This document shows, piece after piece, positions 1 to 64,000 of a stretch of 64,000 nucleotides of DNA; within the stretch, counting starts at the first letter, position 1, and each line of letters opens with the position of its first letter. The DNA comes from Myroides odoratus DSM 2801 (GTDB lineage: Bacteria; Bacteroidota; Bacteroidia; Flavobacteriales; Flavobacteriaceae). The stretch is taken from NCBI RefSeq assembly GCF_000243275.1, contig NZ_CM001437.1:3742807-3806806 (forward strand). Reading direction: 5' to 3'. The position numbers and the translations under genes are program-made. Below the pieces are notes generated by a model that saw only the letters and a list, made by a program, of their open reading frames with translations, was not told the DNA's origin and searched no databases.

Positions 1-38
1 GGGTGTGGTGGTGAGGAGGTGAGAGGATGAGGTGAGGC
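1..38. repeat. gtgagg-type low-complexity tract
   Basis: G-rich run built from gtgagg/gtgtgg words at the window edge. It belongs to the same family as the tracts near 345, 4569, 5375, 21760, 42181, 42495, 49508, 52798 and 53198. No coding potential is claimed. Confidence 0.8.
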
Positions 39-51
39 GTTAAACAAAGGG

Positions 52-135
52 ACTATCTCTTAAAGTGTGTAAGTTAAAAATAAAGTTTGGGTTAGGTTTT
101 TATTTAAAGTCTAAAACCCATTTCAAAAACTCACC
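52..135. repeat. 84-bp direct repeat, copy 1
   Basis: This block (actatctcttaaagtgtg through caaaaactcacc) recurs without visible difference at 267-350, offset 215 bp. Both copies run straight into a ctcacc tract. It is non-coding in appearance; open frames through it arise from the repeat composition. Confidence 0.9.
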
Positions 136-200
136 GCCTCACCAATCTCACCCCTCACGGCTACATTGCCTCGTAATCCACATCCCGTATGTCACGCCGA

Positions 201-228
201 CGAAGGAGGGGTCGCATCCCGCGCTCAC
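201..228 (+). repeat. Dispersed GGGTCGCATCCCGCGCT module, copy 1
   Basis: A GC-rich word with the core GGGTCGCATCCCGCGCT, standing out from the AT-rich spacer. The same core occurs at 53101-53133 in this orientation and at 42366-42398 inverted and slightly diverged. Function unknown. Confidence 0.7.
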
Positions 229-266
229 ATTTAAATGGAGATGGGAAAGAAGAAAGAGGTGGGGGC

Positions 267-350
267 ACTATCTCTTAAAGTGTGTAAGTTAAAAATAAAG
301 TTTGGGTTAGGTTTTTATTTAAAGTCTAAAACCCATTTCAAAAACTCACC
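267..350. repeat. 84-bp direct repeat, copy 2
   Basis: Second copy of the block at 52-135, apparently identical. It leads directly into the long ctcacc tract. Confidence 0.9.
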
Positions 351-541
351 CTCTCACCAATCTCACCCCCTCACCAATCTCACCGCCTCACCAATCTCAC
401 CGCCTCACCAATCTCACCCCCTCACCAATCTCACCATCTCACCATCTCACCATCACACCCCCTCACCAATCTCACCCTCTCACCAATCTCACCAATCTCA
501 CCCCCTCACCAATCTCACCCCCTCACCAATCTCACCACTAT
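345..541. repeat. Long ctcaccaat / ctcaccccc tract
   Basis: About 195 bp made of ctcaccaat, ctcaccccc, ctcaccgc and related words in irregular succession. This is the longest example of the low-complexity family in the window and fills most of the spacer before the cco operon. Open frames here are compositional. It is not CRISPR: there are no unique spacers. Confidence 0.9.
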
Positions 542-674
542 CTGGTCTATTCCTTTTTATAAAATCTGCACCATACCTATAGTACAGTGGAGCTATACCT
601 TTGAGGGTAAATAAGGAGGAGATCCAGAGGAGGAAGAGGGAAACCACTATAAAATAGGGATTTATACTTCCTAG

Positions 675-702
675 TTGAGCATCCTTCTCTAGGGTAAACT
701 TG
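675..702 (+). promoter_or_regulatory. Predicted Bacteroidota-type promoter of the cco operon
   Basis: TTG at 675-677, a 17-bp spacer and TAAACTTG at 695-702, one mismatch from TAnnTTTG. It ends 31 bp before the ccoN start. Predicted from pattern only; no clear FNR-type dyad was seen. Confidence 0.4.
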
Positions 703-733
703 TCTTTGAAATCAACTGTAATACATACTTAGA

Positions 734-2866
734 ATGAAAACTGTCTTTTTTACGGAGTGTTCTGTTTCGCTTAGCACGTTGTTTTTTACACCAGCGATAG
801 CGGTTGAGACGCAAACGATGCAACCTATTTCTTTTGCGTTTAATGGGAGTAATACCGCCATCTTGTTTCTAGTGGTTATGGGAATGCTGATGGTATTCGC
901 CTGTGGTTTTTTGTATATGGAAGCGAAAAGCTTGCTGCAGGCATATCAAAAAAATAAAACCCAACTGCTAGGGAAGGATGCTCGGCCATTTATCCGTTTA
1001 ACGCCCCAGCAAATCAAAAAGCTGTTGCTTGTTTTGCGATCGAAAAAACACGGCTTATTGCTGTTCTTGGGCTTGTTTTGTACGCCTGCTGTTTGGGCGC
1101 AAACGTCGATGAAGCTAGAAGATCGTCCGTTGCTTCAAGAACCTGGAATTTTAATTACCATTGGTTTATTGTTGATTCCCATTGTTTTGGGAGTATGGAT
1201 GATGGTGGTACAAGTTCGCCGTTTGATTCAGAGTCAACGAAAAAAGATGGTCAAGCAAGATATCGATCACCTGGTGCATTACTTTGAAAATTTGTCCGAA
1301 GAAGATTTAGAAGTTTTCATGCAGCGCAAGGAGGCTTTGGACTATACGCTTTCTCGAGAAACGCTGCTGAGCGATGAGGCCGCCGCAGATCAACGCGGAT
1401 TGATTCAGATTCAAGAGCGAGAAGGATTGCCTGTAGTATCCGCGAAGAAACGCAATGCAACCCAATTGACTGTTGATCCTCAATTGGCGAAAGTTATTCT
1501 TTGGTTTTTGGGTACTGCAACTTTTTGGTTACTCGTAGGAACAACAGTAGGGGAATATTTGGGTATTAAGTTTGTTGCCCCTGATATTGATCACAACAGC
1601 TGGTTGAGTTTTGGAAGACTGCGTCCTGTACACACCAATGCTGTATTTTGGGGATGGTCTTCCTTGGGGATGATTGGATTGGGATACTATATCGTTCCTC
1701 GGGTTAGCAATACTGCTTTGGCCAACTATTCTTGGGCTTGGTATTCGCTTATTTTGATTAATGCCTCGGTTCTCTTTGGTTCCCTTAGTTTGATGATGGG
1801 CATAAACAATGGAGGGGGAGAATATAGAGAATACATATGGCCGATTATGTTGCTGTTTGCTTTGGGGCTGTATTTTACCTTGAGAAATTACCTTCAAACG
1901 ATTGCACAACGCAAAACAGAAGAAATTTATATCTCGAATTGGTATATCGTAGCGGCTGTTATTTTTATTACCGTGGTGGCAATCGTAGGGTATTTGCCCT
2001 TTTGGCAAGATGGATTAGGAGAAACTATTGTACAAGGGTACTATATGCATCAAGCGGTAGGGATGTGGTTTATGTTATTTACTTTGGGTATTGTGTACTA
2101 CTTTGTGCCCCAACAGTTGAATAAACCCATTTACTCTTATAGCTTGGGTATCTTGGCGTTTTGGACACAGATTTTGTTTTATACGCTTATTGGAACGCAC
2201 CATTTTGTGTTCAGTGCTATTCCTTGGTGGTTGCAAACGGTTGCGATTGTAGCGAGTGTAGGGATGGTCATTCCCGTTGTAGCGGGTACAACCAATTTTG
2301 TGATGACGTTTAAAGGGGCTTGGCACAAAATGAGAGATAGTTATACCGTTCCTTTCTTTGTTGTGGGGATTATCTTCTACTTTACAGGATCTTTACAAGG
2401 AACAGCCGAATCATTTCGATTCACCAATCTCCTCTGGCATTTTACCGATTTTACAGTGGCGCATTCGCACCTGACGATGTATGGAATTATCGCCTTTTTA
2501 CTCTGGGGCGGCATTTATGCTCTTGTACCGCAGTTAACCGGAAAAGAAGCGCCTCAAATTACCGTAGGCGCTCACTTTTGGCTGGCACTGATTGGGTTGT
2601 TGTTTTATTCTATTCCGTTGATGTATGGCGGAACCCTACGCGGTATCCTTTGGATGGGGGATGCTCCTTTTATTGAAAGTGTCAAACTCATGATGCCTTA
2701 TTGGTTATGGCGTGCCATTGGTGGAACGCTGATGTGGGTTTCTCATCTGTTTTTTGCTTTTAATTTTTATCGCATGACACGAACGCTGCAACCCGAGGAG
2801 CTCATACAGACGGATATAGCCCTGGAACAAGTACAACAACGAATGAAATCGACTACCAACTCTTAA
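734..2866 (+). CDS. ccoN: cbb3-type cytochrome c oxidase subunit I (CcoN) with N-terminal extension
   Basis: Catalytic subunit of a high-affinity haem-copper terminal oxidase in the inner membrane. Residues ~250-680 are the CcoN core: H300 in the RLRPVHTN segment (low-spin haem), H439, the H489-H490 pair and a YSY tyrosine near 467-469 (CuB and cross-linked Tyr region), and H577/H579 in the AHSHLTMYG segment. The first ~245 residues are extra. They hold hydrophobic segments near 40-62, 107-122 and 138-160, then a charged cytosolic-looking stretch 162-245. CcoN proteins are commonly near 480 residues, so 710 is long. The gene heads a tight operon; the ccoO gene follows at once. I do not recognise the extension. 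An internal Met at codon 29 is an alternative start. Confidence 0.93.
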   Translation: MKTVFFTECSVSLSTLFFTPAIAVETQTMQPISFAFNGSNTAILFLVVMGMLMVFACGFLYMEAKSLLQAYQKNKTQLLGKDARPFIRLTPQQIKKLLLVLRSKKHGLLLFLGLFCTPAVWAQTSMKLEDRPLLQEPGILITIGLLLIPIVLGVWMMVVQVRRLIQSQRKKMVKQDIDHLVHYFENLSEEDLEVFMQRKEALDYTLSRETLLSDEAAADQRGLIQIQEREGLPVVSAKKRNATQLTVDPQLAKVILWFLGTATFWLLVGTTVGEYLGIKFVAPDIDHNSWLSFGRLRPVHTNAVFWGWSSLGMIGLGYYIVPRVSNTALANYSWAWYSLILINASVLFGSLSLMMGINNGGGEYREYIWPIMLLFALGLYFTLRNYLQTIAQRKTEEIYISNWYIVAAVIFITVVAIVGYLPFWQDGLGETIVQGYYMHQAVGMWFMLFTLGIVYYFVPQQLNKPIYSYSLGILAFWTQILFYTLIGTHHFVFSAIPWWLQTVAIVASVGMVIPVVAGTTNFVMTFKGAWHKMRDSYTVPFFVVGIIFYFTGSLQGTAESFRFTNLLWHFTDFTVAHSHLTMYGIIAFLLWGGIYALVPQLTGKEAPQITVGAHFWLALIGLLFYSIPLMYGGTLRGILWMGDAPFIESVKLMMPYWLWRAIGGTLMWVSHLFFAFNFYRMTRTLQPEELIQTDIALEQVQQRMKSTTNS

Positions 2867-2875
2867 TTGTCAATT

Positions 2876-3898
2876 ATGGAAATCTTCAATAATCACAAGA
2901 AATTATACCTCCTAGCGAGTGTGCTATTTGTGCTGTTGACTCTTTTTGTAGCACTTGTACCAGCACTAGATAATCAAGCTAAAATACAGCCTTTACCGGA
3001 TGCGATACCCTTGAGTGACGCCGCAGTAAGAGGCAAGCAAGTGTTTATTGCCAACGGATGTGTAGCGTGTCATAGTCAGCAGGTGCGCAATGTTGAAATG
3101 GATCGCAAATGGGGAGGTCGACCTTCAATGTCTGCGGATTATGCCGGAAATAAGCGCATCGATGTGTGGACCAATACGGCCACGTTGATGGGAACAGAAC
3201 GCACAGGGCCTGATTTAACGGATATAGGCACCCGTCAGCCGAGTATCGACTGGCATCTGGTGCATTTGTATAATCCGCGGATTGTAATAAAGGAATCCAT
3301 TATGCCAGCGTATCCTTTTTTGTTTGACTATAAGCAAAATCCAACCGATACGGATGTGGTGGTTGCTGTTCCAGAAGGAAGGATGAAACCAGGTAAAGGA
3401 CACGTCGTTGCTAGCCAGGAGGCTTTAGATTTAGTAGCGTATCTACAAGAATTGAAACAAGCTAAGCTGCCAGAAGCAACGGTAGCGCCCGAATTTTTAT
3501 ATCCTTTAAAAGAGGCAACTGCCACAACAACAACAGGTGGAACTCAAGTAGTAGATACAGGCGTGGATGGAAAAAACCTCTATATGACCAATTGTGCCAC
3601 TTGCCATCAGGCGAATGGGGAAGGTTTAGCGGGAGCCTTTCCGCCTTTGAAAAATAGCCCCATTGTGATGAGTGACAATCTACAGCTTTTTGTAGATATT
3701 ATCTTGAATGGTTATGATGCGAGGGGGGAATACGGGGTTATGCCTGCAGTGGGAACTAATTTAAATTGGACCGCTAATGAAGTAACTGCCATCGTCAATT
3801 ATGAACGCAACAATTGGGGAAATCAGGCTCCACAAGTCAGCGTAGAAGAAGTACAGCAAATCATGGATTATATTAATCAAATCAAAGAGAAAAAATGA
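2876..3898 (+). CDS. ccoO: cbb3 oxidase CcoO-type subunit with a second C-terminal cytochrome c domain
   Basis: Mono-haem CcoO passes electrons to CcoN; this version carries two haem c sites. After one N-terminal membrane anchor (~residues 10-30) comes the CcoO signature CVACH followed by SQQVRN (Cys62/Cys65/His66), then MPAYPF. After a Thr-rich linker a second class I cytochrome c domain has CATCH (Cys240/Cys243/His244). ATG at 2876 is chosen; an in-frame TTG at 2867 abuts the ccoN stop. No separate CcoP is present nearby, so the second domain may do the job of CcoP (inference). The end overlaps the next gene by 4 bp (ATGA). Confidence 0.92.
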   Translation: MEIFNNHKKLYLLASVLFVLLTLFVALVPALDNQAKIQPLPDAIPLSDAAVRGKQVFIANGCVACHSQQVRNVEMDRKWGGRPSMSADYAGNKRIDVWTNTATLMGTERTGPDLTDIGTRQPSIDWHLVHLYNPRIVIKESIMPAYPFLFDYKQNPTDTDVVVAVPEGRMKPGKGHVVASQEALDLVAYLQELKQAKLPEATVAPEFLYPLKEATATTTTGGTQVVDTGVDGKNLYMTNCATCHQANGEGLAGAFPPLKNSPIVMSDNLQLFVDIILNGYDARGEYGVMPAVGTNLNWTANEVTAIVNYERNNWGNQAPQVSVEEVQQIMDYINQIKEKK

Positions 3899-4164
3899 AA
3901 GTGAAACAAAGTATCCTCGTGTTGGTGGTGGGATTGTTAGCCACCACAGGCTTATACGCTTGTCCTGTTTGTGAACGCAATCAACCCAAGCTCTTAAAAG
4001 GCGTTGTGCATGGCGCTGGCCCTGATAGTCAATGGGATTATCTCATTATTGGAATCGTTGCAATCATTGTAGTATTGACCTTGTTCTTTTCGGTGAAATG
4101 GTTGATAAAACCAGGGGAGAAGCAAGAGAATCACATCAAAAGAACTGTTTTAAATGAGTCATAG
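3895..4164 (+). CDS. Small CPVC-motif membrane protein of the cco operon
   Basis: An 89-residue protein. A signal-like hydrophobic N-terminus (~1-22) is followed by CPVCERNQPK, a GAGPDSQWDY stretch, one membrane helix (~50-68) and a basic tail. The Cys pair just outside the membrane suggests a redox or metal (copper or haem) handling role in oxidase assembly; this is inferred from position and motif only. It overlaps ccoO by 4 bp and the next gene by 11 bp, so translation is probably coupled. Confidence 0.8.
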   Translation: MKVKQSILVLVVGLLATTGLYACPVCERNQPKLLKGVVHGAGPDSQWDYLIIGIVAIIVVLTLFFSVKWLIKPGEKQENHIKRTVLNES

Positions 4165-4564
4165 TATGGAGCAAAAAAGCAAGGTGTATCTCTTTATGGA
4201 TGAGGATACACAACCGCTGGCTGTATTGGAAACACCCATCACGTTTGAATTGGATACCCACCGATTAACGGATGGCGCCCATGTATTAAAAATTGTCAGC
4301 CAGGACTATACCGGAAAAGAGGGAATTCGAACGATTCCCTTTACGGTTAAGAATGGTCCTTCGATTGAAGTGGAAGGCATCAAAGAACAAGCGGTGGTGG
4401 ATGGTGTTGTCGATATTATGATTAATGCCTATGGAAAAGGAGACCCCAAAACGTTTTTGGTGACCGGTAGTGAAACACCGCAAAGTATTCCGTATTGGGT
4501 GTGGATTACTATAATTGTCGTCGTCGCTTGGGGTATTTATTATATGGTAAGGTATTTGGGGTAG
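4154..4564 (+). CDS. Tail-anchored beta-domain protein of the cco operon
   Basis: 136 residues. Residues ~10-105 look like an Ig-type beta sandwich (a GAHVLKIVSQDYTGKEG stretch resembles Big/cadherin-like folds). A C-terminal membrane helix (~113-133) follows. There are no haem motifs. It overlaps the CPVC gene and is the last gene of the operon. Probably an accessory or assembly protein on the oxidase; function not recognised. A second Met at codon 5 is an alternative start. Confidence 0.75.
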   Translation: MSHSMEQKSKVYLFMDEDTQPLAVLETPITFELDTHRLTDGAHVLKIVSQDYTGKEGIRTIPFTVKNGPSIEVEGIKEQAVVDGVVDIMINAYGKGDPKTFLVTGSETPQSIPYWVWITIIVVVAWGIYYMVRYLG

Positions 4565-4568
4565 TTAG

Positions 4569-4730
4569 GCGGTGAGAGGGTGAGGGGGTGAGGAGGTGAG
4601 GCGGTGAAATCGAAACGAAGTGTAGATTCATCGAACACAAAAACAAAATAGTAACTTGGTGAGATAGATGGTGAGGAGGTGTGGTGATGAGGAGGTGTGG
4701 TGATGAGGGGGTGAGATTGGTGAGGATGTG
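4569..4730. repeat. Composite spacer repeat: gtgagg tracts around a conserved block
   Basis: gtgagg tracts at 4569-4608 and 4657-4730 flank a block (4604-4677: gtgaaatcgaaacgaagtg ... gagatagatggtgagg). That block recurs at 21779-21848 and, inverted, at 42537-42600. A heptad-like stretch (aaaactgttcaccgtaaacc) follows at 4737-4772. No gene is evident in 4565-5039 apart from the terminator below. Confidence 0.8.
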
Positions 4731-4997
4731 TTGAATGAAAACTGAAAACTGTTCACCGTAAACCGTATCTTCCTCTGACTCTTGTTCGGGTTTCGTTTGG
4801 GTCACCTTCGGTAAAATGGGGTTTAACCCACGTAAATCCAAGGATGATCCGAACAACTACCGAACAAACCTCTAAGGGTGTTTTTAATTGACTCTGATAA
4901 TCAGTTTGTTGTGTTTTTAAAAATAGCCCAAAAAGGAGTAAAAACGGAAAAAAAGGACTAAAAAAGGAAGTTTTACTGGATTGGTATTGCCTAAATA

Positions 4998-5036
4998 AAA
5001 AAAAACGCTAGGAGTAGTACTCTTAGCGTTTTTTGT
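4998..5036 (-). terminator. Intrinsic terminator of the thioredoxin-like gene
   Basis: AACGCTA...TAGCGTT hairpin with an inner GAGT/ACTC arm, flanked by A-run and T-run. It sits directly after the minus-strand gene that ends at 5040. Confidence 0.8.
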
Positions 5037-5039
5037 GTT

Positions 5040-5270
5040 CTATTTTAAATCAGCAATAGAAGCTCCAAAGTTGATGTGTAACACATGCCCATTCGGTAAA
5101 ACTAAAGCGGGAACGGATTGTACTCCGGCGCGTTCTGCCTCTTGTACTTTTTCTTGCTCTTCTCCTAAGTGAATAATTTCAATCGGGTGATCGGCAATTA
5201 AGTGTAATAAGTCCTGCTCTGCGCTCACGCAAACGGGACAACCTGCATGATAAAAAACTACTTTTTTCAT
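5040..5270 (-). CDS. Thioredoxin/glutaredoxin-like protein with CPVC motif
   Basis: 76 residues, a minimal thioredoxin fold. It starts MKKVVFYHAGCPVC, with active-site Cys at residues 11 and 14, and a SVPALVLPNG stretch that supplies the cis-Pro loop. This length is typical of NrdH/glutaredoxin-like reductants. It is alone on its strand with its own terminator. A role in thiol transfer is inferred; the partner is unknown. The CPVC motif matches the one in the small cco-operon protein upstream, which may be coincidence. Confidence 0.8.
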   Translation of the reverse strand: MKKVVFYHAGCPVCVSAEQDLLHLIADHPIEIIHLGEEQEKVQEAERAGVQSVPALVLPNGHVLHINFGASIADLK

Positions 5271-5374
5271 TTTACATCGTGTTAAATTGATTATTCAAAT
5301 TGTAGGTTAAAAGTAAGGCCCTTTGAAGGGATTGTTGTGGTACAGTATTGGAATATAAGGGTGGGCCAGGAGGG

Positions 5375-5453
5375 GAGTGAAGCGGTGAGACGGTGAGGGG
5401 GTGTGAAGGTGAGGGGGTGTGAAGGTGAGGGGGTGTGAAGGTGAGGGGGTGAG
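5375..5453. repeat. gtgaggggg/gtgtgaag tandem tract
   Basis: From about 5393 the sequence is a tandem repeat of a 16-bp unit (GTGAGGGGGTGTGAAG) for roughly four copies. Same low-complexity family as elsewhere in the window. Confidence 0.85.
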
Positions 5454-5456
5454 ATA

Positions 5457-5513
5457 TTCTTCTTTAACCGAAGAAATTATCAAAAAAGCTTCTAGCAAAA
5501 AAACAAAAAAGCA
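5457..5513 (+). repeat. Dispersed ATTCTTCTTTA...CAAAAAAGC module, copy 1
   Basis: Block with attcttctttaaccgaagaa followed by caaaaaagcttct and a second caaaaaagc. It recurs at 52999-53053, again next to a gtgagg tract. The remainder of 5514-5813 holds the module at 5633 and heptad-like repeats; no gene was seen. Confidence 0.7.
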
Positions 5514-5632
5514 ATCTAGCAAACAATAGAAAACTAATTTGACCTTTATTTGGATTAGTTGAAGGGTTTTTTGTTTCTTTTTTACCCTTTAAAAAAGAAA
5601 GGAGTAAGGTTTGCTCTTTGTGAAGTTGTAGT

Positions 5633-5663
5633 GTTTATCGATTAAAGGGGATTTGCAAAAAAG
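5633..5663 (+). repeat. Dispersed GTTTATCGATTAAAG module, copy 1
   Basis: GTTTATCGATTAAAGGGG followed by ATTTGCAAAAAAG. It recurs with one visible difference at 52858-52888. Both copies lie in spacers that also carry the module at 5457 and 52999. Confidence 0.75.
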
Positions 5664-5813
5664 CCTTCTGGACCACCCTTAAAATCGCAATTCTGTATCA
5701 TTCTAGTCCTCCAGAGAGGCTGTATGTTTGTATCAGATTAGTTGATGGTTAAGGGTTGATGGTTATGGGTTATGGGTGGACAGTTAACAGTGGTAAACTG
5801 TAAACCAAAAAAT

Positions 5814-5883
5814 GGTTCTGTGGCTGAGTGGTAGGCCTGGTTACGCAATAACCAGTAGGTTGGTTCGAATCCAACCGGAACCT
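5814..5883 (+). tRNA. tRNA-Cys(GCA)-like gene, copy 1
   Basis: A 70-nt cloverleaf can be drawn: acceptor GGTTCTG/CGGAACC, a short D arm (GCT/GGC around AGTGGTA), anticodon arm TGGTT/AACCA with loop ACGCAAT, and T arm GTTGG/CCAAC with loop TTCGAAT. Anticodon GCA and discriminator T73 fit tRNA-Cys. CCA is not encoded. Odd points: position 33 is C instead of the near-universal U, and the D stem has only three pairs, one of them G-T. An identical copy lies 171 bp downstream. It may be a functional divergent tRNA-Cys or a decaying duplicate. Confidence 0.75.
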
Positions 5884-5984
5884 CAAATTAGTTAACGGTG
5901 GACGGTTCACAGTTGACAGTGGTGAACCGTAAACTGTAAACAGCGAACTGTAAACCGTAAACTGAAAACTGTACACAAAAAAAT

Positions 5985-6054
5985 GGTTCTGTGGCTGAGT
6001 GGTAGGCCTGGTTACGCAATAACCAGTAGGTTGGTTCGAATCCAACCGGAACCT
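5985..6054 (+). tRNA. tRNA-Cys(GCA)-like gene, copy 2
   Basis: Identical in sequence to the copy at 5814-5883, with the same cloverleaf, GCA anticodon, T73 and C33. The duplicated block includes a few flanking bases (aaaaaatg before and cctcaaattagtt after); beyond that the flanks differ. Confidence 0.75.
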
Positions 6055-6257
6055 CAAATTAGTTGAGGGTTGACAGTGAATAGTTAACGGTGAATGGTTT
6101 ACAGTTAACAGCGGTACACCGTACACCGTGCACTACACACAACATCATCTTTAATTTTTTACATCCTTCTTGTCATCTGCTGTTTGGTTTCAACTCGCTG
6201 TCATTTCGGTTGACCGCAGCAGGTACTTGGAGGGACTCACTTTTAAATATCAATTTC

Positions 6258-6920
6258 ATGAAATTACACCGAGAAGGAAAAGGTCCGATTACTGTTGCGT
6301 GTTGCGTATTTTTAGTATGCAACGGATTAGCGTTTGGTTTACTGAGTACAACGTTGTGGTATGTACAAGGGTTTATTTTGCTCTTAACTTCCGTTTTATT
6401 GGGTTTAGTCCTTTTCTTCTTTCGAATCCCAAAGCGTGTATTGATTCAAGGCGACTCCTGTATTCAAGCGCCTTGTGATGGTACCGTAGTGGTGATTGAA
6501 GAAGTAGAACCCGATGAGTATTTCAGTGAAAAGCGCTTGCAAATTTCCGTTTTTATGAGTGTGCTTAATGTGCATGTCAACCTAAATCCTATTGAAGGCG
6601 AAGTCGTGTATAGCTGTTACCACAAAGGAAAAAACTTGGTGGCTTGGCATCCGAAATCTTCCACTGAAAATGAGCGCCATAGTGTTGTTTACAAGCATGC
6701 CAATGGCAAAGAAGTGCTAGCAAAGCAAATTGCAGGTGCCTTGGCTAATCGCATTGTCAACTATTTACGCGTGGGTGAACGAGCCGTGCAAACACAAGAA
6801 ATGGGGTTTATTAAGTTTGGATCACGGGTGGATCTACTCTTGCCTTTGGATTGTACGGTGAATGTACAATTGGGGGATAAAGTAGAAGGGGGAATCACAA
6901 CCTTAGCGCAATGGAAATAA
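6258..6920 (+). CDS. psd: Phosphatidylserine decarboxylase
   Basis: Makes phosphatidylethanolamine from phosphatidylserine at the inner membrane. From ATG 6258 the protein has 220 residues, the short PSD form. It has two N-terminal membrane helices (~10-55), a conserved region with ISVFMSVLNVHVN and NPIEGEV, and near the C-terminus FGSRVD. The Gly-Ser there is the self-cleavage site that produces the pyruvoyl group. The frame is open further upstream (to 6090), but that part overlaps repeat sequence and is unlikely to be translated. The next gene is convergent with a 2-bp gap and no obvious terminator. Its product would supply the phosphoethanolamine donor for the EptA-like enzyme at ~13 kb. 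Confidence 0.92.
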   Translation: MKLHREGKGPITVACCVFLVCNGLAFGLLSTTLWYVQGFILLLTSVLLGLVLFFFRIPKRVLIQGDSCIQAPCDGTVVVIEEVEPDEYFSEKRLQISVFMSVLNVHVNLNPIEGEVVYSCYHKGKNLVAWHPKSSTENERHSVVYKHANGKEVLAKQIAGALANRIVNYLRVGERAVQTQEMGFIKFGSRVDLLLPLDCTVNVQLGDKVEGGITTLAQWK

Positions 6921-6922
6921 GC

Positions 6923-8362
6923 TTAGGGTTCGTATTCCTGTAGGCATTCACTGATTAGGCGAACTCCTCGCTCTAGTTCAAGGGTAGAAAGCGTACCAAA
7001 ACTCAAACGCAATCCATCCGCTGTAGTGGAAGGTGCATAGTAGTCATTTGGATTGACTAGCTGAACGCCTTTCGCTGCTAAGCGTTGAATGAATAGGGAA
7101 TAATCAAGCGGATACAACGGCTTAATCCAAAAGGCTAATCCGCCGTCTGGCAGGTTAAACGTTACTCGATCCCCTAAGTATTTTTGAATGAGCTGACGTG
7201 TGAAGTCTCTTTTCTCTTTGTATAAACTTGTCGCTTTTTTAATATGTTTTTTGATCATGCCGTCTTCAATGAGTTGAAGTACGGCTTGTTCCATGATACG
7301 ATCTCCTTGAATATCGATGATTTTTCTCAATTGGGTTATTTTTTCAATCAAGCTGTTGTGACTTGTCACTAAGAAACCGACGCGGAGTGCTGGTGCAACA
7401 ACCTTACTTAAGGTGCCAATGTACACGTAATTTTCCAGTTCGGGGTAACTACACAGTGGTAGTACAGGTCGGTAGGTATAGTGAAACTCATTGTCATAAT
7501 CATCCTCAATGACGGTAATATTGTATTGATTCGCCAGTTGAATAATCTCCAGGCGTCGTTGTAGACTCAGTGTTACGGTTGTCGGAAATTGATGGTGAGG
7601 GGTGAGGTAAACGGCTTTGATTGCTTCATTTTGTTGCAGTCTTTCTCTCATGGTTTCCACGCAAATGCCTTCTGCATCAACTGGAATGGGAACCAAGGTT
7701 GCCCCAGCGTGTTCAAAAGCTTGCCAAGCAGATTGGTAACCGGGGTTTTCCACTAAAATAGCATCTCCTTTTTGAAGTAAACATTGTGCAATCAAATAGA
7801 TGGCCATCTGCCCTCCGCGTGTGATGCATACACAATCTTCTTTTACGTGCATGCCTCGTTGGTGGTTGAGCATATGCGCAATGTGTTGAATAAATCGCGG
7901 ATCCCCTAGTGCATTGCCATACCCCATCATTTGCCATTTTGCATTTCGGTTGAAAATTTGTCGATAGGCACGGGCTAATTCTTTGACCGGTACAATTTTA
8001 CTATCAGGATATCCATTGTCAAAAACAAGTGGTGCAGGGTGTTGTAGGTCCGCAGTTGCTAGTGTTGCTGAAGGAGTTTTACTTTTTACCGGTCTAGATT
8101 GGGGCATCGTTTGAGCAATATAGATGCCTTTGCGCTCTACAGATACCAACCACTCTTCATCCAATAAAACACTAAGGGCTTTGACAATCGTATTGCGGTT
8201 GACTGTCAACATTTCTGCCAAGGTTCGCGTACTCGGTAGAATATCTCCTTTTTGAAGTCTGCCCTGTTGGATAGCATCAATGATAGCATCCGCTATTTGC
8301 AGATAAATGGGTTTGTCAGCCGTTTGATCGAAGCGAATTTCTAGTTTCCAAAGCCTTTTCAT
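6923..8362 (-). CDS. MocR/PdxR-type regulator (GntR HTH fused to aminotransferase fold)
   Basis: Start MKRLWKLEIRF (8362) is preferred over an upstream TTG/ATG giving 15 more residues; about 479 residues. The N-terminal GntR winged helix (~10-80) has GDILPSTRTLAEML. The rest is a fold type I aminotransferase domain with DDYDNEFHY and a PLP lysine in the GTLSKVVAPALR stretch. MocR proteins use the PLP domain to sense PLP, amino acids or related amines. The target is not evident: it is monocistronic, convergent with psd. A second MocR gene lies at 61457. Confidence 0.9.
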   Translation of the reverse strand: MKRLWKLEIRFDQTADKPIYLQIADAIIDAIQQGRLQKGDILPSTRTLAEMLTVNRNTIVKALSVLLDEEWLVSVERKGIYIAQTMPQSRPVKSKTPSATLATADLQHPAPLVFDNGYPDSKIVPVKELARAYRQIFNRNAKWQMMGYGNALGDPRFIQHIAHMLNHQRGMHVKEDCVCITRGGQMAIYLIAQCLLQKGDAILVENPGYQSAWQAFEHAGATLVPIPVDAEGICVETMRERLQQNEAIKAVYLTPHHQFPTTVTLSLQRRLEIIQLANQYNITVIEDDYDNEFHYTYRPVLPLCSYPELENYVYIGTLSKVVAPALRVGFLVTSHNSLIEKITQLRKIIDIQGDRIMEQAVLQLIEDGMIKKHIKKATSLYKEKRDFTRQLIQKYLGDRVTFNLPDGGLAFWIKPLYPLDYSLFIQRLAAKGVQLVNPNDYYAPSTTADGLRLSFGTLSTLELERGVRLISECLQEYEP

Positions 8363-8568
8363 ATGGACTACGTAATAATGTTTATTAAACAAGAGTAAGT
8401 AGACCAAAGATACACAATATAACGCTAATGACCAATGCTTATTTTTTCTTTATCCCCTGTGTTTTAAAGGTAGAAAAATGAGGTTATCTCGTTTATATAC
8501 AATGAAGTATACGCCAAATAAAAGATAAGTTGGTCACTTGAAGTAGTGTAATTCTATTACATATAGGT

Positions 8569-9111
8569 TTATTGGCGTAGTGCTGCTAGTTCCAGTAGTT
8601 TCAAACAGGTTTTATAATTGCGGGTAGTAGCCACGACATGCAGTTTTTGTTCCAGTAAAGCATTGGTTATTTTGGTTTTACCGTATCCATTTGTTGCGAC
8701 GAAATAAGCTGCTGTATCCGTCAGGACTAAGTGTTCTTCGGGTGCTTTTTTATCTAACAAGGCTGCGGGTTTGAGCACTGTAGGTTTGGAATTAAAAAAG
8801 GAAATATACAGCTGTGCTTGTTGCTCAGGCTGCGTAAAAGGACAGTGGTCCAGGATTGTTTGAAGGGAAGTAAGCGGTAGCGTAAGAACGGAAACGAGTA
8901 AACCCAATTGATCCGTTAGGGCCTGTTCGATGCGATTTGTGATTGTATTGACCTCCGTTTCTTCCGATTGAAAGATGACGTTACCACTTTGAATATACGT
9001 TTGTACCTGGGCGAATCCGATCGTGTGGAAGAGCTGTTTTAGAACATCCATCGTAATTTTATTCTTACCACTTACGTTAATAGCGCGAAGCAAAGCAATA
9101 TAGGTTGTCAT
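8569..9111 (-). CDS. DUF1697 family protein
   Basis: 180 residues, the usual size of the family. The hallmark N-terminus MTTYIALLRAINVSGKNKI and the TYIQSGNVIF stretch are present. The biochemical role of DUF1697 is unknown. Single gene, divergent from the DUF6268 protein. Nothing notable was seen in the 8363-8568 spacer. Confidence 0.9.
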   Translation of the reverse strand: MTTYIALLRAINVSGKNKITMDVLKQLFHTIGFAQVQTYIQSGNVIFQSEETEVNTITNRIEQALTDQLGLLVSVLTLPLTSLQTILDHCPFTQPEQQAQLYISFFNSKPTVLKPAALLDKKAPEEHLVLTDTAAYFVATNGYGKTKITNALLEQKLHVVATTRNYKTCLKLLELAALRQ

Positions 9112-9296
9112 ACAGTTGAGGTTGATATTGATGCCACAAAGATAGCAGATTCCCTTTATTTAGCTGCCTTTTGCTCTCTCATTCTTGGATTAGGTTATGC
9201 TGGTACAGATGCCATTCATCAAATAAAATAAACCAGTGGTCAAAGAGATTCGCGCGGTTGAGGGATTTGGAATTGATTTGCACCAAAATCAAAGAA

Positions 9297-10202
9297 ATGA
9301 AGATACGTTTAGTTGCCGTTTGTTGGGCTTTCCTTTTAGGAGTGTTAACGATGCAATCACAAGAAAAGATGATAGGAGAATTTAAGGTGGATTATGTCCC
9401 TTTTTCCAACTATGTACGACCGATAGACAGTTTGAAAACACCTGCGAAAACAGATTTTAGAAGAGCAGAAATAAACATTGAAATTCCCCTATCCATGCAC
9501 ATGGATCAGCGTGGAAAACCGCGTACTTGGTCCATTATTGCACAAGGAGCCTATGCTAAAATGCAGCATAAATTATATGAAGAAGAGCTATTCCCAACTG
9601 AATTATTAAATGCGCAAATTGGGGTTAAACACTTTCGTTCGATTAGCGACTCTTGGTCCCTTTTAGTGATGGGAACCGTTGGTTTATATACAGATATGGA
9701 AGTGATTAATAGTCAGGCTATTTTGGGGCAAGGAGGGGTGTTTTTCATCAAGCATTTCAACAAGAAAGTAGCCTTGGGAGTGGGACCTGTTTTGACGAAT
9801 AGCTTTGGGGTGCCTATGGTTTTACCAGGTATTTATTTTAATTGGGAAACCCATGGTGATTTCTATGTACGCGTAGCTTTCCCTCAAGGCGCAGAAGTAG
9901 GGTATAAGGTCAATGAAATGGTGGATGTAAAGCTAGCAGCTGATTTACAAGGGATGACGGCGGTGATTAAACAAGACGACAAAAATATGCTCTTGGGATT
10001 CCAACAGGTTGTTGCCGGTTTACGACCAGAGTTTAAGTTTAATGACCATCTAACTTTGTCTCTAACCGCAGGTAGTTCCCTTGTTCGTTCCTTTTCGTAT
10101 AATGAGCGCAAGATTAAGAATATTTTTAAAGAGAAAAAAGAAGCCGATCCACGATTCACCACAACGTTTTACGGTGCTGTAAAATTAAAGTGGGCCCTGT
10201 AG
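9297..10202 (+). CDS. DUF6268-like outer-membrane beta-barrel protein
   Basis: From ATG 9297, 301 residues with a signal peptide (MKIRLVAVCWAFLLGVLTMQS). The body alternates hydrophobic and polar residues in short strands (for example GPVLTNSFGVPMVLPGIYFNW) and ends in a beta-strand (FYGAVKLKWAL), as outer-membrane barrels do. The frame is open upstream to 9171 but that part has no signal peptide. Function unknown. A near-perfect hairpin starts at its stop codon. Confidence 0.8.
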   Translation: MKIRLVAVCWAFLLGVLTMQSQEKMIGEFKVDYVPFSNYVRPIDSLKTPAKTDFRRAEINIEIPLSMHMDQRGKPRTWSIIAQGAYAKMQHKLYEEELFPTELLNAQIGVKHFRSISDSWSLLVMGTVGLYTDMEVINSQAILGQGGVFFIKHFNKKVALGVGPVLTNSFGVPMVLPGIYFNWETHGDFYVRVAFPQGAEVGYKVNEMVDVKLAADLQGMTAVIKQDDKNMLLGFQQVVAGLRPEFKFNDHLTLSLTAGSSLVRSFSYNERKIKNIFKEKKEADPRFTTTFYGAVKLKWAL

Positions 10203-10225
10203 GGGCAAATGGCAATTTGCCCCTA
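10200..10225 (+). terminator. GGGGCAAAT/ATTTGCCCC hairpin at the stop codon
   Basis: 11-bp perfect stem (TAGGGGCAAAT with ATTTGCCCCTA) around a GGCA loop. There is no T-run after it, and a second standard terminator follows. The core GGCAAATGGCAATTTGCC is shared with the dispersed elements at 42244, 49543 and 49619. Confidence 0.6.
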
Positions 10226-10236
10226 ACATGACAAAT

Positions 10237-10272
10237 AAAAAAAGAGACGAATTAAAATTCGTCTCTTTTTTT
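10237..10272. terminator. Bidirectional intrinsic terminator
   Basis: AAAGAGACGAATT / AATTCGTCTCTTT stem flanked by A- and T-runs, between the convergent DUF6268 and LytTR genes. Confidence 0.85.
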
Positions 10273-10289
10273 ATTTGTTTAAGTAATTT

Positions 10290-11030
10290 TTATTTGCTTA
10301 ATAAGTTTTTATAGATAATATCATGGAGGAGTGCTTCCTTACGCAAACGTGCGATGGGTAAAGAAGTACCTTGGATGAGGACTTTATTCCCCGAAATAGA
10401 ACTCATGTGGTTGATATTAATGAGATAGGATTTGTGTATTCTAAAAAAGTGTTCTTTGGGTAATAACTCCTCTAAAGCTACCATTGTTTGATGGATGATA
10501 TAGCTTTTTTGGGGGGTGTGAATGCGGACATAATTTTGCATGCCTTCGATGTAGAGAATGGTTGCCCATTGAATTTTGACAAAACTATCCTCGTGTTTGA
10601 TATACATGGAGCCATCCGCTAAGCCTAGTTCTGCTTTCTGTTGATGTTTCAGCTCATACCATTCTTTGGCTTTTAGGGCAGCTTGATAAAAGCGTTTGAA
10701 GGCGATGGGTTTTAGTAAGTAGTCTACAATTTGCAAGCGGTAGCCCTCTAATGCATGTTCCGAATAAGCCGTTGTAAAAATAACCATGGGCGGTTGACTA
10801 ATAGCTTCTAAGAAATCAATACCCGATAAATAAGGCATATTGATATCGAGGAAGAGCAAATCAAACTTATCCTTACTCATTAATTCTTGAGCCTCTAATG
10901 CAGATCCACACGAAGCTGTGGCAGTTAAAAAGTCTACTTGCGCAATAAAATCCACAATAGCTCTTCGCGCTAGAGGTTCATCATCAATGACGAGGCATTT
11001 TAGTTGGAGTGTATTTTTATCTGTTGTCAT
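10290..11030 (-). CDS. LytTR-family response regulator
   Basis: 246 residues. The receiver domain (~11-125) shows LVIDDEPLARRA, phospho-acceptor Asp in FLDINMPYLSG and a conserved Lys in DYLLKPIAFKRF. A LytTR DNA-binding domain (~145-243) follows, with YIEGMQNYVRIH and FFRIHKSYLININHM. It overlaps the sensor kinase gene by 14 bp, so the two form one operon. Matches to the LytTR consensus occur in front of this operon and two neighbouring transcription units (see sites at 12151, 12876 and 15444). Confidence 0.93.
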   Translation of the reverse strand: MTTDKNTLQLKCLVIDDEPLARRAIVDFIAQVDFLTATASCGSALEAQELMSKDKFDLLFLDINMPYLSGIDFLEAISQPPMVIFTTAYSEHALEGYRLQIVDYLLKPIAFKRFYQAALKAKEWYELKHQQKAELGLADGSMYIKHEDSFVKIQWATILYIEGMQNYVRIHTPQKSYIIHQTMVALEELLPKEHFFRIHKSYLININHMSSISGNKVLIQGTSLPIARLRKEALLHDIIYKNLLSK

Positions 11031-12084
11031 GGTTTAAATCAATTTGGAGCACTACAGTAAAGGTATCTTCTTTTTCCTCTAATCGAAACGTATGTGCATC
11101 AGGATATTGTATTTTTAATCGTTCTGTTATATTGACAATTCCAATACCACCTTGTTGTTTTTCTCTTTTGTATCGGTCGTTATAGGAATTTTCGATGGCT
11201 AAAGTTAGCTTTCCTTTTTCTTCTTTGCAGTGGATGTGTACATAACCCTGTTGATGAGGCAATCGAGAGACGTGCTTGAAAGCGTTTTCCACGAGAGGAA
11301 CCAGTAGTAAAGGAGCAATTTGCAGCTGTTTAGTTTCGATTTCCCATACACATTGAACCGTGAGTTCCTCTTGCCATCGAATTTCTTCAATGGCTACTAG
11401 ATCTTGTAAATATTGAATTTCTTGATGTAAGAAAACATGCTGTTGGTTGCATTCATAGAGCTGATAACGCAGGATATCCGAGAATTTAAGCAGTACCGTT
11501 GACGCTAATTCTACGTTGTTTTGCATGAGGATGTGAATGTGATTGAGGATGTTGAACATCAAATGCGGATTGATTTGATCCTGTAGGAGCTTAATTTGGG
11601 CCTCTAAATGCTCTTGCTTCAATTTGGCGTTTATCTGTTCAATTTTATAGTGTTCCTCATAGAATCGAATACCACAAGTTGTAGTCACAATAGCCATAGC
11701 AGAAGGAAAGGAGCTAAACAATTTGTGTACAAAAAACTGTTGCCAGGTAACGGCACCTGCATCGCGGAGTACAACAGTATCGTTGACGTAGTATGGAAAT
11801 AGCGTAAAGAGGAAGGAAATCAGTATATTTAGAAAAAGGATGCCCACAAAGAAAACCAGAATAAAGCGTTTCATTTTCCCCTCTTTTAAGGCTTTTGGCA
11901 GTACAATATCACTTAAATAATGAGCCACGGTAATAAAACATAACATAACCGTCAAGCAATGTAAAAGCCAATAAAGGGGGCGATTATTGATGTGGATATA
12001 GGGCCATACTGAAAGAGCGAGGACGGACCAGAATAAAATAAAAAAGAGGCGTTTGTGTTTGCTTATATTGATCGTTGGATGCAT
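11017..12084 (-). CDS. LytS/YehU-type sensor histidine kinase
   Basis: 355 residues. Four membrane helices fill residues ~10-140. The His_kinase motif is KLLQDQINPHLMFNILNHIH (His ~175). The ATPase domain has APLLLVPLVENAFKHV and a GGIGIVNITERL G-box. No extracytoplasmic sensor domain of size is present, so the signal is probably sensed in or at the membrane. Partner of the LytTR regulator with overlapping genes. Confidence 0.92.
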   Translation of the reverse strand: MHPTINISKHKRLFFILFWSVLALSVWPYIHINNRPLYWLLHCLTVMLCFITVAHYLSDIVLPKALKEGKMKRFILVFFVGILFLNILISFLFTLFPYYVNDTVVLRDAGAVTWQQFFVHKLFSSFPSAMAIVTTTCGIRFYEEHYKIEQINAKLKQEHLEAQIKLLQDQINPHLMFNILNHIHILMQNNVELASTVLLKFSDILRYQLYECNQQHVFLHQEIQYLQDLVAIEEIRWQEELTVQCVWEIETKQLQIAPLLLVPLVENAFKHVSRLPHQQGYVHIHCKEEKGKLTLAIENSYNDRYKREKQQGGIGIVNITERLKIQYPDAHTFRLEEKEDTFTVVLQIDLNHDNR

Positions 12085-12150
12085 GAATCACTTAAATTTG
12101 AACTACAAAGGTAAATAAAGGATAATCATTTGATTCAGAGAACTATTTTT

Positions 12151-12162
12151 TGACCAATGGAA
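12151..12162 (-). promoter_or_regulatory. Candidate LytTR box before the kinase/regulator operon
   Basis: Minus-strand TTCCATTGGTCA, 67-78 bp before the kinase start. It differs by one base from the sites at 12876 and 15444, and by one from the LytTR consensus [TA][AC][CA]GTTN[AG][TG]. Confidence 0.45.
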
Positions 12163-12198
12163 TGAATTTTTTGATGAATGGTTTCGTTTGAAAAAAAG

Positions 12199-12226
12199 AA
12201 AAGCACAGCCCTTAAGCTATGCTTTT
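12199..12226 (-). terminator. Terminator of the small beta-barrel gene
   Basis: AAAAGCA/TGCTTTT outer stem with inner AGC/GCT and one mismatch, followed on the minus strand by an A/T-rich run. Lies just after the gene ending at 12236. Confidence 0.7.
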
Positions 12227-12235
12227 TTCTTTTTA

Positions 12236-12814
12236 TTACAAGAACATATAGCTAACCCCTAGTTGCACTTGATTTGATTTGGATTTGAAGTTTTTAGAAA
12301 GACTGTTTAATTGACGTGCATATGTTAATTCAACTGCAAATCGGCCTATCGTTACCCCAGCACCTACTTGTGCTTTGACATTGTTTTTGTTGAGGTTCCA
12401 ATCGCCCGTTGTTAGATTATCAATGGCGCTTAATTTGTCGTTGATTACTCGAGAATAAACACCTCCTGCTACTACATGAAGACGTACGGTATTGAAATCA
12501 AACAAGGTATAACCAATCGAAACAGGAAGGTCAATACTTTTCCATTTTGCACGGTCAATTAAAGGGTTGTCCAGAGAAGATTTAGATTCGCTGTACAAGA
12601 GTTCAGTTTGAACAAAAAAACGATCCATGTGGTATTTTGCTGTAACCCCAGCAGAGAATCCCATGGCACTTGATTTGCTTAGGTTTTCTAAATTACCTGC
12701 AATATTCGCGTGATTTGATGCTACTTTTACCCCCAGTTGAAAAGGATTTTGGTTTTGAGCATTTACACTACAAACGGCTAATAGCATACCTAAACTAAAA
12801 ATTGTTGCTTTCAT
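12236..12814 (-). CDS. Small outer-membrane beta-barrel protein (PorT/OMP_b-brl type)
   Basis: 192 residues with a clear signal peptide (MKATIFSLGMLLAVCSVNAQ). Alternating-strand body with GVKVASNHANI near the start and a final strand VQLGVSYMFL. Size and pattern fit the eight-stranded porin-family barrels of Bacteroidota. Single gene, 124 bp from the EptA gene. A LytTR-box match lies ~62-73 bp before its start, so it may answer to the adjacent kinase/regulator pair. Confidence 0.85.
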   Translation of the reverse strand: MKATIFSLGMLLAVCSVNAQNQNPFQLGVKVASNHANIAGNLENLSKSSAMGFSAGVTAKYHMDRFFVQTELLYSESKSSLDNPLIDRAKWKSIDLPVSIGYTLFDFNTVRLHVVAGGVYSRVINDKLSAIDNLTTGDWNLNKNNVKAQVGAGVTIGRFAVELTYARQLNSLSKNFKSKSNQVQLGVSYMFL

Positions 12815-12875
12815 TTTAATGATTTAAATTATGGAAGCAAATAACCTTCAGTTTAGGTATTTAGACAATTTTCTT

Positions 12876-12887
12876 TGACCAACGGAA
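12876..12887 (-). promoter_or_regulatory. Candidate LytTR box before the beta-barrel gene
   Basis: Minus-strand TTCCGTTGGTCA contains TCCGTTGGT, an exact match to the known LytTR consensus [TA][AC][CA]GTTN[AG][TG]. It lies 62-73 bp before the gene start. A second half-site at standard spacing is not clear. Confidence 0.5.
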
Positions 12888-12939
12888 GCTCTCTTTTGAT
12901 TAGTAGTTCCGAAAGAAGGGCAACGGTATGTTTGTTGCG

Positions 12940-14463
12940 TTACGGTTCAAAAATATTCATCTTTTCATCATAAATAGGACTCGTTATACCTAAGAAATGG
13001 AGGACGCTGTGAAAGACGTGATGTTGAGATAGTAAAGGGCTGGTTTTGAGTTTTATAGTATCGTCAGACACCCAGACAAGGAATGGAATCTCATACTGTT
13101 CTTTAGGCGCAAAGCTCATGGGTAAGCCGTGCATATACAGGTTTTTCTCTCCTAGTGATTCCCCGTGATCCGAAACAAATACCATCGTACTCTTAAAATC
13201 GGGCAAGGTTTGAAGGTCTTCAATGATGCGGTGTAGGAGATAATCCGTATAAACAATGGTATTGTCATACGCATTGATGAGTTCCTCTTGTTCGCAATTG
13301 GCTAGTTCTACACTAGAACAAACGGGACTAAATACTTCAAAGGCAGGGGGGTATTTGGTGTTGTACGTCGGTCCGTGACTTGTACTGCTGTGCAGGACCA
13401 CCAGTATTTTGTTTTTCGTACTCGCTAAAATATCTTCTTTGAGGTTGGTCAGTAGTATTTCATCATAGTCACAATTGCCTGTTACGCAATTTTGGCGCAA
13501 CAGCTCTTTGCTTTGATAGTTTGCAATATGCACAGGAGGTTCTCCCCAATTGGTTGTTTTCCAAATGACGTCAACCTGATTGCGGTATAAATAATTGGGC
13601 AATATCTCATATAAGTCGTTGGTCTCTTTGTGTTCCAAAATACTCTTTACCCCAGCAGTTGTATAGGTGGCGGAGGATTGTGCATCAAAGTGATAGAGCT
13701 GTTTGGTCTGAGATAGGAGTGGGTTGGTATTCTTTTTATAGCCATAGAGGGAGAAGTTTTGCTTTCTTGCCGATTCTCCTATCACAAGTACAACAATAGA
13801 TTTTTCCTCTGTAGTATGCGTCACATCAGGTAGGCGTATTTCTTTTTTGTTTTGCTGTGCTTGGTGAACATAGAAAAGCGCAGTATTAACGGTATAGGAC
13901 CAAGGCATGGCTAAACCGCCCAACTGTTTGGAGTGTTTGTCAATCCACAGGAGATTCGTCGCATTCATCAAGACTAAGAGGATGATTCCGAGGAGTGAAG
14001 CCCCAAAGCTAAGGAGAACGGTTTTTAGCTGGTCTTTGATTAGTTTTATTCGATAGATTAAGATACTAGGTCCAATTCCTAAAAACAGAAAATACCCCAC
14101 CAGTTTAAAAGAGAAAAAACTACTCGATTCTTCATAATTCGTATTCAATAGATTGCCAATCATACTTTCATCTATAATGATGCCATAGGTATGGATAAAA
14201 TAGAGGGCTACTGCATTCAGTGCAAAAAACAAACTCAAGAGTCCTTTCCCTAATCGATGTGCGAGCGAAAGGAAGAGGTAAAAAGCAAAGAAGTTAGCCA
14301 AGATCATGAGGAGAAATAGGCTACAGATTAAGGCCAGTTTATGAGTCCCTTTGGATTCAATATGTTGAAATACAAATTGAAAAAAGGGAAGATGGTATAG
14401 CCCCGTATTGATGATACTCATCCAAAAGGCAAATGTTCGGGTTTGATATTTATTTTTGAACAT
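12940..14463 (-). CDS. eptA: EptA-like lipid A phosphoethanolamine transferase
   Basis: 507 residues. Five membrane helices (~residues 10-195) are followed by a periplasmic sulfatase-type domain. Motifs are VVLVIGESARKQNFSLYGY (metal ligand Glu), a Thr-rich segment SSATYTTAGV that should hold the nucleophile, and VSDHGESLGE (metal ligands). The family moves phosphoethanolamine from phosphatidylethanolamine to lipid A, which lowers surface charge and gives polymyxin resistance. The start overlaps the PAP2 gene by 14 bp, so the two are translated together. Specificity for lipid A is inferred from family and partner. Confidence 0.88.
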   Translation of the reverse strand: MFKNKYQTRTFAFWMSIINTGLYHLPFFQFVFQHIESKGTHKLALICSLFLLMILANFFAFYLFLSLAHRLGKGLLSLFFALNAVALYFIHTYGIIIDESMIGNLLNTNYEESSSFFSFKLVGYFLFLGIGPSILIYRIKLIKDQLKTVLLSFGASLLGIILLVLMNATNLLWIDKHSKQLGGLAMPWSYTVNTALFYVHQAQQNKKEIRLPDVTHTTEEKSIVVLVIGESARKQNFSLYGYKKNTNPLLSQTKQLYHFDAQSSATYTTAGVKSILEHKETNDLYEILPNYLYRNQVDVIWKTTNWGEPPVHIANYQSKELLRQNCVTGNCDYDEILLTNLKEDILASTKNKILVVLHSSTSHGPTYNTKYPPAFEVFSPVCSSVELANCEQEELINAYDNTIVYTDYLLHRIIEDLQTLPDFKSTMVFVSDHGESLGEKNLYMHGLPMSFAPKEQYEIPFLVWVSDDTIKLKTSPLLSQHHVFHSVLHFLGITSPIYDEKMNIFEP

Positions 14464-15277
14464 AGCGTTGTGTCATTTTATAGAGCGAAAATAGAAAGCT
14501 GAGTAAAGCACAATAATAAATAAATAAGTTTTCACTTTGTATGCGAAAGAGCAAAATAATACAGCAGATCAGAAAAATAACAAGGAATACCGGATAGTAT
14601 TTTTTGTGGTATATCCAGGGCCATAAGGCATATCGTTGACTAATATAGGTTCCCAATACCCCTGAAGTATACCCTAATATACAGCCCACAAGTACATCCA
14701 AGGGATAATGCGCTCCTACGGCAACACGTGTAAAAGCAAAAAGTAAGCCCAACACGATCATTCCAACAAAGTAGGGGATTTTGTACTTTTTATTTTGCGG
14801 ACTCATCGCAAACAGGACAACTGTCAATACGGTAAATACCGTTATAGAATGCCCTGAGGGAAAGCTTGTCGACCCTGATAATTTTTCTCCAATGATGTTG
14901 AATGTGGTATAGTCAAAGGCTTTTGCAGGTCTGGGAATTGCGAATACCTCCTTGGTTATGATAGCAAAGAGAAAGGAAAGGAGGGAACTAGTCAAGAGCG
15001 CTTCCCAAAGTTTAGGCGCATACAGAATGAAAAGCGTTAAAAAAGACAACAAGATTAAGGCATCACCCAATTGAGTGAGGTTTGCCAGGGTTTCGGGGGA
15101 TTGTTGTACATGGTGATTGATAAAGTAAAACCAATCCTTTTGAATAAAAATATAGCCGTGGACTGATAGACAATCAAGACTATAAAGTACAAGTGCAATT
15201 TTCAACAAGAGCGCAAAAGGCAGTAAAAAAAAGACAGCTGTAGGTTTTGAATAATGGGTGTGAATCAACTTGTTCAT
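14450..15277 (-). CDS. PAP2-family membrane phosphatase (LpxE/LpxF-like candidate)
   Basis: 275 residues with about six membrane helices. The three PAP2 motifs are present: KEVFAIPRP, a FPSGHS segment and RVAVGAHYPLDVLVG. PAP2 enzymes remove phosphate from membrane lipids. Being translationally coupled to an EptA-like transferase suggests removal of a lipid A phosphate before phosphoethanolamine addition, as known for the LpxE/EptA pair in Helicobacter pylori. An undecaprenyl pyrophosphate phosphatase role is an alternative. First gene of the two-gene operon. Confidence 0.88.
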   Translation of the reverse strand: MNKLIHTHYSKPTAVFFLLPFALLLKIALVLYSLDCLSVHGYIFIQKDWFYFINHHVQQSPETLANLTQLGDALILLSFLTLFILYAPKLWEALLTSSLLSFLFAIITKEVFAIPRPAKAFDYTTFNIIGEKLSGSTSFPSGHSITVFTVLTVVLFAMSPQNKKYKIPYFVGMIVLGLLFAFTRVAVGAHYPLDVLVGCILGYTSGVLGTYISQRYALWPWIYHKKYYPVFLVIFLICCIILLFRIQSENLFIYYCALLSFLFSLYKMTQRYVQK

Positions 15278-15587
15278 GTATAGAAATTAACTAGATTGCA
15301 AAAGAGTAGTAAAAAGGAAGCGATCTATTGGTGTAGTGGAGCTTGTATTTTTCTTTTGGTGGTGCAAAATAGCTGTGTCATAGTACCTTATCAAATAATA
15401 AGGATGAACAGGAGGGGAATTATGATATACTGCGTTGGGCGATAGACCAACGGAAATAGAAGAGTATAAAAAAAGGAACCCCTGAGGGTTCCTTTTTGAC
15501 CAATGATTCTACATTAAGCATTATGAATGAAGAGATCACGTAAAAATTTTGAATGCACTGGTCGTGTTTAAACATAGTTATTAATAG
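15278..15587. promoter_or_regulatory. Regulatory spacer before the PAP2/EptA operon
   Basis: Contains a perfect dyad CGTTGG-N8-CCAACG at 15433-15452 whose right arm is part of a LytTR-box match (minus strand TTCCGTTGGTCT, 15444-15455). A weaker TTGGTC match lies at 15497-15508. The receptor-gene terminator lies between them. Sites are ~160-230 bp before the PAP2 start, rather far for a core promoter site. Confidence 0.45.
15469..15497 (-). terminator. Terminator of the beta-barrel receptor gene
   Basis: AAAAAGGAACCC / GGGTTCCTTTTT stem with a CTGA loop, ~90 bp after the receptor gene stop on the minus strand. Confidence 0.85.
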
Positions 15588-17996
15588 TTACTTTATAACC
15601 TTTATAGCAGGATGCGCTTTATTTAGTGTTGGATCTTCTTCTTTGTGTTCTTCTTTTTTGTTTTTACCTCCAAAATTGTAAGTGATTCCCAGCTTGAATA
15701 CTCTCATATCATTGTTGAACGTAAAACGCGTTTGTTGATTAGGATCTTCTAGAATGGATGTTCTAAAACCACCCGTTTTGAATAAATCACTTACCGCAAA
15801 GGTGGCGGTAAATTGATCTTGCCAAAATTTCTTACTTACCCCTACATTAACTTCCCCTAGTGAGCGATAGCTAAAGTTAGAGTCGATTCCACCATTTTGA
15901 TACCAAGCCGTTGCTTCCAAACTGAAATTCGCCGGTAATTTAAAATTGTTGTACGTAAATACACCAATGCTATTTTTGTTTGTATTGATGCGGTTATTAT
16001 CAAACGTAGTATTGTAAAAATAAACCCCGTGATAATTTTCCCAACCGTTGAATCCTGGAATGGGCAACGATAAAGACGCTTGCCATTCGCTTCTACTTTT
16101 TCCGTTGACACTAGTAAAGTAAGCGCTGTTTACGCTTTCATTAAAATAGCTATACAACATCGGGTCTGTAATGCGGCTATATCCTAAAGTCAGATCAATA
16201 AAACCTAGAAATTGCTGCGTCAGTTCGATATTATTCGAAAATTCGGGTTGTAAATTGGGATTACCCCAAGTTTTTGTGGTGTTGTTGAGGTAGCGAACCG
16301 CAGGATTCAACTTGTCAAATTCAGGTCGTTCTATTCTTCGAGCGTAAGACGCCATGATGGCGTAGTTCTCACTAGGCGTATAGGTAACCTGTACGGTTGG
16401 AAATAGAGAAAAATAATCTTGTTTGACTAAGTTTTTATGCTGTAAGGTATCCCCATTGATATGGGTGTATTCTCCACGTAAACCTGCTATAATAGCCCAT
16501 TTACCCTGTGTTATATCAATAGATCCATAAAAGGCATGTACCCCCGTTTTATATTCAAATTTACTTCGGTTCAGCTGATTGAGGTCTTCACCTTGTGCAA
16601 GTAAGGTATGTAAACGCTCATCTGTCTGTAAACTCGCATAATTGCTCTTGATACCAAATTCAACTTTAGCGCTTGATTGCGCTTCGTCCCATAAGGTGTT
16701 TTGATAATCTGATTTAAAATTAAACTCTTTGCGATCCGTTGGGTATACATTATGTTGCTTTGTCCTCCAAGGGTTTCCAGGTGCAAAAGGAGCTACTTTT
16801 CCTACAATAAAATCTGTGACATCCGATTTGACATATACTAGACCCGCTGAGGTAGTCCAACTTTCTTTTTCTGCCAATTTATGGGTGTATTGTAGATCCG
16901 TTTTAAACGTGGTCAATTTACTTTTGCTGTCATTTTTTTGCATGGATTGCTCAGGGGAAGCTTCTGTTGTACCTGTCGTTGTATGAGTTTTAACGGTACT
17001 TGGCGTATCATTATAGTCGAAAGATGTTGTTAAGCGCAAGACATGACCTCGTTCAAAGGTTCTCGCGACATCAAACTTAACTAGATGTGACTTGCTGTTC
17101 AAAAAGGTACGCTGAGACTGATTCAACCAATCTTGATTCACCGTTGCTACGTCTTTTTTCTCATAGTTCTCTCTCCATCGATCAGGCGCATAACTGTAGG
17201 AATACATCAAATTATAGTTCCAATGGTCATTGCCGTATCCGAGGTTCAAGGCGTGATCGGTACTAACTTTATGGCTAATACCCACTGTTGAATTTACAGA
17301 ACCGTAGAAACCTTGTACTAATTTCTTTTTTGAAATAATATTAATAACACCACCCGTTCCTGAAGCATCAATATTGGCGGGTGGAATATTCATGATTTCA
17401 ATCGTCTGTAGGGTAGAACCCGGGGTACCTTTGAGGATGGTTTTCAATTGCTCCGTTGTGAGCTGTGTCGGTTGTCCGTCCATGAGTACAGTTACACCTG
17501 ATTTCCCTTTGATTTTAAGTTCTCCACTTTGACTCATGGTCACACCAGGTAATGATTTCAATACATCATAAGCTGATTGTGTTTGCGCTAAATTACTTTG
17601 CTCAATATTTAAGGTTGCTTTACCAGGCGTTACCTTCAATGCTTTTCTATGGCTGGTAATAAGCACTTCATCGAGGATGTTTTCATCACTAGCAAGGGTA
17701 ATTGCTAGCGGTGTCTGGGCAGCAGCTAAGGAAAGTTGCTGTTCTACTGTCTGATAACCAATAAAGCTCACCAGCAGTTTATAATCTCCCTTGTTCTTGT
17801 TTACTGTAAAGCTGAAGCTTCCATTTTCTTCACTCATGGTCACGTATTCCTCTTTGGGATTATCTATCGCTTGTAAGAGTAAAGTAGCCCATCCAACAGG
17901 CTGATTTTGGGTGTCTTTTACTGTGCCTTTCAGTTGCGTTTGTGCACAGAGTACCCCGCTCAAGAGTAGGAATACTAAGAGTATCGTTTTTTTCAT
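15588..17996 (-). CDS. Outer-membrane beta-barrel receptor (TonB-dependent-receptor-like)
   Basis: 802 residues. Signal peptide (MKKTILLVFLLLSGVLCAQ), CarboxypepD_reg-like domain (~20-100), plug-like region (~110-230, with VLKSLPGVTMSQSGEL and MDGQPTQLT) and a long barrel with repeated aromatic strands (RRIERPEFDKLNP, WGNPNLQPE). This matches the OMP_b-brl_3/FecA-like group in Flavobacteriia. The protein continues ~30 residues past the last clear strand with a Lys/Glu-rich tail (KKEEHKEEDP). Substrate unknown; no TonB box or adjacent SusD-type lipoprotein was seen. It may be controlled through the inverted repeat at 18021-18067. Confidence 0.88.
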   Translation of the reverse strand: MKKTILLVFLLLSGVLCAQTQLKGTVKDTQNQPVGWATLLLQAIDNPKEEYVTMSEENGSFSFTVNKNKGDYKLLVSFIGYQTVEQQLSLAAAQTPLAITLASDENILDEVLITSHRKALKVTPGKATLNIEQSNLAQTQSAYDVLKSLPGVTMSQSGELKIKGKSGVTVLMDGQPTQLTTEQLKTILKGTPGSTLQTIEIMNIPPANIDASGTGGVINIISKKKLVQGFYGSVNSTVGISHKVSTDHALNLGYGNDHWNYNLMYSYSYAPDRWRENYEKKDVATVNQDWLNQSQRTFLNSKSHLVKFDVARTFERGHVLRLTTSFDYNDTPSTVKTHTTTGTTEASPEQSMQKNDSKSKLTTFKTDLQYTHKLAEKESWTTSAGLVYVKSDVTDFIVGKVAPFAPGNPWRTKQHNVYPTDRKEFNFKSDYQNTLWDEAQSSAKVEFGIKSNYASLQTDERLHTLLAQGEDLNQLNRSKFEYKTGVHAFYGSIDITQGKWAIIAGLRGEYTHINGDTLQHKNLVKQDYFSLFPTVQVTYTPSENYAIMASYARRIERPEFDKLNPAVRYLNNTTKTWGNPNLQPEFSNNIELTQQFLGFIDLTLGYSRITDPMLYSYFNESVNSAYFTSVNGKSRSEWQASLSLPIPGFNGWENYHGVYFYNTTFDNNRINTNKNSIGVFTYNNFKLPANFSLEATAWYQNGGIDSNFSYRSLGEVNVGVSKKFWQDQFTATFAVSDLFKTGGFRTSILEDPNQQTRFTFNNDMRVFKLGITYNFGGKNKKEEHKEEDPTLNKAHPAIKVIK

Positions 17997-18020
17997 TTCT
18001 GTAAAATTAAAATTGAGAGG

Positions 18021-18067
18021 TACTGTACTTTTTCTTTTTTGTATAGCTATCCAGTTGAAGTACAGTG
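18021..18067. promoter_or_regulatory. Inverted repeat upstream of the receptor gene
   Basis: TACTGTACTT at 18021-18030 and AAGTACAGTG at 18058-18067 match over nine bases as an inverted pair around a 27-bp centre, ~25-70 bp before the receptor start. It could be an operator or, less likely, a terminator of the DUF7000 gene (no T-run on the correct side). Confidence 0.4.
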
Positions 18068-18083
18068 CTAAAGTGGTTCGAAG

Positions 18084-18560
18084 TTAAAGCAAAGGATTAA
18101 TTTCTGCTATGGTCTGTAAAGCTTTGGTCCGAATAGCCAAGAGCATATCCTCTGTCCGATCGAAGTTGAGCTCATCCAATAGAACCACCTCCAAAATAGC
18201 ATACTGAGGCATGGCGGTGCGGTGTGCATTCCATTTGCTTTTTTTCAAGGTTTTCCAATACGCTTGTTGCACTTTAGCGTTTTGCCCCATTAACCAAAGT
18301 TCGATTTGCATTTTAGCGTGATTGAGTACAATGCCATATCTCAACTTCTTGTCTCTTAGTTCTCGATTAAAAAAAGAAAAATAGCTGTAATCGAGATACC
18401 CAGGTGCAATATTCCCTACCTTAAATTCCGCTTTGTGATGAAGAGCAAAATCTGCTTTGGTTTGCATCAAAAAGCGCAAGAGAAAATGATAAGCTTGGGC
18501 TATCTTCTTGTTTTGAATTTCCTTTTGGTAATGCTGGAGTAGGGTATGAATAGATTTCAT
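18084..18560 (-). CDS. DUF7000 family protein
   Basis: 158 residues. A GYLDYSYFSFF stretch, followed by KLRYGIVLNHAKMQIELWLMG and QAYWKTLKKSKWN, matches my recollection of the DUF7000 family. No signal peptide or membrane segment; probably cytosolic. It starts 20 bp after the end of the serine hydrolase gene, so the two are likely co-transcribed. Function unknown. Confidence 0.75.
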   Translation of the reverse strand: MKSIHTLLQHYQKEIQNKKIAQAYHFLLRFLMQTKADFALHHKAEFKVGNIAPGYLDYSYFSFFNRELRDKKLRYGIVLNHAKMQIELWLMGQNAKVQQAYWKTLKKSKWNAHRTAMPQYAILEVVLLDELNFDRTEDMLLAIRTKALQTIAEINPLL

Positions 18561-18580
18561 TGCTTTTTTTTAAATTGGGG

Positions 18581-19702
18581 TTATTCTAGTACCGCTTGAG
18601 CGAGTTGATAGCTGATTGCTACAGCATCGATGTTGGCACTATTGCTCAGGACAACTAGCGTTAATTTTTTACTGGGAATGCGAATCAAATTACAATTGTA
18701 ACTCATCCATCCTCCGGAATGTTCTAGGGCATCTAGGCCTTGTATTTTGCTTAATCCAATGCCAAAGGCATAGGGACTATAATCGACAATGTCTTTGCCC
18801 TCAGGGGTAACCGAAGGGAAAGCCGTAGCAAACTTTTTGACAAGTGCTGATCCACCAACTTTTCCCGAGGTCATATTTTCACCCCAACGGACTAAATCAC
18901 CAACGGTACTATGTACTTGACCATCTCCGGTGTGGGTCCAAAATACTTCATCGGGTTGATCTGCTTCATTATACGATAAAACGTGATGGCGTTCAATTGG
19001 GTACTGATCGACGATGAAGGTATTATTCATTTCTAAAGGAGTAAAAATATACTGCTGACTAAAGTCTTTCATTGACATACCGCTTACGCGTTCTATAATC
19101 TGCGCCAATAAGAAATAGCCCGTATTGCTGTACTCTTGTTGGGTGCCTACTTCAAACTCTGTATGGGTTAACTCACATAAATGTTGTACTGTTTCAGCAC
19201 TGCTTAGCGGATATTGTCCATCAAGTCCTTTGTTATAGGCAATTTGCATATAATCAGATAGTCCACTAGAATGGCTGATTAAATGCGCAAGGGTAATGGG
19301 TTTTACATAGTCCCCCAATTCTGGCATATAAGTGTATAGGGACTGATCAAGCGCTAGCTTTCCTTGTTGTTCCAATAACAGGATACCAAAAGCAGTAAAT
19401 TGCTTGGAGATGGATGCAATATTGAATACATCATCAACCTGTAATTGTCGAGCAGGATCTAGTGCCGCCAAACCAACAGCTCCCGTATATGTTGCGCCTT
19501 GGTCAAAATGTACTTGGTACGTAAAACCAGGTTTATCTGCTTTGCCGTTTTGTTGCGCAATTCTTTCCAACTTCGTTGTCATTTGTTCTTCTTTTTTTGT
19601 GGGTGTTTCAGATTTATCTGATTTATCCGAACAGCTAAGTAGTCCTAGACTTCCTACAGTGGATACACTGACCAAGGCGATATATAAAAGTTTCTTTTTC
19701 AT
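18581..19702 (-). CDS. Beta-lactamase-fold serine hydrolase lipoprotein
   Basis: 373 residues with a lipoprotein signal (LGLLSCSDKSDKS). Class C beta-lactamase / DD-peptidase fold motifs: SISKQ (Ser-x-x-Lys nucleophile), YSNTGY (Tyr-x-Asn) and a HSGGW turn near the C-terminus. Such esterase-like lipoproteins cleave D-amino-acid peptides or esters; true beta-lactamase activity is not implied. It lies downstream of a LytTR regulator and upstream of DUF7000, all on the same strand, with ~150 bp between regulator and hydrolase. Confidence 0.88.
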   Translation of the reverse strand: MKKKLLYIALVSVSTVGSLGLLSCSDKSDKSETPTKKEEQMTTKLERIAQQNGKADKPGFTYQVHFDQGATYTGAVGLAALDPARQLQVDDVFNIASISKQFTAFGILLLEQQGKLALDQSLYTYMPELGDYVKPITLAHLISHSSGLSDYMQIAYNKGLDGQYPLSSAETVQHLCELTHTEFEVGTQQEYSNTGYFLLAQIIERVSGMSMKDFSQQYIFTPLEMNNTFIVDQYPIERHHVLSYNEADQPDEVFWTHTGDGQVHSTVGDLVRWGENMTSGKVGGSALVKKFATAFPSVTPEGKDIVDYSPYAFGIGLSKIQGLDALEHSGGWMSYNCNLIRIPSKKLTLVVLSNSANIDAVAISYQLAQAVLE

Positions 19703-19852
19703 GTTTTATTGATGTGAAAGGAGTATACGTTTCAATATATGAGGCAAATATCTCCTTGCATTTTCTTTCCATCAAAAAAAAAGGATGAACGGGCTGATTT
19801 TTATGACCAAATGCCTTCAGCAACATCGGTTTAGGGGATGTAGACCGCTATT

Positions 19853-20569
19853 TTACTCTTCTAATTTATCGAGTAATTCTCTTTTATACGTCGATCCTAT
19901 CGGTAAGATAACTCCTCTTTCTAGTTCCACTTGACCTCCTGAAATCTTTTTAATTTGATTCAAGGCAACAATATGCGATTTGTGGATGCGCATAAAGTGA
20001 TTGCGATCTAATTTCTTTTCTATTTCAGTGGTTGTAATTGGACTGAGGTACTGTTTTTCTTTGGTAAATACTTTGACGTAGTTTCCCCAACTTTGCAGGT
20101 GGGTAATATCGTTGTAGTGCAGTTTAAGCGTATCACCATCTACGCGAAGCAAAATATACGATGTTTCTTGTTCTTTCGGCATTGCGTCTGTTGTTTCACT
20201 GATGGGTTTATAGCGGGAAAATACATTGTCTATTGCAGCCATAAAGCGCGCTAAATCAAAAGGTTTAACCAAATAATCCACCACGCGGTATTCATAGCTT
20301 TCTAATGCATATTCTTTATAAGCGGTGGTCAATATAACAAGGGGCGGATTTTGAAGGGCTTTGAGCATTTCTAATCCTGTGATACCCGGCATATTGATAT
20401 CCAAGAAGAGGAGGTCTACAGGATTTTCATACATGTATTCCATGGCTTCAATGGGATTGTAGAACGACTTTTGTAAGTCGAGTTGCTTTAGTTTTTGAAT
20501 GTAATGCCGGAGGACTAGGTGTGCGCCTTCTTCGTCATCAATGATCATACATTTGAGTGTCTTGTTCAT
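19853..20569 (-). CDS. LytTR-family response regulator (second system)
   Basis: 238 residues. Receiver domain (~5-120) with MIIDDEEGAHLVLRHY, Asp in LLFLDINMPGITG and Lys in DYLVKPFDLARF. LytTR domain (~140-235) with LQSWGNYVKVF and FMRIHKSHIVALNQI. The sensor kinase gene ends 13 bp upstream; one operon. Same architecture as the pair at 10290-12084 but clearly diverged, so not a recent duplication. Confidence 0.93.
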   Translation of the reverse strand: MNKTLKCMIIDDEEGAHLVLRHYIQKLKQLDLQKSFYNPIEAMEYMYENPVDLLFLDINMPGITGLEMLKALQNPPLVILTTAYKEYALESYEYRVVDYLVKPFDLARFMAAIDNVFSRYKPISETTDAMPKEQETSYILLRVDGDTLKLHYNDITHLQSWGNYVKVFTKEKQYLSPITTTEIEKKLDRNHFMRIHKSHIVALNQIKKISGGQVELERGVILPIGSTYKRELLDKLEE

Positions 20570-20582
20570 GGGTGTGGGTGTG

Positions 20583-21611
20583 TTAGTTTAAATGTATAAT
20601 TAAGTTCGTGGTGTACGTGTTTTGATCTTGTGTTGTTTCTAGGGTAAAACGATTGTGGTATAGTAATTCAAGCCGTTGGCGGATATTGATTAATCCGATG
20701 CCTGTTGAATTGTTCTGAAGGAGTTGATCGCCTAACGAATTGGCCACCTTTAGATGAATGACTTGTTTTTCTATGGTTACCGCTAAGGATACAAACCAAG
20801 GGTGTTGAATGGTTAAGCTGTGTTTGAATGCATTCTCTACTAAGGTAATGAGCAATAGGGGAGCAATCACGTAGTGTGGAGCTAATTTCTCAGGATCCTC
20901 AATCGTGTAGGTAATGACACAACGTTGTCCTACGCGCTCTTTTTCGAGTGCGATATAATTGCTGATAAAGGCCAATTCTTCTTCTAAGGTAACGGTATCT
21001 TTTTTAGAATTTTCCAATTGATACCGCATTAAGTTTGAAAGTTGGAGAATGAGATCTGGCGTACGCGTAGGATCCGTTAAGCTAACCCCATAGAGGTTAT
21101 TGAACATATTAAAAACAAAGTGGGGGTTCAGTTGGGCATGTAAGTATTTGATTTGAATTTCACTCAGCATCAATTGGGCTTCATTGCGTTTTTGTACTTC
21201 ATGCGAGTAGGTGCGAACTAACAAGATGGATAGAATGGCCGCTGTACTAATTACACAAAGAACGAGATGCGAGACATAATGGTCTAGAAGTGTATCTTCA
21301 TCCGTTAAATAGTAGGTTGGGTCAATCCACCAATAATCTGCAGCCAGTAATATACCTGCTCCGAGTAGCGTGAAAATAACCGCCGCTATTCCATAGAGGA
21401 GGTATTTTTTGTTGAGAAATAAAGAAAAAAGAAAGTAGCGATGAAAAATCGCTTGTCCATAAACAAGGGAAAAGAATAGGAGGGTTTTAATGAAATCTGC
21501 TTGTGAGATGGACTTCATTAATTCGGGCAGCATGATAAGTGCAAACAAAGCGCAGAAGTAAATCACTTCCTCTACGAAAGGTTTGGTATACCATTTTTGC
21601 GTTTTCTCCAT
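20583..21611 (-). CDS. LytS/YehU-type sensor histidine kinase (second system)
   Basis: 342 residues. Four membrane helices in ~10-145, then the phospho-acceptor motif HAQLNPHFVFNMFNNL and the ATPase domain with LLLITLVENAFKH and GIGLINIRQRLELL. Partner of the LytTR regulator immediately downstream. Targets are not evident; the adjacent serine hydrolase and receptor are candidates by position only. Confidence 0.92.
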   Translation of the reverse strand: MEKTQKWYTKPFVEEVIYFCALFALIMLPELMKSISQADFIKTLLFFSLVYGQAIFHRYFLFSLFLNKKYLLYGIAAVIFTLLGAGILLAADYWWIDPTYYLTDEDTLLDHYVSHLVLCVISTAAILSILLVRTYSHEVQKRNEAQLMLSEIQIKYLHAQLNPHFVFNMFNNLYGVSLTDPTRTPDLILQLSNLMRYQLENSKKDTVTLEEELAFISNYIALEKERVGQRCVITYTIEDPEKLAPHYVIAPLLLITLVENAFKHSLTIQHPWFVSLAVTIEKQVIHLKVANSLGDQLLQNNSTGIGLINIRQRLELLYHNRFTLETTQDQNTYTTNLIIHLN

Positions 21612-21759
21612 TCGACACTACTTTTAAGGACAAACATAGTTGTATTGCACCTTAAGTTACAAAAAAATATGACGAACGCAGTTCATCATGGGGAAAATAT
21701 AAGTTTGTACGTGCAGTTTGTAAGGAGATGGGCTTTTTTGTGCTTTGTGCTTTGTGAAG

Positions 21760-21916
21760 AAGGTGAGATGGTGAGGAGGTGAAATCGGAACGCAGTGTAG
21801 ATTCATCGAATACCAAAACAAATATAAACCCATGAGATAGATGGTGAGGAAGGTGAGGTTTGTTTTTTGTGAGGTTTGTTCTTTGTGAGGTTTGTTCTTT
21901 GTGAGGTTTGTTTTTT
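21760..21916. repeat. Composite spacer repeat with 4 x 16-bp tandem
   Basis: A gtgagg tract (21760-21780) and the conserved block 21779-21848 (gtgaaatcggaacgcagtg ... gagatagatggtgagg; related at 4604 and, inverted, 42537) are followed by four tandem 16-bp units, GTGAGGTTTGTTYTTT, at 21853-21916. No gene was seen in 21612-22054. Confidence 0.88.
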
Positions 21917-22054
21917 GTGATAATCTTTCAAAAAACAAAAAGACAAAAAAGCAAAACACAGTGGTACCTATTATTGTTTAGATAGAAATTAAATAGTTAT
22001 ACAACAGTAGAACAATTGATTTATTTACTACATTAGTTTTATTCACCCAAAAGA

Positions 22055-22525
22055 ATGAAAGAAATGAGAAAAATTTTACTTTATTTTTTCATACTGCTAT
22101 GCAGTTTGAATGCCTTAGCAGGTAAACGCATAATTAAAGGACAGGTGTTAGGAGAGGATGGTTATCCTTTACCTGAAACTTCTATCGTGGAAAAAGGAAC
22201 AAAAAATAGTGTAAGCACAGATTTGGACGGAAAATTTGAAATAAGAGTGAAAAATAAAAAGGATAATTATCTTGTGGTTTCTTTTAAAGAATGCGAAACG
22301 AAAGAAGTTAAACTCGATAAAAAGGAAAAATTTTATACCATTATTTTAGTAGATAACGCTCCTTCAGCAGAATTGATTATTAATACAGGATATATTAGTA
22401 ATCAACGAAGAAGGGGAGGGTATCCAGATATTAAAATTTCAGAAGAAGTTTTGGCTAGAGAGCGTAGGAGGATTGAAAAGACAGCGACTGAAGTGCCTGT
22501 AGATGGTAAGAATAAAGAAAAATAA
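22055..22525 (+). CDS. Short secreted CarboxypepD_reg-like protein, array member 1
   Basis: 156 residues: signal peptide (MRKILLYFFILLCSLNALAG), a CarboxypepD_reg-like beta domain (~22-100, with KGQVLGEDGYPLPETS and DLDGKFEIRV), then INTGY, where SusC-type receptors start their plug, and a short basic/acidic tail (QRRRGG ... TEVPVDGKNK). It ends where a receptor would continue. It is the first of three units at exact 649-bp spacing (22055, 22704, 23353). It reads as a stand-alone N-terminal receptor domain; function unknown. Confidence 0.75.
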   Translation: MKEMRKILLYFFILLCSLNALAGKRIIKGQVLGEDGYPLPETSIVEKGTKNSVSTDLDGKFEIRVKNKKDNYLVVSFKECETKEVKLDKKEKFYTIILVDNAPSAELIINTGYISNQRRRGGYPDIKISEEVLARERRRIEKTATEVPVDGKNKEK

Positions 22526-22703
22526 AAGAAAGAACAAACGGACGCTAAAAAGCTTAGAACAAAATCAACGTTAAAACAGAATTTAGATTTTTGTATGAAA
22601 AATCAAGAATAAAAGATGAGCTGTTTAGTATTGACTTCTAGAAAAAAAGTTTTTGATTAGCTTGTCTTTTATTTACTATATTAGTTTTTATTCACCCAAA
22701 AGA

Positions 22704-23174
22704 ATGAAAGAGATGAGAAAAATTTTACTTTATTGTTTCATACTGCTATGCAGTTTGCATGTTTTGGCAGGGCCAAGGAAAATTAAAGGACTGGTGTTAG
22801 GAGAGGATGGTTATCCTTTACCTGGAACTTTTATTCTTGAGAAAGGGACTGAAAATGGTGTAAGCACAGATGTGGACGGAAAATTTGAAATAAGAATAGA
22901 AAATAAAAATAGCAAAATTATTGAAGTTAGATATCTTGGGTTTCAAACACAAGAAGTTAAGTTGGATAAAAAGGAAAAATTTTATACCATTACTTTAGTA
23001 GAAGACGCTCCTTCAGCAGAAGTGATTATTAATACAGGATATATAATTAATCAACGAAGAAGGGGAGGGAATCCATATATTAAAATTTCAGAAGAAGATT
23101 TGGCCAGAGAATATAGGAGGATTGAAGAGACAGCGACTGAAGTGCCTGTAGATGGTAAGAATAAAAAAAAATAA
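22704..23174 (+). CDS. Short secreted CarboxypepD_reg-like protein, array member 2
   Basis: From ATG 22704, 156 residues, the same length as member 1. Signal peptide, CarboxypepD_reg-like domain (GLVLGEDGYPLPGTF, DVDGKFEIRI), INTGY, then a tail close to that of member 1. It differs in the strand region at residues ~65-80 (NKNSKIIEVRYLGFQ versus NKKDNYLVVSFKECE). An upstream in-frame ATG at 22653 lies in the repeated spacer and gives no signal peptide, so it is not used. Confidence 0.75.
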   Translation: MKEMRKILLYCFILLCSLHVLAGPRKIKGLVLGEDGYPLPGTFILEKGTENGVSTDVDGKFEIRIENKNSKIIEVRYLGFQTQEVKLDKKEKFYTITLVEDAPSAEVIINTGYIINQRRRGGNPYIKISEEDLAREYRRIEETATEVPVDGKNKKK

Positions 23175-23352
23175 AAGAAAGAACAAACGGGCGCTAAAAA
23201 GCTTAGAACAAAATCAACGTTAAAACAGAATTTAGATTTTTGTATGAAAAATCAAGAATAAAAGATGAGCTGTTTAGTATTGACTTCTAGAAAAAAAGTT
23301 TTTGATTAGCTTGTCTTTTATTTACTATATTAGTTTTTATTCACCCAAAAGA

Positions 23353-26300
23353 ATGAAAGAAATGAGAAAAATTTTACTTTATTGTTTCATACTGCTATGC
23401 AGTTTGAATGTCTTAGCAGGTAAACGCATAATTAAAGGACAGGTGTTAGGAGACGATGGTTATCCTTTACCAGGAGCTTCTATCATAGAAAAAGGGACGA
23501 AAAATGGTGTAAGCGCAGATATTGACGGAAAATTTGAAATAAGAGTAGAAAATAAAAAGGACAATTATCTTGTGGTTTCTTTTATTGGGTTCCAAACAAA
23601 AGAAGTCAAACTTGAAAAAAAACAAGACTTATATACAGTCACTTTATTCGAAGATAAAAATGCATTAGAAGAAGTGATTATTAATACCGGATATGAACGT
23701 GTTTCTAGAAAAGTACTTACTGGATCAGTCGCGCGTATTTCGAGTGATCAATTAGTAGCTAGTGGCGTTTCAGATGTTAGTCGTATGATTGAGGGAAGAG
23801 CTGCTGGTGTAACAGTAGGTTATCGCGATGCTAAGTACGATCGAGAGGAACAAGACGAGGAACAGGTAGGATCCAAAGAAACGTGGAAAAAATCGAGTTT
23901 AAGAGATAATGCCATGCGTTTAGAAATTGGCGATAATGAGTTTTTAGCGCTAGAAGATGCTCAGGTAGCCTTGCAAATTGAAGGAAACCGCATTCGCGTT
24001 TTGATTGATGCTTACTTTTTTAATGATAAACAAAGCGGTTTAGAGGGAACGTTTAAATTAAAACTACCCGTTGATGCTTCTCCTTATTATTTTGCTTTTG
24101 GAGAAACAACATTATTCGATCGAGATAAAAAAGGAAACACAGCAACTCCTGTTGTACAACTTCATGATTATACGCAAGAAAATTTTGATTTGTCGATGGT
24201 TGGTATTCAAAAAAGAAAAGACCAACAAGCCATCAAACAAGCGAAGATAACCGAAAAAGAAACTGCTGCAGATGCGTATTTTTCTACAATTAAACGCAAG
24301 GTAGATCCAGCGTTGATGGAGTGGTCTGGGGCAGATATGTTTAGCTGTCGTGTTTTTCCGTTACAGGCCAATAAACTACACCATATTGTCATTGGATATG
24401 ATGTAGATATGGTAGAAGGGATGGATTTTAGAGCTTTTGGCTTGAATTTACCAGAGGTGAAGAATAAATTACGTGTGGATTTGGCTGTTGCAGATGAAAA
24501 GGACTATGTTATTACACCACTGAAAGACGCAGTTGTACAAAAGGCAAATAAAAAACAGTATATCACGTATTTTAATCCAACCGAAAAAGAAATTACGATT
24601 CGCTTCAATCATGTGGCTCCTCTTGTTTTAGAACAACAAGGAGAAGATTCTTATGTGGCTGGAATTATGCGTGTTAACTTGCCTCGTGAAGTAGATGAAC
24701 ATATGGCAAAAGACGCTGTTTTTATGCTGGATACTTCGTTGAGTTCTTCTCCAGTTTTATTTGGAGTTTGGGTGAATTTAATCGAGGAAATCCTCCGTCA
24801 AAATGAAGGAATAATTGAGCGATTTGCAGTACTTAATTTTAATATTGGCACCCAATGGTATCAAGAAAAATGGGTAGAGAATACCACAAAAAATAGAGAG
24901 CTAGTAGCAAAATATCTAAATAATCTTGCGCTAGAAGGAGCAACAGATTTAGGAAGAGCCTTACAAGAAGCTTCTCATCCGTCGTGGCTAAAACAAGAAA
25001 CGCGAAAAAATATTTTTTTGCTGAGCGATGGCGATTTGAACTGGGGATTGAGTCAGCGTGATTTACTCGCAAAGAACCTTCAAAAAGGAGACAAAATCCA
25101 TACGTATAAAACGGGAATGTCAGGGACTAACACCGAGCTTTTAGATTATTTAAGCACATTGACTAATGGAAGCTCATTCACTGCTAATAGTGAAGCTCAA
25201 TTAATTGAAAGTGCAAAGGCTTTGCGCTATAAAACGTGGAAAGTAGAACGTGTTTTTGGAGAAACAGCAACAGATATTCTCTTAGCAGGTGGAGTGATTC
25301 AACTGTATGATGGACAAACCATACAATTGGCTGCTCGTGGTTCATTAGATAAACCGATTCAAATCAAGGCGTCTTCGGGTAATCAAATGAAGGTAATAAC
25401 GTTTATGCCTACCTATAAGGTGAAGTCAGATTTGGCTTCTCGTATGTATGGAAAGATAGCCTTAACACAACTAGAAGAAATTGGAAATGAACTAAAATCG
25501 GCGAGTGTAGATTACTCGATTTACTATAGCGTACTGAGTAATTACACCTCTTTTCTAATGCTGGAAACACAGCAAGAGTACGAAAATTATAAAATCAAGA
25601 GTTTTGATGTTGCGGCGAAATTTGTCAAAGAATTTACCGTACATGAATTGTTGAAAGAATTTATAAATACTAAAGAGGTAACAGCCAAGCAACTATTTGA
25701 AAATTGGCTTACTTTATTAAAAAAACATAACTTGTTAGATAGTGGGGACGAGGTGTTTACTAATTTTGTCAGTGAAATGAGCGAGCAAGATTTTGTTATT
25801 CATCCCCAATCTGTTTTTTCTGTTTGGGAAAAGAATGGACAAACAAAAGAAGAACAGAAAATCTTAAGCCAAGAGGATGTTACATTTGATGCCTTACAAC
25901 TTTTAGCAAATCAAAGGGAAGTAAAGAAAGGACAAGCAGATGCTTTAAAATTATTGAGTTCGATGATTGAGCACAATGGTAGTGATGTAGATGTTTTACG
26001 CGATTTATTGACGAGTACACTTAATTTGAGCTACGGTTACGATAGTTATTATTTGGGACAAAAGATATTGAATACTCGCTTGTATGATGGCTTGGTCTAT
26101 TTTAATATGGCCAGGGCTTTAGAGGAGAATAATCCAAAGCTTGCTGCTGTATTTTATTATTTATGTTATGCAATTGATTTTAATGATGGAAATGATTATG
26201 GTAGTTTAAAAGAAATTAGTGGACTTTTTGCTTCTACATTTCTCAAACAATGGGATAAAAAGAATACACGAGGTTCGGTTAAGGAGAAGATGTTTATTAA

Positions 26301-26721
26301 ACAACTAAGAGAACAAACAAAAGAGGAATATGAATCATACTTCGACGAAAATCTAACCCCTGATTTAGTTGTCTTGGTGTATTGGAACCTTGATAGTACT
26401 GATTTAGACCTGCATGTGATAGAAGCTTCAAAAGAAGAATGTTACTATGGTAATACGGACACAAAATTAGGCGGTAAGCTATCACTTGATGTTACGGATG
26501 GATTTGGTCCTGAGATGTATGTACTACCTAAGGCTAAATCAGGAAAATATGAAATTTCGTTGAACTATTTCTCAGAGAATGATATGCGTACAAAATCAGC
26601 TGCTAAAGCTTATGTAGAAGTGTATAAAAATTTTGGTACATCCAAACAAAAAGTAAGTAGAAAGACCATCATGTTAAAAGAGCAAAGAAATAAAGAAGTC
26701 GTTGAGACTGTTGTTTTTTAA
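23353..26721 (+). CDS. Chimeric surface protein: CarboxypepD_reg, partial plug, VIT, VWA, DUF2135-like
   Basis: 1122 residues from ATG 23353. Order: signal peptide (~1-20); CarboxypepD_reg-like (~22-100); a receptor-plug-like remnant (~108-160: EEVIINTGY, GSVARISSDQLVASG, MIEGRAAGVTVGY); a VIT domain (~185-310, LEDAQVALQIEGNRIRVLID); a VWA domain (~454-640) with an intact MIDAS DTSLSS, a GATDLGRAL stretch and FLLSDGDLNW; a helical middle (~770-990); and a DUF2135-like C-terminal domain (~1003-1110, YWNLDSTDLDLHVIE). No barrel strands follow the plug remnant. VIT+VWA proteins bind other proteins in a metal-dependent way. The N-terminus is shared with the two short genes upstream. A strong hairpin terminator follows. 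Probably periplasmic or surface; function unknown. Confidence 0.85.
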   Translation: MKEMRKILLYCFILLCSLNVLAGKRIIKGQVLGDDGYPLPGASIIEKGTKNGVSADIDGKFEIRVENKKDNYLVVSFIGFQTKEVKLEKKQDLYTVTLFEDKNALEEVIINTGYERVSRKVLTGSVARISSDQLVASGVSDVSRMIEGRAAGVTVGYRDAKYDREEQDEEQVGSKETWKKSSLRDNAMRLEIGDNEFLALEDAQVALQIEGNRIRVLIDAYFFNDKQSGLEGTFKLKLPVDASPYYFAFGETTLFDRDKKGNTATPVVQLHDYTQENFDLSMVGIQKRKDQQAIKQAKITEKETAADAYFSTIKRKVDPALMEWSGADMFSCRVFPLQANKLHHIVIGYDVDMVEGMDFRAFGLNLPEVKNKLRVDLAVADEKDYVITPLKDAVVQKANKKQYITYFNPTEKEITIRFNHVAPLVLEQQGEDSYVAGIMRVNLPREVDEHMAKDAVFMLDTSLSSSPVLFGVWVNLIEEILRQNEGIIERFAVLNFNIGTQWYQEKWVENTTKNRELVAKYLNNLALEGATDLGRALQEASHPSWLKQETRKNIFLLSDGDLNWGLSQRDLLAKNLQKGDKIHTYKTGMSGTNTELLDYLSTLTNGSSFTANSEAQLIESAKALRYKTWKVERVFGETATDILLAGGVIQLYDGQTIQLAARGSLDKPIQIKASSGNQMKVITFMPTYKVKSDLASRMYGKIALTQLEEIGNELKSASVDYSIYYSVLSNYTSFLMLETQQEYENYKIKSFDVAAKFVKEFTVHELLKEFINTKEVTAKQLFENWLTLLKKHNLLDSGDEVFTNFVSEMSEQDFVIHPQSVFSVWEKNGQTKEEQKILSQEDVTFDALQLLANQREVKKGQADALKLLSSMIEHNGSDVDVLRDLLTSTLNLSYGYDSYYLGQKILNTRLYDGLVYFNMARALEENNPKLAAVFYYLCYAIDFNDGNDYGSLKEISGLFASTFLKQWDKKNTRGSVKEKMFIKQLREQTKEEYESYFDENLTPDLVVLVYWNLDSTDLDLHVIEASKEECYYGNTDTKLGGKLSLDVTDGFGPEMYVLPKAKSGKYEISLNYFSENDMRTKSAAKAYVEVYKNFGTSKQKVSRKTIMLKEQRNKEVVETVVF

Positions 26722-26737
26722 TTGATTGTAAGCGATA

Positions 26738-26783
26738 TTTTTTGCTTTTTTGTGCAGTTTACTCTTCACAAAAAAGCAAAAAA
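26738..26783. terminator. Bidirectional terminator, 17-bp stem
   Basis: TTTTTTGCTTTTTTGTG (26738-26754) and CACAAAAAAGCAAAAAA (26767-26783) form a perfect stem between the convergent VWA and CAT genes. Confidence 0.85.
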
Positions 26784-26784
26784 A

Positions 26785-27423
26785 CTATCCCTCAATTTCA
26801 TCACACAATTCTTGTAAACTGTGTAATAACTGAGCTACATGTAAACCATCACAAGTAGCGTGATGCACTTGAATGGAAATCGGCATTAAAATTTCATCCC
26901 CTTGAACGGAGTATTTTCCCAAAGTAAAAATAGGTGCAAAGTAATCGCCAAAACCAGGTACATTCAGGTTAAAACCATCAAAACTTACCCAGGGAATCAT
27001 CGATATATTGAATATATTTTCGATGCCTTGTTGAGGCGATAAGGCATAATTGTCCTTATACTGGTCGTGTGTTTGGTCATATTCCGCTAAGAATACCTTT
27101 AAATCGTCGGTATACATCGTGTATAATTCAGAAAAGGTTTCCGTCTCTGGATGCATAATCGTATAAGCAGGATGGATAATATCCCATTGAATAAGTTCCC
27201 CCTCTTTCATGGCAAATTTAAAAGCAGCGTGCTTATTTACTGCCTTTGCCAGTAAATAAATGATTGTGGGATAGAATTTATAGTCGTTCGCCTTGATAAA
27301 AGGAAGGACTTTGCTGATGTTTATTTTTGTGGTTAAGCTAAACCCACAACGCAATTGATCTTTAAAATGGTAGAAATGCTCTTTTCTGTTCCATGTTTCT
27401 ATGTCGAATTTTTTGTAACTCAT
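26785..27423 (-). CDS. cat: Chloramphenicol acetyltransferase (classical CAT)
   Basis: 212 residues from MSYKKFDIETWNRKEHFYHF, the canonical CAT opening; an ATG four codons earlier is possible. The catalytic motif HHATCDG is intact. The fold includes PWVSFDGFNLN and FTLGKYSVQGD. Trimeric CAT acetylates chloramphenicol on the 3-hydroxyl with acetyl-CoA. No transposon features, integron site or composition change are visible nearby, so it looks resident rather than newly acquired. No leader-peptide attenuator was recognised upstream. Confidence 0.9.
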   Translation of the reverse strand: MSYKKFDIETWNRKEHFYHFKDQLRCGFSLTTKINISKVLPFIKANDYKFYPTIIYLLAKAVNKHAAFKFAMKEGELIQWDIIHPAYTIMHPETETFSELYTMYTDDLKVFLAEYDQTHDQYKDNYALSPQQGIENIFNISMIPWVSFDGFNLNVPGFGDYFAPIFTLGKYSVQGDEILMPISIQVHHATCDGLHVAQLLHSLQELCDEIEG

Positions 27424-27554
27424 CTTGTCATACAAATTTTAATAAAGAAAGCAAAAGTACAAGGATTATTCGATTTAGAGGGGTGTACCCCCAAAAGAAG
27501 GAAGTGGAACGGATGAATAAAGGATGAATAGTAAGGCTTAATTTAGGATCCAGC

Positions 27555-27875
27555 TTAAGCTTTTCCTAGTTCAAGAGCTAATACCCCTGCGATAATCAGT
27601 GCAAGTCCGAAAAGCTGGATGATGGTTAGGGTTTCTTTAAAAACGACTAAGCCAATAAGGGCGAGTATGGTAATACCAAGTGCTGCCCAGATACCATAGG
27701 CAATTCCAATAGACATCCCCTGTTTGAGTGAAAGAGACAGTAAATAATACGCTCCTACAACGCCTAAAACAGCGATAATTGAGGGAATTAATTTTGTAAA
27801 ACCATTGGATTGTCTAGTGGCTAATGCACCGATAACTTCAGCTAAAATAGCTGCGATAAGAAAAATGTATTTCAT
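27555..27875 (-). CDS. Small multidrug resistance (SMR) efflux protein
   Basis: 106 residues, four membrane helices, the size of EmrE/QacE proteins. The membrane-embedded Glu (Glu14 in AEVIGALATRQSNGF) that binds protons and drugs is present. SMR dimers export cationic compounds by proton exchange. It is divergent from a HxlR regulator, with a 145-bp shared promoter region holding a candidate operator. Drug versus guanidinium specificity cannot be decided here. Confidence 0.9.
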   Translation of the reverse strand: MKYIFLIAAILAEVIGALATRQSNGFTKLIPSIIAVLGVVGAYYLLSLSLKQGMSIGIAYGIWAALGITILALIGLVVFKETLTIIQLFGLALIIAGVLALELGKA

Positions 27876-27943
27876 GTGTTTTGAATTTGAGGCAAAGGTA
27901 TTTTGATGCTTTCAAATCTGGAATAAGACACAAATTAATCCTA

Positions 27944-27959
27944 TGGACAATTTTATCCA
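27944..27959. promoter_or_regulatory. Candidate HxlR operator between SMR and HxlR genes
   Basis: TGGACAATTTTATCCA, a 16-bp inverted repeat with one mismatch, 62-77 bp before the HxlR start and ~70 bp before the SMR start. The most symmetrical element in this divergent spacer. Confidence 0.4.
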
Positions 27960-28020
27960 CTAGTACAAAAGCAACTGCTTTGCGGTTTTCTTCTTAATTT
28001 TGTTTTTTGCCCTTTAGATT

Positions 28021-28392
28021 ATGTATAGAAATAAAATACCACAGCATTTGGATTATGGTGTAACCGTGACATTGAAGGTGATGGGAGGGAAGTGGAAACC
28101 CTGCATCATTGATTGTGTTGCTACTGGGATTCAACGACCTACTGATATTCAAAAAACGATTAAACACACCAGTTTACGCGTAATTAATAAGCAGCTGTCA
28201 GAATTGGTCGATTATGAGGTTTTAACAAAAGAGGTATACGAAGGATATCCCTTAAAGGTGGCCTATCATTTAACTGCTTTTGGAGCAACTTTATTACCCA
28301 TTATTGCTGCTATGGAACATTGGGGAGATCAATATGCAGAAAAAGTAGCTCAATTGGCAGTGAATAGAAATGAAAGCATACAAATGGATTAA
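28021..28392 (+). CDS. HxlR-family transcriptional regulator
   Basis: 123 residues with the HxlR winged-helix signature VTLKVMGGKWKPCIIDCV, including a Cys often used for redox or aldehyde sensing in the family, then TSLRVINKQLSELVDYEVL. Divergent from the SMR pump; likely its regulator and its own. A terminator follows. Confidence 0.9.
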   Translation: MYRNKIPQHLDYGVTVTLKVMGGKWKPCIIDCVATGIQRPTDIQKTIKHTSLRVINKQLSELVDYEVLTKEVYEGYPLKVAYHLTAFGATLLPIIAAMEHWGDQYAEKVAQLAVNRNESIQMD

Positions 28393-28462
28393 TTAGTGGT
28401 CTCCTGCGACAGTTTGGGATAAGAAATTAGTAAACATGCTGGTTGAACAGATAAATAAAATG

Positions 28463-28492
28463 AAAAAGCGCTAAGTAAGATTAGCGCTTTTT
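28463..28492. terminator. Bidirectional terminator
   Basis: AAAAAGCGCTAA / TTAGCGCTTTTT stem with GTAAGA loop, between the convergent HxlR and SnoaL-like genes. Confidence 0.88.
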
Positions 28493-28498
28493 CTTGTA

Positions 28499-28897
28499 TT
28501 ACACCCATTCCTCAACCAAGTGATACCACAAGGTTTTTCCATTTTCATAGCGGAAAACCGCAGAAGCTTGTCTTGTGTTTTGACTGTCATCGGTATATTG
28601 AGTTTCAGTATACGAAACAAGAACATGATGCGAAGTTGCTTGTGCTTCTATGTTTTTTACTTCCACTTTTCGCTGTGGAAATTGCCCATACACTTGGTGT
28701 AGCCATTGCGTTAACATAGGGAAGTCGACCGTATTACCATCCCCGTTGATTAATTGGAAGGCAGGATCAAACGTATTGGTTATTGCCTCATATAGGGCTT
28801 GTTGGTCTGTGGCTGTGCCATTGAACCACATTTCGATGTGGTGACAAAAATCTTGAACTTGTTTTTTACCAAGTTCGATAAGCGCGGTTGTATGCAT
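28499..28897 (-). CDS. SnoaL/NTF2-like protein (DUF4440 type)
   Basis: 132 residues with a cone-shaped NTF2-like pattern: helical start, FDPAFQLINGDGNTVDF, then strands ending in WYHLVEEWV. No signal peptide. It starts 9 bp after the MFS gene, so it is in one operon with it. NTF2-like proteins bind or turn over small molecules; the substrate may match that of the transporter (inference). Confidence 0.8.
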   Translation of the reverse strand: MHTTALIELGKKQVQDFCHHIEMWFNGTATDQQALYEAITNTFDPAFQLINGDGNTVDFPMLTQWLHQVYGQFPQRKVEVKNIEAQATSHHVLVSYTETQYTDDSQNTRQASAVFRYENGKTLWYHLVEEWV

Positions 28898-28906
28898 TGT
28901 ATTGAT

Positions 28907-30283
28907 TTAAATGATTTTATTTTTTTTGTTGGTTAAATAGAAACGGATACCAATGAGTTGTACCGTTCCAATTGTAGCTAAAGCTGTGGCAAATGCGATT
29001 GGAAATCCAAGGGTTTCGCTCAAACTAAAAAAGACAGTACCTAGAATTGCTCCACCTAATACACTACCCACTTGAATAATGGTACTGATAATCCCCGACG
29101 CTTGTCCGGCTTGCTCTACGGTAATGGGGCGAATGCTCTCCTTCATCATGACAGGCATAATGAGCCCATGACCTAGACCTGCACATAAAAATAAACCATG
29201 TGCAAGGAGATTAGGGGTAGGGAAGTTGTAAAAGAACAAGCCAAGAGAGACAAAAGAAAGACTTAAGAGTGTTAAGGCAAATGGAATCCAAAAAGCAGCA
29301 CTTCGTTCTACTTTAGCAAATAGGATTGGACCTAAAAAAAATCCAATGCCATAAGGGACAATTGCCAATCCAGTAGCTAAAACAGGCCAGTGTAAATGCG
29401 TTTGTAAATAGTAGGGATAACAAATGAATAGTCCAGCTGTAAAGTTGTAGAATAAGATAATCGGCAGATGCAGTGCAAAGGCTTTATTGTGAAATAAACG
29501 CAAGGATATCACCACATTTTTATCTTGTTTTTCTCTGTTTCTTTCATACTGAATGAACGCTGTCAATAAGATAACACTCAAGCCGATAAGTCCCCATATC
29601 CACCAGGCCCAATGAAACGTTCTCCCATAGATAAGTGGTGTTATAAAACAAAGCAGGGTGCTGATAATCAGTAAAACACCACCATAATCCAACCGTTGTT
29701 TTCTCAGGGGTTCTGCAGGCATATTGGTGTAGATTCCATATAAACAAAGAGCGGCAACAGGAACATTGACGAAGAAGATAATTTCCCAAGTCAAGCCTCC
29801 GAGTTGGAGTTCTAATAGAACGCCACCCAATAATTGTCCCATAATAGCGGCTAATCCAAATACGGACCCAAAGAATCCCAAGGCTTTGGCGCGTTCTTGT
29901 TCTTCAAAGAGTATTTTAATTGAAGCCAATACTTGTGGCGCTAGTAAAGAAGCCCCAATCCCTTGTAAAAAGCGAGCGAAGATGAGGAATTGAATCGTTG
30001 GGGATAAGCCACAGGCAATGGACGAGAAGAGAAAAATCCACAAGCCTAGCGTAAAAATGTTTTTTCGGCCGTATATATCCCCTAATTTCCCACTGCAAAC
30101 GACTAAAGCCGCATAGGTTAGTCCATAAATAGCAATCACCATTTGCAGTTGATTGTCTGTTGCTTGAAAAGAGGTTTTAATGGCTGGTAAAGCCATGTTG
30201 ACGATGAAGTAGTCCAAAGGGGATAAAAAAGCCCCCACGACGAGGTAACGCAAGATGGTCCATCTGTTTTTATATTCGTTCAT
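28907..30283 (-). CDS. MFS drug efflux transporter (DHA2/EmrB-like)
   Basis: About 458 residues from MNEYKNRWTIL; a longer start at 30328 adds 15 residues that do not fit a membrane protein N-terminus. Some 12-14 helices, with the MFS signature GKLGDIYGRKN after helix 2 and GASLLAPQVLASI as helix-5-like motif C. Proton-driven exporter of drugs or metabolites. Divergent from an AraC regulator 84 bp away, and followed by an NTF2-like gene; together a regulated efflux unit. Confidence 0.9.
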   Translation of the reverse strand: MNEYKNRWTILRYLVVGAFLSPLDYFIVNMALPAIKTSFQATDNQLQMVIAIYGLTYAALVVCSGKLGDIYGRKNIFTLGLWIFLFSSIACGLSPTIQFLIFARFLQGIGASLLAPQVLASIKILFEEQERAKALGFFGSVFGLAAIMGQLLGGVLLELQLGGLTWEIIFFVNVPVAALCLYGIYTNMPAEPLRKQRLDYGGVLLIISTLLCFITPLIYGRTFHWAWWIWGLIGLSVILLTAFIQYERNREKQDKNVVISLRLFHNKAFALHLPIILFYNFTAGLFICYPYYLQTHLHWPVLATGLAIVPYGIGFFLGPILFAKVERSAAFWIPFALTLLSLSFVSLGLFFYNFPTPNLLAHGLFLCAGLGHGLIMPVMMKESIRPITVEQAGQASGIISTIIQVGSVLGGAILGTVFFSLSETLGFPIAFATALATIGTVQLIGIRFYLTNKKNKII

Positions 30284-30367
30284 TCGATTATTTTTTATTT
30301 CTTTGCAAAGAAAACACGCTCGATACAAAATAAATTGTATCTAAAAAGGTTTTTGTTGGTTTAAGCC

Positions 30368-31222
30368 ATGCAGTTAAATCGAATTGATCCCATTCTTATT
30401 GAACAAGTCGTATGTATTGCTGATGTCTATACGATGCAGTCTAAAGCAGAATTAACCTTGGTGTATGTGTTAGAAGGAGATGGGGTGACTCATTTTGAAG
30501 ATCAAGCGATTCCCTTTCAGCCAGGCAAGCTCTTTTTGATTCCTTTTGATGCAAAATACAGCTTTGATAGTGCGAAGCGCAGTCGCTTTTTGGTTGTTGC
30601 GTGTCCGCAAAGTTTTATTACGCAAATTCGCTTAGAAGCAGATCGCATCGAAACCTGTGATAACTTGACGAAGCTGAGCTATATTACACATAATTACCAC
30701 GCCAAAGCCGGTTGTGTATTTCGCATCGCGGAAGATGGCGTATTGGCAGAACAGCTGTTGTATGCCATGGAGCGAGAAGCGCAAAACCCAATCCAAGATT
30801 ACCTGATTATTCGCCAAGCGATGGGGATATTGCTCAATCTCGTGGCGCGTAATTTGATTCAAAGTGATTACAATTCTACAGCAGAAAAGCAGAAAGTACG
30901 CGATGTTATGAAGGTGATCACCTACATTCAACAACATATTGCTGATCGAGATAAATTGTCTATTGCTTCCTTGGCGGAGGAATTCGGCATGGCTAAGAGT
31001 TATATTGGGGCGTATTTTAAAAAACAAGTGGGACTATCGCTGCAAGATTATATTCTGGATTACAAGTTGAAATTAGCAGAAATCCGCTTGAAGTACAGTA
31101 CAATGCGATTAAAAGAAATTGCCTTTGAATTAGACTTTAACGATGAGAGCCACTTCTCTAAATTGTTTAAGAAATACAAGGGAATGACTCCTTCTCAGTA
31201 TAGAACTGCGCATAAACAGTAA
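30368..31222 (+). CDS. AraC-family regulator (MFS neighbour)
   Basis: 284 residues. N-terminal cupin-like sensing part (~20-90, VLEGDGVTHFEDQAIPFQPGKLFLIP) and two HTH motifs at the C-terminus (~185-280: LSIASLAEEFGMAKSYIGAYFKK and IAFELDFNDESHFSKLFKKYKGMTPSQYR). Divergent from the MFS/NTF2-like operon, which it likely controls. Confidence 0.9.
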   Translation: MQLNRIDPILIEQVVCIADVYTMQSKAELTLVYVLEGDGVTHFEDQAIPFQPGKLFLIPFDAKYSFDSAKRSRFLVVACPQSFITQIRLEADRIETCDNLTKLSYITHNYHAKAGCVFRIAEDGVLAEQLLYAMEREAQNPIQDYLIIRQAMGILLNLVARNLIQSDYNSTAEKQKVRDVMKVITYIQQHIADRDKLSIASLAEEFGMAKSYIGAYFKKQVGLSLQDYILDYKLKLAEIRLKYSTMRLKEIAFELDFNDESHFSKLFKKYKGMTPSQYRTAHKQ

Positions 31223-31370
31223 TGACTTTGAAGCTGTGATTTGAGTTAGATGTCAATGAGTATCAACTAGTGAACAGAAAAATACAATCTTTCCTCTTCC
31301 GTGGGAATTGATGTTGGTGGAAATAGCAAAGACTCGTTCTTACAAAAGTGAGAACAAGTCTTTGTTGTTT

Positions 31371-32027
31371 TTACTTGCTAGATGTAAATACTTCTGTTGT
31401 TTGTTGACTTCCAAAGTGATGGACGATTTCATCTAAGAAATACTGTTGTTGTGTCGCATTAAAGGCTGCTGTAGCATCAGAGAGCACAACCGCATGATAC
31501 CCTCTTTCATGTGCATCTCGAAAGGTACTTTCTACACAAACATGGGTAGCATAGCCTACTAAAAAGAGTTTTCCGATGTGGTTATTTCTCAAATACACAT
31601 CGAGGTTTGAACCAGTAAAGGCACTAGCTCCTGTGCGACCTTTAACGATAAACTCACCCTCAATGGGTTGAACCGTTTCATAGAAAGAAGTGCCAAATGC
31701 ACCTGCTTGAAACGTACCCGCTTTGGGAATGGCATGGCGTAAACCACTCGTAGCTAAGCCTAGTTCCGGATATCCTGCAGTAAAGCTCAAACCTACATGG
31801 ATGACTGTCAGGTTGTGATTACGCGCATAAGCCAACGCCTTTTCAATCTGTTGGATCGACTGTTGCATTAGGGCTTGATCTTCTACTAAAGCCTTGTTGA
31901 GCTTGCCTTGTGGATGCATCCACTCATTTTGTGTTTCAATTAAAAGTAAAGCTGCTTTTTCTTTTGTTTGTGCTTGCATCGTCATCATAAAAATTAAATT
32001 AAGCGTGAGTAAAACGAATTGTTTCAT
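31371..32027 (-). CDS. Exported isochorismatase-like cysteine hydrolase
   Basis: 218 residues beginning with a signal-peptide-like stretch (MKQFVLLTLNLIFMMTMQAQ), which is unusual because this family is mostly cytosolic. The fold is otherwise typical: Lys in EFIVKGRTGASAF and nucleophile Cys in YATHVCVESTFRDA. The usual Asp of the triad (IDxQND) is replaced by Glu (IETQNEW), a change I associate with one subgroup of the family. It shares its boundary base with the upstream NTF2-like gene, so they form one operon. Confidence 0.85.
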   Translation of the reverse strand: MKQFVLLTLNLIFMMTMQAQTKEKAALLLIETQNEWMHPQGKLNKALVEDQALMQQSIQQIEKALAYARNHNLTVIHVGLSFTAGYPELGLATSGLRHAIPKAGTFQAGAFGTSFYETVQPIEGEFIVKGRTGASAFTGSNLDVYLRNNHIGKLFLVGYATHVCVESTFRDAHERGYHAVVLSDATAAFNATQQQYFLDEIVHHFGSQQTTEVFTSSK

Positions 32028-32518
32028 TATAAATTGAGATTTAAAGGGTTAGTAATATGGTCTTTAGAAACTTTAGAAACGGCCAACCAACGAGAGTCAA
32101 ATTTGATGTACGAGAGGTAGTCCGTGATGATGAGCTGTTGGGCTCTAAAGTATTGCACTTTTACCAGCGCAATCGTATCCGTTACATCTAGTACGTCGAT
32201 GAGGTACTCCAAGTTGCGCACACCAGAAACCATTTGTTGTGCGTCCTCTTTGTAGGCTTTTACTAAGGCTACCCAGGTGGCTAGTGGCAGTTTAAATAGG
32301 CCGTTCGTTTCTGTAGGAATAAGAATGGCAAAGTCAGGGTGAAAGCCTTGGTACATCGCCTCATAGTTTAGCGCATTTAAAGCGCCTTGAGAAAAGGTGT
32401 CTTCAACAACTTGAAGAATCTCTTTTTTTGCTTGTTCTGTCGAAGGAGTTTGAGCTGTCATAGTCAAAGATGAAAGAAAGGTGAAACAAATACAAAGGAT
32501 TAAAATTGTTCTTTTCAT
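32027..32518 (-). CDS. Exported NTF2/lumazine-binding-like protein
   Basis: 163 residues from MKRTILILCICFTFLSSLTMTAQ, a signal peptide; the frame extends eight codons further up without a better start. The body has the SnoaL/Lumazine_bd_2-like pattern (VEDTFSQGALNALNYEAMYQ, KFDSRWLAVSKV). Operon with the exported cysteine hydrolase. Divergent from a MerR gene with TTGTAA dyads in between. Role unknown; a periplasmic small-molecule pathway is a guess. Confidence 0.8.
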   Translation of the reverse strand: MKRTILILCICFTFLSSLTMTAQTPSTEQAKKEILQVVEDTFSQGALNALNYEAMYQGFHPDFAILIPTETNGLFKLPLATWVALVKAYKEDAQQMVSGVRNLEYLIDVLDVTDTIALVKVQYFRAQQLIITDYLSYIKFDSRWLAVSKVSKDHITNPLNLNL

Positions 32519-32544
32519 ACCTAAATTGTTTTTAAGTGTCATTA

Positions 32545-32619
32545 ATTGTAAATAATCTACAATTGCAAATGAAGGACTTATATTTTATATTTACAACATT
32601 AATTGTAAGTTATTTACAA
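32545..32619. promoter_or_regulatory. Cluster of TTGTAA dyads in the divergent MerR promoter region
   Basis: Three dyads: ATTGTA-N7-TACAAT (32545-32563), TTACAA-N6-TTGTAA (32591-32608) and TTGTAA-N5-TTACAA (32603-32619). The first has the 19-bp span usual for MerR-bound promoters. They sit 27-101 bp before the NTF2-like start and end 4 bp before the merR start. Confidence 0.6.
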
Positions 32620-32622
32620 ATC

Positions 32623-32937
32623 ATGGAGAATAAGGAAAATAAAGAGCTGTCATTTGACTTTGATTTTTTAGATAAATTGGTTGTGGGCATTGGGGAAGTT
32701 GCTCAAATTACGGGCATTCCGACACGTCAAATTCGCTATTGGGAAGAGAAGGGGATTATTAGCAGTTTAACGGAAGAGGAAGGAAAAAACAGACGCTATA
32801 ACTACGAGAACATTAAAAAAATGTTATTGATCAAGGAATTAATGGAAGAAGGGTATACCTTGGATGCTTCTGCTGAGAAAGTGAAGAAGCGCATGGAAAT
32901 GATTGAAGCGACCTTAAATAAATTGAGACAACCCTAA
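32623..32937 (+). CDS. Short MerR-family regulator
   Basis: 104 residues from ATG 32623. After ~20 residues comes the MerR HTH (VGIGEVAQITGIPTRQIRYWEEKGII), then a helix used for dimerisation (KRMEMIEATLNKL) and nothing more. It lacks a separate effector domain, so it resembles the short members of the family. The frame stays open upstream to 32536, but that stretch is the operator-rich spacer. Divergent from the NTF2-like/hydrolase operon. Confidence 0.88.
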   Translation: MENKENKELSFDFDFLDKLVVGIGEVAQITGIPTRQIRYWEEKGIISSLTEEEGKNRRYNYENIKKMLLIKELMEEGYTLDASAEKVKKRMEMIEATLNKLRQP

Positions 32938-32951
32938 ACGAGTGGAATGAG

Positions 32952-33149
32952 ATGCGATATGTGCGATATAGCTTGGGTATTGTGAGTCTGTTGCTGTTAT
33001 TCTTTTTGTTGAAGTATAACGGCACAACGCGATTTGCGAAAGAGCCAAAGCTACTGAGAAGCAACATTGACTCCCTAGACTCAAAAGCATTACAAGCTCC
33101 TTTGTATGAAGAATATTTACGGGTGAAATTTGATCATTGTACGCCTTAG
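32952..33149 (+). CDS. Possible small membrane protein
   Basis: 65 residues, starting 14 bp after merR: one hydrophobic helix (~8-21, IVSLLLLFFLLKY) and a hydrophilic tail. Single-pass with a long exterior tail. No family recognised. It could be a spurious frame; position directly behind merR is the main support. Confidence 0.4.
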   Translation: MRYVRYSLGIVSLLLLFFLLKYNGTTRFAKEPKLLRSNIDSLDSKALQAPLYEEYLRVKFDHCTP

Positions 33150-33249
33150 TATTATTTTTTATTATAGAAGAAGGTTAATTGTAAACATTGATTATCAAGT
33201 TTTTAAATAAACTGATTTGCCATAGAAAACCTTTTTTGTCATATGGCAA

Positions 33250-33279
33250 TTGCCTTTGAAAGGAGGCCTTCTACTTTTG
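33250..33279 (+). promoter_or_regulatory. Predicted Bacteroidota promoter of the purA-like gene
   Basis: TTG (33250-33252), 19-bp spacer, TACTTTTG (33272-33279), an exact fit to TTG-N17-23-TAnnTTTG, 28 bp before the ATG at 33308. Confidence 0.6.
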
Positions 33280-33307
33280 TTGTTTAATTCTTTAACGTTT
33301 GAACAAC

Positions 33308-34591
33308 ATGAGTATGGATATTTTAGTCGGACTCCAATGGGGAGATGAAGGAAAAGGTAAGTTTATCGATCACATTTGCAGCCAATACGACATTGTAGCT
33401 CGCTTTAATGGGGGAGCCAATGCGGGACATAGCATTTACTACAACGGAGAAAAAGTAACGTTGAAACTGCTTCCATCGGGTGTTTTTTATCCGAATACGA
33501 GGAATGTAATTGGAACAGGCGTAGTGGTCAATCCAATCCAATTGCAACAAGAAATAGAACAGTTGATGGCTTTGGATGCTACTTTGGCTTTACCTAAGCG
33601 GTTGTTGCTTTCGGCTAAAGCTCATTTGGTTTTACCGACTTATGCTTATTTTGATCAGTTTTATGAAGCCCATCCCGATTATCGTACGATAGGTACTACA
33701 AAGAATGGAATTGCACCTGCGTATGCAGCGAAAATACTCCGCCAAAACTTGCGTGTGGGTGATATTTATAGCGCACAATTTACCAGTGAATTACAGGCTA
33801 TACTCGCCCGACAATACCGAGAATTGGAGCAGTTGCAGTGCGACTTGCCCCCTTTGAAGGAAATGGAAGCGGCCTATATGGATGGGATTGCATTTTTGAA
33901 AACACTGCGGATTACCGATACAGAACTATACGTCAATCAAGCGTTAAATGAAGGAAAAAAGGTATTAGCAGAAGGAGCGCAGGCCACGATGTTGGATATC
34001 GATCACGGTACGTATCCGTATGTGACTTCGTCGAGCACAGTTGCTGGAGGTGCCTGTACTGGATTGGGGGTTTCTCCTAAAAAAGTAGGGGAGATTTTTG
34101 GCGTTACGAAAGCGTATACAACCCGTGTTGGGGAAGGGATTTTTCCGACAGAATTAGCGGGAGCAGAAGCAGAGCAACTCCGCATTAAAGGAGGGGAGTT
34201 TGGCTCTAATACCAAGCGACCAAGACGTGTGGGCTGGTTGGATTTACCTGCATTAAAGTATGCCTGTATGGTAAATGGCGTTACCCAACTGATTGTCACA
34301 AAAGGCGATATTCTCAGTGATAGGGAAGAAGTTCCTGTTTGTACCCACTATGAAGTGGAAGGAAAAAAACAGGCGTACTTCCGTGTTCATCAAGAAGAAG
34401 AAACAACGCAAGCTATTTACCAATCCTTTGAAGGTTGGACGGGTGATTTCACTCAAATAAAAGCCGAAAATCAAGTGCCTTTAGCGTATAAAGCGTATCT
34501 TAATTTTATTGCACAAACTGTTGGTGTACCTGTCACGTATCTTTCAACAGGACCTCAAAGAGAAGAAATTTTGAAGTTGAAAGGAAATTAA
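33308..34591 (+). CDS. purA: Adenylosuccinate synthetase-like protein (divergent PurA paralogue)
   Basis: 427 residues, normal PurA length. Converts IMP and aspartate to adenylosuccinate with GTP if active. Seen: GLQWGDEGKGK loop with Asp13, His41 in GGANAGHS, EGAQATMLDIDHGTYPYVTSS and the C-terminal VTYLSTGPQREE. Departures from the usual enzyme: IGTTKNGIAPAY instead of IGTT(G/K)RGIGPAY, KRPRRVGWLD instead of GRRRRTGWLD and TKGDIL instead of TKLDVL; these are IMP- and GTP-binding regions. It stands alone, outside any purine operon, followed 67 bp later by a Crp-type regulator. It may be a second, specialised enzyme; the main purA is not in this window. Confidence 0.85.
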   Translation: MSMDILVGLQWGDEGKGKFIDHICSQYDIVARFNGGANAGHSIYYNGEKVTLKLLPSGVFYPNTRNVIGTGVVVNPIQLQQEIEQLMALDATLALPKRLLLSAKAHLVLPTYAYFDQFYEAHPDYRTIGTTKNGIAPAYAAKILRQNLRVGDIYSAQFTSELQAILARQYRELEQLQCDLPPLKEMEAAYMDGIAFLKTLRITDTELYVNQALNEGKKVLAEGAQATMLDIDHGTYPYVTSSSTVAGGACTGLGVSPKKVGEIFGVTKAYTTRVGEGIFPTELAGAEAEQLRIKGGEFGSNTKRPRRVGWLDLPALKYACMVNGVTQLIVTKGDILSDREEVPVCTHYEVEGKKQAYFRVHQEEETTQAIYQSFEGWTGDFTQIKAENQVPLAYKAYLNFIAQTVGVPVTYLSTGPQREEILKLKGN

Positions 34592-34623
34592 AAAGAGGAT
34601 TAAAAAGAGGATTAAAAAGGAGA
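34588..34623 (+). repeat. 12-bp tandem repeat x3 at the purA-like stop
   Basis: TTAAAAAGAGGA, TTAAAAAGAGGA, TTAAAAAGGAGA. The first unit contains the stop codon of the purA-like gene. Confidence 0.85.
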
Positions 34624-34658
34624 TTCGTTAACTTTATCGTGACGGGAAATCAAAAAAC

Positions 34659-35225
34659 ATGGAAGAACTAGCAATCTATATCGAGAAATTTGCCACACTT
34701 ACAGCAGCGGAACGCGAACGTATACAAGCCGTGTTTACGTTTAAACGCATTGCGAAAGGGGAGTATTTTGTAGAAAGTGGTAAGAATAGCCATGCGATTG
34801 CCTTCGTAGAATCGGGGGTATTCCGTTCGTTATACTACAATAAAAAAGGGGATGATTTTACGCGTTACTTCATTTATGAAGGGCGTTTTGTTGGCGATTT
34901 ACACAATTTCTTTATTCAAGCGCCTGCGAATGACTATGTAGAAGCACTTACCGATGCTTGTGTTTGGAGCATTGATTATGCTGATTTTTGTCAGCTCGAA
35001 AAGGAAATCTCGGTATGGCCCTTATTGATGGCTAAACTACATGCCTTTGCAACCGAAAGCAAATTAAAGACGGCCAATATGATGTTGAATCTAGAAGCAA
35101 AAGAACGTTACTTACTTTTTTTAGCTCATTATCCAGGATTAGTCAACCGAGTGCCTTTGAGTATGTTAGCCTCCTATTTGGGGATTACGTCCTCTTCGTT
35201 GAGTCGTATTAGACGCAGTGTTTAA
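34659..35225 (+). CDS. Crp/Fnr-family cyclic-nucleotide-binding-type regulator
   Basis: 188 residues. N-terminal cNMP-binding-like barrel (~10-115: FKRIAKGEYFVESGKNSHAIAFVESG) and a C-terminal HTH (VPLSMLASYLGITSSSLSRIRRS). No Cys cluster, so not an oxygen-sensing Fnr. Effector unknown. It overlaps the convergent AraC gene by 4 bp. Confidence 0.88.
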   Translation: MEELAIYIEKFATLTAAERERIQAVFTFKRIAKGEYFVESGKNSHAIAFVESGVFRSLYYNKKGDDFTRYFIYEGRFVGDLHNFFIQAPANDYVEALTDACVWSIDYADFCQLEKEISVWPLLMAKLHAFATESKLKTANMMLNLEAKERYLLFLAHYPGLVNRVPLSMLASYLGITSSSLSRIRRSV

Positions 35226-36133
35226 CGCACTCTATTTATAGCTAGATTTGTGGGTAATCCCGTTTGTATCCTATAATTCTCCGGTGAAAGGCCCGTATTT
35301 CGTTTAAAATAACGACAAAATAAACTGGTATCAGTAAAATGCAACTCGTGGCTAACCTCTTTGATGGACAGGTTGGTTGTATTTAATAAGGTTTTCGCCT
35401 GTATCATCACAAAGAAGGTAACCCATTCTAAGATGGATTTACCCGTTTCTGCTTTGAGTAACGTGGTTAAATATTGAGGGGTTAGATGCAGTTGTTCCGC
35501 ATAGAATTTGGCGCTTCGATGCTGTGTCGCTTGATGCAATACCAGCTGATAAAATTCGTGTACAATCGCAGAAGATCGACTAATCGGCGTATGATTGGTT
35601 TGATCCGTAGGCGCATAGGTTTCAAGAACAAAAGAAATTAGGGAAAGCGTAAGGTAATGTAGGGTTTCCGTTGTTTTGAACGCATTATTTCTCACATATA
35701 CATTTTGCAATAAGTGCAGTAACTCTTTAAAAACAGCGGTGTCTTCCTCGTTTAATTGAATTAAAGGATGATTGCGTAGGGTAGTGTTGTGAATCAACTG
35801 AAGCAGAACGGGAAAATTACTTAGAAAATCCAAAGAAAGCCCTACGGTAGTCATGGTTGCATCTGTACTTGCCGCTAAGGGTTCAATAATCACCTGTGGC
35901 AGAATAATGGCAATATCTCCTTTGTCGATGCGATAGCCTTCTGTCTGAATGCGAATGTCCATGTGACCCTGCGTCATAAAACTCAAAATAAGGCCATCAA
36001 ATTGTTGGCGATAATCTACTCCCTCCTCTAGAGGCTGATATACTTGATTCATGATGATCATCCCTTTTGCGTGTTGCGGATGATTAGCTTCATATAATTT
36101 GTATAGGTCATCAAGAGTAACAGCCAGCGACAT
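35222..36133 (-). CDS. AraC-family regulator
   Basis: About 303 residues from MSLAVTLDDLYKL (36133); an ATG 11 codons upstream is the alternative. N-terminal sensor part (~15-160) and C-terminal double HTH (~205-290: HRSAKFYAEQLHLTPQYLTTLLKAETGKSI and VSHELHFTDTSLFCRYFKRNTGLSPENYR). No adjacent same-strand target; neighbours are other regulators. Confidence 0.88.
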   Translation of the reverse strand: MSLAVTLDDLYKLYEANHPQHAKGMIIMNQVYQPLEEGVDYRQQFDGLILSFMTQGHMDIRIQTEGYRIDKGDIAIILPQVIIEPLAASTDATMTTVGLSLDFLSNFPVLLQLIHNTTLRNHPLIQLNEEDTAVFKELLHLLQNVYVRNNAFKTTETLHYLTLSLISFVLETYAPTDQTNHTPISRSSAIVHEFYQLVLHQATQHRSAKFYAEQLHLTPQYLTTLLKAETGKSILEWVTFFVMIQAKTLLNTTNLSIKEVSHELHFTDTSLFCRYFKRNTGLSPENYRIQTGLPTNLAINRVR

Positions 36134-36555
36134 AACCAGTGTAGATTTAAGGATTAGGGCGTGCAATATATTACAAAATGAATGAATTGTTCAAAAAATG
36201 GAAAATGAAAATGACGAAACTACTTCTAATTTTGTTGAACTGAATGTAGCCGAGTAATTCGTTCAATATATTCGTTTTCATTCGAGATGAAATAGGAAAC
36301 AAATCATTGTCAATAAAAACACTTTTCAAGTTTTACCTGGGGACTAATTTATAAGTCAAGTCGAAAAAGAGTATGTGTATCATACTCTTTTTTTTAGGAG
36401 CAGGGGGTGGGTGTAAAGTCGTTTTAAAACGTTCTTTTACTTATTTTGGAGTTTTATGTCCTAAAATGAACGTTTGAGAAAATAAAAATGAGCCTTAGAG
36501 TAAGATAAACCCTCTTCCTTTTCGTATATTTAGCATACTAAAAAAAGGATGAATT
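36134..36555. other. Divergent spacer between two AraC genes
   Basis: AT-rich, no gene seen. It holds a terminator-like hairpin (36364-36392) that terminates no visible gene, and a TTTTAAAACG/CGTTTTAAAA-like pair around 36420-36430. Confidence 0.6.
36364..36392 (+). terminator. Orphan terminator-like hairpin
   Basis: AAAAAGAGTATG / CATACTCTTTTT stem, TGTAT loop, T-run after. The nearest genes both start, not end, on either side, so it may end a short untranslated RNA or act as an attenuator. Confidence 0.65.
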
Positions 36556-37383
36556 ATGCCGAAGAATACCTTAAAAACATTAAACTATGAAGGAATCTTT
36601 CTTTCCTGTTATACAGATTTTAGCGAGAAATGCTTTCATGCAGCGCCAGAACATGTTTTGGTTTATGTGTATTCAGGAGAACAGATTATTGAAGATAAAA
36701 ACAAGCGAACGCGAGTAAAAGCGGGGCAATGTGTATTCATACGACGCAATCATCAGTTGGTGATGCATAAAAATAGTGCTGGAAATGAACATTATAAAGG
36801 GATTTCGTTAACCTTTAATCGTCATGTTCTTCGCGAGTTTTACAGTAAACTAGACAAAACACAATTGCCTAAAAAGGTATCGGTTTCAGATAAAAATGTC
36901 TTTGCTATTGAACAACGCCCAGATATTACCAGTTTATTTGAGTCGCTCACGCCTTATTTTGATCAAAATATACAACCCAGTAAGGAAGTTATTCACCTTA
37001 AATTATTGGAGGGAATATATGCGCTACTCAATAATGCGACGGTATTTTATCCGCTGCTTTTTGATTTCACAGAACCGTGGAAAATAGATATTCTCGATTT
37101 CTTACATGAACATTATAAGGATGATCTGACGATTGAACAAATGGCGACTTATACCGGACGTAGTTTGGCGACCTTTAAAAGAGATTTTAAAAAGGTCAGT
37201 ACGCTCACCCCACAGAAATGGATCATTAAAAAGCGTTTAGAAACAGCTTATATCAAGCTCAAAGAAGAACAGGCTAAAGTGCAGGATGTCTATTGGGAAG
37301 TTGGGTTTAAAAACCCGTCCCATTTTTCTACCGCTTTTAAAAAACAATATGGAATTCCACCTTCTGAAATTGGTGTGAATTGA
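36556..37383 (+). CDS. AraC-family regulator (ExsA-like arrangement)
   Basis: 275 residues with an N-terminal cupin-like part (YSGEQIIEDKNKRTRVKAGQCVFIRR) and a C-terminal HTH pair (DDLTIEQMATYTGRSLATFKRDFKKVS and VYWEVGFKNPSHFSTAFKKQYGIPPSEI). It lies ~100 bp before an alcohol dehydrogenase gene on the same strand, its likely target. Confidence 0.88.
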   Translation: MPKNTLKTLNYEGIFLSCYTDFSEKCFHAAPEHVLVYVYSGEQIIEDKNKRTRVKAGQCVFIRRNHQLVMHKNSAGNEHYKGISLTFNRHVLREFYSKLDKTQLPKKVSVSDKNVFAIEQRPDITSLFESLTPYFDQNIQPSKEVIHLKLLEGIYALLNNATVFYPLLFDFTEPWKIDILDFLHEHYKDDLTIEQMATYTGRSLATFKRDFKKVSTLTPQKWIIKKRLETAYIKLKEEQAKVQDVYWEVGFKNPSHFSTAFKKQYGIPPSEIGVN

Positions 37384-37490
37384 GCCGTAGAGCAATGAAC
37401 TTTGAGCTGTAGAGCAACGGAAATATAGCATTTAACAGGTACTTTTACCTCAGCATAAAACCAATAAAATCGAAATAAAAAAAAGTGAAA

Positions 37491-38549
37491 ATGGAAACAA
37501 AAAATGTAAAAGCATACGGAACGGAAGCTCCAGATGCGGCTTTAAAACAGATGGAGATTAATCGTAGAGCTGTGACAGAAAAAGACGTGGCAATCGATAT
37601 TTTATACTGTGGTGTATGCCATTCTGATTTGCATACCGCTCGCAATGAGTGGGGCGGAACCCAATACCCGAATGTACCTGGGCATGAAATCGTTGGACGT
37701 GTAACCCAAGTAGGAACAGGGGTAACTAAGTTTAAAGTAGGAGATTTAGTGGGTGTAGGTTGTATGGTTGATAGCTGCCGTACATGTGAGAGCTGTAAAG
37801 AGGGATTGGAACAATATTGTGAAAATGGAAACATTGGAACCTATAACAGTCCTGATGTTCACTTGAACCAACAAACTTTTGGAGGCTATTCTGAAGCTGT
37901 AGTGGTGGATGAGGACTTTGTATTACGCGTGCCTGAAAATTTAGATTTAGCCGCAGCAGCTCCTTTACTTTGCGCTGGAATTACTACTTTTTCACCGTTG
38001 CGTCATGCTAATGTAGGGCCAGGGCAACGTGTAGGAATTGTTGGTATTGGTGGTTTAGGTCATATGGCGGTAAAAATTGCCAAAGCAATGGGCGCTGAAG
38101 TGGTTGTTATTACAACGTCTCTTTCTAAAGTAGAGGACGCAAAACGCCTTGGTGCGGATGATGTTATTTTATCTACGGATAAAGAGCAAATGAAAGCCAA
38201 TGCTCATACGTTGCACTTTATTTTGGATTGTGTTTCGGCTCAGCACGACATCAATGCGTATATTAATTTATTAAAACGCGATGGAAGATTGACGTTGGTA
38301 GGTGCACCAGAGCATCCACTTCCAGTATCTGCATTCAGCTTGATTCTCAATCGCATTAGTTTCTCGGGATCTTTGATTGGGGGGATTGCACAAACGCAAG
38401 AGATGCTAGATTTTTGTGGTAAACACAACATCACTTCAGATATCGAAATGATTCAGATGCAAGACATCAACCAAGCGTACGAACGCCTGCTAAAAGGAGA
38501 TGTGAAATATCGATTTGTAATTGATATGGCTTCTTTAAAAAATAAGTAA
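37491..38549 (+). CDS. Zinc-dependent NAD(P) alcohol dehydrogenase (YahK/cinnamyl-ADH group)
   Basis: 352 residues from ATG 37491 (a GTG two codons earlier is possible). Catalytic zinc site CGVCHSD and GHE in VPGHEIVGRV; structural zinc Cys quartet in CMVDSCRTCESCKEGLEQYC; Rossmann motif GIGGLGHMAVKIAKAMGA. This group reduces aldehydes with NADPH. Preceded by an AraC gene and closed by a terminator. Probably aldehyde detoxification. Confidence 0.92.
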   Translation: METKNVKAYGTEAPDAALKQMEINRRAVTEKDVAIDILYCGVCHSDLHTARNEWGGTQYPNVPGHEIVGRVTQVGTGVTKFKVGDLVGVGCMVDSCRTCESCKEGLEQYCENGNIGTYNSPDVHLNQQTFGGYSEAVVVDEDFVLRVPENLDLAAAAPLLCAGITTFSPLRHANVGPGQRVGIVGIGGLGHMAVKIAKAMGAEVVVITTSLSKVEDAKRLGADDVILSTDKEQMKANAHTLHFILDCVSAQHDINAYINLLKRDGRLTLVGAPEHPLPVSAFSLILNRISFSGSLIGGIAQTQEMLDFCGKHNITSDIEMIQMQDINQAYERLLKGDVKYRFVIDMASLKNK

Positions 38550-38554
38550 AACTG

Positions 38555-38584
38555 AAAGACCTCCAAATAAGGAGGTCTTTTTTT
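38555..38584 (+). terminator. Terminator of the ADH gene
   Basis: AAAGACCTCC / GGAGGTCTTT stem with a T-run, 5 bp after the stop codon. Confidence 0.88.
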
Positions 38585-38694
38585 TGTCTATATTACTGGT
38601 ATTCAGTGTGTAATAAGTGTTTGCGTTCTTGTTGAAAACAAAATAAACATTTTATCTATACTATGTTGGGATTTATTCCTTTCTTTGTATCGTA

Positions 38695-38710
38695 AATTCC
38701 CGATATATAG
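38695..38710 (+). promoter_or_regulatory. Candidate ArsR-type operator, site 1
   Basis: AATTCCCGATATATAG, 2 bp before the arsR-type start codon. It resembles AATTCTCGATATCTA at 39070-39084 before the next gene. Confidence 0.45.
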
Positions 38711-38712
38711 AA

Positions 38713-39012
38713 ATGACCGAACTCTTTAAAGCTTTATCGAATGAACATCGCGTTCAAATACTGAAGTGGCTTAAATCGCCTCATGATTTTTTTGAATTGG
38801 AAGACATCGAACCTGAAGTTCATGAATTTGGGGTGTGTATGAGTGTCATTCAAAAAAAGGTAGGACTGTCTCAATCTACAACATCAGCCTACTTGACTTC
38901 CCTTGTTACTATTGGATTGCTGGTATCTGTCCGCAATGGTCAATGGACGTATTACAAACGCAATGAAGAGAAGATAGCCGAATTGGCGCATTATATTCAA
39001 CATACATTGTAA
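38713..39012 (+). CDS. ArsR-family winged-helix regulator
   Basis: 99 residues, with FKALSNEHRVQILKWL at the start and HTH VGLSQSTTSAYLTSLVTIGLL. Unlike metal sensors it lacks an ELCVCDL motif; Cys is limited to one near residue 42, so it probably senses an organic or redox signal. It lies 85 bp before a luciferase-like gene on the same strand. Confidence 0.88.
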   Translation: MTELFKALSNEHRVQILKWLKSPHDFFELEDIEPEVHEFGVCMSVIQKKVGLSQSTTSAYLTSLVTIGLLVSVRNGQWTYYKRNEEKIAELAHYIQHTL

Positions 39013-39069
39013 AGCATTGGCTCGATAATGTCGACTAACTGCGCTATTGTTATATTCTACTATATCTAT

Positions 39070-39084
39070 AATTCTCGATATCTA
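39070..39084 (+). promoter_or_regulatory. Candidate ArsR-type operator, site 2
   Basis: AATTCTCGATATCTA, 13 bp before the luciferase-like gene start; shares AATTC-CGATAT-TA with the site at 38695. Confidence 0.45.
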
Positions 39085-39097
39085 AATATCTATTAAT

Positions 39098-40072
39098 ATG
39101 AATACGTCTTTTACTACACATTCGGTTTTTAATCGCGTGTTTCGCCCAGGGAAACTGACCTTGGGTATTTTCTTACCGCTACGGGTTTATGAATCTTATA
39201 CGGAGCCCTTACATCAACACTTAAAGTACATCCAACAAATTGACCGCAGTGGGTTTGACGCGCTGTGGGTGAGGGATATTCCCGTCTATGATCCGAATTT
39301 CAGGGATGTAGGGCAGGTGTATGATCCTTTGACGTATTTGGCGTATCTCGCAGGACAAACGGAACAGGTGGCTTTAGGAACAGCGAGTATTGTTTTGCCT
39401 TTACAGCATCCTATTGCCTTGGCCAAAGCAACCGCTTCGATTGATCAATTGGCTAATGGCCGATTGCTTTTGGGGGTAGGGTCTGGCGATCGTTATGCTG
39501 AGTTTCCAGCTTTTGGGAAGTCTTTTGAGCGCAGAGGTGAATTGTTTCGCGAGGTTTTCCAGGATCTACAGACCTTGCATCGCATTGATACACCTAAAAT
39601 GAATTCGAGCTTAACGCAAATGCAGGATTTAAATGTGGTGCCTAAACCCATACACCAAGGGGTTCCGATGTTAGTTACAGGGGCGAGTCAACAATCTTTA
39701 GATTGGATTGCCACACACGCTGATGGTTGGATCACATACCCTGGACCTACAACAACAAAGGAGGATACGTTGGGATTAAAACAAAAAATAGCGGCATTTA
39801 GAAATCTAATCCCTCAGGGGGAATTTAAACCGCATATGACCAATGAATGGATTGAATTGGATGAAGATCCGCATTTTCCACGAACGCCACTAAGGGGAGG
39901 ATTTGTCCTGAAAACAGGGCGTTATGGTTTACTGGAATTACTTCATCAGTGGGAGGAAATTGGGGTGAATCACGCTGCTCTAGGGATACAGTTTGGCAAG
40001 CGAGATATCGGTGAAACACTGGCGGAATTGGCTCAAGAGGTATTGCCTTATTTTAAAGGGGAGCATGTTTAG
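39098..40072 (+). CDS. LLM-class flavin-dependent oxidoreductase (luciferase-like)
   Basis: 324 residues of the bacterial-luciferase fold: GKLTLGIFLPLRVYESY, DALWVRDIPVYDP, ALGTASIVLPLQHPIALAKA, LLLGVGSGDRYAEFPAFG. The layout fits the TIGR03571 group of LLM proteins. Such enzymes use reduced flavin or F420 and oxygen; substrate unknown. Likely controlled by the ArsR-type gene in front. A strong hairpin follows. Confidence 0.88.
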   Translation: MNTSFTTHSVFNRVFRPGKLTLGIFLPLRVYESYTEPLHQHLKYIQQIDRSGFDALWVRDIPVYDPNFRDVGQVYDPLTYLAYLAGQTEQVALGTASIVLPLQHPIALAKATASIDQLANGRLLLGVGSGDRYAEFPAFGKSFERRGELFREVFQDLQTLHRIDTPKMNSSLTQMQDLNVVPKPIHQGVPMLVTGASQQSLDWIATHADGWITYPGPTTTKEDTLGLKQKIAAFRNLIPQGEFKPHMTNEWIELDEDPHFPRTPLRGGFVLKTGRYGLLELLHQWEEIGVNHAALGIQFGKRDIGETLAELAQEVLPYFKGEHV

Positions 40073-40111
40073 TTGATATAGCACTAAATAAGTATTGTTG
40101 TATGGTATAAC

Positions 40112-40147
40112 AATAGAGCCTTTATGATTCGTCATAAAGGCTCTATT
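40112..40147. terminator. Terminator with 16-bp stem
   Basis: AATAGAGCCTTTATGA / TCATAAAGGCTCTATT around TTCG, between the convergent LLM and GNAT genes. Confidence 0.9.
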
Positions 40148-40203
40148 ATTTATCTTGTTTGAATCAAATTTAGATTCTCTTCATATTATTTTGAAAGTTA
40201 GGA

Positions 40204-40695
40204 TTAAACTCCTTTTTCTAAAATCAATTTTTCTGTAGGTAATCCATCTTCAATACCAATAAAATAGCTTTTAAATCCAAATTTTTCAAGCAGTTTTCGT
40301 GATGCTATATTCGCTGGATCGATGATTCCAATGATAGAAGTAGTTGGATTGGTGCGTGCTGCAAGGGCTAAAAGCTCAGAGCAAATTTGGGTTCCATACC
40401 CTTTGCCCCAATATGACTCTTTAAGGATATAACCAATTTCCAATTGCGTGCGATTGCGTTTGTTCCACTCCATTTTACCATCTCCCAAATACGCGCCAGT
40501 GGCATCGTATATTTTAAAGTAACCCAACATTGGACTTTGTGCATTTACTTCAAGAATAGAAGCAAATTTTTCTTGTGCTTGTTCTTCTGTCAGCCCTTGA
40601 CCAGATACATATTGCATTACGCGGTCCTCTTTAACTAAAGAATAAAAGATGGCAAAATCATTTGAGGTGTAGGGAATAAGTTGAATCGGCTCCAT
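40204..40695 (-). CDS. GNAT acetyltransferase (RimJ/RimL type)
   Basis: 163 residues from MEPIQLIPYTSNDF (40695). The frame continues upstream for 36 codons, but that part is hydrophobic and basic without family likeness. Acetyl-CoA loop in ESYWGKGYGTQICSELL, then RKLLEKFGFKSYF. Acetylates an amine, possibly a protein N-terminus or a small molecule. Confidence 0.88.
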   Translation of the reverse strand: MEPIQLIPYTSNDFAIFYSLVKEDRVMQYVSGQGLTEEQAQEKFASILEVNAQSPMLGYFKIYDATGAYLGDGKMEWNKRNRTQLEIGYILKESYWGKGYGTQICSELLALAARTNPTTSIIGIIDPANIASRKLLEKFGFKSYFIGIEDGLPTEKLILEKGV

Positions 40696-41289
40696 AAGTT
40701 GAATTGAAAGTTGCACCAAAGATAGGAATTTATTACGCAAGTAATGGGTCGAATGCCGCTGTAAACTGGATGCTATTATTGTTTTTATGAGTGCTAAAAT
40801 CATAAGATGTCGTTCTTGATGTATAGGTGCTACAACATCTAAATACGAAATATATCTTATTTTTTGTTTTATATTACACTTAATGGGGATATTATATACA
40901 TTTAGTGTATGATATCCTCATTTTTTTCTACATTATTTATTTTTTTGTGATTTACTTCCTTTAAACGCTATATTATTTACAAGGAGGAGTGAACGAAGGG
41001 TGTCACTTGCTTTACGTTAACTTTTAGCTTTATTTTTTTAGTTATTTTTTGTAAATAATCTCGATATAGTATGCTTTTTGCATTTATTTAAGTAAGAAAG
41101 CGATTTCTTTTTTAAGAAAAACAAAACGTACAGTATCGCGATACACTGTTCTATTTTAAACAGAAAATAAATACGAAATAACGAGTATATTCAACTAGAA
41201 CGAAATTTTTTCTTATCAAAGAAAAACAAGTTATCACTAGAAAATAGGATGACTAAATAGATAGAGTAAAAATAATAAAATCAAAAAAA
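40696..41289. other. AT-rich spacer before the stress cassette
   Basis: No gene seen. Holds ATTATTTACAA (40972-40982) and TTGTAAATAATC (41049-41060), resembling the half-sites at 32545-32557, and AATCTCGATATAG (41056-41068), resembling the ArsR-type motif. In such AT-rich DNA these may be chance. Confidence 0.5.
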
Positions 41290-41454
41290 ATGAGAGATAT
41301 TTTTTGGATCATTGTTATTCTTCTACTGCTAGGATGGGGAGTTGGTTATTTTGCCTTTGGGCAAGTAATTGGAGAACTGATACATATTTTGTTGGTAGTA
41401 GCCTTAATTATGTTAGTTGTACGCCTTGTTCAAGGAACGAAAAGGAACGTATAA
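41290..41454 (+). CDS. DUF5670 (lmo0937-type) small membrane protein
   Basis: 54 residues, MRDIFWIIVILLLLGWGVGYF ... LIHILLVVALIMLVVRLVQG: two membrane helices around a short loop, the typical DUF5670 pattern. These proteins often sit among stress-response genes. First of three small co-directional genes ending at a hairpin near 42035. Confidence 0.85.
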   Translation: MRDIFWIIVILLLLGWGVGYFAFGQVIGELIHILLVVALIMLVVRLVQGTKRNV

Positions 41455-41555
41455 TAGACAAACTCATCCCAACGAATAGCACAAAATAAAAGGAAAAATA
41501 AATTGTAAAATGTTGCTTGATCAATTTTTATAAATCAATTTAAAAAAGAGAACCG

Positions 41556-41696
41556 ATGAAAAAAGATGAAATTTACAAGTATGGAAAAATCCTTTGTTGT
41601 GCGGCTGCAGGCCTAGCTGTATTAGCCGTGGTTTTAAAGAAAACAGTATTTAGCCAAGGGGCATGTTTAGATGAATGTGCAACCGATGAAGACTAA
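41556..41696 (+). CDS. Small single-pass membrane protein
   Basis: 46 residues, MKKDEIYKYGKILCCAAAGLAVLAVVLKK, then a short acidic tail with two Cys (GACLDECATDED). One membrane helix. No family recognised. It lies 101 bp after the DUF5670 gene and 62 bp before csbD-like, so it is probably co-expressed. Confidence 0.7.
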   Translation: MKKDEIYKYGKILCCAAAGLAVLAVVLKKTVFSQGACLDECATDED

Positions 41697-41758
41697 ATGG
41701 TTAAGTGAACAATATAGTTCACCGTATAAATTAAATAATAATCATAAAAACGATACCT

Positions 41759-41953
41759 ATGAATAAGTTAGAATTAGAAGGAAAATGGAAAAGAGTAAAA
41801 GGAGCCGTTAAACAAAAATATGGCGAATGGTTTGATAACGATAAAGTTTTTGCTGAAGGAAAATTTGATGAAATAGTAGGGAAGATGCAAGAGAAAAGCG
41901 GAAAAACTCGAGAAGAAATTGAAGATGTAATTCGAAATTGGAAGGAGGAATAA
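41759..41953 (+). CDS. CsbD-like stress protein
   Basis: 64 residues, the standard CsbD size and pattern: LEGKWKRVKGAVKQKYGEW ... EGKFDEIVGKMQEKSGKTREE. CsbD-like proteins are small helical proteins made under general or osmotic stress; their activity is unknown. Confidence 0.93.
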   Translation: MNKLELEGKWKRVKGAVKQKYGEWFDNDKVFAEGKFDEIVGKMQEKSGKTREEIEDVIRNWKEE

Positions 41954-41990
41954 TATAATTCTGTTTTAGTTCAATATACTAAACTTACGG

Positions 41991-42036
41991 AAAGAGAAGT
42001 ACTAAACAGGTATTTCTGCGATAGGCTTCTCTTTTT
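41991..42036 (+). terminator. Terminator after the CsbD-like gene
   Basis: AAAGAGAAG ... CTTCTCTTT arms with T-run; long imperfect loop between them. Confidence 0.7.
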
Positions 42037-42180
42037 TTACTAAAACAGTATAGGTGGTTGATAATCAAGAATAATCTGTCTCAATCGGGTTAAGGTTTGG
42101 TTGTTAGGCCCCATATAAAACGTAAGTCTGTGAAAAAGAAGAAAAACCCTGTATGCTGGTCATATGGGGTTTTTGTTTTT

Positions 42181-42286
42181 TGTGAGGGGGTGAGGGGGTG
42201 AGATTGGTGAGATGATAAGGTGGTGTGATGTAAAATCCCGTAGTGGCAAATGGCAATTTGCCAAGTAACTGGATAATTCCCGATGA
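42181..42286. repeat. gtgagg tract plus GGCAAAT-hairpin element, copy A
   Basis: gtgaggggg tract to ~42205, then the element gatgataaggtggtgtgatg / taaaatcccgtag / hairpin TGGCAAAT-GGCA-ATTTGCCA (42244-42263) / ggataattcccgatga. It occurs twice more at 49529-49653; hairpin core also at 10200-10225. Confidence 0.88.
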
Positions 42287-42365
42287 TTAGGTAAGATTGG
42301 TGAGGACACTGTTCCCCGTAAACTGTCAACCGTTACTCAACGCTAGTTATTCCGTTCAGTAATAG

Positions 42366-42398
42366 GTGAGCGCGGAATGCGACCCTTCGTTGCCTCAG
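42366..42398 (-). repeat. Dispersed GGGTCGCATCCCGCGCT module, inverted copy
   Basis: GCGCGGAATGCGACCCTTCG on the plus strand, the inverse of 53101-53133 with a few differences. Confidence 0.7.
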
Positions 42399-42494
42399 GG
42401 AGACATACTATTCGTGTGCGCGATCGGACTGTTAATTCCTTGTAAAAGAAGGAATAAACCTTCTATCACAGCGAATCTTGCAACTTCATGCTTT

Positions 42495-42640
42495 GTGAGG
42501 TTTGCTCACCACCTCACCAACCTCACCAACCTTACCTTCTATCTCATGGGTTTATATTTGTTTTCGTATTCGATGAATCTACACTGCGTTCCGATTTCAC
42601 CGATCTCACCGCCTCATCAACTTCCCCAATCTCACCGCTA
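42495..42640. repeat. ctcacc tracts around the conserved block, inverted copy
   Basis: ctcaccacctcaccaacctc and atctcaccgcctcatc tracts flank 42537-42600, the inverse of the block at 21779-21848. With the other elements these account for most of the spacer 41954-42712; no gene was seen. Confidence 0.85.
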
Positions 42641-42648
42641 TAAAAAAA

Positions 42649-42677
42649 CAAAGAGGAAACATAAAGCTTCCTCTTTG
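42649..42677 (-). terminator. Terminator of the Asn-rich protein gene
   Basis: CAAAGAGGAA / TTCCTCTTTG stem just beyond the minus-strand stop at 42713. Confidence 0.8.
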
Positions 42678-42712
42678 TATACAGAAAATAACGAAATATA
42701 AAAATGTACTAA

Positions 42713-43438
42713 CTAGTAATTGTATCGACTTCCAAAACCGTAGCGTTTCGATCTGCGGTTGTTGTGGGATGAGTCTGAATTAGCGTCAGTAAAGATTGAA
42801 TCTCTTGACGTATCCATCGCATCGTAGTTGCGAGATGTTCTTCCTGCAGTGCTACGAGAACGACTACTGCGTCCTATTTGCGATTGGTTATACGTTTGAT
42901 CATAGGGCTGATTTTGATTGTATCGTTGATCTTGATGACCGTATTCTCTCGGTGAGTTCATGCGGTAAGGATGATCATACTCCTCATCATATCGATTGCG
43001 AAACGTTTCATTATAACCATAGTTATCGTCGTTGTTTTCGTAACTATTGTCATTGTAATTATCATTGTAATTGGGATGATCTGAGTAACGATCGTTTCTA
43101 GCGTAGATTTCTTTGTTGTAATCTCTTTGACGGTTCATTGGATATTCCAAGTTTCTGTCGTAGCTATCCATGTAGTTTGAACGTTGATTTGGGTGGTATT
43201 CATTGTCATTGAAATACCCATCATTTTCATAATCTACATTACTGTCGTATTGTGGATTTCTCGTATTATTGAATCGATAATCCTCTCTATCATTTGTATT
43301 GTGATTATAATCGTCAAAACGATAATTATCTTGGAACTGATTCTCGTTGTGGTTATCGTAGTTTCTTGAATAACCAGAGTTATTCCTGTTGCTTCTTTGG
43401 CGATTTGATCTTGATCGGCTGTTATTGCGATTATTCAT
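42713..43438 (-). CDS. Asn/Arg/Tyr-rich disordered protein
   Basis: 241 residues, made almost wholly of Asn, Arg, Tyr, Asp, Ser and Gln (for example NRNNSGYSRNYDNHNENQ). No signal peptide, no helix, no known domain. The start is strongly basic, the middle mixed charge, the end basic with aromatics (KRYGFGSRYNY). It resembles in style the N-terminal two thirds of the KGG protein at 48291. Such tracts can drive condensates or bind nucleic acid (inference). It has its own terminator and sits inside the stress cassette. Confidence 0.7.
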   Translation of the reverse strand: MNNRNNSRSRSNRQRSNRNNSGYSRNYDNHNENQFQDNYRFDDYNHNTNDREDYRFNNTRNPQYDSNVDYENDGYFNDNEYHPNQRSNYMDSYDRNLEYPMNRQRDYNKEIYARNDRYSDHPNYNDNYNDNSYENNDDNYGYNETFRNRYDEEYDHPYRMNSPREYGHQDQRYNQNQPYDQTYNQSQIGRSSRSRSTAGRTSRNYDAMDTSRDSIFTDANSDSSHNNRRSKRYGFGSRYNY

Positions 43439-43844
43439 AGTCTTGAAGTTTTTGTGATTAATAAAAAGTAGTGACAGCTAGTATTTATTATTTCATTGCT
43501 TCAATGTTGTTATAACTAAGACAAAAGTCATGCAAAAGAATAAACAGTGTTATTATTTTATTTAAATATTGTTATTAATTCTCCATTAGGACAAAGATAG
43601 AAGTATAGGTTTATACCTATTAAAGCGTGTTTTTTTATTTAAATAATTGTTTTTCAAACTATTATTCAGTAGTAAATCTATTTTGTTTTTTATTTTTTTA
43701 TTGATGGGATGTTATACATAGTGTAGAAATATTACCCAATAATTCTACAATATAAAAGAGTTGTAAAAGCAAGAGATGAAGAATGGCAAGGGAAGGTTGA
43801 GAATTGCATGGTTTTAGTTTTATTAGGTTGAAATAAAAAAGAAC
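43439..43844. other. AT-rich divergent spacer
   Basis: Promoter region for the Asn-rich gene (minus) and the SDR gene (plus). No gene, repeat module or convincing operator seen. Confidence 0.6.
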
Positions 43845-44693
43845 ATGATGCAAGAAAAAGAAAAAAAACAGCAGCCTCCTGGAAGTGAGCACCAAATGAA
43901 GAATTACCCGGATCACGGAGAGTATACGTATAAAGGACATGCGTTATTTACTGGGAAAACCGTATTGATTACAGGAGGAGATTCTGGAATCGGAAAAGCG
44001 ATAGCTATTGCTTTTGCACGGGAGGATGCGAATGTCGTATTTGTTTATCTATCCGAGCAAGAACGCGAAGACGCCGCGGATACGCTTTATTGGATTGAAC
44101 AAGCAGGCGTAAAAGGATTAGCCATTGAAATGGATTTAAAGCAAGCAGAGAATTGTAAAAAGGTAGTGCATCAAACGATTTCAACCTTTGGACAAATTGA
44201 TGTATTGATTAACAATGCTGCTTTTCAGAAGGAGCATAAAGAGTTTAAGGATATTACTCTAGAGGATTGGAAAACGACTTATGAAACCAATGTAAATGCA
44301 TTGTTTTATATGACAAAATACAGCTTGGAGCATATTCCTAAAGGGGGGAGTATCATTCATACAACTTCAGTAAATGTGTACGATCCCAATCCAAGTTTAT
44401 TGGCCTATGCTTCTACAAAAGCAGCGATTCAAAATATGACAGCGAGTATGAGTAAAATGTTTTTGGAACAAGGCAAGGAAATTCGAGTAAATGCCGTTGC
44501 TCCAGGTCCGGTTTGGACACCACTAATTCCCACGACACTATCCAATGTCGATACATTTGGGCAAAATACGCCGATAGAACGTCCAGCCCAACCGAAGGAA
44601 ATCGCACCCGCCTACATCTTTCTAGCCAGTGAAGATGCAACCTATGTTTCAGGTGCTATTATTGCAGTGACAGGAGGACGGATTACGTTATAA
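43845..44693 (+). CDS. SDR-family oxidoreductase, general stress protein 39 type
   Basis: 282 residues. A hydrophilic N-terminal extension (~40 residues, PPGSEHQMKNYPDHGEYTYKG) precedes the Rossmann core, as in Bacillus GSP39/YhdF-like enzymes. Cofactor motif TGGDSGIGKA, NNAA segment, catalytic Ser in HTTSVN and YASTK. NAD(P)-dependent dehydrogenase or reductase; substrate unknown. Closed by a long terminator. Confidence 0.92.
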   Translation: MMQEKEKKQQPPGSEHQMKNYPDHGEYTYKGHALFTGKTVLITGGDSGIGKAIAIAFAREDANVVFVYLSEQEREDAADTLYWIEQAGVKGLAIEMDLKQAENCKKVVHQTISTFGQIDVLINNAAFQKEHKEFKDITLEDWKTTYETNVNALFYMTKYSLEHIPKGGSIIHTTSVNVYDPNPSLLAYASTKAAIQNMTASMSKMFLEQGKEIRVNAVAPGPVWTPLIPTTLSNVDTFGQNTPIERPAQPKEIAPAYIFLASEDATYVSGAIIAVTGGRITL

Positions 44694-44708
44694 ATGATAC
44701 GAAAAGTA

Positions 44709-44768
44709 TAAAAAATCGAGGACAGTATTCTTTTTTTGAGTTGGGGAGTGCTGTCCTCGATTTTTTTT
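44709..44768 (+). terminator. Terminator of the SDR gene
   Basis: AAAAATCGAGGACAG / CTGTCCTCGATTTTTTT stem around a ~28-nt loop. Confidence 0.85.
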
Positions 44769-45242
44769 AATACATTACTGTTGAGTTCGTATACCGCCAG
44801 ATATTTTAATCATTTTTAATGGACTAAAATCGACGGAAAAGTAAGGCGAAATAGTGTATTTATACACAATATAAAAAGTGTTATTAAATTGTTATACTTT
44901 TTAGAAATATGTACATTTGTTGCTTAAATAGAACTATTTAAAAAATTTAAATCAAATATAAATAATAGAAGTGGTATATATGAATCATTTTCATATGCGT
45001 CACTTTCGTTTTTTTGGTATAATTGGGAAGGAAATAAAGGCTCCTTTTCTTTTTTTGGTAGGCGTATTCTTTTATCAGAAAAGGGAAAGGGAGGAAGTAA
45101 GTTTTACAAGCTGAACGGTTGAGATATCTCTTATTTGTTGAATAATGGTAGTAAAGTACAATTGAACTTTAAATTAGATTTATTAGGTAGTGAAACTAGT
45201 GGAGAGAATTTTGAAAATCAATAAATGAACTAACAAGGTCCG
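44769..45242. other. AT-rich spacer upstream of an AraC gene
   Basis: No gene, repeat module or clear operator seen. Confidence 0.6.
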
Positions 45243-46178
45243 ATGTCTATTACAATCAGCAAAGAAAGAGTTAAAGCGTTAATTGAAGCGCTTGAAGAAT
45301 TATCCAAAGGGAATTATACTAGACGGCTTGACTTGAAAGTGGAGCACGATTGTTTTTCTCATGCTGAAGTGTTGTTCAATATTTTAGCTGGTGATTATGA
45401 AAGTAAATTCAAATATTTTATTTCCTTACAGCCTACGTTGGGGTATGAATTTGTGACGACTAGTATTGTCAAGATTAGTGCACAAGGACAAATTTTAGAT
45501 ATTTCACTTGTACAAGATAATCAGAAATCCTTTGACGAAACGATATATATTAATCGCAATGTTCTTGATTTTTTGGAAGATGACCAACAAGAGAAGTGGA
45601 TGAAGAATTTTTTATTGTTTCTGCAGACGCCTTCCCATAAAAATTCATTTTCCTTGCAGTTGACGGTAGCGGATAAAAAGATGAATGGATATTGTGGTTT
45701 TCATTATATGGATAAATCGCATGATATTTGGATGAGTTTCGCTTTGGTGAATCCTATTGTTCAACAAGATCCGTTGACAACGCCTATAAGTTTAGAAAAA
45801 CTTCGGAAGATGAGTGAAGAGGAACGGGATAAAATTCAGAAAATACACGCCTTAATTGGAAACAAAGAGTATGAAAGAATCTATACGATTGAAGAATTGT
45901 GTCAGCTATTTGATTTGAGTAAAAATGCGTTTCAAAAGGGATTTAAATTATTGTACAACCAAACGTTTTATACCTATTATCTAAATAAGCGGATGGAATA
46001 TGCCCAACAATTACTTGCTTATTCTACCTTGTCTATCCAGGCTATTGCTGAAAAGTGTGGTTTTTCAGATTATTCAAACTTCTTTCGAAACTTTCAAAAG
46101 GTTGTACATCTTAGTCCAGCTCAATATCGCAAACAAAACTACAAAGGGTTGAAAATTGAAGATTATATCATCAAGTAA
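45243..46178 (+). CDS. AraC-type HTH regulator with atypical N-terminus
   Basis: 311 residues. The C-terminal ~110 residues are an AraC HTH pair (YTIEELCQLFDLSKNAFQKGFKLLYNQ and IAEKCGFSDYSNFFRNFQKVVHLSPAQYRK). The N-terminal ~190 residues look like a PAS-type sensor (VKISAQGQILDISLVQDNQKSFDE), not the usual cupin. It lies in the middle of the stress genes and is a good candidate for their regulator. Confidence 0.85.
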   Translation: MSITISKERVKALIEALEELSKGNYTRRLDLKVEHDCFSHAEVLFNILAGDYESKFKYFISLQPTLGYEFVTTSIVKISAQGQILDISLVQDNQKSFDETIYINRNVLDFLEDDQQEKWMKNFLLFLQTPSHKNSFSLQLTVADKKMNGYCGFHYMDKSHDIWMSFALVNPIVQQDPLTTPISLEKLRKMSEEERDKIQKIHALIGNKEYERIYTIEELCQLFDLSKNAFQKGFKLLYNQTFYTYYLNKRMEYAQQLLAYSTLSIQAIAEKCGFSDYSNFFRNFQKVVHLSPAQYRKQNYKGLKIEDYIIK

Positions 46179-46209
46179 ACCGCCTAAATTGAAAGTGTTT
46201 AGGCGGTTT
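46177..46209. terminator. Bidirectional terminator
   Basis: AAACCGCCTAAA / TTTAGGCGGTTT stem between the convergent AraC and DUF4142 genes; the first base pairs overlap the AraC stop codon. Confidence 0.85.
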
Positions 46210-46239
46210 AGAAAAAAAAATAAAAGCTTAAAAATGTTG

Positions 46240-46821
46240 CTATTTCAGTTGCTTATTTTTAATAAAAGTAGCCGCTTCTAAATGCGAACGTACTTCTTGT
46301 AGGGTCTCATTCAATTGTGTTCTCATGTTATAGTTATCGACATTGTTAATGGCGTCAATCAAGACATCGGCAGCTTTATTGTGTTTTGAAATGACAACTT
46401 CCAGCCATTTCTGATCAAAATTCTTTGCGTTTGTCTTTTCTAAATCTTGTATCTCGTCCCACTGTTTGTCCGATAGATTATGTGGAACAGCATACATCAT
46501 ATCACTGGCTAAAGCATTGAGCTTTTGCAATCTACTTTCGTGGTGTTTTTCTAGTTCTCCAGCAAAATCACGAATCTTTTCATTGTTCGATTTTCGCTTT
46601 CCGAGTTTGCCTAATTCTACTTCAAATAATTGATCGTGAACAACATCAACTAAATAAGAAGAATAATCTGCATTTTTTTGCTCAACTGTATGTTGTTGAT
46701 TGGCTTTGTTTTGCTCTTTCGCTATTTTTTCAGGTTCTTTTGCGTTTGGTCGGTCTTTGCATGAAGCTAAAAGCGCAAGCATAAAAAAGGCTAAAAACAG
46801 GTTTTTTGTATGTAATTTCAT
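46240..46821 (-). CDS. DUF4142 lipoprotein
   Basis: 193 residues with a lipobox (LLASCKDRP). Four-helix DUF4142 pattern (DQLFEVELGKLGKRKSNNEKIRDFAGELEKHH, then KWLEVVISKHNKA). Ferritin-like helical bundle without obvious di-iron ligands. Starts 15 bp after a related gene; one operon. Confidence 0.88.
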   Translation of the reverse strand: MKLHTKNLFLAFFMLALLASCKDRPNAKEPEKIAKEQNKANQQHTVEQKNADYSSYLVDVVHDQLFEVELGKLGKRKSNNEKIRDFAGELEKHHESRLQKLNALASDMMYAVPHNLSDKQWDEIQDLEKTNAKNFDQKWLEVVISKHNKAADVLIDAINNVDNYNMRTQLNETLQEVRSHLEAATFIKNKQLK

Positions 46822-46836
46822 AGTTATAAATTTTGG

Positions 46837-47439
46837 TTAAACATGATCTAATAAGTTAACTCCTTGATCAATACGCAATTCAATCTCTTGTATTAGTTTG
46901 CTGTAGAACGTTTGTAAATCGGAATTTTTGGTGTTCTGTTTTAAATCCCATAGTACTTCTCGAATGCTAAATTGCAGTTTGATGGTTTCGTCCAAAAAAT
47001 CGCGATCATAGCTGCTGAGATTTGGTGATTCCAATGTGTTGATTGTGAATCGAGTGTTGGTTCGAAATAAGATTTCATTTTGTTTTTCCTTGCTAATCAA
47101 ATTTTCCATTTCCTTGAGGGCATGTTCATATTCTAGCAAGATTTGTTCAGCAAATTCCTGAATCTTTGGATGCTGACTTTGACTGATTGCAATTTTGGTG
47201 TAGTGTAACTGTGTAGCTAATAGATTGCTAAAACGTTGCTCTAAAACCTCTTGATCGGTGGTATCATAGTTCGTTTCATAAGAAAAAGGTTCTGTATGCA
47301 CTGGTTTTGGATCGCTCTCGTCTTTATATAAATATTGTTCCGAATTAGATTTGTTTTTACAAGAAGTAAGAAACAAAAAGACAAAAAACAAGAACGTAAA
47401 GAGGATAACAAATAGTTTGTAATTGAATGATACTCCCAT
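46837..47439 (-). CDS. DUF4142-like lipoprotein, diverged paralogue
   Basis: 200 residues with lipobox FLTSCKNKS and the same helical layout (LEQRFSNLLATQLHYTKIAI, IQEFAEQILLEYEHALKEM). Sequence likeness to the downstream DUF4142 protein is low but the pattern agrees. Operon partner of that gene. Confidence 0.75.
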   Translation of the reverse strand: MGVSFNYKLFVILFTFLFFVFLFLTSCKNKSNSEQYLYKDESDPKPVHTEPFSYETNYDTTDQEVLEQRFSNLLATQLHYTKIAISQSQHPKIQEFAEQILLEYEHALKEMENLISKEKQNEILFRTNTRFTINTLESPNLSSYDRDFLDETIKLQFSIREVLWDLKQNTKNSDLQTFYSKLIQEIELRIDQGVNLLDHV

Positions 47440-47571
47440 AGATATGTGTGTTTAAGTGAATAAAAGTGGCTTACCAAGGATGTTGTTATTATGGTATGAG
47501 TAACTATGGAAATTACCTTGTGTAAGCCACTTGATTTTCAATTCTAGCAATTTTATTGAGCTGAAACTAAG

Positions 47572-48222
47572 TTATTTTTGCTTTGCTCCTTTATCTTTTG
47601 TAGCGCTTGCGCTGTTTCGTTTGGTACTGCTTGAAGAACTTCTTTGCTCTATTTCATCTTCACTGTCATTGTCCTCTTCATTTTCATCTTTCTGCGAACG
47701 TTCGTCTTTACTTGCTTCTAGGTTAATGTGACATTCTCCTATTTGTGTAAGTTCGAAATCCGTTTCTTCTTCTTCTTCAAGGGTTTGTTCTAATAAGTCA
47801 GCTATTTCATAAGCATCAATGGCCAAGGCAAATTGAATTAATCCGCCGTAGGTAGCAATCTCATAGTGCTCAATTTGTTGAGCAACTACGATGAGCCCTG
47901 CATCTCGTACCATACTGCCATCGGGAGTCACCTGGATTATTTTCTTTGTAATAGCTTCAAAGGTTTCCATGACACTACACGGTTTCTTTTCGGGTGTTAT
48001 GTCTAGCTTTCTGAAGATTCGCTCTAGACGCATGATTTGTCTACGCGTGACAATTTCATGGTCTTGAAGGGTGTCTTTCAACTCCTGTGTAGTAGCTGCT
48101 TTTATCAGGGTAGGCAAAGCTTCTATGATTGCATGTTCTGTGTTATAAATACCTTTTAACAAGGTGATAAACAGTTTTTTGAATTCAGTGCTTGCCTGGG
48201 ATGTATAATTCGAATTTTTCAT
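47572..48222 (-). CDS. DUF892 (YciE/YciF-type) ferritin-like protein with charged tail
   Basis: 216 residues. Core ~160 residues: EFKKLFITLLKGIYNTEHAIIEALP, DHEIVTRRQIMRLERIF, QQIEHYEIATYGGL, TLEEEEETD; the Glu/His set fits the di-metal site of this stress-linked family. After the core comes an extra ~50-residue tail, first acidic (ENEEDNDSEDEIEQ) then basic (STKRNSASATKDKGAKQK), not usual for YciF. It starts 68 bp after the KGG protein gene on the same strand. Confidence 0.9.
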   Translation of the reverse strand: MKNSNYTSQASTEFKKLFITLLKGIYNTEHAIIEALPTLIKAATTQELKDTLQDHEIVTRRQIMRLERIFRKLDITPEKKPCSVMETFEAITKKIIQVTPDGSMVRDAGLIVVAQQIEHYEIATYGGLIQFALAIDAYEIADLLEQTLEEEEETDFELTQIGECHINLEASKDERSQKDENEEDNDSEDEIEQRSSSSSTKRNSASATKDKGAKQK

Positions 48223-48238
48223 ATTTTCTTTTTTTTAT

Positions 48239-48266
48239 AAAAGAAGGAGCAAAGACTCCTTCTTTT
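48239..48266 (-). terminator. Terminator of the KGG protein gene
   Basis: AAAAGAAGGAG / CTCCTTCTTTT stem between the KGG and DUF892 genes. Confidence 0.85.
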
Positions 48267-48290
48267 AATTGATATTGGCCTAGCAGTCGA

Positions 48291-48917
48291 TTATCTTCTA
48301 GCATTGCTTGTTGAACGTCCGCCACCATGGGATGCACGACCACCCATTCTCGCTATTTCAGTTCTCTTCGCTTTGCTCATTGCTGCGAAACCTCGACGAC
48401 CAGTACCTCTATTTGAACCACTAGATGAATTCGAGCGGTTTGTGTTTGAATTATACGATCCTCTTCCTGTTGAAGATTGACCACTCTGAGAAGTAGAATT
48501 ATACGATCTTCTTCCAGAACCTTGGCCCATGTGGTTAGATGAACCAGATGATCTTCTTCCAGAAGAAGAGCCATAGTTACTATTATTGTTGTAACTAGAT
48601 GAATTTCCAGATCCTTGAGATCTACCTCGTCTTGATTTGGATACAAATCGTCCTTGTGCATCACGAGGATGGTCTCCTTCGTCAAAGTTAGAGCGGTGAT
48701 CATAACCATAGTCATCTTCTCCGTCATAATCAAAGTCTTCGTCGTCAAAGAAGTATTCCATGTCTTCTTGATCCATTTCATCATCGTAACGCTCATCATC
48801 TGCTCCGTCGTCATATCCATGTTCGTAACCTAATTGGTAAATTTCTTCTGCCATGTGGTAGAGATGCGATTGTCTACTACTTTGAGACTGACTGTGTCTT
48901 GAATTTTGGTGATTCAT
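48291..48917 (-). CDS. KGG-motif stress protein with long disordered region
   Basis: 208 residues. The C-terminus carries the KGG/con-10-like repeat (RGFAAMSKAKRTEIARMGGRASHGGG). Before it: a His/Ser/Gln start, a short helix (MAEEIYQLGYEHGYDDGADD), an Asp/Tyr-rich acidic stretch, then DAQGRFVSKSRRGRSQ and a Gly/Ser/Asn/Arg-rich run. KGG proteins in other bacteria are tens of residues, so this is a much enlarged version. Role in desiccation or stress survival is family knowledge; its link to DUF892 here is by position. Confidence 0.85.
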   Translation of the reverse strand: MNHQNSRHSQSQSSRQSHLYHMAEEIYQLGYEHGYDDGADDERYDDEMDQEDMEYFFDDEDFDYDGEDDYGYDHRSNFDEGDHPRDAQGRFVSKSRRGRSQGSGNSSSYNNNSNYGSSSGRRSSGSSNHMGQGSGRRSYNSTSQSGQSSTGRGSYNSNTNRSNSSSGSNRGTGRRGFAAMSKAKRTEIARMGGRASHGGGRSTSNARR

Positions 48918-49668
48918 AATTTCTTTTTTAAAGGGTTAATATGAACTGTGATACTAGCTGTCATAAAAAATTTCACAGTTGCTAGTAAACGTTCAATTTC
49001 TATGCACAAAAAGAAATAATGTTATTTAAAGATAATTTTGCTATTGTGTTTATAGATAGTGTTAAAAAAATAAATTTCAACAGCTATTCTAGTCTCAATA
49101 AGGGATTGAATGCTAGTTGTATAATTTTTAATATAAAAAAGAATAATATTCATTTTTTATTAAAAATGTAAGTATTAAAAACTAAAATAGATAATTATAT
49201 TAGTTAGTTTATTTTTTTTATGTTAAACTGTTTTTTATAATCTTGGTAAGTTAATTTTAAGAATTCAATGTGTTGATTTGCAGTAAGTTGCTGTTTTTTA
49301 TGATTTCCTTGTATTTTTACAAATGATGTTTTTCGAAAATGAGTAATATGTGTATATTGTACCCATATTGTGTATTTTATGTGTATTATATCCACGTATT
49401 TTGGTTTTTTTATTTGAATTTTATCTGCTTGTTTTTTATTTATTGTAATTAATAGCAAGGATATAATTGTGTTATTAGCAATATAATGCTCAAAGAAGAA
49501 TGAAGTAGGGGTGAGGTGGTGAGGTGATTTAAAATCCCGTAGTGGCAAATGGCAATTTGCTAAGTAACAGGATAATTCCCGATGAGATGATAAGGTGGTG
49601 TGATGTAAAATCCCGTAGTGGCAAATGGCAATTTGCCAAGTAACAGGATAATTTCCTATATTGTAAAA
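48918..49668. other. AT-rich spacer with repeat elements
   Basis: 48918-49500 is very AT-rich. A minus-strand frame at 49204-49548 (114 residues, with KKPKYVDIIHIKYTIWVQY) reads into repeat sequence at its start and has no recognised family; it may be gene debris. 49508-49653 is the repeat pair listed next. Confidence 0.5.
49508..49653. repeat. GGCAAAT-hairpin elements, copies B and C in tandem
   Basis: gtgagg tract then two copies of the element: B ~49529-49585 (hairpin 49543-49562, last pair broken) and C 49585-49653 (hairpin TGGCAAAT-GGCA-ATTTGCCA at 49619-49638). Copy C shares its 5' part gatgataaggtggtgtgatg with copy A at 42211. Confidence 0.88.
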
Positions 49669-51693
49669 TTAGCTGCTAGGAGATAAGGGAATCCAAAGGG
49701 TAATGGTTGTTCCTTTATTTAATTTGGAAGTAATTGTTATCGTTGCGTTTACTTGTTCTGCACGCTCGCGCATATTGGAAAGCCCCATACCTTTCGTATC
49801 CATTTTCTCGAAACCAATTCCATTATCTTGGATCGTAAGTTTTATTCTTTGTGCTTCTCTTGTAAAAGTGATATCACAATTAGCCGCTTTAGAATATTTA
49901 TTGGTATTTTGAATCGCTTCGCGTAAGATATAGTATAAATTTACTTTCGTATTGGCTTCTAACAGTTCAAAGTTGATATCTGGATCATATGTAACCGTAA
50001 ACTGTGTATTCCATGCATTCACCTGAAAAGAAACCAAATCCGTGACCAATTGTTCAAACTGATTTTCATTAAACAAGGTATTGTCTAATAAAGCATGAGA
50101 GATATCTCGAGTATTGTTTTCTAATTTTTCTAACTCATCAATCAAGATAGTTTTGGCTTCCTCATTCGGAGTTTCTAGGAGTTGCATGTGAAAGCGAATA
50201 CCAAAAATAGTATTGACCACCGCATCATGTAGATTCTTAGCGATTCGATTGCGCTCCGATTTCTTAATATCCAAGGACATTAAATTGCGCTCAACAATTA
50301 GTTCGTTGATACTTTCATTTGCTTTTCGCTGTGCTTTAACGAGTAGAAGCTCTTTGTTTTTTATTTTCAATTGATAGCGAAAGATGGTAAAAATTAAGAG
50401 TAATAGTAAAACTGCTCCAAGAATGATGGTAATATAAATGCGATCCTTGAGTAAATCATTTTCTTTCTCAATGGTTTCTGTTTCATAAGCGATACGCGCA
50501 AAGGTATTTCTGGTTTGATTTTCTTGTGAAGTAAGTGCTTGTCGCAGGCGAATTAGTTTTTTAACCTGTTCCTGCATGGGGTAGTTACTATGGGTTAATA
50601 AAAACTCCAAGGTTTGAACTTGTTGAGGCAGTACGTGATGTGTTGTCGCATTGTTGTAGGCTACTTCAGCCCAGTAAATTGCTTCTTTGCGGTTCTTTTC
50701 TAATAGGTAAAGATTAGCCAGATTCATGGCGGTATAATGCATGCGGAAAGCATTGCCTAGAATGGAATCATCACTGAAGCTTTTGCGTACTTCTTGAATA
50801 TAATCGCTATTTTGGGTTAATCGATAATTACATTGTGCCAAGGTATTTCTCAAGAAAGAGACCAGCATAATAGGGGTGTCCTTTTCTAAATATTTTTGCC
50901 CTTCTAGTACATACGATCGGGCTTCCTCAAATTTATTTTGATTGTAACACGCTTCCGCTAAGTTTCCATAGGCATTGCCAATGGCCATTTTAGCTCGCTT
51001 GGTATCGAGTACTTTATATTTCGCAATATCAAGTAAAATTTGCTTCACGGCAATTTTAAAGTAGTTTTCAGCTTCTTTATTGTTGTTGCGTTCCATTAAG
51101 CATAGTCCCATCAGTTGATTCGCTTCAAAATTAACGGGATTATGAGGGTATGCATTGAGTAAAGAAAGCGCTTGAGAAACTTTGGACTCACTTTCCATAT
51201 GCAGTCCCATTTCAAACAATAAACGAGCTTGATAGAATTTAGTTTCTCCTATTTTGACAGAATCGTGTAATTCTCTATAAACATTGGCTGTTTTGATATA
51301 GTAATAGAAGGTACTGTCCAACTGATAGCTGTCGTGATAGTACATTCCCATATTGTTATAGGTGCTAGCTAAATGAGGCAAATCGTTTTTGCTCAAGGCA
51401 TACGAGACACTTTTATTTGCCAGTTTTTGAAAGTTAACAGAATCTAACGTCCAACGAAGTAAACGCAAGGTGCTGTCAATAACGCTTCGGTTATAGGCAT
51501 TATTGGATAAGCTTAACGCATGAGTGACGGAACTAGAGAGTTCTTTGGCGAGACTATCCTTATAGGTATTATCATATTGTACCGCATACAATTGATCAAT
51601 ATCTGTTGCTGTAGCAAACTGCTTCTTGGTACAATGCGTCAGGCTGAAAACAGCCACTAACACAAGGAAGTATACAAGCACTTGGTCTCTCAT
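49669..51693 (-). CDS. TPR-repeat sensor histidine kinase (HisKA_3/NarL type)
   Basis: 674 residues. A lipobox-like start (FSLTHCTKK), TPR repeats over ~80-400 (NMGMYYHDSYQLDSTFYYY, GNLAEACYNQNKFEEARSYV), one membrane helix (~420-440), then HisKA_3 with SERNRIAKNLHDAVVNT and an ATPase domain (IQDNGIGFEKMD, KGMGLSNMRERA). The TPRs would be periplasmic. Kinases of this type in Bacteroidota usually sit beside a LuxR-type regulator; none is present here, so it is an orphan in this window. Confidence 0.92.
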   Translation of the reverse strand: MRDQVLVYFLVLVAVFSLTHCTKKQFATATDIDQLYAVQYDNTYKDSLAKELSSSVTHALSLSNNAYNRSVIDSTLRLLRWTLDSVNFQKLANKSVSYALSKNDLPHLASTYNNMGMYYHDSYQLDSTFYYYIKTANVYRELHDSVKIGETKFYQARLLFEMGLHMESESKVSQALSLLNAYPHNPVNFEANQLMGLCLMERNNNKEAENYFKIAVKQILLDIAKYKVLDTKRAKMAIGNAYGNLAEACYNQNKFEEARSYVLEGQKYLEKDTPIMLVSFLRNTLAQCNYRLTQNSDYIQEVRKSFSDDSILGNAFRMHYTAMNLANLYLLEKNRKEAIYWAEVAYNNATTHHVLPQQVQTLEFLLTHSNYPMQEQVKKLIRLRQALTSQENQTRNTFARIAYETETIEKENDLLKDRIYITIILGAVLLLLLIFTIFRYQLKIKNKELLLVKAQRKANESINELIVERNLMSLDIKKSERNRIAKNLHDAVVNTIFGIRFHMQLLETPNEEAKTILIDELEKLENNTRDISHALLDNTLFNENQFEQLVTDLVSFQVNAWNTQFTVTYDPDINFELLEANTKVNLYYILREAIQNTNKYSKAANCDITFTREAQRIKLTIQDNGIGFEKMDTKGMGLSNMRERAEQVNATITITSKLNKGTTITLWIPLSPSS

Positions 51694-51888
51694 AGGGAAT
51701 GAATAGAATACGTAAAGTTAAGAAAGTTTTTGGTATATCATCTGAATCATTTTAACAAAAAGGAGAGTTTGTCTGTTTTTGTAGCAACAGCATGGTTAAA
51801 AGCAAGCATGGTGCTAGGGGAATTAAAAAAGCGTGAAGTCATAGGAAAACCATGGAAATAGTCTAATTTTGCACCAAAGATCGAGATA

Positions 51889-52797
51889 ATGAAAGACGCT
51901 AAAAAAGTACAAAAGAAATTACATGAACGCAATAAACACCAACATGGATATGATTTTAATCAATTGAAATTGGTGGTTCCTGAATTAGAAGCTTTTATTA
52001 TAAAGAATCCATCGGGAAGGGATACGATTGATTTTGCTCTTCCTGAAGCTGTTGTACTGCTCAATAAAGCAATCTTGATGCACGACTATAAGATAACGTT
52101 TTGGGAAATGCCTAAGACGAATCTTTGTCCACCAATCCCAGGACGTGCAGATTACATTCACTATATCGCGGATTTAATGGCGGAAGATAACGGAGGGAAG
52201 GTTCCTACCGGTGGAGGAGTGAAGGTGTTGGATTTGGGTATTGGTGCCAATGTGATTTATCCTATTATCGGTGTGGCGGAATATGGTTGGGAATTTGTCG
52301 GTTCTGAAGTCGATGTAGTATCAATTCAAACAGCAAGTCACATTGTGGATAATAATCCGCATTTAAAAAATAAAGTGACGATTCGCCAGCAAAAGAGCAA
52401 GCGAAATATCTTGAAAAATATCATCGGAGAAAAAGAATACTTCGATGTTGTTATTTGCAATCCACCTTTCTTTTCATCTAGAGCAGAAGTATTAGCTAAA
52501 ACAACCCAGAAGCTTAGAAATTTAGGTAAAGAGGTAATCGGAAAACCCGTACAGAATTTCAGCGGTCAGAATAATGAATTGTGGTGTGAAGGCGGAGAAA
52601 AAGCATTCATTACAAACTATATTTACGAGAGTAAACACTTCAAAAGACAAGCAGTTTGGTTTACTACTCTAGTTTCAAATAAAGACAACCTAAAACCACT
52701 ACAGGCGTTATTGAAGCGATCTGAGGTGGCTGAAGTACGCGTTATCCACATGGAACAAGGCAATAAAATTAGCCGCATATTGGCGTGGAAATATTAA
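51889..52797 (+). CDS. rlmF: 23S rRNA (adenine(1618)-N(6))-methyltransferase
   Basis: 302 residues, a good length for RlmF. Start LHERNKHQHGYDFNQLK and the PGRADYIHYIADLM stretch are family signatures. SAM-binding DLGIGANVIYPIIG and catalytic NPPF in VVICNPPFFSS. Methylates A1618 of 23S rRNA. A TAATTTTG element ~25 bp upstream may be the -7 box. Confidence 0.93.
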   Translation: MKDAKKVQKKLHERNKHQHGYDFNQLKLVVPELEAFIIKNPSGRDTIDFALPEAVVLLNKAILMHDYKITFWEMPKTNLCPPIPGRADYIHYIADLMAEDNGGKVPTGGGVKVLDLGIGANVIYPIIGVAEYGWEFVGSEVDVVSIQTASHIVDNNPHLKNKVTIRQQKSKRNILKNIIGEKEYFDVVICNPPFFSSRAEVLAKTTQKLRNLGKEVIGKPVQNFSGQNNELWCEGGEKAFITNYIYESKHFKRQAVWFTTLVSNKDNLKPLQALLKRSEVAEVRVIHMEQGNKISRILAWKY

Positions 52798-53263
52798 GAG
52801 GAGATGAGAAGGTGAGATCGGTGAGACGATGAGAAGGTGAGGTTTGTGAGTTTGTAGGTTTATCGATTAAAGAGGATTTGCAAAAAAGTAAAAAAATAAT
52901 ACGCTAAGATAGAGGGTGAGACGATGAGAAGGTGAGGTGATGAGATCAGACTTTACACATAATCCATAACCTTTAACCCATAACCATAATAATGAGACAT
53001 TCTTCTTTAGTCGAAGAAACCTTCAAAAAAGCCTCTTTCAAAAAAGCAAAAAGACATACGCTAATCAGTATTCGTCCAGTAACTCCGTTCTGTAATCACC
53101 CTGAGGAACGAAGGGTCGCATCCCGCGCTGACGCAATGCTGGACGGGTGCTGTATGGAGCGACTGATTAGAGTAACAAGCGTTGATTTTCACCCCAGTAC
53201 CACCACACCAATCACACCAATCACACCACACCAATCACACCAATCACACCGCCTCATCACCAC
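52798..53263. repeat. Composite spacer holding most repeat modules
   Basis: gtgagg tracts (52798-52850, 52911-52945), GTTTATCGATTAAAG module (52858-52888), a taaccataa string (52961-52990), ATTCTTCTTTA module (52999-53053), GGGTCGCATCCCGCGCT module (53101-53133) and a caccaatca tract (53198-53275) that enters the 3' end of the LysR gene. No gene seen. Confidence 0.85.
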
Positions 53264-54166
53264 TCATACGCTCCATTTCTCTTTCAGCAGTTCTTCCAAT
53301 TGACCGATTTCTGCTGCATACATGGTTTTCTTTCTCGTGCCGAAGTACAAAGTATTTTCTAACGGTTGGATTCCTTCCCATACCAATTTAATCTTACCCG
53401 ATTGGATACTATCCTGACAAAGGAAATCGGGTACAATAGCAAATCCGACACCATCACTTAAACAGCGAATAATAGAACTGATATTAGGAACGATGTAATT
53501 CGGACTAAAATCAGGGTGTTGTTTAAAATGGGCCAACCAGAAATTCTTTAAGTGCTCCATATCTGCTGCAGTACTGTACCACAACTGTTGTTTAAGCAAC
53601 TCGCTTACTGCTGTGATTTGTTGATTGGCTAAGTGTTGTTCAATTTCTGTCGTATCGGTTTGATTACCTGCAATAAGTACCAATCGCTCTTTAGAGAAAG
53701 CAGTGTACTCCAGGTTTTGTTGATTTCCTTTTTGTGGGGTAATAATTAAGTCCAGTAATCCATGATCTAGATCCTGTTGCATTTGCGGATATTCGCCAAA
53801 CTTAATAATTAAATTAAAGGGAAGTGTAGCAATATGTTCTTCCAGTGTATATTGAAAGGTTTCAAAACACATACCCACGCTAATTGTCGTGCGATCTGTC
53901 TGGGCGCGTTTGTGAAAATGTTGCTCTGCAACTTCTAATTTATTGAGCGATTCTAATACAAAGTTATACAGTATTTTTCCTTTTTCTGTAGGAACCATTT
54001 TCCTAGCAGAACGATCAAAAAGTTTATATCCCGTATAAGCCTCTAGAGAGTTTAGATGTAAACTTACCCCGGGTTGGGAGATAAACAATTCTTGAGCCGC
54101 AGCAGATAGTGTGCCCGTTTCGTAAATCGCTTTAAAGGTTCTGATCCATTCTAGATTCCAACGCAT
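53264..54166 (-). CDS. LysR-family regulator
   Basis: 300 residues. N-terminal HTH (WIRTFKAIYETGTLSAAAQELFISQPGVSLHLNSLE) and a substrate-binding domain (~90-295). It is divergent from the MdaB/YgiN/AKR operon across 284 bp and is the likely regulator of it. Its C-terminal codons overlap the caccaatca repeat tract slightly, which may have shifted the stop. Confidence 0.9.
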   Translation of the reverse strand: MRWNLEWIRTFKAIYETGTLSAAAQELFISQPGVSLHLNSLEAYTGYKLFDRSARKMVPTEKGKILYNFVLESLNKLEVAEQHFHKRAQTDRTTISVGMCFETFQYTLEEHIATLPFNLIIKFGEYPQMQQDLDHGLLDLIITPQKGNQQNLEYTAFSKERLVLIAGNQTDTTEIEQHLANQQITAVSELLKQQLWYSTAADMEHLKNFWLAHFKQHPDFSPNYIVPNISSIIRCLSDGVGFAIVPDFLCQDSIQSGKIKLVWEGIQPLENTLYFGTRKKTMYAAEIGQLEELLKEKWSV

Positions 54167-54450
54167 AAGGTATAATATTTATAATACAAAAGTAAGATTT
54201 AATTCATTACAATAGTACATTGAGGCTGTTGCAAATTGAGGATAGTCTTGTTAAAGAGGGAAGTTATACCCTTGAGCGATTGTTGGCTGAAAAAGTAAAA
54301 ATGCTTTATTTTATTGAGATGAACGCGTGTTGGGCAGCATAGAATCGATTGTTAACTATTATAATTCTAATAGTTTGTTATCATATAAGTTATTTTTGTA
54401 ATACATATAAATGATAGAACTTTGCCTTATCAATAATTAAAATAATACCT
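54167..54450. promoter_or_regulatory. Divergent LysR/mdaB promoter region
   Basis: Contains TATTTTTG (54391-54398), a fit to the -7 element, ~53 bp before the mdaB start. No clear T-N11-A pair could be singled out in this AT-rich spacer. Confidence 0.4.
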
Positions 54451-55065
54451 ATGAAAAAGATATTTATTATTAATGGAGGGCAGACGTTTGCACATTCTGG
54501 AGGTTTATTCAATAATACTGTAACCAATTGGACAGCAGATACGCTTCGTGAATTAGGGCATGAAGTACGCATCACCAATATAAATAATCCTTATACGCCA
54601 GCAGAAGAAGCTGAAAATTACAAATGGGCGGATGTCATTATTTACCATACACCTATCTGGTGGTTCCAAGTACCGAATGGACTAAAAAAGTACATTGATG
54701 AAGTATTTACGGCAGGACATAACAACGGCATTTACGCCAATGATGGAAGAAGTAGAAAGAATCCAGACATCAACTATGGTACTGGGGGATTAATGCAGGG
54801 AAAACACTATATGGTGACGAGTTCATGGAATGCGCCTCAAACAGCCTTTACATTAGCAGGGGAGTTTTTTGATGAACATTCGGAAGACGAGGGTGTTTTG
54901 TTTGGCTTCCACAAAATGAATCAATTTATTGGTTTAACCAAGTTGGAAGGATTTCACTTTCACGATTTAGAAAAAAATTGCACAGCAGCGAGATTACAAG
55001 CGTATCATCAAGACTATGTTGCACACCTAAAAAAACAATTCACTAACTTTATAGGAGTATCATGA
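54451..55065 (+). CDS. mdaB: NAD(P)H-dependent quinone reductase, MdaB-like
   Basis: 204 residues of the flavodoxin-fold quinone reductase family. MdaB-type start (IFIINGGQTFAHSGGLFNN), YHTPIWWFQVPNGLKKYIDEVF around the FAD site and MVTSSWNAP. Two-electron reduction of quinones without radical formation. Overlaps the next gene by 4 bp. Confidence 0.9.
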   Translation: MKKIFIINGGQTFAHSGGLFNNTVTNWTADTLRELGHEVRITNINNPYTPAEEAENYKWADVIIYHTPIWWFQVPNGLKKYIDEVFTAGHNNGIYANDGRSRKNPDINYGTGGLMQGKHYMVTSSWNAPQTAFTLAGEFFDEHSEDEGVLFGFHKMNQFIGLTKLEGFHFHDLEKNCTAARLQAYHQDYVAHLKKQFTNFIGVS

Positions 55066-55349
55066 ACATTAGTATAACTGCTATTATTAAAGCCAAACCT
55101 GAATATGGAGCAGAAGTTTTGGCTGTATTGCTTCAGATGGTTGAGCAAAGCCGTCAAGAAGCGGCTTGTTTGCAATACGATTTACATCAAGACCAATCCG
55201 ATGCGTGTACGTTTGTATTTTATGAAATTTGGCGCGATCAACAAGGATTAGACCAGCACAATCAACAGGCTTACATCCAAGAATTTGGTGCCTTAGTAGA
55301 GACTCAATTACAAGAACAACCACAATTATTTATCACAAAAAAAATATAA
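55062..55349 (+). CDS. ABM-domain quinol monooxygenase, YgiN-like
   Basis: 95 residues, one antibiotic-biosynthesis-monooxygenase domain (ITAIIKAKPEYGAEV ... SRQEAACLQYDLHQD ... FVFYEIWRDQQGLDQH). In E. coli YgiN and MdaB form a quinone redox cycle; here the two are translationally coupled, which supports the same pairing. Confidence 0.88.
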   Translation: MNISITAIIKAKPEYGAEVLAVLLQMVEQSRQEAACLQYDLHQDQSDACTFVFYEIWRDQQGLDQHNQQAYIQEFGALVETQLQEQPQLFITKKI

Positions 55350-55353
55350 TATC

Positions 55354-56337
55354 ATGGAATACAGAAAATTAGGAAATACAGATTTAGAATTATCCGCAAT
55401 CACCTATGGTGCATTTGCTATTGGAGGAACGATGTGGGGCGGAAATGAACAAAAAGATTCTATAGCCTCTGTTAAAGCATCCATTGATCACGGGGTAACC
55501 ACGTTAGATACAGCACCTTTCTATGGGTTTGGATTAAGTGAGGAAATGATTGGTCAAGCTATCAAAGGGTATGACCGAAGTAAAATCCAACTGCTTAGTA
55601 AATTTGGTTTAGTATGGGACGGTAGTAATAACGGCAAAGGAGAATTCTTCTTTGATGCAGGAGAAGGAGGGAAGCAAATTCCGGTATATAAATACGCTTC
55701 GAAAGCCAATGTAATTAAAGAAGTAGAAGAGAGTTTAAAACGCTTGCAAACGGATTATATCGACTTGTTGCAGATTCACTGGCCAGATCAAACGACGCCT
55801 ATTGCAGAAACCATGGAAGCATTGGAACTGCTACTTCAACAAGGAAAAATACGCGCTGCAGGGGTGAGTAATTACAGTGTAGATCAAGTAAAAGAAGCTC
55901 GTCAAACGTTGAATATCGCGAGTAATCAAGTAGGATATAGCATGTTAAATAGAGGTATAGAACAAGATTTAGTTCCTTATGCCTTGGATCACAACTTGGG
56001 TATTATTGTTTATAGCCCAATGGAAAGAGGATTATTAACAGGGAAATACTTTAACGAGGGAAAACTAAAAGACAATGACCACAGAAACGGGTATTTCCAA
56101 CAGTTTGATTTGGCGAAAGTAGAAGCGTTTCTACAAGCGATTACGCCATTGGCACAAGATAAAGGAGCTACACTTTCTCAATTGGTATTGCGTTGGACCA
56201 CTTTGCAACCCGCTATTTCAGTGGTATTAGCAGGTTCTCGTAATGCAGAACAAGCCATCGCCAATGCTCAAGCGATGAATATTAACTTGACAGAAGCAGA
56301 TTTGCAATTCATTCATGCGGAATTAGCTAAAATCTAA
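55354..56337 (+). CDS. Aldo/keto reductase
   Basis: 327 residues, TIM-barrel AKR. Tetrad members in TLDTAPFYGFGLSEE (Asp, Tyr), LLSKFGL (Lys) and LLQIHWPD (His). The C-terminal NADPH site includes AGSRNAEQA. Third gene of the operon, 4 bp after the ABM gene. Reduces aldehydes, ketones or quinone-derived carbonyls; substrate unknown. Confidence 0.92.
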   Translation: MEYRKLGNTDLELSAITYGAFAIGGTMWGGNEQKDSIASVKASIDHGVTTLDTAPFYGFGLSEEMIGQAIKGYDRSKIQLLSKFGLVWDGSNNGKGEFFFDAGEGGKQIPVYKYASKANVIKEVEESLKRLQTDYIDLLQIHWPDQTTPIAETMEALELLLQQGKIRAAGVSNYSVDQVKEARQTLNIASNQVGYSMLNRGIEQDLVPYALDHNLGIIVYSPMERGLLTGKYFNEGKLKDNDHRNGYFQQFDLAKVEAFLQAITPLAQDKGATLSQLVLRWTTLQPAISVVLAGSRNAEQAIANAQAMNINLTEADLQFIHAELAKI

Positions 56338-56360
56338 TTGCAGTAAAAGAGTGTAATACC

Positions 56361-56398
56361 AAACCAAAAGCGCGAACTACGGTTCGCGCTTTTGGTTT
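56361..56398 (+). terminator. Terminator of the quinone operon
   Basis: AAACCAAAAGCGCGAAC / GTTCGCGCTTTTGGTTT, 17-bp stem with a TACG loop. Confidence 0.9.
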
Positions 56399-56515
56399 GC
56401 TTTGGAGTTCAATCATTGACTTGCATAGAAAAACAAATGGTCGTCTCAAATTAATATTTAACTTTGTTCATTAGTACGGAAGGAAACGAAGGAATGAAAA
56501 GCAAAGAGGTTTTAT

Positions 56516-56665
56516 ATGAGCCTGACAAAAAAAGGCAAAGACGTTGTTACACATTCCGAAAGTTTCAGAGCGAGCTTTACTCAAAAAGCACATGAAGTAT
56601 TAACCAAAGAAGAAATAGAAGTGTTTCAAACACTTTTAGCCAAAATAGTACAATCAACAACATAA
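56516..56665 (+). pseudogene. Possible MarR-family regulator remnant (C-terminal part)
   Basis: 49 codons, MSLTKKGKDVVTHSESFRA ... HEVLTKEEIEVFQTLLAKI. This matches the C-terminal wing exit and helix of MarR proteins (SLTxKGxxL ... LxxEExxxF). The frame closes with TGA at 56495; the neighbouring frame reads VLYEPDKK just before, like the preceding MarR wing, suggesting a frameshift. No HTH remains upstream. Its stop abuts the ATG of the next gene. It may instead be a real small protein. Confidence 0.5.
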
Positions 56666-57700
56666 ATGAAAACATTAGTACAACCACAGTGCCTACAAAA
56701 AGGAGATACCGTAGCCACGATTTCCTTGTCTTGGGGTGGAGCAGGTGATTTACCTATCCGTTATCAAGCTGGTAAAAAACAGATCGAAGAACAATTTGGA
56801 TTGAAGGTTGTTGAAACCACACATGCGTTACAACCAGCACAATGGATTTATGAGCATCCGGAAGCGAGGGCGAATGATTTAATGGAAGCATTTAAAAATC
56901 CAGCAATTAAAGCTATTTTTTCTACTATTGGAGGAGAGGAAAGTATTCGTCTTCTGAAGTATATTGATTTTGATGTTATTCGTCAAAACCCGAAGATATT
57001 TTTGGGGTTTTCTGATACAACCGTCACGCACTTTATGTGTTTAAAAGCTGGATTAAGTTCTTTTTATGGAACTTCGGTTTTAGTTGGTTTTGCCGAAAAT
57101 GGAGGGATGCATTCGTATCAGATAGAAGATATCAAACGAACCTTTTTTGATACGGCTCCGAGGGGAGAAATCAAACCCAACACAGGGTGGACTACCGAGT
57201 TTTTAGATTGGTTTGATCCTTCTTTACAGCCTGTAAAAAGAGCACTTACTCCGAGTGAAGGATGGGATTTTACAAGGGGCAAAGGAAAGGTACAAGGGCC
57301 TCTGATTGGCGGTTGTATGGAAGTCCTGGAAATGATAAAAGGGACGGTATTATGGCCGGAATTGGAGGTATGGAAAGGGGCTATTCTATTTTTGGAAACC
57401 TCAGAAGAAAAACCTGAACCGTTTTATATCAGACATTGGTTACGCGGGTATGCAGCTATGGGAATATTAGAGGTAATAAACGGCTTGATTATTGGACGCC
57501 CGTATGATAATCTGCATGCGGTGGAATACAAACAAGCGATTTTACAAGTACTGGATGAGGAAGGATTGACGGATTTACCTGTAATTATGCAGATGGACTT
57601 CGGTCATACTTGCCCTACGTTTACCTTGCCGTATGGACGATTGGCTGAAATGGATATGGAAGCAAAACGATTTGCTATTTTAGAGTCGGGCGTGCAGTAA
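56666..57700 (+). CDS. S66-family peptidase, MccF/LD-carboxypeptidase-like
   Basis: 344 residues. Nucleophile Ser116 in LGFSDTTV, acidic partner in LFLETSEEKPEPFY and His in MDFGHTCPTFTLP. The layout, with SWGGAGDLPIRY at the start and no signal peptide, is closer to MccF than to periplasmic or cytosolic LdcA. MccF cleaves the processed form of microcin C7 and related aminoacyl nucleotides; LdcA trims muropeptides. Which applies here is open. Directly follows the MarR-like remnant. Confidence 0.88.
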   Translation: MKTLVQPQCLQKGDTVATISLSWGGAGDLPIRYQAGKKQIEEQFGLKVVETTHALQPAQWIYEHPEARANDLMEAFKNPAIKAIFSTIGGEESIRLLKYIDFDVIRQNPKIFLGFSDTTVTHFMCLKAGLSSFYGTSVLVGFAENGGMHSYQIEDIKRTFFDTAPRGEIKPNTGWTTEFLDWFDPSLQPVKRALTPSEGWDFTRGKGKVQGPLIGGCMEVLEMIKGTVLWPELEVWKGAILFLETSEEKPEPFYIRHWLRGYAAMGILEVINGLIIGRPYDNLHAVEYKQAILQVLDEEGLTDLPVIMQMDFGHTCPTFTLPYGRLAEMDMEAKRFAILESGVQ

Positions 57701-57871
57701 GAAAAGGAGATTGAATCAATCTTTTTTCTTCTCGTTGTCTTGTTCTTTTGGGCAATTGAATCAAATAGAACCTAGATTTTTTGTATCTTAGTTCATCCAT
57801 CTATTCGTTTATTTTCTTGGTTAAAAAGAAAGTACAAGCAGAGAAATTTGAACTTTTGTTCTTGTATATAG

Positions 57872-57901
57872 AAAACCGATTAGTCCACTAATCGGTTTTT
57901 T
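57872..57901 (+). terminator. Terminator-like hairpin
   Basis: AAAACCGATTAG / CTAATCGGTTTT with TCCA loop and T-run, ~170 bp after the S66 peptidase stop and 58 bp before the next start. Confidence 0.85.
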
Positions 57902-57958
57902 CAATTATACTCCAAAATAGTTGGTACGTGTATTCATTCAATTTAAAATCGCAATAAA

Positions 57959-58513
57959 ATGAAAAAAGCATTGTTAATCGTCGATATTCAAAATGACTAT
58001 TTTGAGCAAGGAGCCTGGGAATTAGTAGGATCTACAGCAGCAAGTTTACAAGCACAGAAAGTACTCCACCATTTTAGAAAAGAGCATTTACCCATTATTC
58101 ATATTCAACATTTTGCCGTTGGAGAGGGACTTCCATTCTTTAAGCCCAATACACCGGGTGTTGAAATACACGATAATGTGAAACCTTTAGCCTCGGAAAA
58201 GGTCATTGCAAAGCATTATCCAAATAGCTTTAAAGAGACGGAGTTGTTGGAATATTTGCAAGAAAACGGAATTACATCTTTAGTGATTATGGGGATGATG
58301 ACTCATATGTGTATTGATGCAACCACACGCGCAGCAAAGGATTTTGGTTTTGACTGTACGGTTATTTCGGATGCTTGTGCATCAAGAGATCTAGAATTGC
58401 AAGGAAAAATAGTAAAGGCCTCGGAGGTGCATACGGCTTTTCTATCTGCCTTGGGGTTTGCTTACGCAAATGTTCTACCAGCTGAGGTATATTTAACTTC
58501 CAATAATCAATAA
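57959..58513 (+). CDS. Isochorismatase-like cysteine hydrolase
   Basis: 184 residues with the full triad: Asp9 (LIVDIQNDYF), Lys85 (KVIAKHYPNSF) and Cys118 (MMTHMCIDATTRAA). Cytosolic; probably a nicotinamidase-like or other amidohydrolase. Unlike the exported relative at 31371 it keeps the Asp. Confidence 0.9.
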   Translation: MKKALLIVDIQNDYFEQGAWELVGSTAASLQAQKVLHHFRKEHLPIIHIQHFAVGEGLPFFKPNTPGVEIHDNVKPLASEKVIAKHYPNSFKETELLEYLQENGITSLVIMGMMTHMCIDATTRAAKDFGFDCTVISDACASRDLELQGKIVKASEVHTAFLSALGFAYANVLPAEVYLTSNNQ

Positions 58514-58520
58514 ATTAAAA

Positions 58521-58552
58521 AAAAAGCATCTTTAGGTACAAGGATGCTTTTT
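58521..58552 (+). terminator. Terminator of the cysteine hydrolase gene
   Basis: AAAAAGCATC / GATGCTTTTT stem with ~12-nt loop and T-rich tail. Confidence 0.85.
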
Positions 58553-58595
58553 CTTTTTCTCTTCTTTTTTTTGGAGCTTTTTATAGGCAAATAGA

Positions 58596-58629
58596 CTGTG
58601 TCCATTAAATTCTGAAAACCTGTGTCTAT
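58596..58629 (+). promoter_or_regulatory. Candidate MocR operator before the EamA gene (direct repeat)
   Basis: CTGTGTCCAT (58596-58605) and CTGTGTCTAT (58620-58629), 24 bp apart in the same orientation, 45-78 bp before the EamA start. Similar pair, inverted, at 61374-61403 before a MocR gene. Confidence 0.5.
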
Positions 58630-58673
58630 ATCTATTTTTTTGTTCGGCTTAGTTTTGTTACAAATAAAAAAGT

Positions 58674-59549
58674 ATGACAAAAATACAAGAGAATATGACA
58701 CAAGGCTGGATTAATGGCTTAATCGGGGTAATTCTGTTTAGTGGCTCATTACCAGCTACAAGGATTGCCGTTTTAGAACTAGATCCGGTGTTTTTAACGG
58801 TAGTTCGCGCTACGATTGCTGGTATTTTGGCCGTAGTAACCTTATTTATTTTTAAAGAAAAAAAACCAAGTAAAAGCCAAATAGGATCTTTGCTTATCGT
58901 TTCGTTAGGTGTGGTGGTTGGTTTTCCTTTGCTAACGGCTTTGGCTTTGCAATACATTACTTCTGCCCATTCTATTGTCTTTTTGGGAATCTTGCCTGTA
59001 GCGACTGCTGTATTTGGAATTATAAGAGGAGGGGAGCGTCCAAAACCTATTTTTTGGCTTTTTTCTATTCTTGGAAGCCTCTTAGTTATTGGTTATGCGG
59101 TAGCTCAAGGTTTAACGGCTTCGCCAATTGGAGATCTATTGATGATTGCTGCCATTCTACTATGTGGATTAGGCTATGCAGAAGGCGCTAAATTATCTAA
59201 ATCACTAGGTGGATGGCAAGTTATTTCTTGGGCTTTAGTACTTTCTTTGCCACTCATGTTGCTATTGTCTGTGGCGTATTGGCCTTCCACACTCGAAGGT
59301 ATTAGTACTAGCGCTTGGGTGAGTCTAGCTTATGTATCTTTATTTAGCATGTTTATCGGTTTTATTTTTTGGTATAAAGGATTGGCACAAGGTGGAATTG
59401 CTACGATCGGTCAATTGCAATTGCTACAGCCTTTATTTGGGTTAGCCCTAGCAGGTTTACTCCTAAAAGAAGAAGTGAGTATCGGAATGATTATCGTAAC
59501 CTTCTTTGTTATTCTTTGTGTAGCAGGAACCAAGAAATTTGCTAAATAA
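58674..59549 (+). CDS. EamA/DMT-family transporter
   Basis: 291 residues, about ten membrane helices in two EamA repeats (~12-140 and ~155-288). Each half ends in a conserved GLLLKEEVSIG-type element (second half clear). Members export amino acids and metabolites. MocR regulators often control EamA-like or YczE-like exporters, in line with the shared operator motif. Confidence 0.88.
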   Translation: MTKIQENMTQGWINGLIGVILFSGSLPATRIAVLELDPVFLTVVRATIAGILAVVTLFIFKEKKPSKSQIGSLLIVSLGVVVGFPLLTALALQYITSAHSIVFLGILPVATAVFGIIRGGERPKPIFWLFSILGSLLVIGYAVAQGLTASPIGDLLMIAAILLCGLGYAEGAKLSKSLGGWQVISWALVLSLPLMLLLSVAYWPSTLEGISTSAWVSLAYVSLFSMFIGFIFWYKGLAQGGIATIGQLQLLQPLFGLALAGLLLKEEVSIGMIIVTFFVILCVAGTKKFAK

Positions 59550-59597
59550 TCTACACCTTCTTTTTTTGTTTACTACATAATTTTAAAACTATATACT

Positions 59598-60572
59598 ATG
59601 TCTATTTTTGATAAAAGGGTGAGTTATAAATCTTTTGAATATCCTGGGGTTTATCAATTTACAGATGCTATTAATAAATCGTTTTGGGTACAAAGTGAAG
59701 TTGATTTTACAGCAGATACACAAGATTTTCATTCGCATTTGACCACAGATGAAAAATTAGCCATTAAAAATAGCTTGCTAGCTATTGCTCAAATTGAAGT
59801 GGCCATCAAAACTTTTTGGGGAAATCTGTATCTACATTTTCCAAAACCAGAGTTCAATGGCTTAGGCACAACGTTTGCGGAGTGCGAATTTAGACATTCT
59901 GAAGCGTATTCAAGATTATTGGACGTATTGGGATATAATGATGAATTTGATGCCCTTTTAGAAATTCCAGTAATTAAAGAACGCATTGAGTATTTGAGTA
60001 AAGTACTGGAAAATGCCAATCATACTGATCGTAAAAAGTATGTGGTTTCTTTGATTCTATTTTCATTATTAATAGAAAATGTATCTTTGTTTAGTCAATT
60101 TGCTATCATCTTATCTTTTACTCGTTTTAAAGGATTGATGAAAAATATCAGTAACATTATTGCTTGGACTTCAGTAGATGAACAAGTACATGCGAATGCA
60201 GGGATTTATATCATCAATATTGTGCGCAAAGAATTCCCCGATTTCTTTGACCAAGAATTAATTGATCATATACACGAAGTGGTTCATCATTCTATAGATA
60301 TTGAGAGTAAAATATTAGATTGGATTTTCGATGCGAAAGTTATTGAAACCGTTAAAAAAGAAGATTTATTAAACTTTATGAAGTTTAGAGTAGATGAAAG
60401 TATGCTTAAAATTGGTTTGGATAAAGTATATCATGTGACAGCAGAAGAATATGCCCCAATGAAGTGGTTTGAGGAAGAGGTATTTGCGAATACTTTAGAT
60501 GATTTTTTTGCCAAACGCCCCGTGGATTATACCAAACACGACAAGAGTTTTACTTCAGAAGATTTGTTTTAG
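59598..60572 (+). CDS. nrdB: Class I ribonucleotide reductase beta subunit (class Id-like)
   Basis: 324 residues. Metal ligands by position: Glu67, Glu97, His100, Glu160, Glu195 and His198; Tyr104 in EFRHSEAY. Having Glu67 in place of the Asp found in class Ia (Asp84 in E. coli) and these same residue numbers match the Flavobacterium johnsoniae class Id (dimanganese) subunit. It generates the oxidant for dNTP synthesis by NrdA. The gene for NrdA is not next to it: the next gene is on the other strand and the one before is a transporter. Confidence 0.92.
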   Translation: MSIFDKRVSYKSFEYPGVYQFTDAINKSFWVQSEVDFTADTQDFHSHLTTDEKLAIKNSLLAIAQIEVAIKTFWGNLYLHFPKPEFNGLGTTFAECEFRHSEAYSRLLDVLGYNDEFDALLEIPVIKERIEYLSKVLENANHTDRKKYVVSLILFSLLIENVSLFSQFAIILSFTRFKGLMKNISNIIAWTSVDEQVHANAGIYIINIVRKEFPDFFDQELIDHIHEVVHHSIDIESKILDWIFDAKVIETVKKEDLLNFMKFRVDESMLKIGLDKVYHVTAEEYAPMKWFEEEVFANTLDDFFAKRPVDYTKHDKSFTSEDLF

Positions 60573-60587
60573 TAGCCTGCTCAAATG

Positions 60588-60620
60588 TAAAAAGAGTGTT
60601 GTTCATGCAACACTCTTTTT
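60588..60620. terminator. Bidirectional terminator
   Basis: AAAAAGAGTGTTG / CAACACTCTTTTT stem between the convergent nrdB and GNAT genes. Confidence 0.88.
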
Positions 60621-61100
60621 TTATTTTATTTTTTGCGACATGACACGTTGAGGTCCTTTGACACCTTGATAAACCTTTTGCGTATCTCGGTAGTGTGTTT
60701 TAAGATACAATTGATAGGCTTGTTCATTCTCAACATTGACACCAAAAACAATTTCATCAATCGATGGATAATGGGTTTTCACAAAATCAGGTAATAATAG
60801 CATGGCTTGTTTGGCAATGCCCTTTCCTTGATATTGAGGATTGAGACTGAGTGCGCGTAGTAAAATAGCATGTTGATTTAAGGTATAAACTAAACGATCA
60901 GTTGAGGTATCCAACGAAAAGAAACCTACGGGTTTAGCATGATATAAAATGCAGTATTGTGTGCGTTCAACTTTAGCCAGAACCTCTGGGTTATTTAAGA
61001 TTTGCTGTGGAACCATAGAAAATTGCGTTTGCTCTTCGTCTAAGCAATACGCAGTTAAATCATCATAATATTCGGATATATAGGGTTGTAACGTGACCAT
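60621..61100 (-). CDS. GNAT acetyltransferase
   Basis: 159 residues with the acetyl-CoA signature SLNPQYQGKGIAKQAM and NEQAYQLYLKTHYRDT. Substrate unknown. Divergent from the MocR gene across 356 bp. Confidence 0.9.
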   Translation of the reverse strand: MVTLQPYISEYYDDLTAYCLDEEQTQFSMVPQQILNNPEVLAKVERTQYCILYHAKPVGFFSLDTSTDRLVYTLNQHAILLRALSLNPQYQGKGIAKQAMLLLPDFVKTHYPSIDEIVFGVNVENEQAYQLYLKTHYRDTQKVYQGVKGPQRVMSQKIK

Positions 61101-61456
61101 AAGTGCATGTATTTGTTGTGGAATTCAAACGGTTCTAAAGCGCAGTAAGCGGCTAGATGCGGATGTATTCAGCTTAATGAATAAAGGTACCAAAACTTGG
61201 TTGAATTGAAATATAGCACAACTAAAAATTTATATTAAAACTATTATTTTTTCAGCTGCTTGGTTGTATACAAAATCAGGTAAAACTGCGGGACCACCGC
61301 TAAAATTGTGAATTTTCATTTTACTATAAGTATTAGATGATACAAGGATAAAACAGAAAATAAAATAAGTACAGTCACAGTTTTAGTTTTAAATTGGACA
61401 CAGATTGGGAGTGCATATCCTCCTTGTAATACCATTGATTTTATTCTAGATTAGAC
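61101..61456. promoter_or_regulatory. GNAT/MocR divergent spacer with candidate operator
   Basis: ATTGGACACAG (61393-61403) and GTCACAG (61374-61380), in minus orientation CTGTGTCCAAT and CTGTGAC 23 bp apart, mirror the direct repeat before the EamA gene. GGGACCACCGC with TAAAATTG at ~61290 resembles a stretch at ~5692 but may be chance. Confidence 0.45.
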
Positions 61457-62869
61457 ATGAAAAAGGATTTTTTATACAATGAATTAGCAGATAATATCGC
61501 CAATAAGATAAAAAAGGGAGTACTAAAAACTGGAGAACGCCTTCCTTCTGTACGGATGTTGAGTGAAGAACACGGTGTGAGTATAAATACAGCAAAAAGG
61601 GTTTTTCTAGAATTGGAAGCACAGTCATTAATCGAATCAAAACCTAAAAAAGGATACTATGTAAGTGCTTTAAATTATTTAAAACTACCCTTACCAGAAA
61701 TCAGTCAACCCATGCCGATAGCTAATAATGCGGCTCCTAGTGAGTTAATGAATGGGGTGTATTCTACTATGGGAAACCGCGATTTAACGCTGTTTTCTAT
61801 TGGTGTACCATCTGGAGATCTTCTGCCTTTGGCAAAATTAAAGCATGAAATTGTTTTAGCAACTCGAGCGCTAGAAGAAGGAGGTACAGAATATGAACCT
61901 TTGCAGGGCAATGAAAAATTGCGCAGAATGGTGGCTGCTCGTTCTTTAGCTTGGGGCGGTAATCTAGTGGAAGATGATATTATTACGACCAACGGTTGTA
62001 TGAATGCCTTGGTTCTATGTTTAATGGCTCTTACAAAACCTGGCGATACTATCGCTTTAGAAAGTCCATGTTATCCTGGTATTCTTCAGCTAGCTGTTAG
62101 TTTGGGATTAAAGGTTTTAGAAGTGGCAACTCATCCGATAACAGGCATTGATATTGAAGGGTTAAAACAATTGCTCCCTCAAATTGATGTTTGTCTGTTA
62201 GTTCCCAATTTTAATACGCCTTTAGGGTATTGCATGCCAGATGAAAACAAACAAGAAATTGTTGCGCTATTAGCTCAAAACAATATACCCTTAATTGAAG
62301 ATGATACGTATGGTGATTTGCATTTTGATTTAGAAAGACCTAAATCATGTAAATCATTTGATACGGAAGGAAATGTACTGTGGTGTGGTTCAGTATCAAA
62401 GACCTTGGCTCCAGGCTTTCGAGTGGGATGGGTTGCACCAGGTAAATACAAAGATAAAATCTTAAAATTAAAGCTTGTTCAATCGGTATCTTCTACAGCT
62501 TTAATCAATGAGGCAGTAGGGAATTTTCTATTGACGGGTAAATATGAATACCATCTTCGTCAGTTAAGAAGGAAACTACAAGAAAATTACCAAAGATATG
62601 TAGATTGTATTGTGCAATATTTTCCAGAAGGAACGAAAGTAAGTCGACCACAAGGAGGCCTCGCGTTATGGGTAGAGTTTCCAAAAAATATTAATACAAA
62701 TGAGTTGTATAATTTGGCGCTAAAAAAGAAAATCAGCATTTCTCCCGGTCGAATTTTTACGCTTCAGGATCAATATCACAATTGCATGCGCTTGTGTATT
62801 GGTTTACCTTGGACCAATCAGGTGGAAGCAAAGTTAAAAGAATTGGGACGTTTAGCTAAAATGATGTAA
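61457..62869 (+). CDS. MocR/PdxR-type regulator (second copy type)
   Basis: 470 residues. GntR winged helix at ~10-75 (GERLPSVRMLSEEHGVSINTAKRVF), linker, then aminotransferase fold (~95-468) with EPLQGNEKLRR, NGCMNAL, EDDTYGDLHF and the PLP lysine in CGSVSKTLAPGFRVGW. The linker and motifs differ clearly from the MocR at 6923. Likely controls itself and the EamA exporter at 58674 (shared operator motif). Confidence 0.92.
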   Translation: MKKDFLYNELADNIANKIKKGVLKTGERLPSVRMLSEEHGVSINTAKRVFLELEAQSLIESKPKKGYYVSALNYLKLPLPEISQPMPIANNAAPSELMNGVYSTMGNRDLTLFSIGVPSGDLLPLAKLKHEIVLATRALEEGGTEYEPLQGNEKLRRMVAARSLAWGGNLVEDDIITTNGCMNALVLCLMALTKPGDTIALESPCYPGILQLAVSLGLKVLEVATHPITGIDIEGLKQLLPQIDVCLLVPNFNTPLGYCMPDENKQEIVALLAQNNIPLIEDDTYGDLHFDLERPKSCKSFDTEGNVLWCGSVSKTLAPGFRVGWVAPGKYKDKILKLKLVQSVSSTALINEAVGNFLLTGKYEYHLRQLRRKLQENYQRYVDCIVQYFPEGTKVSRPQGGLALWVEFPKNINTNELYNLALKKKISISPGRIFTLQDQYHNCMRLCIGLPWTNQVEAKLKELGRLAKMM

Positions 62870-63024
62870 AAACTTCAGGCATAGCAATCTTACAAAACTG
62901 CAATTTGGTGTAGTTTCTATGCTGTTTGTCCTGTTTGGATAATGAAGAAGCCTTTTATATTTGTAAAGGACAAGATGATTTCATACATATTAAAACAAAT
63001 CAAACTCAAAACAAAATATACGGT

Positions 63025-63588
63025 ATGACATTACAAGAAATCAAAGGCATACGAAAACAATTTGAATATTATCAAATGCTTGCAGATAAAACAATAGGAT
63101 TACTTTCTCAAGAAGAATTAAATTGGAAGTATAATATAGAAAGTAATTCGATAGCAATGATTATGCGCCATATAACGGGTAATTTATTATCTCGTTTTAC
63201 TAATTTTTTTTCAGAAGATGGAGAGAAAACATGGAGAGATAGAGACAATGAATTTGCAGATGGTATTTATGATAAAAATGAAATAATCACAAATTGGACA
63301 AAAGGCTGGACGGTTTTATTTGAAGTGTTAGAGGGTATAACAGAAGAAAATATCCATGCTGTTGTAAAGATTAGAAATCAGGATCACACAGTTGGCGAGG
63401 CGTTATACCGACAATTGGCGCATTATCCTTATCATATAGGACAGATTGTCTTTTTGGGTAAGTTAATTAAAAATACGGAGTGGGAATCGTTATCTATCCC
63501 TAGAAATAAATCTCAGGCTTACAATACAGAAAAATTTAACCAAGCGAATACAGATACTCATTTTACCGATGACTATTTAACTAAATAA
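63025..63588 (+). CDS. DinB-like protein (DUF1572 type)
   Basis: 187 residues from ATG 63025; an earlier ATG at 62926 would add 33 residues without family likeness. Four-helix DinB fold: MLADKTIGLLSQEELNWKY, MIMRHITGNLLSRF (first His), and YRQLAHYPYHIGQIVFLGKL (HxxxH). The three-His metal site of the DinB superfamily is visible. Proposed roles are metal-dependent thiol transfer or hydrolysis. A terminator follows. Confidence 0.85.
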   Translation: MTLQEIKGIRKQFEYYQMLADKTIGLLSQEELNWKYNIESNSIAMIMRHITGNLLSRFTNFFSEDGEKTWRDRDNEFADGIYDKNEIITNWTKGWTVLFEVLEGITEENIHAVVKIRNQDHTVGEALYRQLAHYPYHIGQIVFLGKLIKNTEWESLSIPRNKSQAYNTEKFNQANTDTHFTDDYLTK

Positions 63589-63606
63589 ATTTACACTTGT
63601 GATGCG

Positions 63607-63635
63607 AAAAAGACTTAGTTTACTAAGTCTTTTTT
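63607..63635 (+). terminator. Terminator of the DinB-like gene
   Basis: AAAAAGACTTAG / CTAAGTCTTTTT stem with TTTA loop. Confidence 0.88.
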
Positions 63636-63654
63636 AATTCAATATACGATTATT

Positions 63655-64000
63655 ATGATTCAAAGAATCTTTACATCTAACGGAGGGGAGGTCGTTTTAG
63701 GCCTCCACCAAGCAGAATTATATTACGAAGTTATTGGTAAAAAAGGCGCTCCTTGTATTGTCCTTTTGCCAGGAGGCCTTGCAACAGTTAGTGACTTTAA
63801 TACTTTTACGCTCTATTTGTCGCTGCATTATCAATTGATTGGTATTGATTTTAGAGGGCAAGGACGTTCTTCCTTGGGTACTATAGATCGTCTTACGTAT
63901 CCCTTACTAATGGATGATGTGGAACGTATCTTAGTCAAACTCGGAATTGAGCATGCGGGTTTTATTGGTTTTAGCGATGGAGGTACGGTGGGATATCATC
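63655..64000 (+). CDS. Alpha/beta hydrolase, 5' part (runs off the window)
   Basis: Starts at ATG 63655 and is open to the window end (115 codons visible). Alpha/beta-hydrolase features: APCIVLLPGGLATVSDF (oxyanion region), IGIDFRGQGRSSLG and the nucleophile elbow GFSDGG. Substrate unknown. Incomplete. Confidence 0.88.
   Translation, partial: MIQRIFTSNGGEVVLGLHQAELYYEVIGKKGAPCIVLLPGGLATVSDFNTFTLYLSLHYQLIGIDFRGQGRSSLGTIDRLTYPLLMDDVERILVKLGIEHAGFIGFSDGGTVGYH

Follow-up and report, generated by a model that had tools for sequence, protein, structure and literature searches.

A SusC-type N-terminal extension and TonB-box-like motif in front of a VIT-VWA protein of Myroides odoratus, with two short copies beside it

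What does the front end of a nutrient receptor do on a protein that has neither the plug nor the barrel of a receptor, and what are two free copies of that front end doing next to it? The question is raised by three consecutive genes of Myroides odoratus DSM 2801, within a stretch of 64,000 nucleotides (the window). All three proteins carry a SusC-type N-terminal extension (NTE; PF13715, CarbopepD_reg_2) followed by a TonB-box-like motif. The reading we favor, with a probability of about 0.58, is that the long protein is a periplasmic VIT-VWA protein docked through its NTE and TonB box, and that the short proteins are derived, reshuffled duplicates and not a conserved component. The features are as follows.

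22055..22525, + strand: short 1, a 156-residue secreted NTE protein with a TonB-box-like motif and a charged tail; PF13715 at residues 27-93
22367..22390, + strand: TonB-box-like motif of short 1 (AELIINTG), from the alignment; its position after the NTE is that of Bt1763 (excerpts of PMC7782687)
22526..22703, + strand: spacer between short 1 and short 2, identical in 177 of 178 bases to the spacer preceding the long gene
22704..23174, + strand: short 2, a 156-residue secreted NTE protein with a TonB-box-like motif (open reading frame, Pfam and AlphaFold2 model)
23016..23039, + strand: TonB-box-like motif of short 2 (AEVIINTG), from the alignment
23175..23352, + strand: spacer between short 2 and the long gene, from the spacer comparison
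23353..26721, + strand: long gene, 1122 residues with NTE, TonB-box-like motif, VIT, VWA, helical region and DUF2135-like domain
23353..23421, + strand: signal peptide of the long protein, from the sequence; helix 5-19 in the model, no lipobox by eye
23422..23646, + strand: NTE of the long protein, residues 24-98 (PF13715; model against 9hfj, TM-score by target 0.86)
23665..23691, + strand: TonB-box-like motif LEEVIINTG, residues 105-113, within a stretch of pLDDT < 50 (103-169)
23881..24636, + strand: VIT-like beta domain, about residues 177-428 (PF08487 at 296-349, and model; limits approximate)
24712..25227, + strand: VWA domain with MIDAS, about residues 454-625 (Pfam, alignment, model and profile)
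25432..26343, + strand: mostly helical region, about residues 694-997 (model)
26359..26715, + strand: DUF2135-like beta domain, about residues 1003-1121 (model; Pfam 19.2 bits, below the cut-off of 22)

Lengths are counted from the ATG for the long protein and for short 2, which the ORF program opens at an upstream TTG. The three ATGs, at 22055, 22704 and 23353 on the + strand, are separated by 649 and 649 bp. The preliminary description had a 649-bp spacing repeated three times; the exactness holds, but three starts make two intervals, and the full 649-bp unit is present only twice. It is the 5′ ~300 bp that occur in three copies, the other two being 82% and 89% identical to copy 1, and the 150 bases upstream of short 2 are identical to the 150 upstream of the long gene. 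The repeat is more than chance because the repeated stretches are 82-100% identical over 300 bases. A scan for sigma-70-type promoters found 17, where 16.9 are expected, and is thus uninformative.

The PF13715 scores are 44.2, 49.1 and 59.8 bits for the three proteins (Pfam cut-off 32.2), and together with the reading frames they bear out that the first two units encode 156-residue secreted proteins with the same N-terminal domain. NTE structures exist for BT1763 and BT3090 (6ytc and 9hfj); the best PDB match of the AlphaFold2 model of short 2 (m2cdc3c1c375c) is the NTE of BT3090 (9hfj). The match to the SusC-type model TIGR04056 (123.7 bits vs. a cut-off of 368.25) spans residues 27-156 only, and neither plug (PF07715) nor barrel (PF00593) is found by Pfam at E ≤ 1 in any of the three proteins. 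In the body of the long protein, VIT (PF08487, 37.6 bits, cut-off 26.5) and VWA_2 (PF13519, 30.3 bits, cut-off 27.0) are above their cut-offs, and the MIDAS is kept, with D460, S462, S464 and D559 invariant across 41 aligned homologs and T531 read from the sequence of the long protein. The VIT and VWA assignments made earlier are therefore sound, while the DUF2135 assignment stays below its cut-off. Nor is the long gene a sequencing fusion, as it is a single open frame with homologs of equal length and architecture. The long protein is thus large, secreted and adhesin-like, with a front end of the nutrient-receptor kind; a receptor-type module does precede a non-receptor VIT/VWA body, with two free copies beside it.

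Where would this protein reside? It had been described as a surface machine, and this we do not find: there is no barrel at E ≤ 1, no lipobox cysteine (by eye in the long protein, by pattern search in P0001, which is 99% identical), and no match at E ≤ 1 to a type IX C-terminal sorting domain in NCBIfam, a library that includes models of such domains. Judged from absent signals only, its location is probably the periplasm.

The architecture is not a local chimera, because 69 of the 120 homologs listed (of 396 matches overall) have the NTE in front of the same body; the long protein is one member of a VIT-VWA family that is widespread in bacteria, and the idea that its design is special to this Myroides genome falls. 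The NTE-bearing members include Dysgonomonas, Parabacteroides, Tannerella and Taibaiella. The other 51 listed homologs have no NTE, and because a crude script detects a lipobox-like cysteine behind a hydrophobic signal in 32 of these, the NTE seems to stand in place of the family's membrane (lipoprotein) anchor in many members. A pattern search finds the lipobox in P0010 and P0011, and two genomes (G180 and G319) each have an NTE form and a 997-residue lipobox form about 5 kb apart.

The motif that follows the NTE is conserved as well. Using patterns composed after inspection of the sequences, a strict TonB-box pattern is present in 54/69 NTE-bearing homologs, a scan of the 60 residues before the VIT start finds the motif in 53/69 (vs. 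2.5% of random 60-residue body stretches), and the signature E[VIL]..[GAS][YF] occurs in 55/69 homologs with the NTE and 0/51 without. Among the stretches compared before VIT, the box is the best conserved, with a mean pairwise BLOSUM62 score of 2.97 (60 rows); in the same rows the NTE scores 1.97, the stretch after the box 1.32, the linker 0.90 and the signal 0.73. We consider established the domain content, the likeness of the body fold, the interchange of N-termini and the conservation of the TonB-box-like motif. If fusions were recent or repeated, the motif could be a legacy of SusC receptors, and as a functional TonB box that binds TonB it is putative.

In excerpts of PMC7782687, SusC/RagA TonB-dependent transporters have a like signal peptide and NTE fold with the TonB box directly after; unlike them, the long protein has no plug or barrel, and ~65 low-confidence residues lead into VIT-VWA. 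The same excerpts report that NTE removal in B. theta leaves no detectable growth on levan at 24 h, a worse outcome than loss of the TonB box. For the body, the best PDB match of the model is ITIH1 (Foldseek, 6fpy_B, E 2.4e-24), which has the VIT-VWA order in common; the two superpose loosely (TM-score by target 0.47, rmsd 9.5) at ~15% identity, and a profile match to ITIH1 over VWA-region residues reaches 2.9e-8. The long protein differs from ITIH1 in being bacterial and in its extra helical region, DUF2135-like end and NTE at the front. The marine proteobacterial sortase target TIGR03788, also VIT-VWA, is a weak match (residues 422-744, 32.6 bits, cut-off 551.65 not reached), and the N-terminus of the long protein is different. 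Envelope vWA proteins have been proposed to be driven by Ton/Tol-type motors; they and PorE, whose NTE-like domain is linked there with TonB interaction, are proposed clients of force transduction (PMC12204202, in part). Against the PorE model, short 1 scores 16.1 and short 2 scores 11.8 of 600 bits, both weak matches. The motor-coupled vWA proteins, as described in that part of PMC12204202, are membrane-tethered transducers beside motor genes, whereas the vWA body in the window would be a client carrying a TonB box. A likeness of the shorts is to BamP of Flavobacterium johnsoniae, a small periplasmic Bacteroidota protein whose two folded domains are connected through a loop reaching into BamA (excerpts of PMC12611786). 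Residues 1-94 of short 1 match NF053692 (BamP) at 22.5 bits, not reaching the cut-off of 230; short 2 and the long protein are not in the match list of that model. Among the open-access papers searched there is none pairing a TonB box with von Willebrand factor, none joining DUF2135 with VIT, and, in titles and abstract openings, no description of an NTE-VIT-VWA architecture.

Where did the shorts come from? They had been said to end after the opening of the plug. The INTGY at the place of the TonB box is indeed common to them and the long protein, but of the plug region only this start is shared, as their last 43 residues align to the long-protein linker no better than shuffles do (148 and 255 of 500 shuffles equally good). 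By the same shuffle test, three database shorts (P0126, P0127 and P0133) have tails that do resemble the linker (0, 0 and 1 of 500), and 4/7 show no likeness. The shorts are rare, with 13 strong proteins (next score 82 bits). Their lengths vary from 116 to 177 aa, and one, P0130, has the NTE module joined to the C-terminus of a long protein. A tree of 56 rows, 20 of them SusC-type, places the shorts with Myroides-like long-gene N-termini and not with SusC, so it does not support a SusC origin. The group holding the shorts has support 80/84, the root is by midpoint only, 15/53 forks are open, and five other Myroides-like long N-termini fall outside the group. Plasmid spread is rejected: tblastn gives 9 records, none of which reaches 60% identity; 6 carry a receptor annotation and the other 3 have none.

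The shorts also recombine. The spacers are almost the same (177/178), the NTE cores between them diverge (182/231 identical), and a breakpoint is supported by maximum chi-square at p 5e-5; together these show recombination at the locus. Short 1 and its counterpart in another genome (G290) have dS 0.075 (7 silent changes), vs. 0.36-1.29 for seven neighboring genes, and dN/dS 0.555, vs. 0.04-0.16 for the same genes. Altogether the shorts look like local, often-reshuffled duplicates and not parts of a fixed system.

Are the short proteins, then, functionless leftovers of duplication that are open through youth? This has the same origin as our preferred reading and differs on whether the proteins act, and we regard it as a serious contender, if somewhat short of even odds. 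Their being mosaic recent duplicates of variable length speaks for it, as do P0130 and the tails, for which two comparisons give omega 0.80 (12 changes) and 1.08 (5 changes). But dN/dS is 0.50-0.57 among closer shorts and 0.23-0.40 among more distant ones, and therefore selection acted on the shorts. Moreover, every short copy seen has an open frame and a signal peptide, with no frameshift in the NTE, a count to be read knowing that predicted-protein databases hide broken copies; this could be a sign of function. And both G290 and a M. fluvii genome retain shorts without a long gene.

A bolder picture is doubtful: that NTE-VIT-VWA proteins would be barrel-less TonB clients, the Ton motor pulling a periplasmic ITIH-like machine by the SusC-type NTE and TonB box that stand in for the family's lipid anchor, with the Myroides shorts as natural decoys tuning access to TonB. 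Unlikely too is that the shorts serve as a store of NTE cassettes, whose recombination into the long gene would vary its docking module. Conserved flanks around divergent cores would suit it, as would residues 26-160 of the long protein, whose rate of divergence from Myroides sp. 1354 is about threefold that of the body (dN 0.395 vs. 0.124; dS 1.42 and 1.27). However, P0001, the only further long protein under the name M. odoratus, has an NTE almost the same as that in the window, and no swap of the N-terminus into the long gene is seen there.

The least probable is a single functional system, in which the shorts act as regulators of the long protein by binding either it or its partner; adjacency on the same strand, a common NTE, the identical 150 bases and the open frames agree with it, but the selection on short 1 is weaker than on its neighbors, and none of the five related loci compared outside the window holds both. 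Three of these (L106, L107 and L108) have only the long gene, and two (L109 and L110) only shorts. Because of this 0/5, the shorts are no conserved partner of the long gene, contrary to the set system proposed in the preliminary description. The refuting result named there, recent local duplicates absent elsewhere, is approached but not matched: the shorts look like duplicates, but they are found elsewhere in Myroides, without the long gene. Nor do short genes turn up beside the body in other taxa: of 395 genomes of the class, only one besides the window (G421) matches at E ≤ 1e-60; it has the lipobox form, and its small secreted neighbor has no Pfam match at E ≤ 0.1.

Under the periplasmic docking reading that we prefer, export and signal-peptide cleavage would leave the mature long protein in the periplasm, where the NTE and the flexibly tethered TonB box would attach the VWA body to a partner in that compartment. 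This partner would most probably be TonB or a complex that TonB serves, and the MIDAS would bind a protein ligand. The two shorts would derive from the 5′ end of a long gene in Myroides, either through a partial duplication in tandem or through an internal deletion, and recombination among themselves and with relatives would have reshuffled them. Their products would be small NTE/TonB-box proteins of the periplasm, at most competitors for the partner of the long protein, a role that their TonB box makes possible in principle.

A barrel-less family that keeps the NTE and the TonB-box motif would make it possible to ask how the NTE and TonB act on a protein other than a transporter. The role of the NTE could be addressed through the NTE-VIT-VWA family, and the shorts of Myroides offer the NTE/TonB-box module in a minimal natural form.

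The reading that we favor, with a probability of roughly 0.6, is that the long protein is a periplasmic ITIH-like VWA protein on a receptor-type tether, and that the two shorts are partial copies that recombine and are weakly constrained. The three genes of the tandem, whose starts are spaced by 649 bp, are:

Short 1: 156 residues
Short 2: 156 residues
Long gene: 1122 residues

The ORFs, this spacing and the Pfam domains bear out the coordinates and domain reading of the preliminary description. In each of the three proteins a signal peptide is seen by eye, and Pfam finds the SusC-type N-terminal extension (NTE, PF13715); in the long protein the NTE is followed by VIT, VWA and a DUF2135-like end that scores below cut-off. 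The genome is a single contig of 4.30 Mb, and residues 175-1122 of the long protein show 99% identity to P0001, also named Myroides odoratus. Upstream of short 1 (21853-21916) there are about four copies of a 16-bp unit of the GTGAGGTTTGTTCTTT type, of which the syntenic stretch of G290, a related genome, has one copy. At 26785-27875 we also observe a chloramphenicol-acetyltransferase-like gene and an adjoining 106-aa gene; both are present in G290, and for the syntenic stretch of Myroides sp. 1354 no match to either is listed. Elsewhere in the genome (L037:1105-2524) lies another tandem pair of small proteins (234 and 230 aa), sharing an N-terminus that is likely cytoplasmic, a probable membrane helix, a part resembling CarboxypepD_reg and the ending KKK(R)WLFF.

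We compared five related loci, and used the long protein to search their genomes (E <= 1e-10). Myroides sp. 1354 (G382, on a contig shared with locus L077) has the same synteny as the window and only the long gene; G180 and G319 have the long gene in a different setting, and no shorts were found, where more distant shorts could have escaped the E-value limit in all three long-only genomes. G290 has the same synteny, neighbors 87-98% identical and two shorts; the VIT-VWA body was not matched in either search of this genome, which is 98% complete and has the interval on one contig. G081 has one short in a different setting, identical to P0131 of M. fluvii, and this genome gave no match to the body. 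Loss of the long gene in G290 would be the simpler history, because the more distant G382 has it at the syntenic place. None of the five loci has both shorts and long gene, which speaks against the short-plus-long system proposed earlier: among them, shorts and long gene have no fixed partnership.

The three 5′ ends have 85 variable sites; we used the 62 at which short 1 groups with the long gene or short 2, leaving out the other 23. Up to column 259 short 1 sides with the long gene (34/40 sites), and after it with short 2 (20/22), a breakpoint with maximum chi-square 33.6 and permutation p 5e-5. The spacers after the two shorts are identical at 177/178 sites, and their NTE cores at 182/231. 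Between short 1 and its G290 counterpart dS is 0.075 (7 silent changes) and dN/dS 0.555, while seven neighboring genes have 0.36-1.29 and 0.04-0.16. Comparisons among shorts give dN/dS values of 0.50-0.57 when the two are closer and 0.23-0.40 when they are more distant; thus, selection is weaker than on the neighbors, but not absent. The more distant values argue against the shorts being pure leftovers, an explanation to which we give rather less than even odds, and they slightly lower our confidence both in it and in our favored reading. In the long protein itself, compared to that of Myroides sp. 1354, residues 26-160 diverge faster (dN 0.395, dS 1.42) than the body (0.124, 1.27).

A single-sequence search of the databases finds 11 short proteins of this kind. 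With a profile the strong matches number 13, all at E <= 2.3e-54 and followed by a protein at 1.6e-17; five of the 13 have an organism name, each Myroides. The 16 shorts in a 56-row NTE tree all group (80/84) with five long N-termini that are Myroides-like, and 12 of these shorts belong to a single starred clade (97/98) next to the window long gene (89/82), while the 20 SusC-type rows lie apart; this tree is midpoint rooted, has 15/53 forks open, and places five other Myroides-like long N-termini elsewhere. P0130 joins the N-terminal module to 26 in-frame residues with 73% identity to the C-terminal 26 of the window long protein (score 92, against at most 53 in 500 shuffles). P0133, named M. 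odoratus, has the same sequence as G290's second short, and its alignment to the N-terminus of the long protein from Myroides sp. 1354 shows 50% identity across 144 residues. Past the TonB-box-like motif, the window shorts have nothing clear in common with the long protein (their scores are equalled by 148 and 255 of 500 shuffles); by the same test, 3/7 database shorts do resemble it.

The AlphaFold2 model of short 2 (mean pLDDT 72.7; NTE about 82-96, tail mostly 40-60) has the BT3090 NTE as its best PDB match (TM-score by target 0.91). For the long protein (mean 82.0; residues 103-169, motif included, under 50) it is ITIH1 (6fpy; E 2.4e-24, TM-score by target 0.47, rmsd 9.5), also found by sequence with a 41-row profile (2.9e-8). 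In SusC BT1763, according to Gray et al. 2021 (PMC7782687), the NTE (Pfam 13715) is followed by the TonB box VDEVVV, and in the same place the window proteins have AELIINTG (short 1), AEVIINTG (short 2) and LEEVIINTG (long protein). Using patterns devised post hoc, with the sequences already seen, the strict motif occurs in 54 of the 69 listed NTE homologs; a scan of the 60-residue stretch that precedes VIT gives 53 (strict) or 64 (loose), compared with 2.5% and 20.2% for random body stretches of that length. An EVVxGY-type signature occurs in 55/69 listed homologs with NTE and 0/51 without. Among the stretches compared before VIT the TonB-box-like motif is the best conserved, which may reflect either work through TonB or descent from receptors. 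That the long protein is a TonB-driven client with the shorts as decoys, an idea drawn from motif and position, is unlikely, although it would fit proposals in PMC12204202 of contacts between NTE-like domains and TonB, and of vWA proteins that can work for motor systems.

Few whole genomes hold the full body: of the 398 in the GTDB genus 77 have some match to it, which extends over its full length in only four (G000, G382, G319, G180), and of the 395 in the class 2 have a match at E <= 1e-60, one of them the genome of the window. Next to a lipobox-form body gene in G421 (L112:7450-7950) lies a 167-aa secreted protein that by eye resembles an NTE-type domain and has no Pfam match at E <= 0.1. 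The body search found 396 homologs among 7,999 scored candidates. By precomputed Pfam domains the NTE is present in 69 of the 120 matches listed, nine of which share 70% identity or more with the window protein (those with a name are Myroides) and 60 of which are more distant; the long architecture, first taken as unusual, is common in databases and not peculiar to this genome. Of the 51 listed without NTE, 32 have, by a crude script, a Cys following a hydrophobic signal; some others start with a cytoplasmic stretch, with zf-HC2 in P0113 and, below cut-off, in P0098. The Myroides-like G180 and G319 each carry one NTE-form and one lipobox-form VIT-VWA gene about 5 kb apart. Because of these pairs and of the members with a Cys signal, we read the two forms as a probable interchange of the envelope tether within the family.
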